Assembly: GCA_019359435.1 (NCBI GenBank) | Contig: JAHHHI010000069.1 | Coordinates: 1-64,000, forward strand | Length of the DNA: 64,000 nt | Source: Kaiparowitsia implicata GSE-PSE-MK54-09C | Lineage (GTDB): Bacteria; Cyanobacteriota; Cyanobacteriia; Elainellales; Elainellaceae | Direction of reading: 5' to 3' | In this document: one piece after another, positions 1 through 64,000 of the stretch | How positions within the stretch are numbered: position 1 is the first letter of the stretch | How the letters are laid out: each line of letters begins with the position of its first letter | The notes under the pieces: generated by a model | What the model was told of the DNA's origin: nothing | The model's database searches: none | What the model saw: the letters and a program-made list of their open reading frames with translations, nothing else | Translations under genes and position numbers: made by a program

Positions 1-116
1 CGCTATTTCGAACCATTACTATCAATGTGCTCCGGCTCAATGGATTTCATTCGCTGACCTCCGCTCTACGAACGCTCGCCAACCAAATTGACCAGATTTT
101 TCACCTCTTACAATGA
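1..116 (+). pseudogene. C-terminal scrap of a probable transposase
   Basis: The frame entering from the left edge stays open until a TGA at 114-116 and encodes about 37 residues (NVLRLNGFHSLTSALRTLAN in the middle). This resembles the C-terminal tail seen in some transposases, where a leucine-rich segment follows the DDE domain. Only the tail is inside the window, so it could be the end of an intact gene or a remnant. The insertion-sequence debris just downstream makes a mobile-element origin plausible. The family cannot be assigned from so little sequence. Confidence 0.35.
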
Positions 117-204
117 ATCAACCCTGCAGCCTAAGGAATCGACAGCGCCGCAGGACTTCCTAGAAAAAACAGTCGGGCAGCCCGTAAAACCGTGAATTCC
201 ATAA

Positions 205-241
205 CGTTGTTTCAGACCCGTGCCGCAGGGCTGAAACAACG
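205..241. repeat. Inverted repeat upstream of a broken gene
   Basis: CGTTGTTTCAG (205-215) and CTGAAACAACG (231-241) are perfect 11-base inverted arms around a GC-rich loop that can pair further. No T-run follows, so it is not a standard terminator. It lies exactly where the reading frame of the following broken gene begins, so it may mark the end of an inserted element or a deletion junction. Confidence 0.5.
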
Positions 242-245
242 CTAA

Positions 246-436
246 GCTATTCTACCCGCAATATGGGCAGAACAGTTTAGTGCATTGAATCCAGAGGGCG
301 AAACTGCTGGCACGGTGGCCTCGCTAGGGCTGATGTTAGCAGGGAATGCCTACTAGCTGCTGCCAGCAGCTATGGCGACCTAATCGAAGCCGCCTTTGGC
401 CTCTACCGCCATCGACTTCATAACGCATTACGTTGA
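246..436 (+). pseudogene. Frameshifted remnant of a conserved cyanobacterial gene
   Basis: One frame reads AILPAIWAEQFSALNPEGET and on to NAY, hitting TAG at 354-356. A second frame picks up at the same place with LLAAASSYGDLIEAAFGLYR and ends RHRLHNALR at a TGA at 434-436. Joining the two frames by one shift gives a continuous, plausible protein segment with an amphipathic helical look. It recalls C-terminal parts of uncharacterised cyanobacterial proteins with an 'IEAAFDLYR' type stretch. No start codon is present and an in-frame stop at 243 cuts the 5' side, so the gene is truncated and frameshifted. Confidence 0.4.
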
Positions 437-709
437 AAGCTGCCGCCCAAGCCACACATCGAGAAACAGGCTAGACAAGACATCACCCTCCATCTTCAAT
501 GCAGGGCCAGTGCATAGGCAGTAGATAGGCCGCAAGAATTCTAACAATTTGTGAGCAGCGGCTTCACTATAGACATCAATATAAACGCCTATAATCTCAC
601 GGGTGTCGGCATCAAGCAACAACCATACCTGTTGCCTTGCAGTGGCGGCTATAACAATGTGGTTGAGGTATTCCCTGGCGCATCTCAACCACATCGTGTA
701 ACCATACAT
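428..709 (-). pseudogene. IS1-family transposase remnant (InsB-like)
   Basis: The minus-strand frame contains QQVWLLLDADTREIIGVYID followed by SEAAAHKLLEFLRPIYCLC. This matches the core of cyanobacterial IS1-type transposases, where a 'VWLxxDxDTREIVGVYIGDRSEAAARKLW' block carries the first catalytic Asp of the DDE site. Only about 93 codons remain. The segment after IYCLC no longer resembles the family, and the catalytic C-terminal half is missing. The protein is certainly non-functional. With the scraps at 1-436 it shows an old insertion site next to the carotenoid-protein pair. Confidence 0.6.
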
Positions 710-737
710 TTTAAAACGACAGCATTAAGAAAAACAA

Positions 738-1235
738 TTACAGACCCGTTTCTTTATCATGAGAAACCTCACTGGGGTCTACACCCATCGGAGAAACAAT
801 ATCTCTAAAAAGGGTAATTTGTTCACCAAAATCAAGCGCTTTGATATCAGAAAATAGGGTTTCGGCCTCAGATACAAGCTTGTAGTCGTGGGGGAACGGC
901 ACAATCGCCTGCTTCTGCATTCCCTGAGCCAACAGGTACCAAAACAGGAGCTTTGTAGTGTCGCTCATGGAGCCATACTCGCGAGCAATCAAAGAATTCT
1001 GATGCCCAATTAAATCCCGCTGAAGTTGGAGTTGTTCCTCTGTCGTCATTTTCTCAACCTGATCATATAAAGATTGAGCAATCTGAGGAGAAACAGTACT
1101 AGCTCCCGGAGCCGCTGGGGTAATCGAATCTCCCATTTCTGTGTAGACGTACCAGAACAGGGCTAGCTGCTGATCGACATCTAGCTTCTGAAATGCCTCA
1201 ACCATGGGGCCATTGGCATTGGGTGTATAAGTCAT
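738..1235 (-). CDS. Helical carotenoid protein (OCP N-terminal domain homologue)
   Basis: A 165-residue all-helical protein equivalent to the N-terminal domain of the orange carotenoid protein alone. It matches OCP throughout, for example LALFWYVYTEMG (OCP LALIWFAYLEMG), TPAAPGAS, KLLFWYLL and ITLFRDIVSPMG. The residues that line the carotenoid tunnel in OCP are kept: W28, Y31, W99 and Y100 here correspond to OCP W41, Y44, W110 and Y111. R144 corresponds to OCP R155. HCPs bind one ketocarotenoid; some quench singlet oxygen and at least one type quenches phycobilisome fluorescence. The CTDH partner gene is divergent across 207 bp, which favours the CTDH-associated (HCP4-like) clade, but this is inference. 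An AGAGAGA ribosome-binding-like stretch precedes the ATG. There is no C-terminal NTF2 domain in frame, so this is a true HCP and not a broken OCP. Confidence 0.93.
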   Translation of the reverse strand: MTYTPNANGPMVEAFQKLDVDQQLALFWYVYTEMGDSITPAAPGASTVSPQIAQSLYDQVEKMTTEEQLQLQRDLIGHQNSLIAREYGSMSDTTKLLFWYLLAQGMQKQAIVPFPHDYKLVSEAETLFSDIKALDFGEQITLFRDIVSPMGVDPSEVSHDKETGL

Positions 1236-1442
1236 AGAAAAGTTCTCTCTGGTTTTTATCGCTAATTTGCTGACTAAGAATCACGATAATAAACCTGTAT
1301 CGTTATGGAACCTAGCAAAGGGTGGAGATAGATAGTCTAACTAGGGATGGATTTGCAATACCTGAATTACTGAAAGGATTGACATACTGTAAAAGCAATA
1401 AAAAATAAAAGAAATACGCCCTATTGCGTACCCCATTTCGTT
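1236..1442. promoter_or_regulatory. Divergent promoter region between HCP and CTDH genes
   Basis: The 207-bp spacer separates the starts of the two carotenoid-protein genes, so it must carry both promoters. For the plus-strand gene a consensus TTGACA lies at 1379-1384, followed at a normal distance by a very AT-rich stretch with no clean TATAAT. No obvious inverted operator was seen. A shared spacer would allow the two halves of the photoprotective system to respond together. Confidence 0.5.
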
Positions 1443-1892
1443 ATGAATCCCACAGCCAAACTGTCGATGTCTGCGAATGGCTCTGTGAGCGTCATAGAGT
1501 CGCTTACGTTCGATTCAACCCCGAAAGAGCAAACCCTCTCGCGTTATTTCGCCACGCTTAATGCAGGAGATTTTCAGGCCACTGCTGCGTTATTTGCTCC
1601 AGATGGAATGTTAAACCCACCCTTTGAAGCGGCCTTGACTGGCCCCGAGGCGATCGCCCTTTATCTCAGTCAAGAAGCAAACGGCTTGCAATTGCAGCCT
1701 CTCAAAAAAACAAGTGAACTGCTAGAAGACGGGAGCGATCGCTGCAAGTACGACGTTCTAGGCTCTGTGCAAACCTCTCTATTTACCGTTAATGTATGCT
1801 GGCTATTTGTATTAAATAGTCAAGCAGAAATTTGCTCCGTCAACGTTAAGCTATTGGCCACAATGAAAGAGCTATTGCAGTTAAAACGATAG
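1443..1892 (+). CDS. OCP C-terminal domain homologue (CTDH), NTF2-like carotenoid carrier
   Basis: A 149-residue NTF2-fold protein equal to the C-terminal domain of OCP. It aligns along its whole length, for example LSRYFATLNAGDFQATAALF (OCP VLNYMDNLNANDFDTLIELF), NPPFEAALTGPEAI and a C-terminal ATMKELLQLKR (OCP ASPKELLNFAR). The two residues that hydrogen-bond the keto group in OCP, Tyr201 and Trp288, are present as Y35 and W120. CTDHs are homodimers that take ketocarotenoid from membranes and hand it to HCPs. Cysteines are found at 101, 119 and 131; some CTDHs control carotenoid transfer through an intermolecular disulfide, so one of these could be redox-active. The gene is divergent from the HCP. 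No good Shine-Dalgarno precedes the ATG, and an alternative ATG lies at codon 8. Confidence 0.93.
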   Translation: MNPTAKLSMSANGSVSVIESLTFDSTPKEQTLSRYFATLNAGDFQATAALFAPDGMLNPPFEAALTGPEAIALYLSQEANGLQLQPLKKTSELLEDGSDRCKYDVLGSVQTSLFTVNVCWLFVLNSQAEICSVNVKLLATMKELLQLKR

Positions 1893-2105
1893 AGCAAACG
1901 ATAGAGCGATCGCCCGTCTTGAAGATTTAGCTGCCCCGTTAAGTTCCATCAGCTTTCATTTCGCAGGCAATGGTTTTCCAAGGTTCTCCAAACGCTACTT
2001 GAGATAGGGAACAGGCGGCCTGAGTAGACGCGCTACCAAATCAAACGGGTGTATTGCGGCGTTCTCGCGCAAAATAGAGATGCCGCTCTCATGGAGAGAG
2101 ACTTT

Positions 2106-3668
2106 ATGCTTGCTCATCTCTTAGCCCTTTTGGTTGGTCTCGGCGGGTTCGCCCTCTATATGTCCGCCTTCTTCTTCCCCGAAGTACACCGCAAAAATGA
2201 CTTTGTCTGGAGCGGCTTTACGCTGTTCTATGCCTGGGTGCTGTGGGTATGCGCCGGGCGCATTACCGGGGGAGTGCTGCTGGGCCAGGTTGCCAGCGTA
2301 ACGCTATTGGGTTGGCTGGGCTGGCAAACTCTGCAAATGCGCCGCTCGCTGACGCCCTACGATCAGCAAACCTGGGTGTCTGGCTCAAAATCGCTTGGGG
2401 AAACATTGCTAGACAATGCTTCAGATACATGGGCAAAGCTACAGCAACAGGTGGAGCGCCTGCCGCTGCCTGCGCCCATTCGCCAACTGCCCCAGCAGGC
2501 AACACGCGTCGTCACCACCCTGCAGCAACGAACTCAGAAGACAGTGGGCAAGACGAAGCCCCCACTGCGTCGGGGGCCACTGGCTCCGCCACCAGCAGGC
2601 CAGCCTGTGCAACCCCCCGATAACACACCCGCAGAATCACCCGTCCCAGAATCAGGGGTGCAAGAGTCGCCAAACCCGCCAGCCGCGGCACAATCCGTCG
2701 CTGAATCTATCGCTGAAGCGGTGAGTGAAGCCGCCGACCCTGCAGCGGGAGGGTCTTCAGACGCGGATCTAACCGCTCAGGGTTTCTCAGCCGCAGGTGA
2801 GCAGTCCATGGCAGGGGCGGTTAGCACGCTGATGAGCCACGAGACCGTGCAGTCTCCCGAGGGGAGCTCGGACGTTGTTGCTGCAACAGCTCAGCCAGAG
2901 CCGCTGCCAACTGAGCCGCTGACCCATGATTTGACCCATGAAGCTCATAGCACTGAGCGCCTCAATCCTCAGGATTCAGATAGCCCGATCGACGCCTCGC
3001 CTCCAGTGTCTTTATCGGGTGCCGGGAGAACCGCGTCGCCAGTGGGATTGCCCGTCAGCACGCCAGAGATGAGCGATCGCCCGTCCTTTTCTCTTCAACC
3101 CGACTCTCCTGCCCCCGGCCCAGCCCCAACCCAAGATGCGATCGCCGCTCCCTCTAGTCCTCAACATCCCAAAGAACGTGAGGAACCAAACGCAGATGCG
3201 GATGATGAGTCAGAGTCCATCTTTGAGTTAGAGCCCGATGATCCGGTATATGCCATTGACGACATCACCGGGCAGCCCATTGATCTAATTCCCGACGAGT
3301 TGAGTCTCGATGAGAGGCCCGCAGCATCGGAGCCGCCTGCTTCACCCTCAGCCCTCCACGACGCAGGCGCTTCAGCCGCCAACGCAACGTCCCCTACTGA
3401 CGCACCAGAGCCCGACCCTGGTCAGTGGTTGGCAGACTTAGCGACCCTAGCAGACACCATGACCGACTCAGTCTCAGCAGACTTAGCTGAAGCGTTTAAC
3501 CCAGCTAACCCGTTAGAATCCTCGTCTGCGGTAGCGCCCGTGGATGTGCCACAGGATTTTCCCGTGGATTTACCAGAGGATTCGCCAGAGGTAGCAGAGC
3601 CAGCAGACTTGTGGGCCGAGGGCGATCGCAATCCAGACCGCGAAGACCCTCGCCCCTCTCAAGACTAG
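2106..3668 (+). CDS. ycf66: Ycf66 family membrane protein with long acidic/proline-rich tail
   Basis: The N-terminus (MLAHLLALLVGLGGFALYMS, then hydrophobic helices to about residue 80) is the Ycf66 domain, found only in cyanobacteria and some plastids and of unknown function. About 430 residues of low-complexity Pro/Ala/Glu/Ser sequence follow and end in an acidic tail, likely disordered. The frame extends upstream to a GTG at 2049, but the ATG at 2106 is preceded by GGAGAG at a good distance and begins exactly at the conserved domain, so it is preferred (520 residues). ileS starts 75 bp downstream. Confidence 0.85.
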   Translation: MLAHLLALLVGLGGFALYMSAFFFPEVHRKNDFVWSGFTLFYAWVLWVCAGRITGGVLLGQVASVTLLGWLGWQTLQMRRSLTPYDQQTWVSGSKSLGETLLDNASDTWAKLQQQVERLPLPAPIRQLPQQATRVVTTLQQRTQKTVGKTKPPLRRGPLAPPPAGQPVQPPDNTPAESPVPESGVQESPNPPAAAQSVAESIAEAVSEAADPAAGGSSDADLTAQGFSAAGEQSMAGAVSTLMSHETVQSPEGSSDVVAATAQPEPLPTEPLTHDLTHEAHSTERLNPQDSDSPIDASPPVSLSGAGRTASPVGLPVSTPEMSDRPSFSLQPDSPAPGPAPTQDAIAAPSSPQHPKEREEPNADADDESESIFELEPDDPVYAIDDITGQPIDLIPDELSLDERPAASEPPASPSALHDAGASAANATSPTDAPEPDPGQWLADLATLADTMTDSVSADLAEAFNPANPLESSSAVAPVDVPQDFPVDLPEDSPEVAEPADLWAEGDRNPDREDPRPSQD

Positions 3669-3743
3669 CCGCCACTCTATGCCGAACCGCAACGGGTTCG
3701 ATACAATTCGTAGATACTGCAATCCCAATTTTAGTGAGCGATC

Positions 3744-6623
3744 GTGACAGCACCTGCAAGCTACAAAGACACCGTTAACCTGCCCAAGACCCAGTTCGAC
3801 ATGCGCGCCAATGCGCCCAAGCGCGAGCCAGAGATTCAGCAGTTTTGGACAGACCACCAGATTTATCAAACGCTGTCAGAGGGCAACCCCGGCGAGGTGT
3901 TTGTGCTGCACGATGGCCCACCCTACGCCAACGGAGCGCTGCACATCGGCCACGCCCTCAACAAAACCCTCAAAGATTTCATCAACAAGTACCAACTGCT
4001 CAAAGGCCGCAAGGTGCGCTATGTGCCCGGGTGGGATTGCCACGGCCTGCCCATTGAGCTAAAAGTGCTGCAAACCATGACGCCAGAAGAGCGCCATAGC
4101 CTCACTCCCATCGAACTTCGTCAGCGAGCCAAAACTTGGGCGATAGAGCAGCAACAGCAGCAGTGCCAGAGCTTCATGCGCTATGGCGTCTGGGGCGATT
4201 GGGATCATCCCTACCTCACCCTCACGCCCGATTACGAAGCCGCGCAGATTGGCGTGTTTGGCGACATGGTGCTAAAGGGCTATATCTATCGCGGGCTCAA
4301 GCCCGTTCACTGGAGCCCCAGTTCCAAAACCGCACTGGCGGAGGCAGAGCTGGAATATCCCGAGGGCCACACCTCTCGGAGCATTTTTGTGGCCTTCTCC
4401 ATCACAGACTTGGCCGAAAGCGCAGCAGCGTTTGCGCCCTATGCAGCCGATTTGGGCGTTGCCGTGTGGACGACAACGCCGTGGACGATTCCGGCAAACC
4501 TCGCCGTGGCGGTGAATCCCGACCTGACCTATGCCGTCGTGGCTGTTGGGGACGACGCGCCCGGCAGCTTTAAGCACCTAATTGTGGCGAAGGAGTTGGT
4601 GGAAGCCTTGCAGCACACCTTTGGCACCTCCTTAATGGTTGTGGCCGAGCTGCCCGGCAAGGCGCTTGAGCATTGCACCTACCGCCATCCCCTATTCGAC
4701 CGCGAGAGTCCGGTGGTGATTGGGGGCGATTATGTCACCACTGAATCGGGTACTGGGCTAGTGCACACGGCACCTGGGCACGGCATGGATGACTTTGTGG
4801 TAGGGCAGCGCTATGGCTTGCCCGTTCTCAGTCCGGTTGATGACGATGGCACCTTTACGGCTGAGGCAGGGCCATTTGCGGGGCTGAATGTGCTCGGCGA
4901 CGCTAACGAGGCTGTGATTAAGGCACTGAGCGAGGCCGGGTCGCTGCTGAAGGAAGAAGCCTATGGACACCGCTATCCCTATGATTGGCGCACCAAAAAG
5001 CCGACCATTTTTCGCGCGACGGAGCAGTGGTTTGCCTCGGTGGAAGGCTTCCGAGACGAGGCGCTGAAAGCTATTCAAGCGGTCGAGTGGATTCCGGCTC
5101 AGGGCGAGAATCGCATTACCGCTATGGTGGAAGATCGCTCGGACTGGTGCATCTCGCGCCAGCGCACGTGGGGTGTGCCGATTCCTGTGTTTTATGACGA
5201 GGAGACGAACGAGCCGCTGCTGACGGCGGAGACCATTGCCCATGTGCAGCAGATTGTGGCCGAGCGCGGCTCTGATGCGTGGTGGGAGATGGCTGTAGAC
5301 GAGCTGCTGCCGGAATCCTACCGCTCTAACGGTCGCGGCTATCGCAAGGGCACCGACACTATGGATGTGTGGTTTGACTCGGGGTCGTCGTGGGCGGCGG
5401 TTGCTAAGCAGCGATCGCACCTCCACTATCCCGTCGAACTGTATTTAGAAGGCTCTGACCAGCACCGGGGCTGGTTTCAGTCGAGCCTGCTGACCAGCGT
5501 GGCGGTGAACGGCTACGCGCCCTACAAAACTGTGCTCACCCACGGCTTTGTGCTTGATGAACAAGGGCGCAAGATGAGCAAATCCATTGGCAATGTGGTG
5601 GACCCGGCTATTGTAATCAACGGCGGCAAAAACCAGCAGCAAGAGCCACCCTATGGGGCCGATGTGCTGCGGCTGTGGGTATCGTCGGTCGATTATTCCT
5701 CCGATGTGCCGTTGGGCAAAACTATCTTGAAACAGATGTCGGATGTGTATCGCAAGATTCGCAACACGTCGCGGTTTTTGCTGGGCAACCTGCATGACTT
5801 TGACCCGGCAACCGATGCGATCGCCTACGATCAGCTCCCTGAGTTAGATCGCTATATGCTGCACCGCATGACAGAGGTGTTTGCCGATGTGACTGACGCC
5901 TTTGAGACCTATCAGTTTTTTCGATTCTTTCAAACGGTGCAGAACTTCTGCGCAGTGGATCTGTCGAACTTTTATCTGGATGCAGCCAAAGATCGGCTCT
6001 ACATCAGCGCGGCTGACTCGGTTCGTCGGCGCAGTTGTCAAACCGTGCTGGCGATCGCCCTTGAAAACTTAGCTCGGGCGATCGCCCCGGTGCTCTCTCA
6101 CCTTGCAGAAGATATCTGGCAAAATCTGCCCTACACGACGCCCCACAACTCAGTGTTTGCGTCTGGTTGGGCGCAGACCGACGCCAGTTGGGTGCAGCCG
6201 GGCTTGGCGACCCAGTGGAAGCAGATTCGCACCATTCGCGATGAGGTGAACCGAGTGCTCGAGAAAGCCCGCAACGATAAGGCGATTGGGGCCTCACTCG
6301 AAGCCAAGGTGCTGTTGTATGTGGCGGATGAGTCGCTGCGGCAGCAGTTGGCCGTGTTCAATCCGGCGGATACGCTGGTTGGCAACCGAGTAGACGAATT
6401 GCGCTATCTATTTATCACCTCTCAGGTCGACCTGGTCGATTCACCAGCGCTGCTAGACGACCTGACCTATAGCTATCGGTCTGACACCTTGGGGATCGGC
6501 GTCGTGGATGCTGAGGGCAAAAAGTGCGATCGCTGCTGGAACTACTCGACCCATGTGGGCGAGTCGGCAGAGCATCCCACCATTTGCGAGCGCTGTGTGG
6601 GGGCACTAGCAGGCGAGTTTTGA
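3744..6623 (+). CDS. ileS: Isoleucyl-tRNA synthetase
   Basis: A 959-residue class I synthetase that charges tRNA-Ile. The HIGH signature is at residues 67-70 (PYANGALHIGHALNK) and KMSKS at 610-614 (GRKMSKSIGN). Between them lies the CP1 editing domain with TTPWTIPANLAVAVNP and the conserved GTGLVHTAPGHGMDD segment. The C-terminal zinc-binding element is intact, with CxxC pairs at C928/C931 and C948/C951. This length and C-terminal zinc finger are typical of the bacterial IleRS1 type. The start is GTG, chosen because the next residues lead straight into the conserved N-terminus. Confidence 0.98.
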   Translation: MTAPASYKDTVNLPKTQFDMRANAPKREPEIQQFWTDHQIYQTLSEGNPGEVFVLHDGPPYANGALHIGHALNKTLKDFINKYQLLKGRKVRYVPGWDCHGLPIELKVLQTMTPEERHSLTPIELRQRAKTWAIEQQQQQCQSFMRYGVWGDWDHPYLTLTPDYEAAQIGVFGDMVLKGYIYRGLKPVHWSPSSKTALAEAELEYPEGHTSRSIFVAFSITDLAESAAAFAPYAADLGVAVWTTTPWTIPANLAVAVNPDLTYAVVAVGDDAPGSFKHLIVAKELVEALQHTFGTSLMVVAELPGKALEHCTYRHPLFDRESPVVIGGDYVTTESGTGLVHTAPGHGMDDFVVGQRYGLPVLSPVDDDGTFTAEAGPFAGLNVLGDANEAVIKALSEAGSLLKEEAYGHRYPYDWRTKKPTIFRATEQWFASVEGFRDEALKAIQAVEWIPAQGENRITAMVEDRSDWCISRQRTWGVPIPVFYDEETNEPLLTAETIAHVQQIVAERGSDAWWEMAVDELLPESYRSNGRGYRKGTDTMDVWFDSGSSWAAVAKQRSHLHYPVELYLEGSDQHRGWFQSSLLTSVAVNGYAPYKTVLTHGFVLDEQGRKMSKSIGNVVDPAIVINGGKNQQQEPPYGADVLRLWVSSVDYSSDVPLGKTILKQMSDVYRKIRNTSRFLLGNLHDFDPATDAIAYDQLPELDRYMLHRMTEVFADVTDAFETYQFFRFFQTVQNFCAVDLSNFYLDAAKDRLYISAADSVRRRSCQTVLAIALENLARAIAPVLSHLAEDIWQNLPYTTPHNSVFASGWAQTDASWVQPGLATQWKQIRTIRDEVNRVLEKARNDKAIGASLEAKVLLYVADESLRQQLAVFNPADTLVGNRVDELRYLFITSQVDLVDSPALLDDLTYSYRSDTLGIGVVDAEGKKCDRCWNYSTHVGESAEHPTICERCVGALAGEF

Positions 6624-6681
6624 ACTGGCCCTTCTGGTGGCGCACTGGCATATGCGACGGAGAGGGTTCGCGATATATAGC

Positions 6682-6711
6682 AAAAAGCCGGGGAGACAGC
6701 ATCTCCCCGGC
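6682..6711 (-). terminator. Terminator of the sugar transferase gene
   Basis: Perfect 10-bp stem GCCGGGGAGA/TCTCCCCGGC (6687-6696 with 6702-6711) and a 5-base loop. Read on the minus strand it is followed by TTTTTG, the form of an intrinsic terminator for the gene ending at 6751. It may also stop plus-strand ileS transcripts, though the T-run is on the other side for that strand. Confidence 0.8.
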
Positions 6712-6750
6712 AGTAATGGCTAGTTTTGTGTCTTCAATCAATTCGTGAGC

Positions 6751-7470
6751 TTAGTATGCCCCGTTACGATTGAAAACAATCTCCACAGTCCGAAAAATCA
6801 GCATGAGATCATACCCAATTGACCATTTGGCTTGATAGTCCAAATCCATCTGCACAATCTGCTCAAAATCGGCAATCCCAGAGCGCCCGTTCACCTGCCA
6901 TTCGCCCGTCATGCCGGGTTTAACTAGCAGGCGTTGGGCATGATGGGGGGCATAATCTGCCACCTCGTCTAGGGTGGGTGGCCGGGTGCCGACCAAGCTC
7001 ATCTGCCCCTGCAGCACATTCCAACACTGGGGAAGTTCATCTAGGCTGGTGCGTCGCAGCCATCGCCCTACTCGGGTAACGCGCGGGTCGTTGCGGTTCT
7101 TAAAAATATGACCCTTGGCTTCGTTTTTCATCAGCCGTTGCAGTTTGTCGGCACCCACGACCATGGAGCGAAACTTCCACATGCGGAAGGGGCGACCGTT
7201 GAGACCACAGCGCACTTGGCTATAAAAGACAGGCCCAGGACTATCGAGACAGAGGGCGATCGCAATTGGCCCTAGCACGACAGCGGTAATACCAAGCCCA
7301 ATCAGTGCGCCAAGAATATCTATTAACCGTTTGATTTTACACTGCGTAGATGGATGGGTGGATAGCCCCGAGGGTGTGATCCGATTGGATAAAGGAACAC
7401 TGGATGCCGTAGCATTTGTCATAGCGCGGTGATGATGGAGATAAACACAAAGTGGAAACGCCAAAGCCAT
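6751..7470 (-). CDS. Bacterial sugar transferase (polyprenyl-phosphate sugar-1-phosphate transferase)
   Basis: A 239-residue single-domain initiating glycosyltransferase of the WcaJ/WbaP catalytic type. It transfers a sugar-1-phosphate to undecaprenyl phosphate to begin exopolysaccharide or O-antigen synthesis. Family signatures run in order: [16 protein letters not shown] membrane hairpin, [42 protein letters not shown] with the catalytic Asp-Glu pair, MSLVGTRPP and [14 protein letters not shown]. The multi-helix N-terminal domain of WcaJ is absent, as in PglC-like short forms. The first ATG is used, but a second at 7422 fits equally well. The gene stands alone here. Confidence 0.92.
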
Positions 7471-8171
7471 TGAACCCCAGAACTTTCGACCTATGAGACG
7501 GCTGAGTTGAGGATTCTTAGAACTAACTCGACCTTAGGTAAGCACGTAAAATCACTGAAACTCTTTAGGGATTCTCGGTGCGAAATGCCGAGCCAAACTA
7601 GCCGCCGAGACTCGGGCGATCGCCCATGGTTCTAATTCGCCAATTTATTTCATAGAAACAATGTAGTGTTTCTAACCTTTTGCCGCGAGTGAATGACAGA
7701 GTTTTTACGTAAGCAACGTAATCTAACTGCTTCTATCAAGATTTCATGGACTTCCTCTGGGGCTGTTGCATCGGATTTTCCTGAAGGGTGGTGGACGGAG
7801 GGCCACGCATCGCTAAATCACGAGGCAGATCGAAGCAGGATCAAAGGCCCAGAGACTTCTAGGCAGTGGCTTCAACGGCGGTTCAGCTAGCGTCTGTACG
7901 CGATGACGCAATCCTTGACTCAAGTGCGGTTGATCCAAGACTCTTCATGTCGCAAACATGCTTCTCTATCGAACCTACGTTTATGTAGATTTGAGGGAAG
8001 CACAGCGTGTTCTAGGTTCACGGCGTGGGCAACCGCTATATTTATTACAGTTTGTTCCAGATGGCGGGCCCCAACTTGACGCCAGTGCCCCCTGAGGCGA
8101 TTTACTGGATTAGTAAATCGTGTTTGCGCACAACCGTATGGAATTGCAGTGCAGGATTGAGGATCGCCATC
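7471..8171. other. Long spacer with no convincing gene except one short frame
   Basis: This 700-bp spacer upstream of the LapA-like gene contains HIP1 sites and one 45-codon frame listed separately. Longer frames on both strands have atypical composition and no recognisable motif. No tRNA or clear terminator was seen. Confidence 0.5.
7958..8095 (+). CDS. Possible 45-residue protein
   Basis: ATG at 7958 opens a frame of 45 codons starting MLLYRTYVYVDLREAQRVLG and continuing with RGQPLYLLQFVPDGGPQL. Its balanced composition, with alternating hydrophobic and charged residues, looks more protein-like than the other frames in this spacer. I do not recognise a family and there is no strong ribosome-binding site. 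It may be a short genuine gene or the remains of a larger one; a stop at 8093 is followed by more stops. Confidence 0.3.
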   Translation: MLLYRTYVYVDLREAQRVLGSRRGQPLYLLQFVPDGGPQLDASAP

Positions 8172-8543
8172 ATGCGCCAAATTAATTTTGTTGTGATTTT
8201 TGTCATTTGCTTGGCCCTGGTGCTATTTGGCATCGAAAATGCAGCGCCAGCCACTATTCACGTGATTGAAGGTCGGGATCTCAGCGCTCCGCTGTCGATT
8301 GAGTTGATTTTGGCAATGGGGCTTGGGGCTGTCTTGGCCTGGGTCTTTAGCGTCTGGAATCGCTTGCAGTATGGCGTGCAGGCTGGGCAGCAGCTTCAAG
8401 AAAGAGATGAGCGCATTCAAGAACTGGAAGAGGATGTGCAGCGCTATAAAGTTGAGCTAGAAGAACAGCAGCGCCTGCTGCCTGCCTCGCCCACGGCCCA
8501 GTCTGACGATGATGAGATTGAAGTGACTGAGGTGTATTCCTGA
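8172..8543 (+). CDS. LapA-domain (DUF1049) membrane protein
   Basis: A 123-residue protein of the lipopolysaccharide-assembly-protein-A domain family. It has two N-terminal membrane helices (INFVVIFVICLALVLFGIEN and IELILAMGLGAVLAWVFSVW), then a cytoplasmic coiled coil rich in Gln/Glu (about residues 60-105) and an acidic tail. In enterobacteria LapA acts with LapB in controlling LPS synthesis; the cyanobacterial role is unproven. The ATG at 8172 is preceded by GAGGA and is preferred over an upstream in-frame start at 8025, which would add 49 atypical residues. mutS begins 140 bp downstream. Confidence 0.8.
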   Translation: MRQINFVVIFVICLALVLFGIENAAPATIHVIEGRDLSAPLSIELILAMGLGAVLAWVFSVWNRLQYGVQAGQQLQERDERIQELEEDVQRYKVELEEQQRLLPASPTAQSDDDEIEVTEVYS

Positions 8544-8683
8544 GAGGGTCGTCCTTCACTGAAGGCCACTCCTCCTGAGAGTTGGGGCTGAAGGAACAGT
8601 CGAGTGGAATCGACTTCTGCGATCGCCCAGCAAGTGCGATAGAGTCAGAAAGAACTACGAGATGCGAGTCTACTTGCGCGGTC

Positions 8684-11494
8684 ATGAGTGACGAACTGGG
8701 GGCGGCGGCCCCATCTCCGCTAGGAGATTTGCCTGAGCGCCTGATTAAGCACGAGGTGCGCTATGCCGACCACCGTGCGGTCGATCGGGAGCTGTTGACG
8801 CCAATGATGCGTCATTATGCCGATCTAAAAGATGCCTACCCCCATGCGCTGCTGCTGTACCGGGTGGGCGATTTTTTTGAAACGTTTTTTCAGGATGCGA
8901 TCGCCGTTGCCCGCGAGCTAGAGCTGGTGCTCACCAGCAAAGATGCAGGGAAATCCGTGGGCAGGGTGCCGCTGGCTGGCATTCCCCACCATGCCCTAGA
9001 GCGCTACTGCGGGCTGCTGGTGGAGCACGGCTTTGCGGTTGCCATCTGCGACCAAACTGAGGATGCTGCCGATGTGCAGGGGCGGCTGGTGCAGCGCGAG
9101 GTGACGCGGGTGATCACCCCCGGCACTGTGCTGGAAGAAGGGATGCTGAATGCCCGCTGCAACAACTACCTGGCCGCTGTGGTGATGGCGGGTGACCATT
9201 GGGGTTTGGCGATCGCCGATGTCTCCACAGGAGAATTTCTCACCACGCAGCATCGCGGGCTCGACACGCTTACGCAAGAGCTGCTGCGGCTGCAGCCGTC
9301 AGAGGTGCTGGTGCCCGTTAATGCCCCAGACCTAGGTGCTCTGCTGCGCCCCGGCGAGCGCGGGGAGCACTTGCCCGGCTGCTTGCCCTCCCAATTTTGC
9401 TATACCCTACGGCCCCAGCCCCCGTTTTTGCAGAGCGAAGCGCGGCAGCGATTGCTCGAACGCTTTCGGGTGCGATCGCTCGAAGGCATGGGCTGTGAAC
9501 ACCTGCCCCTAGCCGTGCGGGCGGCGGGTGGGCTGCTGCAATATGTCGAAGACACGTCGGAGCGCGTTACCGGGCGGCAGGCGGAGTCGGGTCAGGCCAG
9601 CCCGCCCAAGGTGCCCCTCCAACGCCTCTGCACCTATACCTTGTCGGAATATCTGGTGATTGATCACCAGACCCGGCGCAACCTCGAGATCACCCAGACC
9701 CAGCGAGATGGCACCTTCCACGGGTCGCTGTTGTGGGCGCTGGATCGGACAGTGACGGCGATGGGTGGGCGGGCGCTGCGGCGCTGGTTGCTGCAGCCCC
9801 TGCTCGATCTACCTACCATTCAGCAGCGGCATGACACTGTGGATGAGCTGGTGCAGCAGGGCGCGTGGCGGCAGATCCTGCAGCAGTTGTTAAAGCAAAT
9901 CTATGATCTCGAACGGTTGACGGGTCGTGCAGGCTCCGGTACCGCCAACGCCCGCGATCTAGTGGCGCTGGCAGATTCCCTGGCGAAGCTGCCGGATCTG
10001 GCTCTACTTATGGCCCAAGCGCGATCGCCCCTGCTCACCCGTCTGCAAACGGTGCCCCCCCAGCTCGAACAGTTGGGGTATCGCCTCAACGATCACCTTC
10101 TAGAGAATCCGCCCCTCTATCTCACCGAGGGCAACCTGATTCGCCCTGGCATCCATCCTCCGCTAGACGACCTGCGACAGCAGCTTGAGGCCGATCAGCA
10201 GTGGATTGCTCAGTTAGAAAGCCGAGAGCGCGATCGCACCGGCATTCCGTCGCTCAAAGTCGGCTATACCAAAGCCTTTGGATACTACATCAGCATTTCG
10301 CGCGCCAAGGGGGGCAACCTGGTGCCCGATGGCTATACCCGCAAGCAGACTTTAACCAACGAAGAGCGCTACATCTCTCAAGAGCTAAAGGATAAAGAGC
10401 ACGCCATTCTCACGGCTCGCGAGGCCATTAATAAGCTGGAATATGACCTCTTCACCGCGCTGCGGGCCGACGTGGCAGACCACGCCGACGCAATTCGGGA
10501 GGTAGCAGGGGCGATCGCCGCCGTGGATGTGCTCTGCGCCTTTGCTGAAACGGCGGTCTACCACAACTACTGCCGCCCCACCATCACTGCCACGCGCCAG
10601 ATTCAGATTGTGGCTGGGCGGCACCCGGTGGTCGAGCAATCGCTGCCGACGGGTTTCTTTGTGCCTAATAGCACGCATCTGGGCGCAGGCCATTTGGCCG
10701 ATCCAGCGGCGACGGCTGGGATGGATGAGACGAATACGGAGACCTCTTCAGCCCTCGACTCATGGGCTCTAGAGGCTGCTACCGCGCCAGATCTCGTCAT
10801 CCTGACTGGCCCAAACGCCAGCGGCAAAAGCTGCTATCTGCGGCAGATTGGCCTGATTCAGCTGATGGCGCAGGTGGGCAGCTTTGTGCCCGCGCAGCAG
10901 GCAACCTTAGGCGTGTGCGATCGCATCTTTACCCGCGTGGGCGCGGTGGATGACCTGGCCACAGGCCAGTCTACCTTCATGGTGGAAATGAATGAGACTG
11001 CCAACATTCTTAACCACGCTACCGACACATCGCTCGTGCTGCTGGATGAAATTGGGCGGGGCACCGCTACGTTTGATGGGCTTTCCATCGCCTGGGCCGT
11101 GGCAGAATATCTGGCGACCGACCTGCGCGCCCGCACCGTGTTTGCCACCCACTACCACGAGTTAAACGAGCTGGCAGCGCTCTTGCCCAACGTGGCGAAT
11201 TACCAGGTGGTGGTCAAAGAACTGCCGGATCAAATTATCTTCTTGCACCAAGTGCGCCCCGGTGGCGCAGACAAATCCTATGGCATTGAGGCGGGGCGAT
11301 TGGCGGGGCTGCCGCCGTCGGTGATTCACCGGGCGAAGCAGGTGATGGGGCAAATTGAGCAGCATTCACATATCGCTGTGGGGCTGCGCCGGGGCAACTC
11401 TTCTCGAGTCCGCGAGCGATCGCCCCTCCGTCATCCCTCCGACCCCGCAGCCGACACAGCAACAGAGCAACTGGATATTTTTAACAGTGGCTAA
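8684..11494 (+). CDS. mutS: DNA mismatch repair protein MutS
   Basis: About 936 residues. MutS recognises mismatches and small loops and recruits MutL. The mismatch-probing Phe-x-Glu is at F64-E66 ([12 protein letters not shown]). The Walker A GPNASGKS is at 709-716, followed by a Walker [10 protein letters not shown] and the switch FATHYHEL. The C-terminal helix-turn-helix region ([18 protein letters not shown]) and a terminal LDIF are also present. The ATG at 8684 is chosen; the frame extends upstream only to a TTG at 8582. A run of acidic, Ala/Thr-rich residues just before Walker A (about 677-700) looks like a lineage-specific loop. Stand-alone gene. Confidence 0.97.
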
Positions 11495-11554
11495 CGAGGT
11501 TGAGTGAAACTCATGGCTTTAGGAAATTGCTGATAACCGTCAGCGACCCACTCG

Positions 11555-12550
11555 CTACTCGCCCAATCGCTCGCGGGCAGCCTGGGTGCGCTGTCGCACG
11601 GCCTCTGCGGACTGATGCAGGGCCTCTAGTTCTGCTGGCAACAGCTCTAGTTCCAGCACGCTTTCTACCCCACTGCGCCCCAGCCGCGTTGGCACGCCAA
11701 TAAACACATCGGTCAGCCCATACTGCCCGGTGAGATACGCCGCCACCGGCAGCAGCCGCGATCGGTTTTGCACAATCGCCTCAATCATGGCGCAGGTTGA
11801 GGATGCCGGAGCATAGTACGCACCCCCCGTTTGCATCAATTCCACAATTTCTGCACCGCCGTTGCGAGTGCGTTCGACGAGGCGGTCAATCGTCGCTGCA
11901 TCGAGCAGTTGAGCAATTGGAATGCCGTTTACAGAGGAGTAGCGCGGCAGGGGCACCATCAAGTCACCGTGGCTACCCAACACCATTGCGTCTACATCTC
12001 GGCTCGACACGCCCAACTCCAGCGCAATGAAGGTCTGAAACCGTGACGAATCGAGGATGCCCGCCATGCCCATGACTCGCTCTGGCGGTAGCCCCGAGGC
12101 TTCCCAGGCTAAATAGGTCAGCACATCTAGCGGATTGGTGACGACGAGTAGTAAGGCATTGGGAGATTGGGCGATCGCCTGTTTAACTGCCTCCACCACA
12201 ATCTGCGCGTTGGTCTTGGTGAGGTCATCACGACTCATGCCGGGTTTGCGCGGCAGCCCAGCAGTAATCACCACAATGGAAGACCCTGCCGTGTCGCCAT
12301 AGTCTATAGTGCCGCGAACACTGCGATCATGCCCCTCCAGACCCCGTGCCTCCATGAGATCCAGCGCGACGCCCTGGGGTCGGCCCGACACCACATCCAA
12401 CAGCACCACATCTGCAATGTTGCGCTCGACAATGCGTTGGGCTAGCGTGCCGCCCACATTGCCTGCGCCAATCACCGTCACCTGAGGCGATGGATTGAAC
12501 GTTGAATCTTGCGTTGCGTTCGGGATCACACGAGACATTGAGTTTGGCAT
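11555..12550 (-). CDS. mdh: Malate dehydrogenase (LDH-like type)
   Basis: A 331-residue NAD-dependent malate dehydrogenase interconverting malate and oxaloacetate. The Rossmann GAGNVGG is at 28-34 with the NAD-ribose-binding Asp at D52. The substrate loop carries Arg ([13 protein letters not shown]101, R107), which marks malate rather than lactate specificity. The catalytic His is H194 in [12 protein letters not shown], paired with D167/R170 (ILDSSRF). It belongs to the LDH-like MDH group common in cyanobacteria. The C-terminus is helical and charged. An alternative ATG lies at codon 5. A 294-bp spacer separates it from ndhO on the same strand. Confidence 0.95.
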
Positions 12551-12843
12551 CCTGTTAGAGGCCTCAGACGCAGGGTTTAAGGAAGGTGGGATGGCCTCTT
12601 GGCCTAGCCTGTAGGGTCACGGGCAGTGGCAACGGACGATAGCCATTGCTCAGGCCTTTCTCTTTCTTTCACCTTAGCGAAGCTGCCCTACTGCCCCATC
12701 AATCTCAACAAATAAATCTCAACAAATAGATAAGAAATCGGGAAGAAATCAGGAGCCTGCTGCCTACCACCCTGCTGCCGACGGGGATATCCGCCGATCC
12801 CTGAGCCTAAGAGAACCGACGTCTGGGGAACATTTCGATTGGC

Positions 12844-13059
12844 TTACTCAAATGCTTCGAGCTGGTCAGACCGTAGCCAGAACGATGGCGTGGGCACATG
12901 CCCAAACTGCACCAGCATATAGTCGCCTTTGGTATCTAGAACTTCACCCTTGGTTTCAAAGATGTAGGACGGCCAGCGGCGATCGCTCGCCTCTGCTTCC
13001 AGGCTGTCGTCTAGCTTCTCGCGCACCACACGCACCACATCGCCTTTTTTAACTGCCAT
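12844..13059 (-). CDS. ndhO: NAD(P)H-quinone oxidoreductase subunit O
   Basis: A 71-residue protein closely matching NdhO, a small oxygenic-photosynthesis-specific subunit of the thylakoid NDH-1 complex that lies on the peripheral arm and affects cyclic electron flow. Recognisable blocks are [16 protein letters not shown], the [22 protein letters not shown]3-like barrel and [14 protein letters not shown]. It is full length for the family. It is a single gene, with its promoter expected in the spacer to its right. Confidence 0.95.
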
Positions 13060-13497
13060 ACCTTACGCTCGCACCTGCTAAACGGCTCTTCAGCATTGTA
13101 TCGGAATTGTATCGGATTGCAGGTTGGAAGGAACAAGGTCAACGGGATGGATGGATAGAGCGTCGGTTTGTCCGCCAAGGTTGAGTCCGCGCTGCGCGCG
13201 CTGATAGCCCTCGGATCAGGCCCATGCGTGCCCTGCATCACGCGGTGTGTTGAACGAGGGTGTGGGTTGGGTAACTATCGCTGGGGTGTCTGAGCGATCG
13301 CCCCTCCTGATCTTGTGCCTGATCTTGCAAGCGATCGTAAAAGATAGCCGATCCAAAATCCTGGGGATTCGTTACAACATTACAAGTGAGCGACGAGTGA
13401 GACGCCAAATTCTCGAAAGTGGGCTGGGAATGCTGAAGAAGACTAGATGCAGACCCCTCGCTGCTCCCTGTGATGCCATGTTATGCAGGATTGTGAG
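13060..13497. other. Spacer between ndhO and the caspase-fold gene
   Basis: 438 bp carrying the divergent promoters of ndhO and the caspase-fold gene. ATTGTATCGGA occurs twice in tandem near 13095-13116. A few HIP1-like sites are present. No gene or RNA element was recognised. Confidence 0.4.
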
Positions 13498-15450
13498 ATG
13501 ACGAATTACCGGGCGATCGCCATTGGCATTAATCAGTATCAGCAATTTCAACCGCTGTACTATGCAGAGCGGGATGCTCAAGATTTGCATCAAACCTGGG
13601 TTGAGGACATGGGATTTGCGCCCCAGCAGACGAAACTGCTGGCAGATTCTAGCCCTGATAGCAAGCGCAGTACGGCCTATCCCAATCGGCTTAATATAAT
13701 AGAAAGCTTGACAGATCTATGTCAGACGACCCAGGCCGACGACGGGCTATGGGTCTTCTTTAGCGGCTATGGGGCGACATTGCAGGGCCATGATTATCTG
13801 TTGCCCATCGACGCTGATCCCAGTCGCATTCCTGAGACGGGCATTGCGGTCGAAGCGTTGTTTAGCCTATTGCGGGCGGCAGCCACGCGCAACATTTTAA
13901 TATTGCTCGACATGAACCGCAGCCAGGGAACGCTGGCGGGATCAGGCGCAGGGGCGCAAACCCTGGCTCTAGCGCAGGATTTTGGCATGCCGACGATTCT
14001 GTCCTGCCGACCCGATGAGTTTTCCCATGAAACCCTGGTGCTGCGGCACGGGCTGTTTACCCAGGCGGTGCTAGAAGGGCTGCGCCAAGAGGGGTGTGCG
14101 ACCACGGCGCACTTGGTGCAGTTTTTGGGCGATCGCCTGCCGCAGCTAAGTGAGCATCACTGTCGCCCAGTGCAGCATCCGATTGCGGCGGTGCCCGAGG
14201 CACTGCGCTATCAACTGCTGCTGCCCGGAAAGCCTTCCGTTCCAGCAGATCCAGACTCTGAGGAGGCAAACCTGGGGCTGCCTGTCCCGCCTGATTTGCC
14301 AGAGGCTGGGGCGTCACTGCCGCCCAATGGAGAGGGAGTGACTGAGGAAGGAGCGATCGCCCCCCCGCCCGATGCCCAAACTCCAGAACCCCCGCCTGTG
14401 GATGATCTCACCTGGCAGCGCTGGCTCAAAATCGGTGGCTCAGCACTGGCGGCGCTGTTATTGCTAGTGCTCGCTCGCAATATACCAACCGTGATGCAGT
14501 CTCCCACGCCCGTGAACCCGCCCTCAGAGTCACCCGATGCTGCTCCGTCTCCCCAGGCAACTGAACCTTCCACTCCAGAGTCGCCTGACGCAACTGGAGA
14601 GGGCACTACTCCGAACGCAGAGAGCGAGGTTCCCTCCGCACCGCTAGCACCCGCCTCGCCCGACCCAGCCGTGTCGAATGAAGCGCCGACTCCCCCCACG
14701 AGCACCGAGCTTCCGCCAGTCGGCCAACAGCCAGGAAACACACCTGCCCGTCAACCTGAACCCCGGCGCGGTCTATTTGGCAATTTGTTTCGGCCTCCGG
14801 CAGAGCCTTCGCCCACCGAAGCATCGGCACCCGCTAGCCCGGCCCCTCCGGCAAGCAGAACCTCGGCCAGCAGCTCCAGCAACGATTTAGATAGTGAGTC
14901 AGGCGTAACCGCTGACCTAGACAGTGCTGAGCGCGCCTTTGCTGAGGCTCGGGCGATGACGCAAGATCTCCAAGTGTCTGCGGATACGCAGGTTTCGCGG
15001 CTGGCAGAGGCCATACAACGAGCGCGACAGGTGCCAGCCGACCATGGTTATTATGCGGATGCCCAGCAAGAAATCAACCGCTGGAGCCAAATGATGCTCG
15101 ATGTCGCGGAACTGCGCTCGGTACGCCCGAATGGCGGCAACGCGCTGACCGCCGCCCAAAATTTTGCCGGGGCGATCGCCGCTGCCCAACTGATCCCAAC
15201 CGATCGCCCCGGCATTCGTGCCCTGGCGGATGAGTCCATCGCGCGGTGGAGCGGCGATATGATGGATTTAGCAGAACTGCAGGCCTATTGGGGTGATCCT
15301 GGGCTTGCCATTGCGGTGGCTCAGCAAGTTCCGGCACAAGCCCCTAAGCATGGGGACGCCCAGCAGGCGATCGCCAACTGGCAAGTCGCGCTAGAGCAAC
15401 AGCGCATTGCCGCCCAGCAAGACCCGTTCTTCCCTGAGGAGGCGTACTAG
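13498..15450 (+). CDS. Caspase-fold (orthocaspase-like) membrane protein with degenerate catalytic dyad
   Basis: Residues 1-230 form a peptidase C14 p20-like domain (YRAIAIGINQY, DDGLWVFFSGYGATLQGHDY, ILILLDMNRSQGT). The family dyad is His in 'SGHG' and Cys in 'LDxC'. Here these positions are Tyr91 (SGYG) and Asn140 (LDMN), so proteolysis is not expected. Such substituted p20 domains are known among cyanobacterial orthocaspases. A Pro/Glu linker leads to one membrane helix at about 310-328, then about 150 residues of Pro/Ser/Thr-rich sequence. The C-terminus holds helical repeats built on 'AEAIQRARQVP...QQEINRWSQMM' with three related units. Likely a membrane-anchored scaffold or regulator. 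The ATG at 13498 is chosen because AGGA precedes it; another ATG lies at 13483. Confidence 0.85.
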   Translation: MTNYRAIAIGINQYQQFQPLYYAERDAQDLHQTWVEDMGFAPQQTKLLADSSPDSKRSTAYPNRLNIIESLTDLCQTTQADDGLWVFFSGYGATLQGHDYLLPIDADPSRIPETGIAVEALFSLLRAAATRNILILLDMNRSQGTLAGSGAGAQTLALAQDFGMPTILSCRPDEFSHETLVLRHGLFTQAVLEGLRQEGCATTAHLVQFLGDRLPQLSEHHCRPVQHPIAAVPEALRYQLLLPGKPSVPADPDSEEANLGLPVPPDLPEAGASLPPNGEGVTEEGAIAPPPDAQTPEPPPVDDLTWQRWLKIGGSALAALLLLVLARNIPTVMQSPTPVNPPSESPDAAPSPQATEPSTPESPDATGEGTTPNAESEVPSAPLAPASPDPAVSNEAPTPPTSTELPPVGQQPGNTPARQPEPRRGLFGNLFRPPAEPSPTEASAPASPAPPASRTSASSSSNDLDSESGVTADLDSAERAFAEARAMTQDLQVSADTQVSRLAEAIQRARQVPADHGYYADAQQEINRWSQMMLDVAELRSVRPNGGNALTAAQNFAGAIAAAQLIPTDRPGIRALADESIARWSGDMMDLAELQAYWGDPGLAIAVAQQVPAQAPKHGDAQQAIANWQVALEQQRIAAQQDPFFPEEAY

Positions 15451-15548
15451 AGACCCGCGAAGCAGCCCTAATGTGGTCGTGATGGGTGGGCTACGCCTTA
15501 CCTATCATGATTTAAGGCCAGTCCCACGCCACGCCACAGGGGGGGTGT

Positions 15549-15884
15549 ATGAATCCTGACGAACGTCGAAAACTACTGGCAGTGCTGTGCCACGTGTCTC
15601 AACTCTTCAGCTCCATTGCCATAACAATTGCGGTTCCGATCGTTATTCTAGTGATCTCAGACGACCCGATTGTGCAGGCTCATGCCAAAGAGGCCATCAA
15701 CTTTGCTATCAACATCTTGCTATATTTGATTGCGTCGGTGCTGCTGTTCTTTTTCGTCGTCGGCATTCCCCTGACGGCGTTGGTGATAATTGCCAGTTGG
15801 AGATTGCCCATTTTTGCCACCGTTCGCGCGGCCATTATGCCTAATCTGCCCTACCGCTATCCCTTCATTCTGCGTTTTGTGTAG
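15549..15884 (+). CDS. DUF4870 small membrane protein
   Basis: A 111-residue integral membrane protein of the DUF4870 family. It has three hydrophobic helices: about residues 14-36, a central segment following the conserved DPIVQAHAKEAINFAINILL motif, and a third ending in GIPLTALVIIASW. The AHAKEAxNF motif is the family signature. Function is unknown; homologues often sit near stress or envelope genes. Its stop codon lies 26 bp from the convergent dehydrogenase gene. Confidence 0.85.
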   Translation: MNPDERRKLLAVLCHVSQLFSSIAITIAVPIVILVISDDPIVQAHAKEAINFAINILLYLIASVLLFFFVVGIPLTALVIIASWRLPIFATVRAAIMPNLPYRYPFILRFV

Positions 15885-15910
15885 CATCACTCGCAGCGCT
15901 CTAATACGCA

Positions 15911-16783
15911 TCACGCTGGGATAAATAGCTGAACAATACCAGTGATATTGTTCTCGCCATAGCCTTGGGCGATCGCCTGTTCATACAGAGTTTGAGCCGC
16001 ATCGGAAAGAGGCGTTAGGGCGGCGATCGCCTGCGCAGACGCCATCACGTAGCGCAAATCCTTTTCCACTAGGTCAATGGGAAAGAGTGGGGCGTGATGT
16101 TGCAGAACCATGAGCTTGCCTGCGGCCAAGGTCGCAGGGCTCAGCACGGGCAGTTCACCTAAACAGTCCATGGCGCAGGCGGTCGAGATACCGCTCTTGC
16201 CCAGCACCCCCAGCAGTTCGGCCAGGGCTGCCACCTGCACACCAAACAGGGCATTGACTGCGAGTTTCATCGCCATGCCATGCCCCACCGAGCCAACATG
16301 ATGCAGCGCAGCACCTCCGGCACTGTTTAATACAGACCTCGCCTCGGCTAGGGTTTCGGCGCTGCCCCCCACCAAGTAGATCAGCGCCCTAGCGTCTGCC
16401 TGGGGACGTGATCCCACCACGGGGGCATCCAAAAACTTGGCCCCCCGGTGCTCAATAGCGGCGGCGAGGGTCTGCGTCCAGGTGACGGTAAGGGTGCTGC
16501 ATTCAATGGCGATCGCCCCAGCCTGTATCCCCCTCACAGCGCCCACCTCAGGGTCTAGCCAAACGGCACGCGAGGCCGCGTCATCCGTCACCATCGACAG
16601 CACGATGTCTGCTCCTTGGGCTGCGACGTTGGGAGAGGGGGCGATCGTTGCGCCTAGCTCAATTAAGGCAGCCGCCGCAGCCGGAGATCGATTCCAAACG
16701 GTGAGAGGATGGCCTGCATGAATGAGGTTGCGAGCAATTCGCCCCCCCATCGCACCCAGACCCAACACAGCAATATTGCTCAT
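15911..16783 (-). CDS. NAD(P)-dependent beta-hydroxyacid dehydrogenase (HIBADH/6PGDH family)
   Basis: A 290-residue oxidoreductase of the 3-hydroxyisobutyrate/glyoxylate-succinic-semialdehyde reductase group. It has a Rossmann GLGAMG at 8-13, the substrate-binding block APVVGSRPQAD at about 120-130 and the catalytic Lys173 in GHGMAMKLAVNALF. The all-alpha C-terminal domain has the VEKDLRYVM signature. The exact substrate cannot be read from sequence; small 2- or 3-hydroxy acids or aldehydes are expected. It is convergent with the DUF4870 gene, and the peroxiredoxin gene starts upstream on the same strand after an 80-bp gap. Confidence 0.88.
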   Translation of the reverse strand: MSNIAVLGLGAMGGRIARNLIHAGHPLTVWNRSPAAAAALIELGATIAPSPNVAAQGADIVLSMVTDDAASRAVWLDPEVGAVRGIQAGAIAIECSTLTVTWTQTLAAAIEHRGAKFLDAPVVGSRPQADARALIYLVGGSAETLAEARSVLNSAGGAALHHVGSVGHGMAMKLAVNALFGVQVAALAELLGVLGKSGISTACAMDCLGELPVLSPATLAAGKLMVLQHHAPLFPIDLVEKDLRYVMASAQAIAALTPLSDAAQTLYEQAIAQGYGENNITGIVQLFIPA

Positions 16784-16863
16784 GGAAGCATGCTCAGAAT
16801 AGGGTTTATCAGTGGACTATGCCTAGTTTTTACGGTTCTTTAAGGCCGAATGGGCTTATGAAA

Positions 16864-17526
16864 CTAGGGGGTAAGTCGTGAGGTTGCCTGTTGGAGCCAG
16901 TGAATGGCCGTCTCTGGGTCTAACCGCTCGCGATAATCTACAGAGAACCAGGCATTGAGGACGGTGCCATCCGCTGCAATCAGATACGTGGCGGGAATGG
17001 GGAGTTCAAACGTGCGATCGCCATTGTGCAGTTCTAAATCAATGCCAAAGGCTTGGTAAATCGGCAAAAGCTGCTCGTCTAGCGTAAACACCAGCCCAAA
17101 CTGCCGCGCCACCTGATTACCCAAATCCGAGAGCACCGGAAATTTCAGCGCTTGCTTTTGCTGGGTCGTGAGTGATTGATCGGGGGTTTGAGGAGAAATA
17201 GCGACCAACGTTGCCCCATAGGATTCAATCTCGTCGAGCCGTGCCTGAAGGGCTTGCAACGCCACATTACAGTAGGGGCACCAATGCCCCCGATAGAAGG
17301 TGATGAGCAGCAGCCCATCAGCGCGCAAGTCAGCACTGCGCCGCAGAGTGTGAGTTGCATCGGGCAGCTCAAAATCAGGCATGGACTGACCCACATTTAG
17401 GGCGTGAGAGCCGAGCCCAGAGGCCGCAAGCTTTGCTGTAGCGGCTTCCATCGTGGCAAAGATATCGGGGGGCGCTTGCTGCTGCACTGCTTCGGTAATG
17501 GCGTTGAGGTCTGTTTCGAGGGTCAT
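16864..17526 (-). CDS. Peroxiredoxin-like protein (AhpC/TSA fold)
   Basis: A 220-residue thioredoxin-fold peroxidase. The active site reads FYRGHWCPYCNVALQALQ, with the presumed peroxidatic Cys at C83 and a nearby C86, so it is an AhpC/TSA protein with a CPYC motif rather than a classical PxxxTxxC form. An N-terminal helical extension of about 45 residues precedes GQSMPDFELPD. Reduction of hydroperoxides is the expected role. The LysR-type regulator is transcribed divergently from a start 108 bp away, a layout typical of a regulator and its target. Confidence 0.87.
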   Translation of the reverse strand: MTLETDLNAITEAVQQQAPPDIFATMEAATAKLAASGLGSHALNVGQSMPDFELPDATHTLRRSADLRADGLLLITFYRGHWCPYCNVALQALQARLDEIESYGATLVAISPQTPDQSLTTQQKQALKFPVLSDLGNQVARQFGLVFTLDEQLLPIYQAFGIDLELHNGDRTFELPIPATYLIAADGTVLNAWFSVDYRERLDPETAIHWLQQATSRLTP

Positions 17527-17604
17527 GGTTAGCTCTAGGTACAGTTGCTATATTGACCATAAGCGCCGCAAGCTGTGCAATAAATAGAAGTCAGCGCAGT
17601 ACTC

Positions 17605-17623
17605 TCGTGCAGAATTTACACGA
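17605..17623. promoter_or_regulatory. Candidate LysR-type operator
   Basis: TCGTG (17605-17609) and CACGA (17619-17623) form a perfect 5-bp dyad with a 9-base AT-rich spacer, the usual shape of a LysR-family binding site. It lies 12 bp before the regulator start codon and inside the 108-bp spacer shared with the peroxiredoxin gene, suggesting autoregulation and control of the neighbour. This is inferred from symmetry and position only. Confidence 0.4.
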
Positions 17624-17634
17624 ATGCAGGCAGC

Positions 17635-18582
17635 ATGGATTTATCGACACTGCAAATTTTTGTAGAGGTGGCTCGCAAGGGTAACTTTGCGGCTGTTGCG
17701 CGCGATCGCAATCTTGATCCATCGTCGGTGTCACGGGCGATCGCAGGGCTCGAAGACGAACTCGGATTCCGATTATTTCAGCGCACGACTCGCCAGGTTT
17801 CCCTGACCGAAGCCGGAACCGCTTACTTTGAACGCATTGAGCCGCTAGTAGAAACCCTAGACCAGGCCGCCCAGGCTGCCGTAGATCTGACTGCGCGACC
17901 CAACGGAACGCTGCGAGTCACCGCGTCTGTGGCCTTTGGCTTAACCTGCATCGTGCCGTACTTGAGTGACTTTAGTGCGCGCTATCCAGACCTCACGGTT
18001 GACTTGGTTCTGACCGATGCCACGCTCGATTTATTAGCCGAGCGCATTGATCTAGCCGTGCGCCTAGGGCTGTTAGCCGACTCCACCCTCATTGCTCAGC
18101 GGTTATTCCCAACCCGCTACTGTGTCTGCGCTAGCCCGGGCTATCTCAAGCAATGGGGAACGCCAACCCAGCCGGGTGACATCGCGCATCACAACTGTCT
18201 CCGGTTTCCGCTGGCGGGGTTTCGAACCCGGTGGATTTTCAAGGACCAAACTGGCACCCTGAGCGAAATCCCGGTTCAGGGCCGCCTACTGATCTCAAAT
18301 GCGATCGCCCTACAGCACTGTGCGATCGCCGGTATGGGTCTGGCACTTCTGCCCCACTGGTTAGTGGGTAACGCGCTACGCGAAGGCGCGCTGATCAACC
18401 TCTTCCCCGACTATTCAGTCACCGCGACTGAGTTCAATACCGCAGCTTGGTTGGTCTACCCCTCTCGAACTTACATCCCGCTAAAAGTTCTCGCGTTTAT
18501 AGACTTTATGAAAACAACAGCGCACGCTCATATAGAAGCGTGCGCTAAGAAGAGACAAGCATCCGAGGTTAGTGCTCCGTAA
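17635..18582 (+). CDS. LysR-family transcriptional regulator (CrgA-like group)
   Basis: A 315-residue regulator. Residues 1-60 are the LysR winged helix-turn-helix (LQIFVEVARKGNFAAVARDR, then PSSVSRAIAGLEDELGFRLF). Residues about 90-300 form the periplasmic-binding-protein-like effector domain with the GTLRVTASVAFG start and ALLPHWLV region typical of the CrgA/AphB-type subgroup. It is not obviously OxyR: the redox Cys pair is not evident, although several Cys are present. The last 15-20 residues (after MKTTAHAHIEACAKK) exceed the family core and are encoded by a DNA inverted repeat. Confidence 0.93.
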   Translation: MDLSTLQIFVEVARKGNFAAVARDRNLDPSSVSRAIAGLEDELGFRLFQRTTRQVSLTEAGTAYFERIEPLVETLDQAAQAAVDLTARPNGTLRVTASVAFGLTCIVPYLSDFSARYPDLTVDLVLTDATLDLLAERIDLAVRLGLLADSTLIAQRLFPTRYCVCASPGYLKQWGTPTQPGDIAHHNCLRFPLAGFRTRWIFKDQTGTLSEIPVQGRLLISNAIALQHCAIAGMGLALLPHWLVGNALREGALINLFPDYSVTATEFNTAAWLVYPSRTYIPLKVLAFIDFMKTTAHAHIEACAKKRQASEVSAP

Positions 18583-19104
18583 CGATCTTCTTGCTCTGGG
18601 CACATGGCCGGTTGCCCTATGGTTGCCCGGCAAATTAACGGGAAAATTTGCGTTAGCAGACGGGCCTTAAATCGGCTCTTAGCTCGTCTTCTGGTTAATG
18701 TATAGTTATGTAATGAATTTTGTAGGGCTTTGCGCTACTATAGAGAAGCCTCTGGGTGGAAACGCAGATTCAATCAATGTTAGATTGGCTAGCGCGGCAC
18801 GCAGAGATGTGTAAAAGCACATTGCGATTGCAATTGACAGCATTGCCCTGCAGATTGACTGCTTTGGGCTAAGAAGCACTCAGCTTACTGCGTCTGGAGC
18901 GATCGCCACACTCAACCAGATCCCAGTTCTAAGTTTGTGATTCATCGCTGTTTTACAGTTGTTTATTCAGCATTGCTTTTACCCCCAGAACTTGTGACTG
19001 CTGCTTAAGTCGATTAATGCTGATGTCAGCGTGCCTACCGTTGGGATCGCTCAGTCAGATATTTAATTCGGCCACCTTCTCAGTTTTTTGTTGAATTAGA
19101 CGAC
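18583..19104. promoter_or_regulatory. Long leader region upstream of rimO-crhR
   Basis: 522 bp without a convincing gene. A TACTATAG -10-like box occurs at about 18737-18744. AT-rich stretches and several short hairpins are visible. In Synechocystis the rimO-crhR operon is temperature- and redox-responsive and its transcripts are processed, so a long regulated 5' region is plausible here. No LexA box could be assigned by eye. Confidence 0.35.
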
Positions 19105-20472
19105 ATGGCGCAAAAACCAACCATTGCGGTTACGCATCTTGGATGCGAAAAAAATCGTATCGATACAGAACATATGCTGGGACTGCTGGTGCAGGCGGGC
19201 TACCCAGTCGATGCCAATGAAGAACTGGCAGACTACGTGATTGTCAATACCTGCAGCTTTATTCAGGCTGCCCGCGAAGAGTCAGTTCGCGCATTGGTAG
19301 AACTGGCGGAAGCCGACAAAAAAATTGTCATTACGGGCTGCATGGCTCAGCACTTTCAGCAAGAACTGCTAGATGAGTTGCCCGAAGCCGTCGCCGTAGT
19401 GGGGACTGGCGACTATCAAACCATTGTGGATGTGATTCAGCGGGTGGAAACGGGGGAGCGGGTCAAGGCCATTTCTCAACACCCCACATTTATCGCGGAC
19501 GAGACCACTCCTCGCTATCGCACCACAACAGAAGGGGTCGCCTATCTGCGAGTTGCAGAAGGCTGCGACTACCGCTGTGCATTCTGCATCATTCCCCATC
19601 TGCGGGGGAATCAGCGATCGCGCACCATCGAGTCCATTGTGGCTGAGGCGCACCAGCTTGCGGCTGAAGGGGTGCAAGAGATTATCCTAATCTCACAAAT
19701 CACCACTAACTACGGGCTAGACCTATACGGACGGCCCAAGCTAGCTGAGTTGATTCGGGCACTGGGTGCGGTTGAAGTGCCGTGGATTCGCATTCACTAT
19801 GCGTATCCAACCGGGCTCACGCCAGCCGTGCTGAATGCCATCCGAGAGACGCCCAATGTCTTGCCTTATCTCGACTTGCCGTTGCAGCACTCTCACCCTG
19901 ATGTGCTCAAAGCCATGAACCGCCCCTGGCAAGCTGATGTAAATGACAAAATCATGGCGCAGTTGCGGAACGCAATCCCCAATGCAGTGTTGCGAACCAC
20001 CTTCATTGTGGGCTTTCCCGGTGAAACAGAGGCGCAGTTTCAACATCTGCTGGCCTTTGTGGAGCGGCACGAGTTTGATCATGTGGGCGTCTTTACCTTT
20101 TCACCAGAAGAGGGAACCCCTGCGGTGTCGCTGCCCAATCCAGTGCCTGTGGCCGTCATGGAGGAGCGGCGTGAGCGGTTGATGCTAGCGCAGCAGCCGA
20201 TTTCACTGCGGCGCAACCAGGCAGAGGTGGGCAAGGTTGTGGATGTGTTGGTTGAGCAAGAGCGGCCCAGCACTGGGGAGTTGGTAGGGCGATCGGCTCG
20301 CTCCTCGCCAGATGTGGATGGGCTGGTTTACGTTCAGGGGACGGCGAGATTGGGGGGCATTGTGCCCGTGCTGATCGAGTCGGCAGATCCCTACGATTTG
20401 TTTGGTCGCGTGGCAGATAAGCCTACGCAATTGCGGGGCGCGCTTGACCGTGTCTCGGTATCATCACTATAA
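19105..20472 (+). CDS. rimO: Ribosomal protein S12 methylthiotransferase
   Basis: A 455-residue radical-SAM enzyme that methylthiolates Asp of ribosomal protein S12. The N-terminal UPF0004 domain carries the auxiliary-cluster Cys C14 ([10 protein letters not shown]), C50 (VNTCSFI) and C79 (TGCMAQ). The radical-SAM CxxxCxxC is C154/C158/C161 in [16 protein letters not shown]. The C-terminal TRAM domain begins around residue 380. The HLGCEKN start and S12-type features separate it from MiaB. The stop is 9 bp before crhR, so the two form an operon, as in Synechocystis (slr0082-slr0083). Confidence 0.97.
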
Positions 20473-20481
20473 GGAGAAAAA

Positions 20482-21924
20482 ATGACCTTTTCATTCACGA
20501 GCCTCGGGCTCTCTGAGACACGCGCGCGTCAGCTCGAAAAAGCAGGGTTTACTGCCCCCACGCCGATTCAGGCGCAGGCGATTCCCCATTTGCTATCGGG
20601 ACGCGATGTGGTGGGACTCGCGCAAACCGGGACGGGTAAAACAGCAGCATTTTCGTTGCCGATCCTGGAGCAAATTGATCCCAATAATTCCGCTGTGCAG
20701 GCGCTGATTCTAACCCCGACGCGCGAACTCGCCGTTCAGGTGTATCAAGCAATTCACGATATGAATGAGGATCGCCGCATTAAAGTGCTGGCTGTATATG
20801 GCGGACAGGCCATTGATCTGCAACTAAGCAAGCTGCGCCGAGGAGTGCAAGTTGTAGTAGGCACACCCGGGCGGGTGATCGATCTGCTGAATCGCGGTGA
20901 CCTGCGCCTGAATCAAGTGAACTGGCTAGTGCTGGATGAAGCCGACGAGATGCTCAACATGGGCTTCATTCAAGATGTGGAGAAAATCCTCAGTCAGTCC
21001 CCCCCAGAGCGGCAGACGGCGTTTTTCTCTGCCACGATGGAGTCGTCCATTCGGGAACTGGCGGCAAAGTTTTTGCGATCGCCCATCACCGTCAGCATTG
21101 AACAGCCAAAGGCGGCTCCTACTCGAATCAACCAGGTGGCCTATATGGTGCCCCGAGGCTGGAGCAAGGCCCGCGCCCTGCAGCCCATCATGGAACTTCA
21201 AGCGCCAGAATCGGCACTCATTTTTGTGCGCACTCGTAAGACTGCGGCAGATTTGACTCGCCAACTGCAGGCCGCAGGCTACAGCGTCGATGAGTATCAT
21301 GGCGACTTAAGCCAAGCCCAGCGAGAACGGCTATTGCTCCGATTCCGTCAGCGGCAGGTGCGTTGGGTGGTTGCCACCGACATCGCTGCGCGGGGGTTGC
21401 ATGTTGATGACCTCAGCCATGTGGTGAATTTCGATATGCCCGACAGCGTTGAAAGCTATGTTCACCGCATTGGGCGGACTGGCCGCGCTGGAAAGGAAGG
21501 TACCGCCATTTCGCTGGTGTTGCCGTTTGATCGCCGCAAACTGCGCGACATCGAACACCACATTCGTCAGCGGTTGGAGATCGGAGACATTCCGACACGG
21601 GCTGAGATTGAAGCCCGCCATTTGGAAACACTACAGTCGCAATTGCGGGAAGCACTGGGGGGCGATCGCCTAGCCTCGTTCCTTCCCATCGCGACTGAAC
21701 TTAGCGAAGAATACGACATGCGGGCGATCGCCGCAGCGGCCCTACAGATGGCCTACGACGAAACCCGCCCTGCCTGGACACGGCAAGAGCAAAGCTGGGT
21801 CGACGAAGATAAGCAGCAGCGTAATTCAGAAGCACCCAAACTGCGGCCTGGTAGTCGGTCTAAGCCAAACAAGCGATCGCGCCCTTCTTCAAACAATCGC
21901 TCCACTCCTTCACCTCGCGGCTAG
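20482..21924 (+). CDS. crhR: DEAD-box RNA helicase, CrhR type
   Basis: A 480-residue ATP-dependent RNA helicase. Ordered motifs: Q motif TAPTPIQ, motif I AQTGTGKT (47-54), Ia PTRELA, II DEAD (152-155), III SAT, V ATDIAARGLHVDD and VI HRIGRTGR (328-335). A DeaD/CrhR-like middle domain and a basic Ser/Pro/Arg-rich tail follow. Its place directly behind rimO is that of CrhR, the redox- and cold-regulated helicase of Synechocystis. The ribosome-binding site AAGGAG lies across the 9-bp gap after the rimO stop, indicating coupled expression. The tail is variable and likely RNA-binding. Confidence 0.93.
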   Translation: MTFSFTSLGLSETRARQLEKAGFTAPTPIQAQAIPHLLSGRDVVGLAQTGTGKTAAFSLPILEQIDPNNSAVQALILTPTRELAVQVYQAIHDMNEDRRIKVLAVYGGQAIDLQLSKLRRGVQVVVGTPGRVIDLLNRGDLRLNQVNWLVLDEADEMLNMGFIQDVEKILSQSPPERQTAFFSATMESSIRELAAKFLRSPITVSIEQPKAAPTRINQVAYMVPRGWSKARALQPIMELQAPESALIFVRTRKTAADLTRQLQAAGYSVDEYHGDLSQAQRERLLLRFRQRQVRWVVATDIAARGLHVDDLSHVVNFDMPDSVESYVHRIGRTGRAGKEGTAISLVLPFDRRKLRDIEHHIRQRLEIGDIPTRAEIEARHLETLQSQLREALGGDRLASFLPIATELSEEYDMRAIAAAALQMAYDETRPAWTRQEQSWVDEDKQQRNSEAPKLRPGSRSKPNKRSRPSSNNRSTPSPRG

Positions 21925-22384
21925 CAGCACAGTGTGCGATAGGCTGAGCGCCTCATCTAGAGTTCAGCACAGTCTAAGCTCTGGATGAGGTTCAAAGGGT
22001 TGGAGCAGTGCCAAAGGGTTTGGTACATGTGCATCCACTGGGTTGCCAAGCCAGCTTGAACCAAACGCAAAAACGTTGCGTTGTTTCCTGGCTAGTGGTT
22101 CGCAGAGAATAACAATGTGCGGCGGGGCTAAGCCTCGCCGCATAATTGCATTAAACCTGCAAAAAGTTTGGTTTTTGTATAAGCGGCGCGGAGTTTGATA
22201 AAAGCTTCGCTTGAGGTAAAACCCAAAATGTGCAGCAGAACATTTCTGCATTGGCCGTCTGATCAATTAAGTAAAACGGTAATAGCGGAAGAATGTAAAT
22301 GCCTTAAACTGTGCTGCTTGCTACGCGGTAATGCGGTTTGGCGTTAGTTCAGCCTTGCGCTACAAAACTACAGTATCTAAACGC
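21925..22384. other. crhR trailer with several hairpins; possible small RNA region
   Basis: 460 bp with no protein-like frame. Two clear hairpins are AACGCAA/TTGCGTT at 22064-22082 and an 11-bp GC-rich stem at 22118-22142 (TGCGGCGGGGC/GCCTCGCCGCA). Neither is followed by a T-run. The first good terminator comes only at 22385-22422, so either crhR has a very long 3' end or a separate non-coding transcript ends there. Confidence 0.4.
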
Positions 22385-22422
22385 AAAAGGAAGCTTGCAT
22401 CATTTGCAAGCTCCCTTTTTTT
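22385..22422 (+). terminator. Intrinsic terminator
   Basis: The stem pairs AAAAGG-AGCTTGCA (22385-22399) with TGCAAGCT-CCTTTTTT across a 5-base loop and ends in a run of seven T. This is a textbook intrinsic terminator on the plus strand, 460 bp beyond crhR. Confidence 0.85.
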
Positions 22423-22463
22423 AGGATTTGGTTCTACAACAAGAACTGGGCTAGGCTCTATTT

Positions 22464-22587
22464 AACGTCAGTTTGGGTTAAGAGGGTTTTGGGGCATCGC
22501 GCGTCGCGCGATGCCCCAAAACCCTTAATGTGCCGTGCGCGTCGCGCACGGCACATTAAGGGTTTGAGCTTATCCCGAACTCAGGTT
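22464..22587. repeat. Hairpin-bearing repeat element, copy 1 (two large palindromes)
   Basis: The ends are related inverted repeats: AACGTCAGTTTGGG (22464-22477) and CCCGAACTCAGGTT (22574-22587). Between them are two perfect palindromes: 20-base arms 22484-22503/22505-22524 around T22504, and 23-base arms 22519-22541/22543-22565 around T22542. They overlap in AAACCC, so the two structures compete. Both share the core CGCGTCGCG. The right end is almost identical to that of the element at 24869-24940. It sits directly downstream of the DUF2267 gene on the minus strand. A MITE-like or REP-like origin, or a termination role, is possible. Confidence 0.75.
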
Positions 22588-22595
22588 ATTTAAAA

Positions 22596-23132
22596 TTAAG
22601 CTTGCTGCCACAGTCGCAGCACTTGCTCAGGCAGCCATTCGGCAATTTCCTGAATGCGCTCGTCTGAAAGCTCAGCCTTGGTCGCAGTAAAAACAGCACT
22701 TACGGCTTGCTCACGATCAATGTTCCGGGGCAGCCCACCTTCGTTTGCAACACGGAATAAAAATCGATCAGAGTCGATTTTGAAGATCCCCGGCCCTTGC
22801 CAGGGTGGACGCACCCGGCTGAGGAAGCTAACAATCGGGTTGGTGTCGTGCCAGAGCTGTGCAACGTCCATTTGGAGCGCTTTGTCGTCAGTCGGCATGA
22901 CTTCCCCTTGTAGCTCAGACTCCACACGATCTGAGGCCTCAGTGGTCATCAGATCACGCATTACGCGAAACACGACTTCGGTAAAGTCTCGAGCGTCATA
23001 CAAGTCAGCAAATCCGCCTTTGACAGCAACCTGCTCTAGAAATGAACGGTGCTCGTCAGCAATAACAGCTCTTGGATCTTCTACTTCCGTGGGATCAATT
23101 TCTGGAATGACTTTTACAGGTTTATCAGACAT
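22596..23132 (-). CDS. DUF2267 domain protein
   Basis: About 178 residues of soluble, acidic, helical sequence. Two DUF2267-like halves are visible: a first around [20 protein letters not shown], and a second around [20 protein letters not shown] ending [14 protein letters not shown]2267 proteins are small and uncharacterised, and are often linked to stress or gas-vesicle-like contexts. The ATG at 23132 ([14 protein letters not shown]) is chosen; the frame could extend to 23234, but that adds an atypical 34-residue leader. The repeat element at 22464-22587 begins 8 bp after the stop. Confidence 0.75.
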
Positions 23133-23581
23133 AAAAATATAGTTGCCTCTGCTTACATTTAGCGTTGTGGATAGGTTTGGATATACCGGCTCTTTAAACT
23201 GTGGCGTTGCCATCCGAGCCAACCGATGATTCACAGGCTCTTAATTTTCAGAATCGGTATTCAGCGTTACCTATATATTCTCAGCCTGCCATAGTGTCTA
23301 GGAAGCTGAATCCTCCCCAAGTTCCAACTAGTTGAAGGTTCTCTGTATCTATAGCTGTAGTCTTTAGCTGGAGCCCTTGGTCTGACGTGGGCGATCGCCC
23401 TAACTCTTTCTGCCACTACTGCGGCAATACGTTGTCCCTGAGCCACGCCGCGTCGAGCGATCGCCCCTATCATCTCAACGGCGATCGCGCCTACACATCC
23501 ATCGCAACTCCGTGCAGGTGAATCGCACCAGGTCTGTGGTCTAATGGCAATGGACGGCAATGGATCGAGTAGTGGTGTCCT
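23133..23581. other. Divergent spacer, no gene recognised
   Basis: 449 bp between the divergent DUF2267 and DUF3318 genes. HIP1 sites are dense at 23390-23490. Frames here lack recognisable motifs. No operator or RNA structure stood out. Confidence 0.4.
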
Positions 23582-24190
23582 ATGCGCTCTGATGAAGAAA
23601 TTTCCCACTTGGCGAATTTGATGCCAGCGTCGGGGCGAATGTATTGCAAGATTATAGATCGCCCGTCGCAGCGGGGCGTGATTGCGGCTGACTTGCCCAA
23701 GCCCTGGCAGCAAAGTCGGCCTGTTTTTATCAACTTTGATCTATGGCAGGAGTTGCCTCGGTCTCAGCGAGATATGCTGTTCCTCCGCACGGTGTGCTGG
23801 GCCACCACTACCCAGCTTCTAAAGCTGAACTGGCGACAAGGGGCGATCGCCCTTGGCCTATTGGGGACGGCGGTAGAACTGGCGCAGCGCGATGTGATGG
23901 GCGTGATGGTGGGTGCGGGGCTGACGGCTTGGGCGGGCTACCAGGTGTGGAAGGGCACTCGCAGCTCTGCGCGTGAGATTGAAGCCGATGAAGGGGCGAT
24001 CGCGATCGCCAAACTGCGCGGCTATGACGAACAAGCCGCTGCCCGCGCGTTGCTAGCCGCAATCGAAACTGTGTCCAGCATCGAAAACCGGGTTGGGCTA
24101 GATTTTGTAGAACTGCTGCGCTGCCAAAATCTCCGCACGATCGCGGGGTTGTCTTCTGTTGAGGTGCCGCTTGATTTGCGCCAACCTTAA
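23582..24190 (+). CDS. DUF3318 family protein
   Basis: A 202-residue cyanobacterial protein of the DUF3318 family, function unknown. It starts with SDEEISHLANLMPASGRMYC, and contains the conserved VFINFDLWQELPRSQRDMLF. A hydrophobic region of two helices (GAIALGLLGTAVELA, GVMVGAGLTAWAGYQVW) then leads to a helical C-terminal part with EIEADEGAIAIAKLRGYDE. The E-I-E-A-D-E region recalls the zinc-metalloprotease-like arrangement of DUF3318, but no HExxH is present. It is followed by a strong hairpin. Confidence 0.8.
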   Translation: MRSDEEISHLANLMPASGRMYCKIIDRPSQRGVIAADLPKPWQQSRPVFINFDLWQELPRSQRDMLFLRTVCWATTTQLLKLNWRQGAIALGLLGTAVELAQRDVMGVMVGAGLTAWAGYQVWKGTRSSAREIEADEGAIAIAKLRGYDEQAAARALLAAIETVSSIENRVGLDFVELLRCQNLRTIAGLSSVEVPLDLRQP

Positions 24191-24219
24191 TCAGCAGGTT
24201 TAGCGAGAAGAACCAAAAA

Positions 24220-24260
24220 TCAGTGAGGGGATGTTTACTTGGTAAACATCCCCTCACTGA
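24220..24260. terminator. Bidirectional hairpin, probable terminator
   Basis: Perfect 19-base arms (24220-24238 and 24242-24260) around the loop TTG, lying between the convergent ends of the DUF3318 gene and the small membrane protein gene. No strong T-run follows, but the stem is long, and its position between convergent genes favours transcript termination on both strands. Confidence 0.65.
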
Positions 24261-24297
24261 TGTAACTGATAGTGGGTTGTTGATATTGAGTCAAAAC

Positions 24298-24642
24298 CTA
24301 GAAGCGCACGCGCCCAACGGTGAGCAGTTGATAGCCCGACACCATGGCGATCGCCGCCAAAAAGAATGACCATAGGCTAGTCGGTTGCAAAACCAAACCG
24401 CCGCTCAAAAACGCCATCAGAATCCCCAGCCCTACCAGCACCCAACCCAGGTGTTTGACGCTGCGGCGACCCAGAACCAGCACCAACACACCCGATAACG
24501 TGGCCAACACTGACCCCGTCGCCGGGATGCCGCGCCACCAATAGTACGCAGAATAACGAGTGGTGAAGATGATGTTTTGCCCGAGGAAATAAACCCCGGC
24601 GAAAATCAACGCTAACCCGAGCAGTTTAATCAAAAGGCGCAT
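24298..24642 (-). CDS. Small integral membrane protein, unknown function
   Basis: 114 residues with about four hydrophobic helices (LLIKLLGLALIFAGVYFLGQ; VLATLSGVLVLVLG; WVLVGLGILMAFLSGGLV; FFLAAIAMVSGYQLL). The frame can extend to 24744, but the ATG at 24642 starts exactly at the first membrane helix. The aromatic YSAYYWWRG lies in the first loop. I do not recognise a family beyond a general cyanobacterial membrane protein. Confidence 0.65.
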   Translation of the reverse strand: MRLLIKLLGLALIFAGVYFLGQNIIFTTRYSAYYWWRGIPATGSVLATLSGVLVLVLGRRSVKHLGWVLVGLGILMAFLSGGLVLQPTSLWSFFLAAIAMVSGYQLLTVGRVRF

Positions 24643-24868
24643 GGCAATGCTCAATGTCGTGGATGAATGAATCAGGCGTAGCAGGATAGCAGGCGATCGC
24701 CCAGCGTGTCTTACACTGCATTGATGCAATCGCCACGGCTGCACTGACTTCCCTTATAAATTCAGGATGCCCAGCCTAGATTCCGGATCTGCGCTTGCGC
24801 GAATTCTGTTTAGCGGTGTTGAACCCGCAAGGTCGGTTGGATTTCGTCTAGTTGTTTATCACTCAGTC

Positions 24869-24940
24869 AACGTCAGCTTGGGGCAACCGATTTTTGGGAC
24901 ATCTTCCCAAAGGATTTGAGCTGATCCCGAACTCAGGGTT
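24869..24940. repeat. Hairpin-bearing repeat element, copy 2 (short hairpin)
   Basis: It begins AACGTCAGCTTGGGG (24869-24883) and ends CCCGAACTCAGGGTT (24926-24940), the same type of inverted ends as copy 1 at 22464-22587. The right end TTTGAGCTGATCCCGAACTC differs by one base from copy 1. The interior is only a 7-bp hairpin TTTGGGA/TCCCAAA (24893-24911). As in copy 1, it abuts the 3' end of a minus-strand gene, here touching the stop codon at 24939-24941. Confidence 0.7.
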
Positions 24941-25292
24941 AGTCAATACTGCGGCGTTGAAGATAGGGCGATCGCCGCTGCCCCCACCGCACCAGCGACA
25001 CCACTAGCCAGACAAACAGCAGCAGTTCTGTAGTTTGAAAAATGCGAGTGAGCAGCGTAGCGCTGATAATTTGCTCTGTGGCGGTGCTGCCTAACCAGCG
25101 AAATGTGTCGGGTGTGGTGAGACGACTCAGCCAAGTGCCCGACGATTGGGGCGCGACCAGCCACGACAGCAGATAAAACCCTAGGTACATCAGCGCCGCC
25201 GGTCGCCTCGTCCAGCGATAGACCCAGACCAAAGCGGCGATCGCCCCAACGCTCAGCACCAGCTCATACACACTTGCAAAAACACCCAGCAT
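24939..25292 (-). CDS. Small integral membrane protein, unknown function
   Basis: About 117 residues with three hydrophobic stretches: residues 1-25 (MLGVFASVYELVLSVGAIAA), about 32-50, and about 82-102 (TTELLLFVWLVVSLVRW), then a basic tail. The start at 25292 is preferred over 25406 because it begins at the first membrane helix. No family recognised. The stop codon overlaps the right end of the copy-2 repeat. Confidence 0.6.
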   Translation of the reverse strand: MLGVFASVYELVLSVGAIAALVWVYRWTRRPAALMYLGFYLLSWLVAPQSSGTWLSRLTTPDTFRWLGSTATEQIISATLLTRIFQTTELLLFVWLVVSLVRWGQRRSPYLQRRSID

Positions 25293-25425
25293 TCCCTGAT
25301 TCCTTATCGGAGAACATGACCATCTCCCGTGCAGCATACCCCTGCAGCATAGCGGCATTGCTCTGGCACTGCCGTCTGCCTGCTTATAGATTGAACCGCT
25401 CCCCATCCATGACGAATAGCCAGGG

Positions 25426-26802
25426 CTATGACGAGCTAACGTGCAAATCCCACGCCTTCATTTTGCCGGGGTTCATCAACCCATGCGGATCGACCGCCTG
25501 CTTAAAGGCCAGCTGCACCGGGTCAACCGTCTTGCGACCGCCATCTTCCAAAATATAGGTGTGGGGATTTGCGATGAACGCGCCCTGATCTTCGTGGTAT
25601 TTGATAATGTCGGCCAGCCGCTCAGGAGTGCTGTAGCGCACGATTTGCAGCGCTGCCGGAGCCACCTTGCCCTGAATGCGAATGAATTCCAAATGCATCA
25701 TCACCTCATCGCCAAAGTGATGATACATGTGCTCTAGCAGCTTTAGCTCTGCATCATAGGGGAACAGTGTTTGTAGGTACGTTAGGCTGGGATCAACGCT
25801 GCGGGCATGCAGCGTGGTGTGATTCCAGGTAAACTCCAGCAGCATCGTACCCTTGCTGGCCTCCTGCGCCGATTTTTGGTAGCAAATCTCGCCACCCCAC
25901 TGGTTTACGAGTTCCGCAAACGCTTCTAGCGAGGGCTCTGCAATCATTAGCAAGGCCACATGCTTGCCAGGAGGAATCACGCTACGGAAGGGCGCGAAGT
26001 AAGCCGGGATTGGGTCCGCGCAGATAGAAACGAGCTTTTTAATGATGCCGTCTGACTCCCCTAACTGTTGAGCAAAACGAGCTGAGGTCATAAAGTCATC
26101 AAAGGCCACCATCACATCCGCCCAGGGATATGCTGGGCCGAGGGGCACCTCTAGTTCGGTGATGATGCCATTGGTGCCATAGGCGTGGTTAGCTTTTTGG
26201 ATGTCGTCGCCGCGCAATTCTACGATGCGGGGTTCCGCTTCCATGGTGACGACGCGCAGCGCCTGCACATTGCCGCGATCGCGCAACTGCCCATAGGTGA
26301 TGGAGCCAATGCCGCCGCTGCCGCCGCTGATAAAGCCCCCCACAGTGGCGGTGCGATAGGTTGAGGGCGCCATGCGAATTTCCCAGCCGATGTCGCGGGT
26401 CTGCTTGTCTAGCTGGGCCAGCCGCACCCCGGGTTCTACGCAGGCCATCCCAGGTTTGATCCACTTCACGGCTTGCATTTTTGACAGATCTAAAATGACG
26501 CCGCCTTGAAGCGGAATGCACTGACCATAGTTGCCTGTGCCTGCGCCCCGCACCGTGAGGGGAATGCGCTGCTGCACACAGGCTTTGACGGTGGCAATGA
26601 TGTCGGTTTCGCTCGTGGGGCGCACGACCACATCGCCCACTTTATCCTCTAGCTGCGCGACCAAAATGGGGCTATAGGTGTAGTAGTCTTTAGAGAGTTT
26701 GGCAACCTGGGCCGCATCGCGGATGAGTTCAATGCCGTCGATGGCTTGGGCAAATGCATCCCAATTAATCGAAGAGGTGGAGGAAACCGGAGTAGCTGTC
26801 AT
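25426..26802 (-). CDS. FAD-binding oxidoreductase (GlcD/FAD_binding_4 family)
   Basis: About 458 residues. The PCMH-type FAD domain is recognised by VRPTSETDIIATVKACVQQR, the dinucleotide loop RGAGTGNYGQCIPLQGGVIL, the VEPGVRLAQLDKQTR segment and TVGGFISGGSGGIGSITYGQ. The C-terminal cap ends ...DPHGLMNPGKMKAW, the family signature. It probably oxidises a 2-hydroxy acid such as glycolate or lactate, but the substrate is uncertain. A bona fide glcD lies 3 kb away, so this is a paralogue. The ATG at 26802 is preferred over 26889. Confidence 0.85.
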   Translation of the reverse strand: MTATPVSSTSSINWDAFAQAIDGIELIRDAAQVAKLSKDYYTYSPILVAQLEDKVGDVVVRPTSETDIIATVKACVQQRIPLTVRGAGTGNYGQCIPLQGGVILDLSKMQAVKWIKPGMACVEPGVRLAQLDKQTRDIGWEIRMAPSTYRTATVGGFISGGSGGIGSITYGQLRDRGNVQALRVVTMEAEPRIVELRGDDIQKANHAYGTNGIITELEVPLGPAYPWADVMVAFDDFMTSARFAQQLGESDGIIKKLVSICADPIPAYFAPFRSVIPPGKHVALLMIAEPSLEAFAELVNQWGGEICYQKSAQEASKGTMLLEFTWNHTTLHARSVDPSLTYLQTLFPYDAELKLLEHMYHHFGDEVMMHLEFIRIQGKVAPAALQIVRYSTPERLADIIKYHEDQGAFIANPHTYILEDGGRKTVDPVQLAFKQAVDPHGLMNPGKMKAWDLHVSSS

Positions 26803-27162
26803 GGTTGTCGTTAAGATTGGCAGGTATGGGGGGTAGCGTTGGGCAGCGGGTTTCGTCGCCGAGTTTGAAAGCTGGAGCGCAGAAGGCATCCAAAATGGGA
26901 TAGAGGGGCGATCGCCCCTCTATCAGCCGAGTGATTGAGCCGAGTGATACAGCTCAGTGATCCAGTCGAGTTAATTCGAGTTAATTAGTCTAGTTTCAAT
27001 CTATCGCTCTTCCTTGCTCCTCGACTGAACTCTACATTACAGCTCCACATCTGCGCCTATGATACGCATCCCCGCATCTCCCTCCGTTCAGGCTGCTAAG
27101 ATAGGCTGCAACCAGGGTGCAGATTCTTCGAGTCTGGCTGAATGGGGTAGTTGAGCACCGCC

Positions 27163-29376
27163 ATGACATCAACATCGGTCAAACGCTATTGGGTCGCACT
27201 CGATCGCCATAAGTGGGCGGGGTTGAGTGGCTTTGCGCTGGTGCTAGGGCTATCGGCGATCGCTATGTTGCGGCCTGCACCGCCAGCGCGGTATGAAGCG
27301 CGGGGCCAACTCAGCTATTTGCCGCCCCCCGTGACGGTGAGCCAAACCAACACCGCCCTGCAACAAGGGCAAGTGGTCACCCCAGAGGTGCTGCTGTCGA
27401 GCTTCGTGATCGATTCAGTGATTCAAAAGCTGCAGGATCAAAACATCAGCGCTGACACTGAAACCCTTCGCACCAATACTGAAATTATTGCCGCGGGGAG
27501 CCGCAGCGGCGGAGAGCGATCGTCTGAAGATATCAGCGGGCAGCGGGTGGTGGTGACCTATCAAGACAGCAACGAGCGCACCGCCCAGGTCACGCTTACG
27601 TTGTTGATGGAGACCATGATTGAACAGAGTCGCCTGTTCAACACCCGGCAAATTCAGCGCATTATCCTAAACTTGAACGATTTGCTACCCCAAGTCACGC
27701 AGGAATTACGGCTGGCCGAAGAGGATTTGGAGCGCTACATTCGGGTAGAAGGCCCCACCTTGCAATCGGCTCAAGACGGACAGGTGATCAGCGGCATCAC
27801 CACTAGCCAGCAGCAGCAGCGCCAAATTCAGCTTAACTTAGAGACTATTGATGCCCAGATTCAGAGCCTGCAATCTCGGCTGGGTCTAAATGCGGACGAA
27901 GCCTACGCAGCTTCCGCCTTGAGTGCTGACCCTATCATTGCGGATCTGCGCTCCAAGCTCTACCAAAATGAAACCCAACTTCAGGTGCTGTCGCAAACCC
28001 TGCGGCCTGAGCATCCCACCATGGCAGAACTGCGAAATCAGCAAGTGGCTTTTGAGCAACTGTTGCAGCAGCGGGTGCGTGAGGTGGTGGGCGGGCGGCT
28101 GGTGGGGGTGTCTACCCCTGTGGATGTGATTCGCCAAAATAGCAGCCTTGACCCGGCGCGGCAGCAATTAGCCAACACGTTAGTCAATCTGCAAACCCAG
28201 CGCGAAACGCTCGTGCAGCAGGCCAACTCCTTTGCTGAGTCAGAACAGCAGCTCCGGCAAGACTATGCCCAAATTCCCAACAAGCAGCTAGAGCAGGCTC
28301 GGCTAGAGCAGCAGGTGGCGCTGAAGCGCAACTTCTATGATCAGATTCAGTCGCGGCTGGCCGATGCGCAACTGGCGGAGGAGGAAACGGTCGGCAGTCT
28401 AGTGCCGTTTCAGCCGCCGCAGACCGAGTTGGTAACTGATCCTGAGCGGGATACGCTGCTGATTTTGCTGGGAGGCAGCATGGTCGGGCTGCTGGTGGGG
28501 GCCGGGTTAGTGCTGCTGCTCGACTCTCTGGATGCGACCTTCTATACCCAGCAAGATTTGCAATTGGCGTTGCGTCAGCGCGAAATTCCGCTATTGGGCT
28601 TGCTGCCCGCATTGCCTGCGGCTGAAGACGAGGCTGACTTGCCGCTGGTTCTAGATCTAGACTCTCCGCTGCAAGAGGCCTATGAGCGGCTGCGGGTGAA
28701 TGTGCGACGGCTGGTGGCCAACCGTCCGACTAAGTTGGTGGTGCTCACCAGTTTGTTGGAGGGTGAGGGCAAAACCGTGACGGCCTATAATTTGGCGATC
28801 GCCTCTGCGGCTGCGGGCAAGCGCACCCTGCTGATTGAGGCCGATTTGCGATCGCCCTCCCAGGCCCATGTTCTGGGCATCATGCCCAATCCTGACAACG
28901 CGCTAGAGCCGCTGCGCTACTACGGACGCAGCGAGTTTAGCCTAGCGCCAGCGGTGGCCAATCTCTATGTGTTGCCTAGCCCTGGCCCCAAGCGGCAGGC
29001 GGCAGCAATTCTCGACTCTAGCGAACTGCGGCAGCTATTGAACGACGCACGCGGGCGGTTTGATCTCGTGGTGATCGATACACCTGCGCTGAGTCAATAT
29101 AACGATGCGCTGCTGATTGAACCGCACACTGACGGTTTAATTTTGGTAACCCGCCCTGGCTATACCGAAGAGACGCTACTCACCGATGCCATCGACCAGT
29201 TTGTCGAGTCTGAGGATTTGCAATTTCTGGGAGCCGTGATCAACGATGCCGATGAGGATGGCCCACTCTCTGACCCTGACGAGTTATGGGAACCGTCTCG
29301 CATTCCGCAGCCGCAGGCGCGAGAAGCGTCGCTAGCGCGCTATGCGCTGTGGCAACGAGGGCGGCTGGCCCCCTAA
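27163..29376 (+). CDS. Polysaccharide copolymerase/ATPase (Wzc-like)
   Basis: About 738 residues. A Wzz-type N-terminal domain has one membrane helix at about residues 15-35. A long coiled-coil periplasmic region (about 100-420) follows, then a second helix (LLILLGGSMVGLLVGAGLVL). The cytoplasmic P-loop ATPase has Walker A SLLEGEGKTVTAYN (K537), Walker A' LLIEADLRSP and Walker B LVVIDTPALS. In BY-kinases the C-terminus carries a Tyr cluster; here the tail is ARYALWQRGRLAP with one Tyr, so autokinase activity is doubtful. It likely controls exopolysaccharide chain length or export. The ATG at 27163 is preferred over an upstream TTG at 27151. Confidence 0.88.
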   Translation: MTSTSVKRYWVALDRHKWAGLSGFALVLGLSAIAMLRPAPPARYEARGQLSYLPPPVTVSQTNTALQQGQVVTPEVLLSSFVIDSVIQKLQDQNISADTETLRTNTEIIAAGSRSGGERSSEDISGQRVVVTYQDSNERTAQVTLTLLMETMIEQSRLFNTRQIQRIILNLNDLLPQVTQELRLAEEDLERYIRVEGPTLQSAQDGQVISGITTSQQQQRQIQLNLETIDAQIQSLQSRLGLNADEAYAASALSADPIIADLRSKLYQNETQLQVLSQTLRPEHPTMAELRNQQVAFEQLLQQRVREVVGGRLVGVSTPVDVIRQNSSLDPARQQLANTLVNLQTQRETLVQQANSFAESEQQLRQDYAQIPNKQLEQARLEQQVALKRNFYDQIQSRLADAQLAEEETVGSLVPFQPPQTELVTDPERDTLLILLGGSMVGLLVGAGLVLLLDSLDATFYTQQDLQLALRQREIPLLGLLPALPAAEDEADLPLVLDLDSPLQEAYERLRVNVRRLVANRPTKLVVLTSLLEGEGKTVTAYNLAIASAAAGKRTLLIEADLRSPSQAHVLGIMPNPDNALEPLRYYGRSEFSLAPAVANLYVLPSPGPKRQAAAILDSSELRQLLNDARGRFDLVVIDTPALSQYNDALLIEPHTDGLILVTRPGYTEETLLTDAIDQFVESEDLQFLGAVINDADEDGPLSDPDELWEPSRIPQPQAREASLARYALWQRGRLAP

Positions 29377-29397
29377 TTTCATGTGAGGAGACGCAGT

Positions 29398-29748
29398 ATG
29401 GCGAAAAACAAGGAAGGCGTAAAAGAGGGCGATCGCCTGGTGTGGCAAGAGTTTGGCACCGGCAATAGTGCAGCCACCCAGCGCCCTGTTCAGGAACTGC
29501 CGCCCCAACAACAGCAGATTCGCGTGCAGGCGACGCGCAAGGGGCGCGGCGGCAAAACCGTAACGGTGATCACTGGGTTTCAGCTTGCGCCAGAGTCTTT
29601 AACCGCCTTAATGAAGCAGCTCAAATCCAAGTGTGGCGCAGGCGGCACCGTGCGCGAGGGCAACATCGAAATTCAGGGCGACCATACCCAAACCCTCTGC
29701 CAGCAATTGCTGGCGTTGGGCTATCCCACGAAGATCAGCGGCGGTTGA
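29398..29748 (+). CDS. SUI1/eIF1-like translation initiation factor (YciH family)
   Basis: A 116-residue protein: a disordered N-terminal third, then the SUI1 fold (IRVQATRKGRGGKTVTVITG, LKSKCGAGGTVREGNIEIQG and LLALGYPTKISGG). The GxGGTV-KxGxIEIQGDH core matches bacterial YciH, which resembles eIF1 and influences start-codon selection. A GAGGAG ribosome-binding site precedes the ATG at 29398. It lies 21 bp after the Wzc-like gene and may be cotranscribed. Confidence 0.92.
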   Translation: MAKNKEGVKEGDRLVWQEFGTGNSAATQRPVQELPPQQQQIRVQATRKGRGGKTVTVITGFQLAPESLTALMKQLKSKCGAGGTVREGNIEIQGDHTQTLCQQLLALGYPTKISGG

Positions 29749-29814
29749 TGCTGCTAGCGCGATAAATCCCCCATTGAATGACGCATCGCGTTAGCATTTT
29801 GGTACTACTGCGGG

Positions 29815-31296
29815 ATGGTTAGAGGCATGGTGGCTGCAACGGCTGGAATTGATTGGCGGGCGATCGCCCAAGACTTTGCTCAGATTGTAGGCGATCGCCA
29901 TGTGGTGCAGCGACGCGAAGAACTGTTGGTGTATGAGTGCGACGGACTCACCAGCTATCGCCAGCGTCCGGCCCTGGTGGTGCTGCCCCGCACCACAGAA
30001 GAGGTGGCGCAGATTATCAAGGTATGCGATCGCCACCACATCCCCTTTGTCGCGCGTGGGTCAGGCACGGGGCTCTCCGGTGGGGCGCTGCCGCTACAAG
30101 ATTCAGTCCTGATCGTCACCGCCCGCATGAACCAGATTCTCGATCTGGATCTAGAAAACCAGCGCGTCGTGGTGCAGCCCGGCGTGATCAACAACTGGGT
30201 CACGCAGGCCGTCAGCGGCGGTGGTTTCTTCTACGCCCCTGATCCCTCCAGCCAAATCATTTGCTCCATCGGCGGCAACGTTGCCGAAAACTCTGGCGGC
30301 GTTCACTGCCTAAAGTATGGCGTCACCACAAACCATGTCCTTGGGCTCAAAATTGTGCTGCCCACTGGAAACATCATCGACACTGGCAGCAAGATTCCCG
30401 ATATGCCAGGGTATGACCTAACCGGACTGTTTGTGGGGTCTGAGGGCACCCTGGGCATCGCCACCGAGATCACCCTCCGCATTGTTAAAGCACCCGAGGC
30501 CATCCATGTGCTGCTGGCAGACTTCACCACCGTAGAAGCCTCAGGGCAAACCGTCTCTGACGTGATTAGCGCTGGGGTGCTGCCCGCCGGTATGGAAATT
30601 ATGGACAACTTCAGCATCAACGCGGTAGAAAATGTAGTCACCACGGCCTGCTATCCGCGCGATGCCGCCGCTATTTTGCTGATTGAACTGGATGGGCTAG
30701 AGACAGAAGTCGCCGCAAACAGCCAGCGCGTCGAGGCTATATGTCGGCAAAACGGCGCGCGCAGCATCCGCACCGCCATCGACCTGCAAGAGCGGCTAAC
30801 CCTGTGGAAAGGTCGCAAAGCGGCCTTTGCTGCAGTCGGGCAAATTAGCCCCGATTACTATGTGCAGGATGGCGTCATTCCCCGCACTCAGTTGCCCTAT
30901 GTGCTGCGTGAAATCGAAGCCCTGAGTCAGCAGCATGGCTACCGCGTCGCCAACGTCTTCCACGCAGGAGACGGCAACCTGCACCCGCTGATTCTCTACG
31001 ACAACGCCGTACCGGGAGAGTTAGAGAAGGTGGAAGACCTAGGCGGCGATATCCTCAAGCTCTGTGTGGCGGTAGGGGGCAGCATTTCGGGTGAGCACGG
31101 CATTGGGGCCGATAAGCGCTGCTACATGCCTGCCATGTTCTCTGAAACAGATATGGATACCATGCAGCTCGTGCGCCAAGTCTTTGATCCCCAGCGCATT
31201 GCCAATCCTGACAAGCTGTTTCCCACGCCTCGCACTTGTGGCGAAGCAGCCCGTGCCCGAGCACAGCAGCACTTCTCCGATGTAGAGCGGTATTGA
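29815..31296 (+). CDS. glcD: Glycolate dehydrogenase, FAD subunit GlcD
   Basis: A 493-residue flavoprotein converting glycolate to glyoxylate in photorespiration. The FAD domain shows ALVVLPRTTEEVAQIIKVCD, the loop RGSGTGLSGGALPLQDSVLI, VQPGVINNWVTQAV and GGNVAENSGGVHCLKYGVT. The C-terminal cap has HAGDGNLHPLILYD and the signature SGEHGIGADKR. Length and motifs fit cyanobacterial GlcD closely. GlcE/GlcF subunits are not adjacent, as is usual in cyanobacteria. An alternative ATG lies at 29827. Confidence 0.95.
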   Translation: MVRGMVAATAGIDWRAIAQDFAQIVGDRHVVQRREELLVYECDGLTSYRQRPALVVLPRTTEEVAQIIKVCDRHHIPFVARGSGTGLSGGALPLQDSVLIVTARMNQILDLDLENQRVVVQPGVINNWVTQAVSGGGFFYAPDPSSQIICSIGGNVAENSGGVHCLKYGVTTNHVLGLKIVLPTGNIIDTGSKIPDMPGYDLTGLFVGSEGTLGIATEITLRIVKAPEAIHVLLADFTTVEASGQTVSDVISAGVLPAGMEIMDNFSINAVENVVTTACYPRDAAAILLIELDGLETEVAANSQRVEAICRQNGARSIRTAIDLQERLTLWKGRKAAFAAVGQISPDYYVQDGVIPRTQLPYVLREIEALSQQHGYRVANVFHAGDGNLHPLILYDNAVPGELEKVEDLGGDILKLCVAVGGSISGEHGIGADKRCYMPAMFSETDMDTMQLVRQVFDPQRIANPDKLFPTPRTCGEAARARAQQHFSDVERY

Positions 31297-31354
31297 TCGA
31301 TCCCAAAGCAAGCGGTTTGGTAGGGACGCCCGTTAAAGCTCAAATTCTGCACCA

Positions 31355-31804
31355 TTAATCCGCACCATTAAAGAGTTGAAATGTCTGTCGGCAGAAGAGA
31401 CGCAGTTGCTCAGCGATATCGTCTTTAGGCTGTTTTGCGCCCTCAAACTGCCATTGCGCAATGGTGGAAAGTCGCCACTGTTCCCCTTGGTGGCTAAAGC
31501 CTGCCACTTCTAGCCCCACCGTGCGACGGAGTTGCGTTTGCGGGTCACTAAAGAGCCGAATCTGTACCAGCATCGAGCGGCACTGATATCGGGGGCTCCA
31601 TCCGGGCAGGTGAAAGCCAATGTCGATAGAGTCAGGATCGACCAACTCGCGGGTGTCTGGATCGTTGGCCCAGGGCTTGAGATCCGTATTGACATCAGGA
31701 AACTGTGCTTTAAACAGGCCCACTACAGATGCAATTTTTGTGGTGCTTTCTAGACTATTTGCTTGCTCTGCCGCGTTCACGCCCTCCACTCCTACCGAAT
31801 CCAC
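31355..31804 (-). CDS. Hypothetical protein, possible exported protein with obscured start
   Basis: About 149 residues of unknown family (ASVVGLFKAQFPDVNTDLKP; DIGFHLPGWSPRYQCRSMLV), looking like a globular alpha/beta domain. The GTG at 31804 is the only start codon in the frame. However, the frame stays open upstream to a TAG and would encode NLRTLAFWAFWVFWAAV before VDSVGVEGVNAAEQ, which has the shape of a signal peptide but lacks an ATG/GTG/TTG. The true start may therefore be non-canonical or lost by a small mutation. No relative is recognised. Confidence 0.6.
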   Translation of the reverse strand: MDSVGVEGVNAAEQANSLESTTKIASVVGLFKAQFPDVNTDLKPWANDPDTRELVDPDSIDIGFHLPGWSPRYQCRSMLVQIRLFSDPQTQLRRTVGLEVAGFSHQGEQWRLSTIAQWQFEGAKQPKDDIAEQLRLFCRQTFQLFNGAD

Positions 31805-31991
31805 TGCTGCCCAAAATACCCAAAATGCCCAAAACGCCAGCGTACGTAGGTTCTAACGTTGTAACGTGTATTCTGCATCAGGTCAACGCGCTCGACCGTG
31901 CCAGTTGACACGGTTTCTGGATGAACTGGCGCTTTTCCCATAACGCTTTAAAGTTTTGGTGGGTGTTTGGCTTAGGGTGTCCCACCGTAGG

Positions 31992-32252
31992 CTAATCAAA
32001 CTCACGGGTTGCTAAAACGTGAGAAGGCATGGCGATCGCCCCCATCATCTCTGCGGCTTCTACCACGCGAATGATGCCGAGCCACAGCGCCAGCGCCCCA
32101 ATCAGACCGATCGCCAGCGTCACCGCATTGCTAGCCGATTCAAAGGCGGCCTCGGTGAGCTTGGGCATGCGGCCACTAAAGGCGGCGATCGCCGTAGAGG
32201 CCACAATCATAAAGAGCTAGATACCATTCAGGGGAGGGCTTGTCTGTTTCAT
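31992..32252 (-). pseudogene. Broken spore-maturation-protein A-like gene
   Basis: From an ATG at 32252 the frame reads MKQTSPPLNGI-stop-LFMIVASTAIAAF, then FSGRMPKLTEAAFESASNAV and TLAIGLIGALALWLGIIRVV. The NGIW...GLIGALALWLGIxR pattern is the start of SpmA-like membrane proteins (nucleoside-recognition/gate domain). The TAG replaces the expected Trp at codon 12. The sequence leaves the family after EAAEMM and stops at 31992, so most of the gene is gone. The gene is clearly dead. Confidence 0.6.
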
Positions 32253-32331
32253 CGCAGATTCATTGCAGTCAGACGATAATCGATCTCCCCAAACCATACC
32301 GCCCAGTGCACTGAATCCATCAACAATCCCT

Positions 32332-32380
32332 AAATCAAGCCCGCAAATCAAGCCCGCAAATCAAGCTCGCAAATCAAGTC
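32332..32380. repeat. 13-bp tandem repeat
   Basis: AAATCAAGCCCGC occurs three times head to tail (32332-32344, 32345-32357, and 32358-32370 with one change), followed by a partial fourth copy. It lies in the spacer between the broken SpmA-like gene and the Gfo/Idh gene. Slippage-prone and of no known function. Confidence 0.85.
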
Positions 32381-32506
32381 GGACGATCGGGATTGCGGCG
32401 GGGCGAGGGTTGCGGTTTAGAGAGGGGCGATCGGGAACTGCTCTAGAGCAAAGCGCATTGGGAGACGCCCCACGGCCTCCCGGCAATTGAATCTTTGTGT
32501 AGATGC

Positions 32507-33595
32507 TTACACCGGCACGTCTACCCAGCGACCCTGCTCGTGAGACTGGTGGGTTAAATCCATCAGCAGTTGCGAATAGACGCCTTCTCGCAGCGATGGC
32601 GCTGGATACTGACCACTATCCATGCTGTTGACCCAGTGATCCACGACTCGAATAAAGGGCGCAAGCCGCCCATCGGGATAGGTTTTAGGAAAATCAAGGC
32701 GACTCGGAATCTCTACTGTGATCAGGGGTTGACCTGCCAGTGCTGCCCACAGCTGAAACCCATGCACATAATCGGTTTGGTTGCCACTGCCCAGCACCAA
32801 CGTGCCGCGATCGCCATACACCTCCACCCAGTGCCCCCGACCTTGATAGGTCACGGCGCTCAGTGTCACCTGGCAAGGGGTGCCATCTGCCATCTCCAGC
32901 AAAATATTGGCGGTATCATCCGCATCCACAGACTTGCCTGCACCCGTCTCGGGATCAGGCCGGGTTGTGATGGTGGTGCTGAGGCGCCCACACAAGCGCC
33001 GCGCAGGGCCAAACAGCCAGCTAATGTAGTCAAAGGTATGGGAACCCAACGCCCCCAGCGCACCGCCGCCTTGATCTTTGCGGGCATACCAGTTCCAGGG
33101 GCGGCTGGCATCCGCACGACCCGACACCAGCCAATCAATTTTGATCAGCCGAGGCTGCCCCACATAGCCCTCCATCAAGAGTTCTGACAGCCGTTGCCAA
33201 GCCGGGACAAACCGAAACTCAAAGTCCATTGCGGTGGCAACCTGTTTGGCTTGGGCTAGATCCAGCAGGGTGTGGGCTTCTGCTGCAGACAGCGCCGTCG
33301 GTTTTTCTAACAGCACATGCTTGCCTGCATTCAGCACCGTCTGGGCCTGCTCAAAGTGCAAAAACGGCGGCGTGGCAATGCTCACCGCTTGCACCTCGGG
33401 GTGTTGCACCAGTTCTTCTACGCTGGTGAACGCGTGGGGAATAGTGTGGGTGGCGGCGATCGCCCTGGCCTTATCAGCATCTCGATGCTGCACGGCCACC
33501 ACCTGAGTGCGATGATGAGCCTGCAACCCCGGAATGTGGATTTTCTGACCAAACCCTGTGCCGATCACCCCAACGCCCCAACATGCCTCTGCCAT
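32507..33595 (-). CDS. Gfo/Idh/MocA-family oxidoreductase
   Basis: A 362-residue NAD(P)-dependent sugar or sugar-acid dehydrogenase-like protein. The N-terminal Rossmann domain begins GVGVIGTGFGQKIHIPGL. The family motif EKPTALS, with the conserved Lys98, follows VLNAGKHVLL. The C-terminal alpha/beta domain contains WNWYARKDQGGGALGALGSH, with the 'GGGxLxDxGxH'-like block. The substrate cannot be read from the sequence. It stands 109 bp downstream of the start of nothing obvious and is separate from the Mrp operon, which ends at 33705 on the same strand. Confidence 0.9.
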   Translation of the reverse strand: MAEACWGVGVIGTGFGQKIHIPGLQAHHRTQVVAVQHRDADKARAIAATHTIPHAFTSVEELVQHPEVQAVSIATPPFLHFEQAQTVLNAGKHVLLEKPTALSAAEAHTLLDLAQAKQVATAMDFEFRFVPAWQRLSELLMEGYVGQPRLIKIDWLVSGRADASRPWNWYARKDQGGGALGALGSHTFDYISWLFGPARRLCGRLSTTITTRPDPETGAGKSVDADDTANILLEMADGTPCQVTLSAVTYQGRGHWVEVYGDRGTLVLGSGNQTDYVHGFQLWAALAGQPLITVEIPSRLDFPKTYPDGRLAPFIRVVDHWVNSMDSGQYPAPSLREGVYSQLLMDLTHQSHEQGRWVDVPV

Positions 33596-33704
33596 GGCTG
33601 CCTTTCCTCTCGTTCATTGCCCCTCATGCTACACCTGTGCGGTATTCCTGTGCGCAAGCGAGCCTAAGACTCATCCCTCACCCCAGCTACCACGACTCAA
33701 TCCG

Positions 33705-34367
33705 CTACAACAATCCCCGATATCGAATGAACAGGAGGATCGCCGCCCAAGAGCCTAGCGCCACCTTCACCGCCACCAAAATATTCAGCAGCGGAATCCA
33801 GCCCCCGCTGACCAGCGTGCCAAGCTGGCCGTGGGGCAGCTCTATCCCTACCAGAGTAAACACCGCCAGCAGCATAAAAATGAGCACCGACACCTTTTCC
33901 CAAGTAGCCGCGTGCCAGCGTTGGTAGATTGATTCCATATAGGTAGCCGAGGAGGTGATCGCAATGAGTCCGATTGCGGTACCACCTGCAACCCCCGCCG
34001 CAAACCCCCCGCCGGGGCTCAAGTGTCCGCGAATTGCCAGCTCGATCGCTACCAGCGCTGCGATCGTAGCGCCCAGCCGCGCCAGCACAATGGAAGGATT
34101 GTCGGTGAACTGATAGACCGTACTAGAAGGTTGTTCATCCGCCAGCATAAATCGAACGCCCATAATGGCGATGGTGAACACCACCACCTCAAAGATGGTG
34201 TCAAAGATTCGGTTCCGAAAAATAATGCCAGACACCGTATTGGGCACGCCACTATCCTGCACAACCGTCTCAACGATGGAGATTTCTGCTAGATCAACCA
34301 TGGGATTGGGAAACACCAGCAGCTTGATATAGACGGCCAAGCTGGCTGCAATATAGAGCCATTTCAT
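33705..34367 (-). CDS. mrpB: Mrp Na+/H+ antiporter subunit B with MbhE-like N-terminus
   Basis: A 220-residue membrane protein, last gene of the Mrp operon. The C-terminal part is MnhB (MrpB): LARLGATIAALVAIELAIRG followed by HLSPGGGFAAGVAGG and ending in hydrophobic helices. The N-terminal 75 residues (NTVSGIIFRNRIFDTIFEVV, then VFTIAIMGVRF) resemble the C-terminal end of canonical MrpA (MbhE), with its 'xxDTxxE' motif. So the end of MrpA appears fused to MrpB. It overlaps the upstream gene by 4 bp, indicating translational coupling. Confidence 0.88.
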   Translation of the reverse strand: MKWLYIAASLAVYIKLLVFPNPMVDLAEISIVETVVQDSGVPNTVSGIIFRNRIFDTIFEVVVFTIAIMGVRFMLADEQPSSTVYQFTDNPSIVLARLGATIAALVAIELAIRGHLSPGGGFAAGVAGGTAIGLIAITSSATYMESIYQRWHAATWEKVSVLIFMLLAVFTLVGIELPHGQLGTLVSGGWIPLLNILVAVKVALGSWAAILLFIRYRGLL

Positions 34368-35140
34368 GACTGCACCTCCATAGAAGGGGGCGGCTCTACG
34401 GCGGCGGATGGATCATGCGGCAGATGAGTCTGCGGATTGCTCTTAAGGGTTAGATAGTCCAAGCTCGCAACGTCCGAGGGCAATACCGGCTGAAGAATCT
34501 CATAGAGGCGCTGAATTCGAGTCTGGAGCTGATAGCGACGGGGTGGCGTGTGCGACCGGGACGGATGCCCCGAGTGCTGCCCCGAAGACTGTCCCGAAGA
34601 CTGTCCAAGAGGCTGCCCCGACGAATGCCCCGTCAAAGAATCGGGGGGCTGCGACGCCGCGATGGCTGTGGCTGAGGGCAGCAGAATGGTGTGCACATCT
34701 TTTGTAACGAGTGCTGCCTGTAGCGCTTGAGGATCTGGATAGGCCACTAGCTCAAGACGCATGTGGTATTGGCGCAGGGCTTGGCGCAGGGCCGAGAGCA
34801 CGGGGGTAGCGGCAGGTAGAGGTTGGGGATAATCGGCCACGGGCGATCGCTCTGGCAGCGCCTCCTCCAACACGCCCAACCGCATTCGCAGCGACGACCG
34901 AACGGCGATCGCATAGAGCGTAATCGACAACATGGTGCCCACCAGAGCCTCAGTCAGCGCCACGTCTGCTGCGCCAAACAGTGCATAGACCAGCGCGGCC
35001 ACCGCGCCCAAAATACCGCGAATGACCAGAGCATGGTAGGGATTCACCTGCGTGACCAGCATGCAGGCGGTGATGGGCAACAGCATGGCAATAGCCAGCA
35101 CATAGGCATCCACAGAAAGGTCAGTCGAAAAATTAGCCAC
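34364..35140 (-). CDS. MrpA-type C-terminal module (DUF4040/MbhD), extended
   Basis: About 258 residues. The first 90 are the DUF4040/MbhD module of MrpA: HALVIRGILGAVAALVYALF, then GAADVALTEALVGTMLSITL with the conserved Asp and Glu. The remainder is soluble, with a low-complexity stretch of HSSGQ/SSGQ repeats at 34558-34640. A GTG start at 35140 overlaps the mrpG stop by 8 bp and is preceded by GGGGG; the upstream frame to 35176 lacks a better start. The large antiporter-like N-terminal half of MrpA is not encoded here. Confidence 0.82.
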   Translation of the reverse strand: MANFSTDLSVDAYVLAIAMLLPITACMLVTQVNPYHALVIRGILGAVAALVYALFGAADVALTEALVGTMLSITLYAIAVRSSLRMRLGVLEEALPERSPVADYPQPLPAATPVLSALRQALRQYHMRLELVAYPDPQALQAALVTKDVHTILLPSATAIAASQPPDSLTGHSSGQPLGQSSGQSSGQHSGHPSRSHTPPRRYQLQTRIQRLYEILQPVLPSDVASLDYLTLKSNPQTHLPHDPSAAVEPPPSMEVQS

Positions 35141-35411
35141 GATTCCCCCCCGAGCTTGAACAGTAGGCCAGCACATACCCCAACACCGTATTCCAAATCG
35201 CCAGAGAAATCAGCGCCAGCAGCAGCAGCGGCCACTCACTGGGAATTCGCAGCAGCAGGCCCGCAATAATGCTGATCGAGCCCAGCGTGTCTGAAACCGA
35301 TAGGCTATGAAGTTTAAACAGAACAGAGCGATCGCCCAACAGCGGCAGGGTTCCCCACATCCAAAACACCAGACCCAGACCCATTAGGCTGTAACTTACG
35401 ATGTCCATCAT
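35133..35411 (-). CDS. mrpG: Mrp Na+/H+ antiporter subunit G
   Basis: About 92 residues, three membrane helices (SLMGLGLVFWMWGTLPLLGD; SDTLGSISIIAGLLLRI; WPLLLLALISLAIWNTVLGY). The DRSVLFKLHSLSVSDTLG segment is the MnhG/PhaG signature. It lies between mrpF and the MrpA-like module with short overlaps. A start at 35429 is possible, but the ATG pair at 35411/35408 follows AAGGA. Confidence 0.88.
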   Translation of the reverse strand: MMDIVSYSLMGLGLVFWMWGTLPLLGDRSVLFKLHSLSVSDTLGSISIIAGLLLRIPSEWPLLLLALISLAIWNTVLGYVLAYCSSSGGNRG

Positions 35412-35418
35412 GGCGCTA

Positions 35419-35670
35419 TCATCCTTCATTCATGCGTCTGAGCACGTGGGCCAGCAGCATCAATGCAGCATTGCCCACGCTAAGAATCAGCACCCCCACC
35501 ACGCCGATCATCCAATCATCTCGCAAGACCGAAATCACCAAAATCATGATGGATGTTTTAGTGGCAATACTGGCAAACGCCAACATTCGTTGCCAAATGT
35601 CGTCATCTTGCCAAGCTTCATAGAGCGGGATCAGCAAGATTAAAATCATGGCGATCAAGATCCACTGCAT
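35419..35670 (-). CDS. mrpF: Mrp Na+/H+ antiporter subunit F
   Basis: An 83-residue membrane protein with three helices (WILIAMILILLIPLYEAW; FASIATKTSIMILVISVL; IGVVGVLILSVGNAALMLL). The pattern 'DxxxxRMLAFASIATKTSIMIL' matches cyanobacterial MnhF-like subunits. It is encoded tail to head with mrpG. A 183-bp gap separates it from mrpE, so a small internal promoter is possible. Confidence 0.8.
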   Translation of the reverse strand: MQWILIAMILILLIPLYEAWQDDDIWQRMLAFASIATKTSIMILVISVLRDDWMIGVVGVLILSVGNAALMLLAHVLRRMNEG

Positions 35671-35853
35671 GGGTAGTCTCCAGCATTTGTCTGGGCTAAG
35701 GGGGAAAAGCTTGGCACCGGGGAGCGTGATTTTAGAGCAGGCCTGACCTTGGGCAAAACCCGGCTCCGATTAAATTCGACTCAATCATTTGACTTCAAAC
35801 GACGCTGTGTTCAGCGCTAACACAACAACCAACACCGACGAGGCTTAGCGCAG

Positions 35854-36288
35854 CTACTGCTCAAACTCATGTCGGGATCGAGGTAGCTGACTGGGCCTGC
35901 GGCTGACTCGATGCACGGTATACCAGCCGTCGTCGTGATATTTCAACACAATTGTTTTGGGCGTAAACGTGATCAGAAAAATATCCAGAAAAATCAGCCC
36001 AGGGGTGCGGTTTGGTTTAACTCGCTCCATCACCACGGTCTCTCGACGGTGAGGCCGCAGCATCATCTCTAGCGCTTCAAAATAGGCCTGGGGGATGGCG
36101 ACGACGATTTCCCATAGGGTGTGTAACCAGTCTTTGAGCACGGCGGGTGCGGTGTAGCGTCGGGGCAAGAGCAGCGCCACACATAGACCAATGACAATAT
36201 TGGCGAGGCTGGCATCCGCCGTTAACAAAAACCAGATGACCAATCGCAAGATTAAATCCAGATATCCAATCATGTGAGCACCATCCAA
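35854..36288 (-). CDS. mrpE: Mrp Na+/H+ antiporter subunit E
   Basis: A 144-residue protein: two N-terminal helices (LDLILRLVIWFLLTADASLA, IVIGLCVALLLPRR), then the soluble MnhE domain with RTPGLIFLDIFLITFTPKTI and the conserved HDDGWYTVHRVSR. MrpE is part of the conserved membrane subcomplex. It overlaps the end of mrpD by 19 bp. Confidence 0.9.
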   Translation of the reverse strand: MDGAHMIGYLDLILRLVIWFLLTADASLANIVIGLCVALLLPRRYTAPAVLKDWLHTLWEIVVAIPQAYFEALEMMLRPHRRETVVMERVKPNRTPGLIFLDIFLITFTPKTIVLKYHDDGWYTVHRVSRRPSQLPRSRHEFEQ

Positions 36289-37727
36289 AACAATGCAGCC
36301 AACATCAGACTCATCGCACCAATCAAATGCTCGAGGGTTTCAGCCCCTCGGGGTATTCGCAACGTCACTGTTTGAAGGGTGAAGTAGTAGATCAGACCGC
36401 CCAGCCCAAGAGTGCCCAGCGCTTTGACAAGATTGGCACCGGTATAACTGTCGAGAGAGGTGCCATTGGCGACCACCAACCCACTCAGCAGCAGCCCCAG
36501 CGCTGTCCATAGCTCAGCGGGCCGGGCCCTAGGTGAGGGCAGACTGTCCCCCTTGTCCGGCCAAGATGATGACGGTAAGAATAGGAATTTGGACATGAGG
36601 ATAGCGGTGCCAACGGCGGCCCCATTCAGGGCGATCGCCCGCCACCCCACAAGCCCCTTTAGGGTCAACGCCTTTGCCCCAAAGCCCGCAAACAGCGGCA
36701 TCCCAGCAATAGACAGCGCGGCGATCGCCATAGCTATCCAGAGCGATCGCCCCATCGGATTCTGGCGCAACGATTGAAAACTGCGGCTGGGCAAATTTCC
36801 GGCAATTAAAAACAGTGCTGCCTTGGCTAGCCCATGGGTCAGCGCATAGGTGCCCGCCGCTGCCGGAGCCACCAGCAAAAACCCCATTTGAGACAGCGTG
36901 CTAGACGCGAGCAGCCGCTTCGTGTCGGTTTCTACCAAGGCATAGCCGACCCCCAGCAGCGCAGCCCCCGCCCCAAACACCGTCACAACGGGAGCCAGAT
37001 CCTCTACCAGCAGCGCACAGCGCACCAGCGGAAACACCCCGGCCTTGATCACCACCCCCGACAGCAGTGCCGACACGGGCGTTTCGGCTTCGGCATGGGT
37101 GAGCGGCAGCCACAACCCAGAGACAAAAATGCCGCCCTTGGTTAGCAGCCCCAACACGATGAGGGCGATCGCCTCCGTCGGTGCCCGTCCCAATCCTGCA
37201 AACGCAAATGAATGATTCGACTGATACACCAACACAGCCCCAATCAGGTAGAACAGCATGGCCGTATTGCTGATGAACAAATAGCGCAGGCCCACCCAAA
37301 TCGCCCGGTCAGCCCGAGAATAGGCAATCAACAAAAACGTGGCGATGCTAATCACCTCCAGCGCCACATACAAGCTGATGAAGTCTGCACAGATAAACGC
37401 TGAATTCACACTGCCGTGCAGAATAACGACCTGGGTAAAAAAGAAGGCAGACTTATCCGTCGGCCAGCAGTAGAGAATCACCGCTGCCGTCACCACCGCA
37501 TTGGTCAAAATAAAGAATCCGCTGAGAGAATCTATCATCAGCGTGACCCCAAAATTGCCCAGCAGTTGCAGCGTCACCGTGGCCGGGTCAAGCAGGCAAT
37601 AGAACCCATATCCGCCAGACAGCAGCGCCATCCCCAATGCCAGGTGACGCGCTAACCGAGGCAGCAGATAAATACTGAACCCCAGAAAAAATGGCAGGGT
37701 GATCCAGCCGATCGTGATCGGGCTCAT
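36270..37727 (-). CDS. mrpD: Mrp Na+/H+ antiporter subunit D (NuoM/N-like)
   Basis: A 485-residue proton-conducting membrane protein homologous to NuoL/M/N, with about 14 helices. The conserved Glu of helix 5 is in YVALEVISIATF, and the Lys in LLTKGGIFVSGLWLPLTHAE is the helix-7 proton-path residue. The second Lys of the pathway lies in VVIKAGVFPLVR. It is the only antiporter-like subunit in this operon and probably forms the Na+/H+ exchange path. Coupled to mrpC by a 4-bp overlap. Confidence 0.92.
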   Translation of the reverse strand: MSPITIGWITLPFFLGFSIYLLPRLARHLALGMALLSGGYGFYCLLDPATVTLQLLGNFGVTLMIDSLSGFFILTNAVVTAAVILYCWPTDKSAFFFTQVVILHGSVNSAFICADFISLYVALEVISIATFLLIAYSRADRAIWVGLRYLFISNTAMLFYLIGAVLVYQSNHSFAFAGLGRAPTEAIALIVLGLLTKGGIFVSGLWLPLTHAEAETPVSALLSGVVIKAGVFPLVRCALLVEDLAPVVTVFGAGAALLGVGYALVETDTKRLLASSTLSQMGFLLVAPAAAGTYALTHGLAKAALFLIAGNLPSRSFQSLRQNPMGRSLWIAMAIAALSIAGMPLFAGFGAKALTLKGLVGWRAIALNGAAVGTAILMSKFLFLPSSSWPDKGDSLPSPRARPAELWTALGLLLSGLVVANGTSLDSYTGANLVKALGTLGLGGLIYYFTLQTVTLRIPRGAETLEHLIGAMSLMLAALFWMVLT

Positions 37728-38071
37728 GGCGTGTTGTTCCTCTCGATTTCATCGATTTCCAACGTTGGGGTATCGCGCGCCAGCTTCATTGTGCCGACCA
37801 GCATCAGCGCCTGAATCGAGAAGCCAATCACGATCGCCGTTAGAATAACCGCCTGAGGCACCGGGTCAGCATAGGCTACAGGCTCACCCCGCCCCGATGC
37901 AATGGGCGTAAACCACCCCCCTCGGGCCGCCACGAGCACATAGCACGCAATCACCCCGGTGCTCATCACGTCCATCGCGATGATTTTCATCATCAAATTC
38001 TTCTTCAAAATGATGCCTAAGAAGCCACAGAACACCGTGGCAAAAACGCAGGCTTCTAAAACACTATCCAT
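37724..38071 (-). CDS. mrpC: Mrp Na+/H+ antiporter subunit C (NuoK-like)
   Basis: A 115-residue membrane protein homologous to NuoK/NdhE, with three helices (VFATVFCGFLGIILKKNLMM; VMSTGVIACYVLVAARGG; PQAVILTAIVIGFSIQALML). The PVAYADPVPQAVILTAIVIGFSI stretch is the MnhC signature. It is the first gene of the operon and its promoter should lie in 38072-38578. Confidence 0.92.
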   Translation of the reverse strand: MDSVLEACVFATVFCGFLGIILKKNLMMKIIAMDVMSTGVIACYVLVAARGGWFTPIASGRGEPVAYADPVPQAVILTAIVIGFSIQALMLVGTMKLARDTPTLEIDEIERNNTP

Positions 38072-38578
38072 GGTCTTTTACTCATTGTGCTGGGGCGATC
38101 GCCCAAATCCTTCAGCCTCAACCAAACACCTCATCCCAACTCCACAAACCACTCAATTCAATTCCATGAAAGCCCAAGGTGCCTGCCCCAAAAACTCCGG
38201 TTGACCCGTTGAGTCATCGACTGCTCAAAGCTGATGATCAAACCTGATAGCAAGTTTGATAGAGACTGCTGAACACAACCTATAGCTGAGCACAACCTAT
38301 ATAGGTTTGCAGTGGATGTATAGTCATTCCATTGGTTCTGGATGAAACCCATCCATGCGAACCGTGACATTGCTACTGCAACATAGCCGCACTTAGAGAG
38401 CCGCAAATGATTGCGTTGTCAGAGACCTATCGAGCGTGGAGGGTTGAGCGAAGTCGGTTGCACGTCAGACAGGCGTTGCCTAGGTGCAACTTCTAAGGGA
38501 AGACAACCCAATCAGCAGTTCCATTCAGCAGGTACATATTTTCTAGCAAGTCCCCTGCCCTTAGTGGGGCGCAGGTTT
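38072..38578. promoter_or_regulatory. Promoter region of the Mrp operon
   Basis: 507 bp between mrpC and the end of bicA. It contains a tandem 17-bp repeat at 38268-38301 (see separate entry) and the 12-bp palindrome ACCTATATAGGT at 38296-38307. No gene was recognised. A minus-strand promoter for mrpC is expected here. Confidence 0.4.
38268..38301. repeat. Tandem 17-bp direct repeat upstream of mrpC
   Basis: GCTGARCACAACCTATA occurs twice back to back (38268-38284 and 38285-38301) with a single base difference. The second copy runs into the palindrome ACCTATATAGGT. It lies about 200 bp before mrpC, so it could be a repeated regulator-binding site, or simply a duplication. Confidence 0.7.
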
Positions 38579-40273
38579 TCATGTTGTGGCAGGTGCATCA
38601 TAATCAAGCCTGGCGTCAATGGATGGAGACGCCATAATCATATCGACTGCTTGCTTCAAGGCCTCGCCCCGGTCTGTATGCAAGTGTTGGGGCGGAATGA
38701 GATGAAGCACCTTCAACTTGTCTAGCCGCTGCCGCGTCTGGCCTGACACGCCCACCAAAAAGACCTGACGCCCTTTTTCCACAGCTTCGCGAATTGCATT
38801 TTCTAACGCGAGCGACGCCGTTACGCCCAGATGCGGCACATCGCTCAAATCAAACACGATAGCATCACACGTTTGAATGGCATTGTGCTCCCGTGAGATG
38901 GCCTTCGCCACACCAAAAATCATGGGGCCACTGAGCTGAAACAACAACACTCGACCATTCGCCTCATCAAGCCAGCGTTTTTCGTTTGCACTTAGCAGCA
39001 CGGCATCGTCTGAATCGGTAACAGTTTTGACCGAGCGAGACTGGAACTGGCTCATGCGATCGATTGTCAAAATATTGGCGATAAAGACCCCAATTCCCAC
39101 AGCCGCAATCAGATCAACCAGCACCGTCAGCAGAATCACTCCATACATAATCAGAGCGCCCTTAACCGACACCTGATGCGCCCGTTTTAAGAAACTCCAG
39201 TCAATAATGTCAACCCCAACCTTAAAGGCAATGCCAGCCAAGACAGCGAGGGGGATCACCTCTGTCAGGTTTGCAGCACCCAAAATCACCACCAGCAACA
39301 CGGCAGCGCGGGTTAGGCCAGAGAGCGCCGTCCGTCCACCTGACTGAATATTCACCACCGTGCCCATCGTGGCGCCCGCTCCTGCAATGCCCCCAAACAG
39401 GCCAGACATGACGTTGCCAATTCCTTGCCCAATTAGCTCTTTATCGGAATCATGCTCTGTGCGGGTCAGGCTATCGGCAATAACAGAGGTGAGCAACGCG
39501 TCAATGCAACCCAGCATCCCCAACATGGCCGCATCCACCGTCATCAAGCGTAGTTGGTCAACGTTAAAGGTGGGCATCTGCATTGCTGGAAACCCCATTG
39601 GAATTTCCCCAATTCGACGAATGTCTAAATCGGGAATCAATATTAATGACACAACCGTACCGAGGATCAGAGCAATCAGCTGCGGCGGCACAAGCCGTTT
39701 AATTTTGCCAGGCATGAACCAGATGATGGCAACGGTCATGGCGGCCAGCAGCGTTTCGGCAGGCTGAATATTGGCGAGCAGTTGAGGAATGGATTGGAGG
39801 GTGCCAATGACGCCGCCGCGTGGGCTCGCCTGTCCTAGAAACGGGGCAATCTGCAAGATCACCAGAATGATGCCGATGCCAGACATAAAGCCTGAGATCA
39901 CGGTGTAGGGCATCATCGTCACGTACTTTCCTAGCCGCAGCGCCCCAAACAGGATTTGAAAGACGCCCGCCATCATGACCACAGTGAAGGCCATCGCCAA
40001 TCCCTGCTCAGGATTGGCGGCGGTCAAATCTGCAATGACGGCTGTCATAACCACGGTCATCGGGCCAGTAGGTTCTGAAATCAGAGTGGGCGTGCCCCCA
40101 AACAAGGCGGCAAAAAAGCCAACCAGCACCGCACCCCATAACCCCGATGCAGCACCTGCCCCCGACGCCACACCAAACGCCAAAGCCATGGGCAATGCGA
40201 TGACAGCAGCTGTAACCCCACCAAAGAGATCACCACGGACATTACGAAAATGAATTCTGTTGGTTATTTGCAT
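38579..40273 (-). CDS. bicA: Bicarbonate transporter BicA (SulP family)
   Basis: A 564-residue SulP-family transporter. It is very close to characterised cyanobacterial BicA: MQITNRIHFRNVRGDLFGGV at the N-terminus, ISEPTGPMTVVMTAVIADLT, GFMSGIGIILVILQIAPFLG and SVIADSLTRTEHDSDKELIG. About 14 helices are followed by a cytoplasmic STAS domain from about residue 430 (RVLLFQLSGPMIFGVAKAIS, CDAIVFDLSDVPHLGVTASL). BicA is a low-affinity, high-flux Na+-dependent HCO3- importer that feeds the CO2-concentrating mechanism. Lying beside the Mrp operon on the same strand, it is plausibly linked through the Na+ gradient. Confidence 0.97.
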   Translation of the reverse strand: MQITNRIHFRNVRGDLFGGVTAAVIALPMALAFGVASGAGAASGLWGAVLVGFFAALFGGTPTLISEPTGPMTVVMTAVIADLTAANPEQGLAMAFTVVMMAGVFQILFGALRLGKYVTMMPYTVISGFMSGIGIILVILQIAPFLGQASPRGGVIGTLQSIPQLLANIQPAETLLAAMTVAIIWFMPGKIKRLVPPQLIALILGTVVSLILIPDLDIRRIGEIPMGFPAMQMPTFNVDQLRLMTVDAAMLGMLGCIDALLTSVIADSLTRTEHDSDKELIGQGIGNVMSGLFGGIAGAGATMGTVVNIQSGGRTALSGLTRAAVLLVVILGAANLTEVIPLAVLAGIAFKVGVDIIDWSFLKRAHQVSVKGALIMYGVILLTVLVDLIAAVGIGVFIANILTIDRMSQFQSRSVKTVTDSDDAVLLSANEKRWLDEANGRVLLFQLSGPMIFGVAKAISREHNAIQTCDAIVFDLSDVPHLGVTASLALENAIREAVEKGRQVFLVGVSGQTRQRLDKLKVLHLIPPQHLHTDRGEALKQAVDMIMASPSIDARLDYDAPATT

Positions 40274-41050
40274 GGCTCAATTACCTGGCTTAAAAACGGG
40301 CTTAGAAACAGGACTGATTGCAGGTTTTAGACGTTAGACATAAGCCAATGGGGTGGCGGTATTGTTCAAGCTTGGGCTTGACACTTGGGCTTGACACAGT
40401 GAAGGAGTGGATGAGCGACCTAAGAACTCTGTTGAACGCGAGTTCGGCACGATAACTCTGCTCTTTTCTCGAAGCAACGTCTTGCGCCCAAATAGACTTG
40501 AGTCTATGCATTTCGATATCTGCATTGAACTAAGTCTAGGGGCAAAGCCGTGTGATCACAAGCCTGAGTCTCTACAGATTTTTGATAGGACGGAGCAAGA
40601 AAACTTATGGGTTGAGTTTGCAGCTGGATACCCCGAATCAGGGTGATCCCGTCAGGATTGATCGCCATCAACCGCGACGACGATGCGAGGTGATTTTACT
40701 GGCGACCGGTGGATTATTTATTGGTCAACGCATTGCAACCGCGCCGGTTTTGGGAGTCCGACAAGGTGCAGGTGCTGCGGCGACAGGTGGGCGATCGCAC
40801 CACGAAGCTTTTTTGTTGAAGACTAATGTCTGAGGCCTATATCTAAAGCGTATAAAGGGTTACACGGCTAAACCGTGGCCCTAGGCTATGTGTTAACCTA
40901 GTAAAGTTGTCAAAAATCGCACATCCGGGCTTTCGGGTGTTCTGGAATTTTAGGTTGGTTTAGTCAGGAAAGCGGGCGATCGCCCTATCTGCCGACGAAG
41001 CAACTGCCAGGATGCTACCGGATGGAGGATAAACCCGAAGGAGAAAACGA
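40274..41050. other. Long spacer between divergent bicA and rpsB
   Basis: 777 bp. A tandem 13-mer CTTGGGCTTGACA is at 40371-40396, about 100 bp before bicA. Near rpsB there is a CACGG/CCGTG hairpin around 40860-40880 and HIP1 sites. The frames at 40407-40646 and 40552-40833 lack motifs and are not called. The rpsB promoter and leader must be in the right half. Confidence 0.4.
40371..40396. repeat. Tandem 13-bp repeat upstream of bicA
   Basis: CTTGGGCTTGACA is repeated exactly, head to tail, at 40371-40383 and 40384-40396. It may be an operator for bicA or a slippage product. Confidence 0.8.
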
Positions 41051-41833
41051 ATGCCTGTTGTTACGCTGGCTCAACTATTAGAGTCCGGGGTTCACTTCGG
41101 CCACCAAACGCGCCGCTGGAACCCTAAGATGGCTCCTTATATTTACACCTCGCGCAATGGGGTGCATATTATCGACTTGGTGCAAACCGCCCAGTTGATT
41201 GAAGGTGCCTATGACTATGTTCGGACGGCTTCTGAGCAAGGGAAGAAGTTCTTGTTTGTGGGCACGAAGCGCCAAGCCGCTGGCATTGTCGCCCAAGAAG
41301 CCTCACGGTGTGGCGCCTACTACGTCAACCAGCGCTGGCTGGGTGGCATGCTCACCAACTGGGCCACCATCAAAACCCGAGTCGATCGGCTCAAAGACCT
41401 AGAGCGCCGCGATGAAAGCGGTCAGCTTGATTTGTTGCCCAAGAAGGAAGCCTCTGTGTTGCGACGCGAACTGGAGCGCTTGCAAAAGTATTTGGGTGGC
41501 ATTAAAGCCATGCGCAAAGTGCCTGACATCGTGGTGATGGTAGACCAACGGCGCGAGTATAACGCCGTGCAAGAATGCCAGAAACTTGGTGTTCCCATCG
41601 TGGCACTGCTTGACACCAATTGCGACCCCGACGTAGTGGATATTCCTATCCCTGCGAACGATGACGCCATTCGGTCGATTAAGCTAATTGTGGGGCGGAT
41701 TGCAGATGCCATCTATGAAGGGCATCATGGTCAGCTCGAAGGCGATGAAGACTTTGTAGATTACGATGGCGCCGAAGACATCGGAGATGACGATGGCGAT
41801 GAATCTGGCGAAGATGGCAACGCCGAAGGGTAG
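41051..41833 (+). CDS. rpsB: 30S ribosomal protein S2
   Basis: A 260-residue S2 protein of the small subunit. It starts [20 protein letters not shown], followed by [41 protein letters not shown] and [15 protein letters not shown], all diagnostic. The acidic C-terminal extension ([18 protein letters not shown]...) is normal in cyanobacteria. An AAGGAGA ribosome-binding site precedes the ATG. tsf follows after 241 bp, the conserved rpsB-tsf arrangement. Confidence 0.98.
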
Positions 41834-41917
41834 GCAAGTGATCCGTTTTGAGCTATGAGTTTTGAGGGACTGCTTTCTTAAAACTCAACTCAAATCTGTA
41901 TACGGGTTAACGCGACC

Positions 41918-41984
41918 CAAGCCTCGATTGTAGGGTTCTGCGTCGCCTCTGCGGGCGGCTCAGAACCTTAAATTGAAGCCTTGA
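41918..41984 (+). promoter_or_regulatory. Structured RNA element between rpsB and tsf
   Basis: A nested stem: the outer pair CAAGCCTCGATT (41918-41929) with AATTGAAGCCTTG (41971-41983), the inner pair AGGGTTCTG (41932-41940) with CAGAACCTT (41961-41969), and a GC-rich apical CGCC/GGCG hairpin. No T-run follows. It could be an attenuator, a processing site or a weak terminator setting the ratio of S2 to EF-Ts. Confidence 0.5.
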
Positions 41985-42074
41985 GTGACGTCGGCCTGCT
42001 GAGTTGGGATTTGCAGGATTGCCCCCTAGACCTGAACCCCCCAAACCGTTTTTCATAACTGGGACTTGAGCATC

Positions 42075-42737
42075 ATGGCAGAGGTATCAGCAAAGCTTGT
42101 GAAAGAACTGCGCGATCGCACAGGCGCAGGCATGATGGATTGCAAAAAGGCGCTTATTGAAACCGATGGCGACATGGATGCCGCTATGGATTGGTTGCGT
42201 CAGAAAGGGCTAGCCGCTGCCGGCAAAAAAGCAGGTAAAGTGACTGCTGAAGGGCTGGTGGGCAGCTATATTCACACGGGTGGCCGAGTGGGTGTGCTGG
42301 TTGAAATAAACTGCCAGACTGACTTTGTGGCTAGAAACGAAGCCTTTCAGGCACTGGTGCGCGATATGGCAATGCAAATTGCGGCATGCCCCAATGTGGA
42401 ATATGTCAGCGTAGAGGCCATTCCATCAGATGTGGTGGAGCGCGAAAAAGCCGTTGAGTCTGGCAAGGACGACCTCGGCAGCAAGCCTGCCGCCGTGCGT
42501 GAGAAGATCGTGGCCGGACGGATTGATAAGCGACTCAAAGAGTTGTCTCTAGTCGATCAGCCGTTTATTCGTGACCAGAGCATCAGTGTTGAAGAGCTGC
42601 TCAAGCGAACCATCGCTCAACTGGGTGAAAACATTCGAGTACGGCGCTTTGTGCGCTTTGTGATGGGCGAAGGTATTGAGAAGGAAGAGGCTGACTTTGC
42701 TGCTGAGGTGGCAGCCCAGACGGGCAAAGCTTCCTAG
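42075..42737 (+). CDS. tsf: Elongation factor Ts
   Basis: 220 residues. EF-Ts recycles EF-Tu-GDP. The N-terminal UBA-like domain [20 protein letters not shown] and the core [14 protein letters not shown] are diagnostic. The length matches the short cyanobacterial/plastid type with a single core, rather than the two-subdomain enteric form. The ATG at 42075 is chosen over an upstream TTG at 42066. A terminator follows. Confidence 0.97.
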
Positions 42738-42779
42738 CGACTGCATGAGCCGTGATGCGGGCTGCATCGGCTAGGGTAG

Positions 42780-42814
42780 AGGCAGATCAACCGATGCGTT
42801 GGTCTGCCTTTGTT
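42780..42814 (+). terminator. Terminator of rpsB-tsf
   Basis: AGGCAGATCAAC (42780-42791) pairs with GTTGGTCTGCCT (42798-42809) with one G-U wobble and a 6-base loop, followed by TTGTT. It lies 40 bp after the tsf stop. Confidence 0.8.
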
Positions 42815-42943
42815 GCATGGTCGTCGCATGGTTGAGGGTGCCGTTAGAGCCTGGGGCGATCGCTCGTCTAATCAGGCCAGTTCAACGAGGTGGGGACGCT
42901 GCTAGCGTCTTGCATTCCTTTAGGGTTTAGCGTGTTAGAGCCT

Positions 42944-44044
42944 ATGGCTGGAACGGTTGAGCAAATTGAGCAGGATATTGCCAGATTAGAGCAGGCCATT
43001 GAGGCGATCGCCCAAGAGTTTGAGCAGCATTATCGGGGCTACTTAACCGATTTGGGCCAGGCCCTTAGCCGTCAGCTTATTTCAGCGGTATTCCACATCT
43101 GCACGCAGGACTATCCTGATCGGTTTTTGGCGCTGACGCTGGCGCAGCGGCAAGACTTGCAGCAGCAGGTGCGGGCGTTAGTAACCCGCAGCCAAGCAAT
43201 CTTGCTGGCCGGTTTGCAGCCGCTTCCATTTGCGGAAGATGAGCCGTTGTCTACAGACGCAGACGCAGAAATCAGCGCAGATGGCGATGAGCCCTCTTAC
43301 GAGTCTAGATCGGCGTCTGGAATGGCTTCTACCCTATCCGCATCAGAGACCTTATCCTCTGCTGCCTCGGAGGAGCGATCGCCCCTCGTGGAGTCCTTTA
43401 CGGTTGTCCCCCAACCTGAGATCAAAGCGGAGCAAAACGACGAGTTTCGGTTAGAAATGGGGCTAGACGCTTCTGATTTTTTGACGGCGGAAGAGGCTGA
43501 GGTGCGTGGAGGCATTCCGCCCACGGCAGAAGCCTCTGCGGCGGCGGTCGCGTTTGAAATGGTGTCTCAGCTGATGGACGCAGCAGAACCAGAGCAGCCC
43601 ACCTGTTTGGATCGGCTCACGGCCTGGCAGAGCCGGGTAGAAGCCAGCGTTGCAGCAGAGATGCAAGCCCTCTCCCAAGCAGCCAACCAGCTGTTGCAGC
43701 AGGTGCAGATTTTGCCCAATCGCCTGATTGAGCCAATTTTGGATATTGCTGCACAGTCAGGGGGAATGGCGGAACCCATTGCCAGCCCTCCCAATCTGAT
43801 GCAGCTGACCCTCGAAGCTAAACCGGGTAAGGGCAAAAAATCCAACGTGCTGAAAATTGTGGTGGTGCGGCTGCGGCTGTCAGAAATTGAATTTGGCAAT
43901 GCCGAGTTAGGGCGCTGGCGATCGCACCTCCGCACCCTCAACGGCAAGCTAAGCAAGCTGAGTCGTGACTACCGCCGCAAGCGCAATGCTTGGGCGATCG
44001 CCCAAGCTGAGTTGGCCTGGCGCGCTAGTTGGTATGACGAATAA
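42944..44044 (+). CDS. Conserved hypothetical protein preceding recG
   Basis: About 366 residues. The N-terminus (MAGTVEQIEQDIARLEQAIE) is coiled-coil, followed by an amphipathic helical domain. A variable acidic/Ser-rich linker (about 105-190) and a helical C-terminal domain come next, with QLTLEAKPGKGKKSNVLKIV and VVRLRLSEIEFGNAELGRWR. Basic residues dominate the end. It overlaps recG by 11 bp, so the two are coupled. I do not recognise a family, but the cyanobacterial style and recG overlap suggest a DNA- or RNA-linked role. The ATG at 42944 is preferred over a GTG at 42890. Confidence 0.7.
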   Translation: MAGTVEQIEQDIARLEQAIEAIAQEFEQHYRGYLTDLGQALSRQLISAVFHICTQDYPDRFLALTLAQRQDLQQQVRALVTRSQAILLAGLQPLPFAEDEPLSTDADAEISADGDEPSYESRSASGMASTLSASETLSSAASEERSPLVESFTVVPQPEIKAEQNDEFRLEMGLDASDFLTAEEAEVRGGIPPTAEASAAAVAFEMVSQLMDAAEPEQPTCLDRLTAWQSRVEASVAAEMQALSQAANQLLQQVQILPNRLIEPILDIAAQSGGMAEPIASPPNLMQLTLEAKPGKGKKSNVLKIVVVRLRLSEIEFGNAELGRWRSHLRTLNGKLSKLSRDYRRKRNAWAIAQAELAWRASWYDE

Positions 44045-46535
44045 CCCGACTTCTGATCCCCAAACGGACATGGACTGGGGGCGGCTGCAAAAGGCACTCG
44101 CGGTTGAGGCTGAGCAGGGGTTTAACGACCTGTTAGGGCGGCAGTATCGCTTTAGCGAGTTTTTGAGCCTAAGCTTGAGCCAATTGCCCGCTGTCTTGCG
44201 ACCCGATGAGCAGCAGCGGCTGAAGGAAATGGCGGGACAATATGGGCAGTATGGCGAGATGACCTTTGCCCAGCGGCAGCACCTCATCGCCGAAACCCGA
44301 CGCACCCTCCACCAAACCCGACGCGCAGTAGAAGAGCGACTGCAGGCGGCACGGTCTGGCGATGCTGCGGGGGCGGCAAAATCCTCCACCAAGCCGCCCC
44401 GCACGGTGCCACTGGTGCAGGGCGATCGCCGCATTGAGCTGGATCAAACGCCGACCTATTTAGCGGGGGTCGGGGCTAAAAACAGCGAGCGCCTAGCCAA
44501 GCTGGGGCTCTCGTCGGTGCGTGATTTGCTGTTTTACTACCCGAGAGACTATATCGACTATGCGCGTCAGGTTAACATTCGCCAAATGCAGGCCGGGGAA
44601 ACCGTCACGCTGATTGGCACCGTCAAGCGCTGCACCTGCTTTAACAGCCCCCGCAACCCCAAGCTGACCATTCTAGAATTGGTGATTCGCGATGCAACGG
44701 GGCAACTGCGGCTGAGTCGCTTTTATGCGGGGCAGCGGTTTCGCAATCGCGGTTGGCAAGAGCAGCAGCGGCGGTTGTATCCTCCTGGCGCGGTGGTGGC
44801 TGCGTCGGGCCTAGTCAAAAAAAGCAAATATGGCATGACGCTGGACGATCCGCAAATTGAGGTGATTGACCACTCCAATGCCTCCATTGAGTCCATGACG
44901 GTCGGGCGAGTGGTGCCGGTGTATCCCTTAACGGACGGTGTTCCAGCAGATGTGGTACGGCGAGCGATCGCCGCCGCCCTGCCAGCGACCGCCCGACTGT
45001 CAGAACCCCTGCCCGAGGGCCTGCGAGAAAAATACGAGTTGATTGGAATTCAACAGGCGATCGCCCACATCCACTTTCCGCCCGAGGCTACCTCCCTTGC
45101 CGCCGCCCGCCGCCGCCTCGTCTTCGACGAATTCTTCTACCTTCAGCTCGGGCTGTTGCAGCGGCGTCAGAATCAGCGTCAGCAGCACACCAGCGCCGTC
45201 CTCGCGCCCACAGGAGAGCTGATCGACCAGTTCCACCGCCAACTGCCCTTTACCTTTACCCAGGCCCAGCAGCGCGTCGTCAACGAAATCTTGACCGATT
45301 TGCAAACCCCGTCCCCCATGAACCGCCTCGTGCAGGGCGATGTGGGGTCGGGCAAAACCGTAGTGGCGGTAGTAGCCATTCTCGCGGCGATTCAGGCGGG
45401 CTACCAAGCCGCGTTGATGGCCCCAACCGAGGTGCTGGCAGAACAGCACTACCGCAAAATTGTGTCTTGGTTCAACCAATTGCACTTGCCAGTGGAGCTG
45501 CTAACCGGCTCTACCAAAGCTGCTAAGCGTCGCCAACTGTTATCTGAACTGGCCACGGGGGAACTGCCGCTGCTGGTCGGCACCCACGCCCTGATTGAAG
45601 ATCCGGTGCAGTTTCAGCAGTTGGGGCTCGTGGTGATTGACGAGCAACATCGCTTTGGGGTGCAGCAGCGGGCACGGCTCCAGCAAAAGGGCGACAATCC
45701 CCATGTGCTTACCATGACGGCGACGCCCATCCCCCGCACGCTGGCGCTGACCATGCATGGTGACTTGGATGTGAGCCAGATTGATGAATTGCCGCCGGGT
45801 CGGCAGGCGATTCAAACCACGATGATGACGGGCAAAGAGCGATCGCACGCCTACGACCTCATGCGGCGCGAAATTGCTCAGGGTCGGCAGGTGTATGTGG
45901 TGCTGCCTCTCGTAGAAGAGTCTGAAAAGCTCGACCTCAAATCTGCCATTGATGAGCACCAGCGGCTCCAAGACGTGATTTTCCCCGAATTTCAGGTGGG
46001 GCTGCTGCATGGGCGCTTGACCTCAGCCGAAAAAGACGAGGCCATTACCCAGTTTCGGGATGGCATAACGCAAATTCTCGTGTCTACCACGGTGGTAGAA
46101 GTGGGGGTGGATGTGCCCAATGCCACCGTGATGATGATTGAGCACGCCGAGCGGTTTGGCCTATCACAATTGCACCAGTTGCGGGGACGGGTCGGACGGG
46201 GTGGGGCTAAATCCTATTGCCTGCTGATGAGCAGCAGCAAGACCGAAACGGCACGACAGCGGCTCAAGGTGCTAGAACAGTCGCAGGATGGCTTTTTTAT
46301 TGCAGAAATGGATATGCGGTTTCGTGGCCCGGGCGAGGTGCTCGGCACACGCCAGTCGGGCCTGCCTGATTTTGCCCTGGCAAGCTTGGTCAATGACCAG
46401 GCCGTGCTGCAACTGGCGCGAGAGGCGGCTGAGGCCGTAATGCAGGCAAACCCTACCCTGACGGGCTGGGATGCAATGCAGCTAGAGTTGCGCTACCGCT
46501 ACCAAAAGCTCATGGGAGGCACAATCCTCACATGA
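44034..46535 (+). CDS. recG: ATP-dependent DNA helicase RecG
   Basis: An 833-residue branch-migrating helicase acting on stalled forks. It has an N-terminal extension of about 130 residues typical of cyanobacteria, then the wedge/OB domain (VTLIGTVKRC...). Helicase motif I is LVQGDVGSGKTVVAVV (K441), II is VVIDEQHRFG (536-539 DEQH), III MTATPIPRTLALT and VI QLRGRVGRG. The ATG at 44034 lies inside the 3' end of the previous gene and follows GGT. The stop overlaps the traX-like start (ATGA). Confidence 0.96.
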   Translation: MTNNPTSDPQTDMDWGRLQKALAVEAEQGFNDLLGRQYRFSEFLSLSLSQLPAVLRPDEQQRLKEMAGQYGQYGEMTFAQRQHLIAETRRTLHQTRRAVEERLQAARSGDAAGAAKSSTKPPRTVPLVQGDRRIELDQTPTYLAGVGAKNSERLAKLGLSSVRDLLFYYPRDYIDYARQVNIRQMQAGETVTLIGTVKRCTCFNSPRNPKLTILELVIRDATGQLRLSRFYAGQRFRNRGWQEQQRRLYPPGAVVAASGLVKKSKYGMTLDDPQIEVIDHSNASIESMTVGRVVPVYPLTDGVPADVVRRAIAAALPATARLSEPLPEGLREKYELIGIQQAIAHIHFPPEATSLAAARRRLVFDEFFYLQLGLLQRRQNQRQQHTSAVLAPTGELIDQFHRQLPFTFTQAQQRVVNEILTDLQTPSPMNRLVQGDVGSGKTVVAVVAILAAIQAGYQAALMAPTEVLAEQHYRKIVSWFNQLHLPVELLTGSTKAAKRRQLLSELATGELPLLVGTHALIEDPVQFQQLGLVVIDEQHRFGVQQRARLQQKGDNPHVLTMTATPIPRTLALTMHGDLDVSQIDELPPGRQAIQTTMMTGKERSHAYDLMRREIAQGRQVYVVLPLVEESEKLDLKSAIDEHQRLQDVIFPEFQVGLLHGRLTSAEKDEAITQFRDGITQILVSTTVVEVGVDVPNATVMMIEHAERFGLSQLHQLRGRVGRGGAKSYCLLMSSSKTETARQRLKVLEQSQDGFFIAEMDMRFRGPGEVLGTRQSGLPDFALASLVNDQAVLQLAREAAEAVMQANPTLTGWDAMQLELRYRYQKLMGGTILT

Positions 46536-47188
46536 GGACACCTCTGCCGCTGACGAATTTTCACATCAAGCTGTTGGCCGCATTGCTAATGGTGATTGAC
46601 CACACCGGCTTGGTGCTGTTTGATAACAGTGCCACGATGCGGTTTATCGGCCGGTTTAGCTTTCCGCTGTTTGCTTGGCTGTTGGTGCAGGGCGAGGCCC
46701 ATACAGGACGATTTGGCCGCTATGCGCTCCGGCTGCTGCTGTTTGGCCTGATCTCTCAACCCTTCTATCATTTGACCTTTGGCACGACCGGGCTAGAGTT
46801 AAATATTTTATTCACGCTGCTGCTTGGGTTGTTGTGCTTGCGGGGGGCACGGCGCTACCCTCAGAGCCTGTGGGCTATTTGGTTGGTGGGTGCGGCGATC
46901 GCCCAATTACTCAACGTCAACTATGGGGCCTATGGCATTGGGGCGATCGCCCTCATCCGCTACTATCGCCGCGATGGCCGCCGCGATTCGCTCTGGTGGC
47001 TCGCGTGGATTGGGCTACACCTACTGTCATTTTATGAGTATGGCCCTAGCCAATTTCCAGCGATGGCGTCTCCTGTATTCTTTGAACTAGCCAATCAACA
47101 ACCCGGTGCCAAAGCTCGCTGGTTCTACTGGTTTTATCCGGTGCACCTGCTGGCGATTTGGCTAATCGAACGATACATCTGGCCCTAG
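46532..47188 (+). CDS. TraX family membrane protein
   Basis: A 218-residue integral membrane protein of the TraX family, named after the F-plasmid pilin acetylase. It shows NFHIKLLAALLMVIDHTGLV, then RFIGRFSFPLFAWLLVQG and the C-terminal WFYWFYPVHLLAIWLI, the family block. Seven to eight helices are expected. In chromosomal bacteria the role is unknown; an acyl transfer to an envelope molecule is a possible but unproven inference. ATGA overlap with recG. Confidence 0.88.
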   Translation: MRTPLPLTNFHIKLLAALLMVIDHTGLVLFDNSATMRFIGRFSFPLFAWLLVQGEAHTGRFGRYALRLLLFGLISQPFYHLTFGTTGLELNILFTLLLGLLCLRGARRYPQSLWAIWLVGAAIAQLLNVNYGAYGIGAIALIRYYRRDGRRDSLWWLAWIGLHLLSFYEYGPSQFPAMASPVFFELANQQPGAKARWFYWFYPVHLLAIWLIERYIWP

Positions 47189-48017
47189 GGATCAACGATC
47201 CTGCACAGGTCGAGTTAATTAAACCGCGAGGGCGTGTCATCAATTCCAACCAAAAGCCTTATGCTATGAGCGTTACCACGCCCGACCCAAAAACCAGGCT
47301 AGGGGCTGTGACTGTTGATTTCTGGAATAATCAGAGGCTAATTGATGACAGCCCCTAATGTGGTGGAATTTTTAGCATAGCAAGAGTCCCACAACACCTA
47401 CACATCAACCCGTGCTGTGAGACGCTTTAGACGCGATGGAACAGGGCTTGGGGTGCAGAGTGCTCCCAGACTTCACAAAATTAACCGTGCAAACCGTAGC
47501 GCATTTTCTATACTGAGTGCCAACACCCTGGGCAGTAGTTCTCTCGGCGCTGTTCGGCTAAAGCTGGGAAGCCTAGAGCCATGCCCCAGGAATGACGCCT
47601 GCGGTGAGAAAGACCGATGACGTGAATCTGTTCTAACTCTTAGGCATCTGGAGTGCCCTGCGCCAAGCCGGATGATTGAGGTTGATTTCTTGGGCGATCG
47701 CCCCAACCACTCAGCGTTTTATAGATTCCTTATCGATCACTGTCAGGATGAGGGCTGCTCACCTGCCTAATTGATACCTGTGGCATAAGGAGCGATAGTT
47801 AAGCCCTGGATAGGTTGTAGGCTGGTGTCCTTAGCACAGTTCATCGGAAAAAACCTGGCTCAAGGTTCCGGGCAGTTTGGCAAACTGAGCGGAAATAAAC
47901 ATAAAGGCTCAAAAAGCAGGAGGATTCGGCAAGTTTCTAAAGATATATATCGAGAATAGGTAAATCTTGTTATGATATCGCGTGATATTTGTGTGGTGTG
48001 GTGTGAGAGGAATACGG
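47189..48017. other. Long spacer between traX and murC
   Basis: 829 bp. The frames present are short and lack motifs. Features seen: an AT-rich promoter-like stretch at about 47940-47990 holding the dyad ATATC-GCGT-GATAT (47975-47988), and HIP1 sites near 47695. The dyad lies 30 bp before murC and could be a binding site. Nothing else recognised. Confidence 0.4.
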
Positions 48018-49565
48018 ATGTTGAATCCTGTTGATTTGAATGGGAAACCCTTCCATTTCATCGGCATTGGTGGCATAGGCATGTCTGCGCTTGCCTATGT
48101 GTTGGCCAAGCGAGACGTGCCAGTTTCAGGGTCAGACATACATCTCAATGATGTAATGAAGCGGCTGCAACAGCAGGGGGCGCAAATCTTCTTGGGGCAG
48201 CAGGCAGAGAATTTAGATTATTACTGCTCACCTGAGACGAGGAATTCTAAGGCGGAGAATGGAGCGATCGCCCCTAGCGTTTCTTCTAACCCAGCATCGC
48301 ACTTGACCACGGGCAGTGTTCTCCCTCCGCAGATAGAGCCTGTGCACCTGCCTCAGGTAATTTGCTCCACTGCTATCAATCCCAACAACCCCGAATATCA
48401 AGCTGCACTTGCCCTAGGCTGCTCGGTATTTCACCGCTCAGATTTGCTGGCTGCGCTGATGCACCAGTATCAGGGCATTGCTGTGGCAGGCACCCACGGC
48501 AAAACGACGACCAGCAGCATGATTGGGTATCTGCTATACAAGGCAGGGCTAGATCCCACTATTGTGGTCGGCGGCGAGGTCAATGCTTGGGACGGCAACG
48601 CTCGGGTAGGGCAGGGGCCGCACCTAGTAGCCGAAGCGGATGAATCGGATGGGTCGCTGGTTAAGCTTAAATCGCACATTGGCATCATCACCAATATTGA
48701 GCTAGACCACCCCGATCACTACGCCACACTTGAGGAGGTGATCCAGACCTTTAAAGCATTTGCTGCCAATTGCCATACGTTGATTGGCTGCATCGACAGC
48801 GATGCGGTGCAGAGCCAGTTAACGCCTCAGATTACCTACAGCCTGCATCCCGAAGCCGAGGCCGACTACTGGGCAGACCAGCTTGTGCATCATGTAGATG
48901 GCACCACTGCTCGCATTTGGGAGCGGGGCAAACTGTTGGGGCATCTGCGCTTAACCCTGTTGGGTCGGCATAACGTCAGCAATGCCTTGGCGGCGATCGC
49001 CGTCGGGCGGCATCTAGGGCTAGCCTTCGAGCAAATTGCCGATATTCTTGCCACCTTTGAGGGTGCTCGTCGCCGGTTTGAGCGCCGGGGCGAATATCAC
49101 CGCATTCTGTTTGTGGATGACTACGGCCACCATCCCAGCGAGTTGCAGGCCACCATTGGTGCAGCCCGACTTAAAATCGATGCGCCTGATTCTTGCCATC
49201 AGCGCTTGGTGGCCGTATTTCAGCCCCATCGCTACAGCCGCACGCTCACCTTCTTAGATGAGTTTGCCGAGTCATTTGGGGATGCCGATCTGGTGGTGAC
49301 CACTGACATCTATAGCGCTGGAGAGGCCAACCCCGGCACCATCAGCGGGGGGCATCTGGCCGAGGCGATCGCCCACAATCATCCCCATGCTGTCTACCAG
49401 CCCGAACTCAGCGATGTGCTGGACTACCTCAAGCAAGCCTTGACCTCGGGAGATTTGGTGTTGTTTTTGGGTGCAGGAAGCCTCAACCGGGTGATCCCAG
49501 AGTTGATGGCTTATTTTCAAACGCTGGAAGACGATCGTCCGGTTGCGGTCTCCAGCATCGGTTAG
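48018..49565 (+). CDS. murC: UDP-N-acetylmuramate-L-alanine ligase
   Basis: A 515-residue Mur ligase adding L-Ala to UDP-MurNAc, first amino-acid step of peptidoglycan stem synthesis. The N-terminal Rossmann domain starts HFIGIGGIGMSALAYVLAKR. The ATP loop is AGTHGKTTTSSM (K162). DNA-encoded ADESDGSLVKLKSHIGIITN and the C-terminal FVDDYGHHPSEL, FQPHRYSRT and GAGSLN are all present. An insertion of about 45 residues (about 70-115) rich in Ser/Pro interrupts the N-terminal domain between YYCSPET and LPQVICSTAI. The ATG at 48018 with GAGAGG upstream is preferred over GTG at 47982. Confidence 0.97.
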   Translation: MLNPVDLNGKPFHFIGIGGIGMSALAYVLAKRDVPVSGSDIHLNDVMKRLQQQGAQIFLGQQAENLDYYCSPETRNSKAENGAIAPSVSSNPASHLTTGSVLPPQIEPVHLPQVICSTAINPNNPEYQAALALGCSVFHRSDLLAALMHQYQGIAVAGTHGKTTTSSMIGYLLYKAGLDPTIVVGGEVNAWDGNARVGQGPHLVAEADESDGSLVKLKSHIGIITNIELDHPDHYATLEEVIQTFKAFAANCHTLIGCIDSDAVQSQLTPQITYSLHPEAEADYWADQLVHHVDGTTARIWERGKLLGHLRLTLLGRHNVSNALAAIAVGRHLGLAFEQIADILATFEGARRRFERRGEYHRILFVDDYGHHPSELQATIGAARLKIDAPDSCHQRLVAVFQPHRYSRTLTFLDEFAESFGDADLVVTTDIYSAGEANPGTISGGHLAEAIAHNHPHAVYQPELSDVLDYLKQALTSGDLVLFLGAGSLNRVIPELMAYFQTLEDDRPVAVSSIG

Positions 49566-49889
49566 CGTTCGGGGTTTCCCTGAAGGTTACATCTGCTCGC
49601 CCAGTCGGGCATCCTGAGCAAGGAGCGATGACCGCAATGATTGCATCAATTCAGACAGTTGCTAAATATCCATCTGCACTGCTTGTAGCAGATAGTGTTG
49701 TTAGCAGATAGATAGATGGACTGACCCACGGTTTGATGCAATGGTGTCGATAGACGGGGTAGCAGCCCGTGCTCCATTGTCATCACGGCAACCCATTGCG
49801 ACTACCCCAAGCATGATTTAATCCTTGCAGTGGCTTTAGGGGTTGTATCTAGCCATTCTATGTTTAACTAAATTTCGGTGTTCCCGGTT
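49566..49889. other. Spacer between murC and murB
   Basis: 324 bp with no recognised gene. A possible short frame starting near 49628 (GCGATGACCGCAATG) is closed quickly. The spacing is large for genes in the same pathway, so murB may have its own promoter. Confidence 0.4.
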
Positions 49890-50909
49890 ATGACACTCTC
49901 GAAAGACCCCTCGCCCACTCGCGACTCGCGACCCACGATCCCTTCGTTGAACCGGGTCGATCGATTTTGCAATGGCCCTGTGTTAGGCGCGAGGCGATCG
50001 CCCATTCTATTGCCCGAGACCGGGTTGACCATTCAACCCCAGATGGCGCTCAGTAGCTATACCTCTTACCGAGTCGGCGGTGCTGCCGAGTGGTTGGCGG
50101 TGCCCCGCACCTTATCCCAACTGCAAGACGCCGTCACGTGGGCCACCACCCAAGGGGAGCCAATCACGCTGCTGGGCGCAGGGTCAAATTTATTGGTGAG
50201 CGATCGTGGTCTTCCAGGGTTGGTCATTTGCACCCGCCACTTCCGATCGACGCAGTTTGATGCTGAAACTGGACGCATCACCGCCGCCGCCGGAGAGCCG
50301 CTGCCCCGATTGGCGTGGCAGGCCGCTGAGCGAGGGTGGCAAGGCCTAGAATGGGCCGTGGGCATTCCCGGTACAGCAGGCGGTGCCGTCGTCATGAATG
50401 CCGGAGCGCACCAGTCCTGCATGGCCGACATCCTGATCGAAGCTCACATCCTCACGGCGCGGGGCACGCTTGAGATTATTCGCCCAGACCAGATGGGGTA
50501 CGCCTATCGCACCTCGCAGTTGCAGGGCGACCCCACTCGTCTAGTGGCCCAAGCCGTATTCCAACTTCAACCCGGCGCTGAACCCAACACCGTTGCCAAC
50601 ATCACCCGTGATCACAAAGACCATCGCCAAAAGACCCAACCCTACAACCTCCCTAGCTGTGGCAGCGTCTTTCGTAACCCCAGCCCCAAAACTGCTGGCT
50701 GGCTGATTGAACAAAGCGGTCTAAAGGGGTATCAGATTGGCGGAGCCCAAGTGGCACAGCGCCATGCCAACTTTATTTTGAACTGCGGCAACGCTAGCGC
50801 AGGCGACATCTTCCGACTGATGCACCATGTACAGGAGCAAGTCGAGCAGCAGTGGAACCTGCTCTTGCATCCTGAAGTTAAGATTCTGGGCGACTTTCAG
50901 GTGAGCTAG
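49890..50909 (+). CDS. murB: UDP-N-acetylenolpyruvoylglucosamine reductase
   Basis: A 339-residue FAD enzyme reducing UDP-GlcNAc-enolpyruvate to UDP-MurNAc, the step before MurC. The FAD loop is LLGAGSNLLVSDRGLPGLVI; GLEWAVGIPGTAGGAVVMNA and the catalytic Ser region LPSCGSVFRNPSP are present. The C-terminal Glu lies in LLHPEVKILG. An N-terminal Arg/Pro/Ser-rich stretch of about 35 residues precedes the domain. The ATG at 49890 is preferred over GTG at 49878. Placement after murC is common in cyanobacteria. Confidence 0.96.
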   Translation: MTLSKDPSPTRDSRPTIPSLNRVDRFCNGPVLGARRSPILLPETGLTIQPQMALSSYTSYRVGGAAEWLAVPRTLSQLQDAVTWATTQGEPITLLGAGSNLLVSDRGLPGLVICTRHFRSTQFDAETGRITAAAGEPLPRLAWQAAERGWQGLEWAVGIPGTAGGAVVMNAGAHQSCMADILIEAHILTARGTLEIIRPDQMGYAYRTSQLQGDPTRLVAQAVFQLQPGAEPNTVANITRDHKDHRQKTQPYNLPSCGSVFRNPSPKTAGWLIEQSGLKGYQIGGAQVAQRHANFILNCGNASAGDIFRLMHHVQEQVEQQWNLLLHPEVKILGDFQVS

Positions 50910-51182
50910 TAGCGTCCATAACAGGCCGCGTCGTTGAGCTGTCGACAGGCCCAATCTTAGAAGTTGAGGAAAAGTGCTAAGGTTTTAGCAGTGCATTCAG
51001 CCATGGTAGTCAGTGACATTCTGGGCACACTACTATTGCTAAGGGCACGGTAGTGACCCCATAGTTTTGAGCACAAGTAGAGTTGGAAGCAAAATAGAGT
51101 GTGCTTTCAGCTCTAGGGCAGGGATTTAACCCTGGTCATGATATTCCAACCCCTACACACTTCATACGAGCGATATCGAGAT

Positions 51183-51536
51183 ATGACGCAAGGTAAAGGA
51201 TTCGGCGGCTTTGGTCTGGGCAAAATGAAAGAGCTGACCGAAGCCTTCAAAAAAGCCCAGCAGGTTCAAGAAGGTGCCAAGCAGCTTCAGGAAGAACTGG
51301 AGCAAATGGAAATTGAGGGCATTGCAGGTGGTGGTTTAGTTAAGGTCATTTTCAGCGGCAACCAAGAGCCCCGTCGCGTAGAGATTTCCCCCGATGCGCT
51401 GGGTGAAGGAGCCGATGTGCTGTCGGATCTGGTGCTTGCGGCCGCCAAAGATGCCTACGTTAAATCCACTAATACAATGCGCGAACGGATGGAAGATTTG
51501 ACCGGAGGCCTTGGCCTCAACCTGCCGGGCATGTAA
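51183..51536 (+). CDS. YbaB/EbfC nucleoid-associated protein
   Basis: A 117-residue small DNA-binding protein. It has helical [20 protein letters not shown] and the core [20 protein letters not shown] typical of YbaB/EbfC. The Gly-rich N-terminus is [10 protein letters not shown]. It probably forms dimers that bind DNA and shape the nucleoid. The start at 51183 is preferred over 51138, because the longer version adds an atypical 15 residues. A terminator lies 50 bp downstream. Confidence 0.93.
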
Positions 51537-51585
51537 GCCCGCGTGTCGTGGATAGAGCCGCGTTCTAAATGTGTCTTTTGGTAAG

Positions 51586-51608
51586 GCCCGTGCTATGCGC
51601 GGGCTTTT
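51586..51608 (+). terminator. Terminator after the YbaB gene
   Basis: GCCCGTGC/GCGCGGGC stem with one wobble and a TAT loop (51586-51604), then TTTT at 51605-51608. Confidence 0.8.
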
Positions 51609-51685
51609 ATGTTTTTTACTGCGGCGGTTTTTTCAACTCAACTTTTGCAGCCGATCAGTTGTAATTCGAGTGAATCGGTTCACTC

Positions 51686-52423
51686 ATGTCAGGTTTATCT
51701 GGTTCTCTGGAGGTTCTCTTGGCTAAAGCTTATGCAGATATTGATCTGGCTCCCTTTATTGACCACACGCTGCTAGTCGTAACGGCGACGCCTCAACACA
51801 TTGCCAAGTGGTGCGACGAAGCGGAACGCTTCAAATTTGCCTCGGTGTGTGTGGCGCCAGTGCATGTGCCTCAAGCGGTTGAACTGCTCCGCACGAGTAA
51901 TACGCTTGTGTCAACTGTGATTGGCTTCCCTACTGGTGCTACAACGTCTGCCGTTAAGCTTTATGAGGCGCAAGAGGCTATTGATCGCGGAGCCGCAGAG
52001 TTGGATGTGGTGATCAATTTAGGCTGGCTAAAGCAGGGAATGTTGGACGATGTGCATCGAGACTTGGCGGCCATTTGTGATCAGGGGCACCCTGTTAAGG
52101 CGATTGTAGAAACGCCGCTGCTGACCGAGGCCGAAAAACAGATTGTGGTGGATATCTGTGTGGATGCAGGTGCGGCCTTTGTTAAAACCTGCACGGGCTG
52201 GAATGGCGGGGTAACGGTGGCAGATGTGGCGCTGCTGAAAGCCGCGGCGAAAGACCGGGTGGCTATTAAAGCGTCGGGGGGGATTCGGACTACAGAACAG
52301 GCGATGGATATGGTGTTAGCGGGGGCTTCTCGGCTGGGCACGTCCTACGGTGCCGCGATTATGAACCCACCCGATATGCTAGAAGAGGAGGAGGGTCATG
52401 AGGTAGATGAGCCTCAGGACTAA
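51686..52423 (+). CDS. deoC: Deoxyribose-phosphate aldolase
   Basis: A 245-residue TIM-barrel class I aldolase splitting deoxyribose-5-phosphate into acetaldehyde and glyceraldehyde-3-phosphate. The Schiff-base Lys is K167 in FVKTCTGW. The proton-relay Asp is in ELDVVINLG and the second Lys in VAIKASGGIR. A GASRLGTSYG phosphate loop follows. The acidic tail EEEEGHEVDEPQD is unusual. recO starts 18 bp downstream, so they may be cotranscribed. Confidence 0.95.
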   Translation: MSGLSGSLEVLLAKAYADIDLAPFIDHTLLVVTATPQHIAKWCDEAERFKFASVCVAPVHVPQAVELLRTSNTLVSTVIGFPTGATTSAVKLYEAQEAIDRGAAELDVVINLGWLKQGMLDDVHRDLAAICDQGHPVKAIVETPLLTEAEKQIVVDICVDAGAAFVKTCTGWNGGVTVADVALLKAAAKDRVAIKASGGIRTTEQAMDMVLAGASRLGTSYGAAIMNPPDMLEEEEGHEVDEPQD

Positions 52424-52441
52424 GTCAATGCAGGGAGCAGC

Positions 52442-53479
52442 ATGGCAGGAACCTATAAGGCTACTGGAATTAACCTGAAGGGGATGCCGTTGGGTGAGAG
52501 CGATCGCCTTCTGACGGTGCTAACGCTGGAATATGGGCTGATTCGGGCGGTGGCGCCGGGCGCGCGCAAGTATGAATCTAGCCTGCGAGGCCGCAGCGGG
52601 CTGTTTGTGGTAAACCAGCTGTTGATGGTTCACGGCAGATCTCTCGACAAAATTATTCAAGCCGAAACCCAAGAGTCGTTTCCGGGGTTGAGTCTAGATT
52701 TGCGCAAGTTGACAGCAGCGCAATATCTGGCAGAACTGGTGCTGTGTCAGGCGTTGAGCGATCAGCCGCAGGCAATGCTGTTTCACCACTTGCTGCACTA
52801 TCTCAGTCGGTTAGACCAACAGCCAGGGAGTGAGGCGCTCCCCTGCTTGGTGCAGGGTATCTATCAATTGCTGACGCTGGCGGGGGTGGCCCCTCGGGTA
52901 CATGTCTGCTGTCTCACTCAGGCAGCTGTGGAGCCTGATTTGACAGATGAACACTGGGCGATCGCCTTCCGGTCAGACTTGGGTGGGCTTGTGATGTTAG
53001 AGCTGGGTTCTCATTCCCTGCGTCATCCTGTTGGGAGTGCTCCGTCGCGGTCGGCCTATGGTTCAGTCAGTGCTCCACCGACGTCCACTGCTAGGCCAAA
53101 GCACCAGGTTCATCGACCCTATCGCGAGGGTGCCGTGCCTTCGGCATCAGGGCGTAATAGCGGAAATCGGTTGCTTCCCCGGGGTGGGGGCGATCGCACA
53201 CCCGATTCTCCTGATATGGTGGTATTGACGGCTCAAGACGTGTGCTTGCTGCAAGCGCTGTCAATTCAGTCTACAGAATCTACGGTTGATCATATGATAT
53301 CTTTGCCTGCTGAGGCTGCTACCGAAACTCAGCAGCAGGAAGTTACGTCGCTGGATCATGAGGCATCGCTAGCGACGTGGTTAACCGTTGAACGGGTGCT
53401 CCGCTACCATGCACAACATCACTTGGAGCGCACCATTCAATCTGCTGCGCTGATTGAGGCTTGCTTTGCGGAGTCCTAA
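52442..53479 (+). CDS. recO: DNA repair protein RecO with in-frame insertion
   Basis: A 345-residue RecO. The OB-fold start YKATGINLKGMPLGESDRLL is followed by GARKYESSLRGRSGLFVVNQ and the helical domain with AQYLAELVLCQAL. RecO loads RecA on SSB-coated DNA. Normal size is about 240-290 residues. Between GGLVMLELGS and VVLTAQDVCLLQAL, about 70-85 extra residues of low-complexity Ser/Pro/Arg sequence (53010-53215) are inserted. The insertion carries small palindromic stretches such as ACCCT-ATCGCG-AGGGT. The zinc-cysteine cluster of enteric RecO is reduced. Downstream, TCTGAGTTAACGG is repeated at 53481 and 53498. Confidence 0.93.
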   Translation: MAGTYKATGINLKGMPLGESDRLLTVLTLEYGLIRAVAPGARKYESSLRGRSGLFVVNQLLMVHGRSLDKIIQAETQESFPGLSLDLRKLTAAQYLAELVLCQALSDQPQAMLFHHLLHYLSRLDQQPGSEALPCLVQGIYQLLTLAGVAPRVHVCCLTQAAVEPDLTDEHWAIAFRSDLGGLVMLELGSHSLRHPVGSAPSRSAYGSVSAPPTSTARPKHQVHRPYREGAVPSASGRNSGNRLLPRGGGDRTPDSPDMVVLTAQDVCLLQALSIQSTESTVDHMISLPAEAATETQQQEVTSLDHEASLATWLTVERVLRYHAQHHLERTIQSAALIEACFAES

Positions 53480-53566
53480 TTCTGAGTTAACGGCAACTCT
53501 GAGTTAACGGATTTGCCTGAGTATGATTTTGAAATTTCGGTTCAACTCGCCTCTGTGTAGTATCCA

Positions 53567-55291
53567 ATGCAACGGTTCGATCTTCATTCCCACGTGCCGA
53601 TGCCAACCCAACTCGACGGGGTTGGCACTCCTCAACAGCCCCCGCGAGAGGACACGTCGCACAATGGGTCGGCAGCTCAGGACGGGCAAGACCCTACTCG
53701 TAGCGGCTATCGACTAGAGCAGTGGGATGATGCAGCGGCATCGGACGAGACGACGGCTATCTCTAATCTCCTGAAGCCTGCTGCCGCCTCAGATTCACCT
53801 CCTGCAAAACCCGAGCACCCGGATATGCCGTCGGCTCCAGTCAGCGCTACGAAACCAGAAACGGGCGATCGCCCATCCTCTAATCAAGATTCAGGGGCTT
53901 TGAATCAAGTCTCTACCGAGGCCAGCGAAACTGAGGCTAGTCATGGGAATGGAGCCAGCCACGGGAATGACCTAGAGGATGGTGAGATGGGCGATCGCTC
54001 ACCGCAAGGGTTTTTGCCTGTTTTACGAAACCGCAACTTTCTGACGTTGTGGGCAGGGCAAGTTTTCTCGCAACTGGCGGATAAGGTGTACCTGGTTCTG
54101 ATGATCATTATCATCACCAGCCAGTTTCAATCTGCAGGGCAAACGGTGAGCGGCTGGGTGTCTTCCATCATGGTGGCCTCCACCATTCCAGCGATGCTGT
54201 TTGGGTCGATCGCAGGCGTGTATGTCGATTACTGGTCAAAGCAGGCCGTGTTGGTATCGACGAACCTGATGCGCGGGGCACTGGTGCTCGCCTTGCCAGT
54301 GCTGCTCTGGCTCAGCCACGGCTGGTCTCCAATTGCCAATATCCCCATTGGATTCATGGTGCTGCTGGTGGTCACCTTTCTCGTGTCTACCCTGACGCAG
54401 TTTTTTGCCCCGGCTGAGCAGGCGGTCATTCCGTTATTGGTAGAACGGAAACATTTGCTGTCGGCCAATTCTCTGTATACCACCACCATGATGGCCTCAG
54501 TGATTGTAGGCTTTGCCGTTGGGGAGCCGTTACTGGTGCTAGCGGATGGGGCGATCGCCCAGGGCATTGCGGGGGTAGACATCGGCAAAGAGCTATTAGT
54601 CGGCGGCAGTTACATCGCCGCTGGGTTATTGCTGTTGTTGATTCGGCCCCCTCGACGAGATGCCAGCACGCACCAGAACCCGCCACCCGTATGGGAAAAT
54701 ATCCGCGATGGATTGCGCTACCTAAAACAGCAACCCACCGTACGGGCTGCGATTTTGCAGCTTATTATGCTGTCATCGATCTTTGCTGCGCTGGCGGTGT
54801 TGGCCGTGCGCCTGGCCGAGGTGATGCCCGCACTCAAATCATCCCAGTTTGGCTTTTTACTAGCGGCAGGTGGCGCAGGAATGGCCGTTGGGGCCTTCTT
54901 GATTGGCCACTACGGACATAGCATCGCCCGCAGTCGTCTCAGCGTTTATGGCTCAATCGGGATGGGGATTGCCTTGGGTGGGATGTCAGTAATGACGCAT
55001 TATCTAATTCCCACACTGCTTCTGCTGGTAGGGTTTGGGGCCTGCGCGGCGCTGGTCGGGGTGCCCATGCAAACCGCGATTCAAGAAGAAACCCCACCCC
55101 ACATGCGGGGAAAAGTATTTGGTCTACAAAACAATGCCATCAATATTGCCCTGAGCCTACCCCTAGCATTAGCAGGCCTAGCAGAGACATTGTTTGGGCT
55201 ACAGCTAGTGTTTTTAGTTTTGGCAGGCGTGGCGATCGCGAGTGGGTTGCTCACCTGGAGTCTTGCAAGCCGCTCAACACACGGTAATTAG
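53567..55291 (+). CDS. MFS transporter with long disordered N-terminus
   Basis: 574 residues. The first 145 are low-complexity Ser/Ala/Glu/Pro-rich and probably disordered. Twelve membrane helices then begin at FLPVLRNRNFLTLWAGQVFS. The profile, with the NFLTLWAGQxxSQLADKVYL start and a large central loop (RPPRRDASTHQNPPPVWENI), fits the permease-like MFS_3 (enterobactin exporter-like) group. Substrate unknown. The ATG at 53567 is the first in frame; the disordered leader makes the start uncertain, but the composition is coding-like. The GT4 gene follows. Confidence 0.82.
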   Translation: MQRFDLHSHVPMPTQLDGVGTPQQPPREDTSHNGSAAQDGQDPTRSGYRLEQWDDAAASDETTAISNLLKPAAASDSPPAKPEHPDMPSAPVSATKPETGDRPSSNQDSGALNQVSTEASETEASHGNGASHGNDLEDGEMGDRSPQGFLPVLRNRNFLTLWAGQVFSQLADKVYLVLMIIIITSQFQSAGQTVSGWVSSIMVASTIPAMLFGSIAGVYVDYWSKQAVLVSTNLMRGALVLALPVLLWLSHGWSPIANIPIGFMVLLVVTFLVSTLTQFFAPAEQAVIPLLVERKHLLSANSLYTTTMMASVIVGFAVGEPLLVLADGAIAQGIAGVDIGKELLVGGSYIAAGLLLLLIRPPRRDASTHQNPPPVWENIRDGLRYLKQQPTVRAAILQLIMLSSIFAALAVLAVRLAEVMPALKSSQFGFLLAAGGAGMAVGAFLIGHYGHSIARSRLSVYGSIGMGIALGGMSVMTHYLIPTLLLLVGFGACAALVGVPMQTAIQEETPPHMRGKVFGLQNNAINIALSLPLALAGLAETLFGLQLVFLVLAGVAIASGLLTWSLASRSTHGN

Positions 55292-55421
55292 CGGCTACTT
55301 CACGCATGGACTTATGCATTGAGTGGATTGAAGCGATCCCTCTGCAGTATCCGAATCGGTTAAATAGTGATTAAATTCTGATATTCATTGAAATTGTTAT
55401 CAGATCACAACACGAAATTGA

Positions 55422-56603
55422 ATGCATATTGCTTGGCTTGGCAAAAAATCGCCCTTTTGCGGCAATGTTACCTACAGTCGAGAGGTTACTAATTCACTAC
55501 TAGAGCGCGGCTATCAGGTAAGCTTTTTGCACTTTGCGCACGAAGACGCCGCTTCTGCTGAGACTGCAGATCCCCTAGAAGTGTCGATCCCCTGTCTTTA
55601 CAAATCGCAAATCTACACCATTCCATCGCCGCGTTCCACCAAGGTTTTAACCGAGGCGCTGCAGCGCCTCAAACCTGACTTGGTTCACGCCTCACTCACC
55701 CTCTCCCCTCTCGACTTTATGTTGCCCGAGATCTGCGAAGAACTGGGGCTGCCTCTGGTAGCTACATTTCACCCCCCGTTTGATCGCAAACGCCGCAACT
55801 TCACCTCGGGAACCCAGCACTTGATGTATCAGCTGTATGCGCCGTTTCTAGCGCATTACCAGCAAGTCATTGTGTTCTCTCATCTGCAAAAAAACCTGTT
55901 AATTCGGCTAGGTGTACCAGAATCGCGCCTGTCGGTGATCCCCAACGGAGTCGATATCAATCGATATATCCCGGGCAGGTCTGCGATCAAAGCCGAGCTA
56001 GATGCCGAGCGGCTCTTTGTTTATCAGGGGCGCATTGCGACTGAGAAAAATGTAGAAGCCCTGCTCAAAGCCTGGAAGCGCTGTAACATGGGCGATCGAA
56101 GCAAACTGGCGATCGTCGGCAACGGCCCCCTAGCTCCTACTCTAAAGTCGTTCTATGGAGCAGAATCGGGCATCATTTGGCTAGGCTTTGTCGCCGACGA
56201 ACAGCGACGTATCACCATCCTCCAAGGTGCTGATGCCTTCATCCTGCCATCCTTCGTCGAAGGCCTATCCCTATCGCTTCTCGAAGCTATGGCCTGCGGC
56301 GTCGCCTGCATTGCCACAGATGCCGGAGCCGATGGCGAAGTCTTACAAGATGGGGCTGGCGTTGTTCTCAATACCCACAATGTGGCTGCGCAATTGCAAA
56401 CTCTCTTACCCCTCTGTCAAGAACATCCAGAGATCACCCGGTTGCTAGGGCACAAAGCCCGACAGCGCGTTCTTGAACGCTATACCCTAAATCACAACAT
56501 TACTCAGCTCGAGGGGCTATATCAGCAAGTTCTTCAAGACGCTCTGTCGTTGCCCGCCGCTCCAACCCTACTTCGAGGAGCAAGAGTTGCGCCGTCTCGA
56601 TAA
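55422..56603 (+). CDS. Family 4 glycosyltransferase
   Basis: A 393-residue GT-B enzyme. The N-terminal domain begins MHIAWLGKKSPFCGNVTYSR. The C-terminal domain has VIPNGVDINRYIPG, LFVYQGRIATEKNVEALLKA and the donor-binding SFVEGLSLSLLEAMACG, with the E-x7-E pair. It closely resembles cyanobacterial glycosyltransferases that add sugars to lipids or glycans; the exact acceptor is not evident. Confidence 0.92.
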   Translation: MHIAWLGKKSPFCGNVTYSREVTNSLLERGYQVSFLHFAHEDAASAETADPLEVSIPCLYKSQIYTIPSPRSTKVLTEALQRLKPDLVHASLTLSPLDFMLPEICEELGLPLVATFHPPFDRKRRNFTSGTQHLMYQLYAPFLAHYQQVIVFSHLQKNLLIRLGVPESRLSVIPNGVDINRYIPGRSAIKAELDAERLFVYQGRIATEKNVEALLKAWKRCNMGDRSKLAIVGNGPLAPTLKSFYGAESGIIWLGFVADEQRRITILQGADAFILPSFVEGLSLSLLEAMACGVACIATDAGADGEVLQDGAGVVLNTHNVAAQLQTLLPLCQEHPEITRLLGHKARQRVLERYTLNHNITQLEGLYQQVLQDALSLPAAPTLLRGARVAPSR

Positions 56604-57175
56604 TTCCGTTTCAACCACTGGCAGACACAGCACTGAATGCGTCAAGCTATAGTTCCACCGAGGTGAAGCGGCAGATAAAGCTTGAGCAAATATCACCCGG
56701 ATCAATTCAACACATTAGAAACTTTCTCCTCTGGGTTACAGTGAGTCAGTTCAAAGTGCTATGATACGAAAGCGCAATTTTTGCTCTGTCAAATCCTGGC
56801 ATGGTGATTTTGATTCTGCTTCAGGCTTAGTTTTTTGCTAACGCATCCAAACGCATTCGTTTGTGTCTTTGAAAGGTACGCCTGATAAGCACAGCTATTT
56901 GTGATGGGGCATGAGCGACCTTGCAGTCATTCTGCTAGTCCTACAACACTAGAGTTGAGCCGCCAGCCGCCCACCAGCTTTCATCCGGGCTAGAGTCTAA
57001 GTAAGATGCAGCCTAGAGCTTGTCTGTATTGGGTATCAAATCACACAAATCTGCCACTTGGGCAGGACTTTTGAGAGCCGAGGCTTGAGCTTGGTGTTGT
57101 CCTAGAGCAAACGCGCTAACCTGGGGTCAAGGAGACTGTGACTCCTGTACTCTTCGTCTATCGAAGGATAAAGCT
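56604..57175. promoter_or_regulatory. Promoter region upstream of the secE-nusG-ribosomal cluster
   Basis: 572 bp with no recognised gene and no tRNA. It must hold the main promoter of the secE-nusG-rplKAJL cluster. It contains AT-rich stretches, and AAGGA before secE at about 57163. No defined operator. Confidence 0.4.
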
Positions 57176-57442
57176 GTGGCTGAAAAAGAAGATACCAAAG
57201 CAAACGAGACTAAGGCCAAAGAAGCTAAAGCGGCCGAGGCAAAAGGTGCAGGCGAAACTGCAAAGTTTAATGCTTCTGAGTTTCTCAAAGGCACTAAGGA
57301 AGAGCTGGACAAAGTTGTGTGGCCCTCACGCCAGCAGCTTTTGAGTGAGTCTGTTGCGGTGCTTTTAATGGTCATCATTTCAGCAGGCGTTATTTATTTG
57401 GTTGACAACCTTTTTAGTTGGATTGCACAGCAGGTATTCTGA
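57176..57442 (+). CDS. secE: Preprotein translocase subunit SecE
   Basis: 88 residues. The essential small subunit of SecYEG. A charged Lys/Ala-rich N-terminus (about 1-35) is followed by the conserved EFLKGTKEELDKVVWPSRQQ and one membrane helix LLMVIISAGVIYLVDNLFSW. The start is GTG with AAGGA upstream. The stop overlaps the nusG start (TGATG). Confidence 0.97.
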   Translation: MAEKEDTKANETKAKEAKAAEAKGAGETAKFNASEFLKGTKEELDKVVWPSRQQLLSESVAVLLMVIISAGVIYLVDNLFSWIAQQVF

Positions 57443-58098
57443 TGATTCTCGCCTCAGACGAGTCAGACAACGTAAGAGAGCCAGAAAACGCAGATCTGGA
57501 GAATGTTTCCAGAGAGCCAGAGGCAGCACCTACGGTGCCTGCTCGGTGGTATGCCGTGCAAGTTGCGTCGGGCTGCGAAAATCGGGTCAAGTTGAACCTT
57601 GAGCAGCGAATCAATACGCTGGACGTGGCGGGTCGAATTCGTCAAATCGAAATTCCTCAAACGCCAGTGCTGAAGCCTCAAAAAGGCAATAAACCCAAAG
57701 AGGGTGCTGAGAAGGTGTTCCCAGGTTATGTTTTGATCCGCATGGTTATGGATGATGACACTTGGCAGGTGGTTAAAAATACGCCCAATGTCATTAACTT
57801 TGTGGGTGCAGAGCAAAAGCGGCGATACGGACGTGGGCGCGGGCACGTGAAGCCTATGCCACTGGCGCATTCTGAGGTAGAGCGTATTTTCAAACGCGCT
57901 CAAGAGCAGAAACCCGTCGTCAAAATCGATATGGCAGCGGGAGACAAGATTGTTGTGTTATCGGGCCCATTTAAGGACTTTGAGGGCGAAGTCATTGAAG
58001 TGAGCCCTGAACGCAGCAAGTTGAAGGCGTTGCTCTCGATTTTTGGACGAGACACACCGGTCGAGTTGGAGTTTAACCAGGTTCAGAAACAGAGTTAA
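57442..58098 (+). CDS. nusG: Transcription termination/antitermination factor NusG
   Basis: 218 residues: the NGN domain ([20 protein letters not shown] ... [20 protein letters not shown]) and a KOW domain ([20 protein letters not shown]). An N-terminal acidic leader of about 30 residues is typical of cyanobacteria. The ATG at 57442 overlaps the secE stop, so the genes are coupled. Confidence 0.98.
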
Positions 58099-58106
58099 TC
58101 GAAATA

Positions 58107-58532
58107 ATGGCAAAGAAGGTCGTAACAGTTATCAAGTTGGCAATTCAGGCGGGCAAGGCAAACCCTGCACCTCCGATTGGTCCTGCGCTAGGTCAGCATG
58201 GGGTCAACATCATGATGTTCTGCAAAGAATATAATGCTAAGACCGCTGACCAGACGGGAACAGTAATTCCGGTAGAGATTTCGGTCTTTGAAGACCGAAG
58301 CTTTACGTTTGTGCTCAAAACACCACCAGCCTCGGTGCTGATTCAAAAAGCAGCCGGTATCGATAAAGGTTCTGGTGAGCCAAACAAGAAAAAAGTTGGC
58401 TCTATTACTCGCGATCAGTTAAAAGAGATTGCAGAGAAGAAAATGCCTGACCTAAATGCCAATGATGTAGAAGCCGCCATGAAAATTGTGGAAGGGACGG
58501 CTCGGAACATGGGCGTGACGGTGACGAGCTAG
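58107..58532 (+). CDS. rplK: 50S ribosomal protein L11
   Basis: 141 residues: [40 protein letters not shown] and the RNA-binding C-terminal domain. It starts 8 bp after nusG. Full length. Confidence 0.98.
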
Positions 58533-58656
58533 CTGTCTCGGTGGCATTTTTTGATGGCTGAGTGTCTTACAAATTCGCTAAGCTGGTTTGAGTTCGTTTG
58601 TTAAACAATTTTGGGGGAGAGACGTTGGTTTCGCGAGCACCCCGAGGAGAATATTA

Positions 58657-59373
58657 ATGGCAAAAAAAGTATCGCGTCGCTTACAAGCGTTGCTGTCGAA
58701 GGTTGAAGAGAGAGCTTATGAGCCGATTGAAGCTCTGCAGCTGTTGAAGGACACCGCGACGGCAAAGTTTTCAGAGTCTGCTGAAGCACACATTCGACTA
58801 GGGATTGATCCGAAGTACACTGATCAGCAACTGCGCACCACAGTGGCATTGCCCAAGGGCACTGGTCAAACTGTTCGAGTTGCAGTGATTGCTAGGGGTG
58901 AGAAGGTAACAGAAGCGTCTAACGCCGGTGCCGATTTATCGGGCTCTGAAGAGTTGATCGACGAAATTCAGAAAGGAATGCTGGATTTTGATGTGTTGGT
59001 GGCTACGCCAGATATGATGCCCCAAGTGGCAAAGCTAGGGCGATTGCTGGGTCCCCGGGGTTTGATGCCGTCTCCAAAAGGGGGGACGGTCACCTTTGAC
59101 TTAGGTCGAGCCATTGAAGAGTTCAAAGCAGGTAAGCTAGAATTTCGTGCTGATCGTACGGGGATTGTGCATGTTATGTTTGGTAAGGCTTCCTTTTCTG
59201 CTGAGGATTTGTTGGTCAATTTGAAGGCGTTGCAAGAAACGATTGACCGCAATCGCCCCTCGGGAGCAAAAGGCCGTTATTGGCGATCGCTCTATGTTGC
59301 CGCTACGATGGGTCCTGCAATTGAAGTGGATATCAGCGTCCTCCGAGATCTGAAAACTTCAGATGCCGCATAG
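58657..59373 (+). CDS. rplA: 50S ribosomal protein L1
   Basis: 238 residues. L1 shows [40 protein letters not shown] and the C-terminal [11 protein letters not shown]. The ATG at 58657 is preceded by GAGGAGA and preferred over an upstream in-frame start at 58588. Confidence 0.98.
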
Positions 59374-59426
59374 AAACGTTCCTTTAGAAGGCCGACAAGC
59401 TTGATCTATTTTCATAACTGAATACA

Positions 59427-59554
59427 ACGCCGGAGACAGTGGGTGCTTTAGGGCTTAATATCCTGCCGAGGTTGTTGGGAGATACATAATCTATTCTGAT
59501 CTCAGAAATAGATTGTGCGATCAAGCGACCCCGGCTACCCTGCCGGTTTTTTTT
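59427..59554 (+). ncRNA. Ribosomal protein L10 leader with attenuator
   Basis: CGGAGACAGTGGGTGC and, after a loop, CTTAATATCCTGCCGAGG (59431-59471) match the bound core of the L10 leader, the autoregulatory site of the L10-L12 complex. A hairpin at 59487-59513 (AATCTATT/AATAGATT) follows, then a terminator CCGGC/GCCGG with eight T (59531-59554). L10 binding would favour termination and repress rplJ-rplL. Confidence 0.88.
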
Positions 59555-59609
59555 ATGGAAATGGTCGTCAGTTGTTCACAACACCCAAAAAACAGGAGGT
59601 GAGACATGT

Positions 59610-60143
59610 ATGGGTAGAACGTATGAAGATAAGAAAGTGCTCGTTGCAGAGATCAAAGAGCAACTAAGCCAGACACAGATGGCCATCGTCATTGATTACA
59701 AAGGCCTAACAGTTGCCGAAATTACTCAGTTGCGCAACCAATTGCGTCCTTCAGGTGCCAAATGCAAAATCGCCAAAAACACGCTGATGAAAATCGCGAT
59801 TGATGGGGATGATAGCTGGCAACCGATGACTGAGTTGTGTAAAGACTCATCTGCATTTTTGCTGCTTCAGGATGACATTGGTGGAGCCATCAAAGCTTAT
59901 CAGGCCTTCCAGAAGGCCAGTAAAAAGACAGAGATTCGCGGTGGAGTGCTAGAAGGTAGGGCACTTAGCGAAGCCGACGTCAAAGCCATTGGCGATCTGC
60001 CGTCGAAGGAAGAGTTGATGGGTCAAATTGCAGGTGCTATTAATTCGGTGACAACTAAGGTGGCCGTAGGCATTAAAGAGGTTCCATCTTCGCTGGCTCG
60101 AGTGCTGCAAGCTGTTGCTGATAAAGAGAACGACGCAGCTTAA
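59610..60143 (+). CDS. rplJ: 50S ribosomal protein L10
   Basis: 177 residues. It has MAIVIDYKGLTVAEITQLRN and the helical C-terminus that holds L7/L12 dimers. An ideal AGGAGGTGAG ribosome-binding site sits before ATG 59610. It is expressed downstream of the L10 leader. Full length. Confidence 0.98.
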   Translation: MGRTYEDKKVLVAEIKEQLSQTQMAIVIDYKGLTVAEITQLRNQLRPSGAKCKIAKNTLMKIAIDGDDSWQPMTELCKDSSAFLLLQDDIGGAIKAYQAFQKASKKTEIRGGVLEGRALSEADVKAIGDLPSKEELMGQIAGAINSVTTKVAVGIKEVPSSLARVLQAVADKENDAA

Positions 60144-60239
60144 TGGACAGGGCTAGTTGCGCATCCGTTGACCCGCTACGACCGATTTCAAGACCAAGAT
60201 ACACACCATTCCATTTGATAGTTTAGGGAGAATGAACCC

Positions 60240-60635
60240 ATGTCTGCAGTAACCGATGAAATTTTAGAAAAGTTGAAAACCCTTTCGCTGCTTGAAGCGT
60301 CTGAGTTGGTCAAGCAAATCGAAGAAGCCTTTGGCGTGACCGCGGCTGCTCCAGCTGGCGGCATGATGATGATGGCACCTGGAGCAGGTGGCGCGGCCGC
60401 CGCTGAAGAAGTCGAAGAGCAAACTGAATTTGATGTCGTGCTGGATGAAGTTCCTGCCGATAAGAAGATTGCAGTGCTTAAGATTGTGCGTGAATTGACC
60501 GGCCTTGGCTTGAAAGAAGCGAAGGAAGTGGTTGAATCTGCACCTAAAGCCATCCAGGAGGGCATTGCAAAAGATGCCGCAGAAGAAGCGAAGAAAAAGC
60601 TGGAAGATGCTGGTGGCAAAGCGTCTGTCAAGTAG
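60240..60635 (+). CDS. rplL: 50S ribosomal protein L7/L12
   Basis: 131 residues: an N-terminal dimerisation helix ([20 protein letters not shown]), a Met/Gly/Ala hinge, and the C-terminal domain [20 protein letters not shown] ... [16 protein letters not shown]. It recruits translation factors. The strong terminator at 60680 closes the cluster. Confidence 0.98.
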
Positions 60636-60679
60636 GTTCGTCACTTTAGGCCGATCTAACGTTAGTTTACCAAATGCCT

Positions 60680-60718
60680 AAAACCGTGCTGTTCGCGTCG
60701 CGAACAGCACGGTTTTTT
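60680..60718 (+). terminator. Terminator of the rplKAJL cluster
   Basis: Perfect 18-base arms (60680-60697 and 60699-60716) around one T, with the CGCGTCGCG core, followed by a run of T. The same core occurs in the palindromes at 22484-22565. Confidence 0.9.
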
Positions 60719-61094
60719 GTTGTTTCATCCCTACAACACGGAGCCGAAACAGCCACCGAACTCCTGCGAAACAAATTCCATGGGTAAGGCTGAAACCCTT
60801 GGTAGTCCAATTTTTTGTTTTTTAGCATTTTCTTGTCCCTCGGTATTAGAGACTCACGCCAAGCTAAGAAAACGCATTTTCTATCTGCTTCCTTGGGCGG
60901 CTTCCTTGAGGTAGTGGGCGCGTATCCGAACGCCTGCAACCTTGTTGGGGCCTTAGGCTGAACTTACGTCAAAATATCTTGTACTGAACATCGGTGGGCA
61001 AGCAATCAGTCCCATTGACTGGAACAATGTTTTGAGGACAGGCGGAAAATGCTACAACACAGTCTATTTCAGCTTTGAGCACATACATAATCCC
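60719..61094. other. Spacer after rplL, no gene recognised
   Basis: 376 bp downstream of the ribosomal cluster. Short frames show no motifs. It leads into the decayed DUF1989 region on the opposite strand. Confidence 0.4.
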
Positions 61095-61578
61095 CTAGGC
61101 GACTGACTGGGGCAACAAATTCGGTGTAGAGCCCTTCAGTAACAGGATATTCATGAATAAGTTTAAGGGATTGGGAACTTCGGGCGGGATCAGAGAAAGT
61201 TCGCCAAGGGCCGTATGTAGGTTGTCGGCGTAGTTATCGTGATTGGGAACTCCGAGCAGTTCGTAGCGATCGCGATCGCACGCAGCAATTAACGTGTCAT
61301 GAATGCCGGGCGAGGCGTCTTCGACCAAGGTGAGGATGGGACGACGGTGGTCGGTATAGAGGATGTCGCCAACTTTTGGGATGATTTTGCCGAGGATGAA
61401 TTGCGCCAGGTGATTCGGGATCAATTACTCGGGTTGTCGACGGACACCATCGCCTCGATTGCAGGGAGAGATTCAATATTGGAGTTCCTATCTGTAGCTG
61501 GAATTTAGAGAATTGGTATAAGACGGTCAGATGGGGCCATAGATTGAAATGTTGAAACACCATACTGATGCGGGCAAG
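61095..61578 (-). pseudogene. Decayed DUF1989 (carboxyguanidine deiminase-like) gene fused to an ABC ATPase scrap
   Basis: On the minus strand, 61095-61424 encodes GDILYTDHRRPILTLVEDAS, GIHDTLIAACDRDRYELLGV and NPLNLFMNILLLKG, the C-terminal signature of DUF1989 proteins. This family includes the carboxyguanidine deiminases CgdA/CgdB of the guanidine degradation pathway. The frame lacks its N-terminal part: a TAA lies just upstream and an alternative frame carries TTRVIDPESPG. Further upstream, 61519-61578 encodes LARISMVFQHFNLWPHLTVL, the Q-loop of amino-acid-type ABC ATPases, and then breaks off. Two unrelated genes are thus truncated and juxtaposed. Confidence 0.65.
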
Positions 61579-61734
61579 CCTGAGTTCGATAGCGCTGTTT
61601 CAGCCCTACGAGGCAGATCTAAACAACGGAAAACTGTTCTGTCCGCGTTGCAGGTAGAACGGTTTTATACATTTGCCAAAACTCACGTTCTTCCAAGATT
61701 TTCCGAGTCGGAGGAATTATCCCATATCAATTCT

Positions 61735-62799
61735 CTAAATACTCGCTACACAAAGAGCGTCGACTATCCAATCTCCCTGGGTTAGAGATCGCACCTGCTG
61801 AGGCGAGAGGCGAAGAACCCAATGGGTAATGGCCTGCTGTAGCTGGCCGATATCGTCAAAGTGAGCCCAGGCTAACTCGCGTTTGAGTCCCGCCAGAGCC
61901 GCTCTGTCGGATTAACCTGTGGACAGTATGGCGGCTGAAAGACCAAAATGACATTGTCGGGTATCGTCAGAGTCCCAGCGGTATGAGCGGTGGCATTATC
62001 CACCTGAATCAGGTGTAAGTCATCGGGGAACTGGGAAGCAAAGGACTGCAAGACTGCTTCAAATCACTGGCTATCAAGGTGAGAGAACTCGACCAGCCAA
62101 GACTTGCCCCGTAGAGGCTCCACTAGACCGTAGAGCCAACGATACAAAAACTGCCACTCACCGACCCCGTCGGTTGAACACTGAAACCCGTCAACGTCCG
62201 ATGCTGAACCGTGAGCAATCCGACCCGACTCTCATCGCTGCACCAGTAGCGGATGCGACCCTCATAGCGCTGCCTTAACGCGGGACTCACCGCGTGGCGC
62301 AACTGCTGTCCAAGGTTTGCTGAAAGGACTCAACCGCCCCAGGAGTTTGCTTCTCAGACACCGGACGCGGCACTTTGAGCTGGGCTTTGAGACCATAGCG
62401 TACCGTTTTATGCACCGTTTTGTACGGCACCTGTTGGTCATACACAGCGGCTAACCACTGCTGCACCTCACCATAGCTCCGAAAGCCCTCTGGCTCTTGC
62501 AACTCTCGCTCCAATGCTGCCAGCACGTCGCCGGTAATCGCCCGGGGACGTCCGCACCTAGGCGCCACCTGCACTAACGAGTCGAGGCCGCTGCGACGAT
62601 AGTTGCTCAGCCAACGAGATACTGTCGTGCGGTGGTATCCACTCCTCTCAGCTAATGGACAGATCCCCGGGGCCTGTCCCGTCTTCAGCCACCACAACAC
62701 CTGGACTTTACTGCGCTGTGAGGCCCGCTGCTGTTGGGCTAAAACTGCTTTCAGCTCCTCAGCTGTTTCGCTGATATCGGTCTTTAGGACTCCTGACAT
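61735..62799 (-). pseudogene. IS630-family transposase, frameshifted
   Basis: The N-terminal frame (62287-62799) has the helix-turn-helix WWLKTGQAPGICPLAERSGY, then RTTVSRWLSNYRRSGLDSLV and a second winged helix. The DDE domain is spread over other frames: RYEGRIRYWCSDESRVGLLT, LHLIQVDNATAHTAGTLTIP, VILVFQPPYCPQVNPTERLW and RELAWAHFDDIGQLQQAITH, ending in a TAG at 61735-61737. At least three frameshifts and an in-frame stop separate them. The D...D...E order fits IS630. No clear terminal repeats or TA duplication were recognised. Confidence 0.85.
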
Positions 62800-63024
62800 G
62801 GGGATAGACCATAACCACTATCTCTACCTGTAGCAAATCTTTAAAGAATTTGTATTATCCAACTTTCCTATTTGATGACACGCCCTAGAGATAACTCGAG
62901 AATTTAGTTTTTACTATGAGTTGCATCGCAGTGTGAAGGCCGAAAAATGTAGCAGGAAAGACAAATTTTTGTACTAATTCTCGGTATACAGAATACAGCC
63001 GACCTAAGATGTAATTGATATCCC

Positions 63025-64000
63025 ATGACTACTAATACTTCGAATCCTCCGCCTGCCCTTGATGATTCATCGTCAAGCAAGCCATCAGGACTACTTTATG
63101 GCTTGAACGATCGCCCACCTGTGGTTGAATCACTGCTGGTAGCCGTGCAGCACGTGTTGGCCGTATTCGTAGGTATTATTACGCCGCCGTTGATTATTTG
63201 CAATGCAATTTCTTTGCCACCCGATGATACTCGTTACATCGTCAGCATGTCGTTATTTATTTCAGGGGTTGCTTCCTTCGTTCAGGCACGCCGCATTGGG
63301 CCAGTTGGTTCAGGCTTGTTAAGCATTCAAGGAACCAGTTTCTCCTTTGTGGGACCGATTATTGGCGCGGGGTTAGGGGTGACGGGCGCTGGCGGGTCAC
63401 CGCAAGAAGCTATGGCGATGATCGTTGGGCTATGCTTTTTTGGTGCGTTTGTAGAAATTTTTCTAAGTCGGTTTTTGCACTTGGCTAGCAAAATTATTAC
63501 ACCCTTGGTGACGGGCACCATTGTAATGATTATTGGACTCACGTTGATTCGAGTCGGCATTATTAGCATGGGTGGAGGTGTGCCGACTCTGGGTACTGAA
63601 AACTTTGGCACATTGCAAAACTTAGGCGTTGCGATGCTGGTGCTGCTCACAATTATTGTATTCAACAGCTTTCGAAACCCATATCTGCGTATGGCATCGG
63701 TCGTGGTGGGCTTGATTGTGGGCTATGTGGTCTCGCTAGCATTGGGTATGGTAAACCTAGATGGTTTGAGCGGCTTACCGTTGGTTGCGCTTCCTATTCC
63801 GTTTCGCTACGGAATGAGCTTTAGTTGGGTTGCTTTTGTTCCGTTTGTTTTACTTTATGCCATCACTACAATTGAGTCGATTGGCGACTTAACTGCAACT
63901 TCAGCAGCATGCGCTGAGCCTGTTGAGGGAAGTATCTACATTCGCCGCATCAAGGGGGGAGTGCTAGGTGATGGTGTCAATTCGCTCGTAGCTGCTGTCT
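63025..64000 (+). CDS. NCS2 nucleobase:cation symporter (xanthine/uracil permease type), partial
   Basis: From ATG 63025 the frame runs off the window after about 325 codons. It contains VESLLVAVQHVLAVFVGIIT, IQGTSFSFVGPIIGAGLGVT, ITPLVTGTIVMIIGLTLIRV and LLYAITTIESIGDLTATSAA, all NCS2 signatures. The E-S-I-G-D motif fits the UraA/XanP/PbuX fold. Ten or so helices are visible, and the specificity motif lies beyond the edge, so the substrate (uracil, xanthine or other purine) is open. A short hydrophilic N-terminal leader precedes the first helix. Confidence 0.93.
   Translation, partial: MTTNTSNPPPALDDSSSSKPSGLLYGLNDRPPVVESLLVAVQHVLAVFVGIITPPLIICNAISLPPDDTRYIVSMSLFISGVASFVQARRIGPVGSGLLSIQGTSFSFVGPIIGAGLGVTGAGGSPQEAMAMIVGLCFFGAFVEIFLSRFLHLASKIITPLVTGTIVMIIGLTLIRVGIISMGGGVPTLGTENFGTLQNLGVAMLVLLTIIVFNSFRNPYLRMASVVVGLIVGYVVSLALGMVNLDGLSGLPLVALPIPFRYGMSFSWVAFVPFVLLYAITTIESIGDLTATSAACAEPVEGSIYIRRIKGGVLGDGVNSLVAAV

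Follow-up and report, generated by a model that had tools for sequence, protein, structure and literature searches.

That hairpin stems stay perfect even as their sequence drifts has long called for an explanation. Among the closest described systems are the minute loop inversions at stem-loops of chloroplast spacers, which come from single loci compared between species; the REP palindromes, which are tied to Y1-type TnpA-REP; and the MITEs of the IS982 family, a family whose ends start with AC, one linked MITE having reportedly been described from Cardinium (PMC9769881). For short inverted repeats, a study of yeast genes has described how arms are homogenised and spacers inverted (PMC8604942), and template switching has been proposed for rRNA genes (PMC8794818). 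In the latter study, from 2022, compensating changes with loop inversion are extremely rare (six cases in its Table 1), the loops are called conserved, and its strongest evidence for template switching in short-stem maintenance is called circumstantial (PMC8794818).

Here we describe MITE-1, a 122-bp element with one copy in the window, by which we mean the whole stretch of DNA analysed (64,000 nucleotides; C76:1-64000 of a 6.72 Mb cyanobacterial genome, hereafter G000). Like IS982-family MITEs, it has 6-8 bp target duplications, ends that begin with AC, and a PF13612-bearing insertion sequence (IS) with the same ends; unlike them, its interior is filled by two overlapping perfect palindromes. 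With REP and REPIN elements (PMC3116915 and PMC8266576) it shares the character of small dispersed palindromes, some of them paired, but it differs in the end inverted repeats, target duplications and DDE-type transposase found here. Its small loop flips recall those of chloroplast hairpins, except that MITE-1 is present in many copies in one genome, and arm homogenisation and spacer inversion are common to it and to quasipalindrome correction (the Ripley model). In contrast to the rRNA and yeast cases, the events reported here are read from a single mobile palindrome pair, sampled in 125 copies across three genera, and the loops flip often.

We consider it likely that MITE-1 is a MITE moved by an IS982-type transposase, with its arms kept matched and its loops flipped by template switching (quasipalindrome correction). 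That mechanism is already known; the MITE-1 copies are a natural record of a known, hard-to-observe copying error, and in the open-licence literature we found neither MITE-1 nor a comparable record in a mobile palindrome described. Through a MITE family, a single starting sequence is available as many replicate palindromes, in which target duplications mark the insertion and loops vary freely. How fast point mutation, arm copying and loop flipping proceed relative to one another can then be estimated from the copies.

The palindrome pair is part of a transposable element

The copy in the window is laid out as follows.

22465-22586, no strand: MITE-1 copy (122 bp), one of 59 copies of exactly this length taken from the window's genome
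22459-22464, + strand: target-site duplication TATTTA, left copy, read from the sequence (flank-duplication test)
22587-22592, + strand: target-site duplication TATTTA, right copy, read from the sequence (flank-duplication test)
22465-22482, + strand: left terminal inverted repeat ACGTCAGTTTGGGTTAAG, from the end-motif scan; near-identical ends on a 979-bp IS (L091, L092)
22569-22586, - strand: right terminal inverted repeat (CTTATCCCGAACTCAGGT on the + strand), from the end-motif scan
22483-22525, no strand: hairpin 1, 43 bp, perfect arms of 21 bp around a central T at 22504; shows both matched double changes and inverted loops
22519-22565, no strand: hairpin 2, 47 bp, perfect arms of 23 bp around a central T at 22542; shows both matched double changes and inverted loops
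22519-22525, no strand: 7-bp segment common to hairpins 1 and 2, where changes can show up in all three arms

Two perfect hairpins with centres 38 bp apart thus lie between the ends ACGTCAGTTCGGGTTAAG and CTTATCCCGAACTCAGGT. An earlier note on this DNA had reported perfect palindromes here, and they are real and far above chance: the window holds five perfect hairpins (arms of at least 11 bp, loops of at most 9) against none in each of five first-order Markov randomisations. The 47 bp given there for the second palindrome stands (22519-22565), whereas the first measures 43 bp (22483-22525) rather than 41, and the overlap is 7 bp rather than six. The statement that the two cannot both fold applies to full-length stems only; the predicted single-strand folds contain both hairpins, one of them trimmed at the overlap, within a stem of the two ends. 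The predicted fold of MITE-1 as RNA has an energy of -82.7 kcal/mol (z -11.8), and that of the DNA strand -52 kcal/mol.

The core CGCGTCGCG, noticed earlier around the central T of this pair and of a third palindrome, occurs on the two strands of the window at three sites only, which are indeed the centres of the three palindromes. Across the genome the core shows no clear enrichment, with 284 sites where its reversed control has 262, and we dropped it as a genome-wide motif in its own right. As for cores with matched flanks, which the earlier note had proposed to count, 9 of the 18 sites on contig C55 (370,563 bp, scanned in its entirety) have matched arms of at least 16 bp. The same contig carries 42 perfect hairpins against 1, 1 and 0 in three randomisations. 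In the genome as a whole, many of the core sites (first 100 of 284) are paired exactly 38 bp apart. A genome-wide scan for the MITE-1 end motif, allowing at most one mismatch, gave 336 matches where the reversed motif gave 19, and among the 100 matches listed there are many facing pairs 99 bp apart.

Extracted stretches are exactly 122 bp long, with the same centre spacing, in 59 of 67 cases in G000 and, in two other genera, in 35 of 37 (G003) and 31 of 37 (G013); copies were mostly taken from the best 40 scored of the 190-976 first-look candidates per search, and diverged copies are under-sampled. The 59 copies of G000 have 59 distinct left and 58 distinct right flanks. Exact flank duplications of 6-8 bp, mostly T...A, accompany 51 of these 59 copies and none when right flanks are exchanged, a control that gave no duplication longer than 3 bp; target duplications of 6-8 bp were likewise found at 28 of 35 copies in G003 and 16 of 31 in G013, the latter with one more of 9 bp. 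Terminal inverted repeats, a target-site duplication, short length, the lack of a transposase gene and a large number of copies are all found here, and the palindrome pair is part of one copy of a non-autonomous transposon (MITE), as the earlier guess of transposition had anticipated.

The same ends occur on a 979-bp IS, which is why we speak of a MITE: end pairs at this distance in L091 and L092 enclose a transposase piece matching PF13612 (DDE_Tnp_1_3; E 4e-59), presumably the mark of the IS982 family. These shared ends point to an IS982 derivation of MITE-1, and an IS982-type transposase recognising the ACGTCAGTTCGGG ends probably moved it in trans. Both 979-bp copies are broken, with stops ahead of a 170-aa open piece. 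A third near-identical transposase match lies on C97, with only one end found there, and on C7 there is a related, diverged IS with an open frame of 250 aa, whose paired ends are 988 bp apart.

Several copies deviate from the standard length. Three 46-bp forms (L093, L096 and L105, the last with one further base change) lack 76 bp of MITE-1, which fits a deletion between the two direct repeats AGGGTTT on either side of the hairpin block, and the hairpin-less L093 retains a TAGTTA duplication. An 84-bp copy (L097) fits a 38-bp deletion fusing hairpin 1 to hairpin 2, plus further base changes. Deletions of such kinds are expected from replication slippage across hairpins. In three 124-bp variants (L071, L076 and L106), each arm of hairpin 1 has one base inserted, and the two insertions match (GGAGGC / GCCTCC).

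Matches to MITE-1 (E of at most 0.001) occur in 13 of 79 genomes, its own included, and outside G003 and G013 they fall mostly on the ends. These two genomes hold full 122-bp families, with best matches of 76% (G003) and 87% identity (G013), and one of the two families has many different yet matched stem pairs. Between the consensus arms of G000 and G003, 15 differing pairs are Watson-Crick in both, and two pairs near the outer edge of hairpin 2 differ without being Watson-Crick in both. Twelve copies from the MAG 'Synechococcales cyanobacterium M55_K2018_004' share flanks with G013, marking the same or a near-identical genome, and were left out. Elements with similar ends and other interiors (about 162 and 100 bp) were seen in other genera (L116, L128 and L133 in G009; L113, L117, L125, L131 and L136 in G037 and G061).

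Arm changes occur in matched pairs

Pair counts are based on the 125 copies of exactly 122 bp (59, 35 and 31 from G000, G003 and G013, an order kept below), 96 of them distinct; 8 of 67, 2 of 37 and 6 of 37 stretches of other lengths were left out. Changes were placed on neighbour-joining trees of the distinct 122-bp sequences (34 of 59, 31 of 35 and 31 of 31) by one parsimony reconstruction. Columns of the shared segment were counted in both hairpins. One double event was seen to enter twice for a single branch, and leaving the segment out does not alter the main results.

Stem cells are Watson-Crick in 2450 of 2478, 1381 of 1470 and 1244 of 1302 cases. True partner columns changed on the same branch 11, 18 and 19 times (48 in total), against 0, 1-3 and 0-2 times when partners were slid by 1-4 columns; without the shared segment the counts are 8, 12 and 15 against 0, 0-2 and 0-1. 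Together with the loop flips described below, this excess (48 against 0-3 per genome) gives arms that look as hairpin-templated correction, suggested in the earlier note, would leave them. Events leading from one pair to another number 12, 17 and 23, and the stem events overall comprise these 52 doubles, 74 one-sided changes, 14 restorations and 6 others. With 74 one-sided changes persisting beside 52 doubles, arm correction is slow or partial.

Matched pair types that are private to one sampled copy number 23 (4, 7 and 12), in 15 copies, some of them representing one event (as in L169) and five belonging to one diverged copy, L208; spread from another sampled copy is therefore not their explanation. 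Stem columns changed about as often as ends and edges, at 0.43 against 0.41, 0.74 against 0.72 and 1.17 against 1.31 changes per column. Of the one-sided mismatch types in MITE-1, 26 are G-T, 30 are A-C and 13 are others.

Loops are inverted and some changes reach three arms

Loop events total 68, of which 38 are exact switches to the reverse complement (12 of 18, 14 of 27 and 12 of 23) and 30 are not inversions. Sorted by size, exact inversions account for 27 of 42 one-base, none of 11 two-base and 11 of 15 three-base events, and the 27 one-base switches among the 38 (T to A, G to C) are of a kind that point mutation could also make. Three-base flips include TTC/GAA and AAC/GTT in G003 and ACC/GGT in G000. 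Eight backbones, five in G000 and three in G003, are common to at least two copies with differing loops: four show exact flips (one also with a GTT variant), three show flips with other changes, and the remaining one (ACC and GAT) is not a flip. The window copy itself differs from L035 by one loop flip and is otherwise identical to it. One-base switches included, inversions per hairpin (6, 7 and 6) exceed changes per non-loop column (0.42, 0.73 and 1.22) roughly 5-14 fold.

In the segment shared by the two hairpins, changes matched in all three arms were found in nine copies, L019, L107, L082, L083, L087 and L088 in G000 and L169, L181 and L182 in G013, which represent fewer independent events because changes are inherited (two sites in G000, three in G013). 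Two-way states in this segment occur in L176 and L165, and a one-way state in L173. At the G000 site formed by columns 19/61/95, the first change is present in many other copies without the other two (17 G-T cells), and the three-way state there was therefore probably reached in steps.

An older element lies behind the rplL gene

The third palindrome of the window belongs to a different, older element with similar ends, MITE-2, whose remains are listed below.

60659-60766, + strand: decayed copy of MITE-2, by alignment to MITE-2; right boundary approximate
60680-60716, + strand: hairpin 1 of this relic, still perfect, 18-bp arms, central T, terminator-like, 44 bases after the rplL stop
60240-60635, + strand: rplL (ribosomal protein L7/L12), context; homologue in 30 of 30 genomes searched, own included
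22265-22398, + strand: strongly decayed stretch aligned to MITE-2, directly left of the MITE-1 copy; boundaries approximate

Two more decayed stretches aligned to MITE-2 lie in the window at 61573-61707 and 186-319. The rplL palindrome was dropped as a member of MITE-1 on account of its different interior. MITE-2 has the layout ACGTCAGTTCGGCAAATGCCTAAAACCGTGCTGCC-GCGNCGC-... and occurs in C55 and elsewhere; the best 40 of 169 candidates were scored, and these are mostly 75-87% identical to the query. After 2 of 46 matches (opposite-strand partial self-matches) and then 5 of 44 out of register were left out, 39 copies remained, in which both partners are off consensus in 41 cells, 38 of them complementary, against 16.2 expected under independent arms. 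With slid partners there are 6-19 such cells, 3-7 of them complementary.

The gene upstream is one that we take to be rplL from its protein sequence. The palindrome at 60680-60716 is a GC-rich hairpin followed by a T-run after the gene end, and it was the sole terminator-like call in a scan of 60560-60860 (one, against an average of 0.5 in shuffles). The earlier note had it acting as the rplL terminator, and on these sequence features it plausibly does, although as part of its own older MITE and not of the same element as the pair. Of 30 rplL loci, 26 could be located. In 15 of these, the window's included, a terminator-like hairpin lies within 160 bases, and the MITE-2 motif is present in that of the window alone; it is therefore plausible that the MITE-2 hairpin replaced an earlier rplL terminator.

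Transversions are over-represented among matched changes

Double events comprise 31 transversions and 21 transitions, one-sided events 11 and 63 (Fisher 2.7e-7). The ratio of transversions to transitions is 23:13 for doubles and 4:38 for one-sided events without the shared segment (p 6.6e-7), and 25:24 and 13:56 on distinct types (p 3e-4). Expressed by outcome, 31 of 42 transversions among these stem events ended matched, as did 21 of 84 transitions. The pooled stem events, 84 transitions to 42 transversions, are close to the 60 to 35 of the ends and edges, and the mutational input therefore looks alike. In MITE-2 the corresponding transversion to transition ratios are 16:22 for doubles and 14:70 for one-sided cells (p 0.006, the cells not being independent), and 8:9 and 12:23 on distinct types. 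To our knowledge, plain template switching does not predict doubles so rich in transversions.

How the arms are kept matched

Under template switching, the strand that a polymerase extends along a palindrome would fold back on itself or switch to the opposite template strand, and the wrong arm would be copied. Such copying would rewrite one arm from the other, with new mutations becoming matched double changes, and would turn the loop into its reverse complement. A single mutation in the 7-bp middle segment, which is part of both hairpins, could also spread to three arms. Repetition over many copies would keep the arms matched while their sequence drifts. Matched arm changes above independence and loop inversion, two marks of quasipalindrome correction, are both found in MITE-1. 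Taken as a whole, the flipped loops, the matched changes private to single copies and the three-way states argue that one arm is copied from the other. We infer that replication template switching is the cause, in which case no RNA function would be needed. Homologues of SbcD and of the ExoVII large subunit were found in the window's genome, and loss of either as the cause of the palindromes was dropped since both are present; in G003 no SbcD match rose above the cut-off.

The arms might instead be matched by mismatch repair in an extruded cruciform, with cruciform resolution rather than a polymerase flipping the tips. Such repair would also account for the loop flips, would explain the stronger matching of transversions better than template switching does, and is in keeping with the strong predicted fold of the DNA strand. 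It would require cutting and rejoining for the loop flip, however, and assumes the extrusion of 43-47 bp palindromes in vivo, and we regard it as possible but unlikely. Equally tentative is the idea of a hairpin proof-reading that discriminates by mismatch type and favours transversions for matching. If true, it would add to plain template switching a mismatch-sensing step on extruded hairpins, and mobile palindromes would be self-repairing DNA.

We think it improbable that mismatched copies are removed by selection at transposition for a folded single strand, a three-way junction of the ends and two hairpins. Such a junction is indeed predicted, and the constant 38-bp centre spacing and 122-bp length in all three families (59/67, 35/37 and 31/37) are what this selection would maintain; but hairpin-less 46-bp forms exist, L093 among them with its target duplication, and neither loop flips nor private doubles are explained.

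Compensatory mutations selected for an RNA hairpin, whether a terminator or an mRNA stabiliser, would require no special DNA process. The very stable predicted RNA fold given above speaks for such selection, as do the terminator-like hairpin 1 of MITE-2 after rplL and the rarity of one-sided transversions relative to transitions; in MITE-2, where G-T cells number 41 and A-C cells 29, there may be a weak RNA effect. Exact loop inversions, however, are not explained by RNA pairing, and transversion swaps outnumber transition swaps even though transversions cannot pass via a G-U pair. In MITE-1, moreover, G-T and A-C are about equally common among the one-sided mismatch types (26 and 30), whereas in RNA only the former, as G-U, would pair, and per column the stems are about as changeable as the ends and edges. 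The earlier suggestion of a family of terminator modules finds no support for the pair: a terminator scan of 21900-22700 called neither MITE-1 hairpin, their right flanks are TAATGTGCCG and GAGCTTATCC, and the pair at 22483-22565 was dropped as a candidate for intrinsic terminators because no T-run directly follows either hairpin. Selection on RNA is thus an improbable explanation of the matched arms.

Ectopic gene conversion between copies in either orientation could spread variants and mimic correction, and it is favoured by the dozens of near-identical copies and by the ability of a palindrome to pair in either orientation, which would yield loop flips, but it cannot create new matched changes, and with 23 types private to one copy of our sample (an unread donor being possible) we hold it to be very improbable.

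Other palindromes

The window contains a further perfect hairpin at 24219-24261, with 20-bp arms and a TTG loop, which is unlike MITE-1 and MITE-2 and lies 28 bases beyond the ORF at 23582-24190. The HIP1 octamer GCGATCGC forms the centre of perfect palindromes, with arms of up to 21 bp, at 26899-26924 of the window and at L222:4464-4505 and L224:8702-8741, and others at positions 144438, 284091 and 323660 of C55; HIP1 sites may seed matched palindromes or sit in them. At L226:10030-10086 (C55 110030-110086), 28-bp arms around one central base form another perfect palindrome, which is not a MITE-1 copy.
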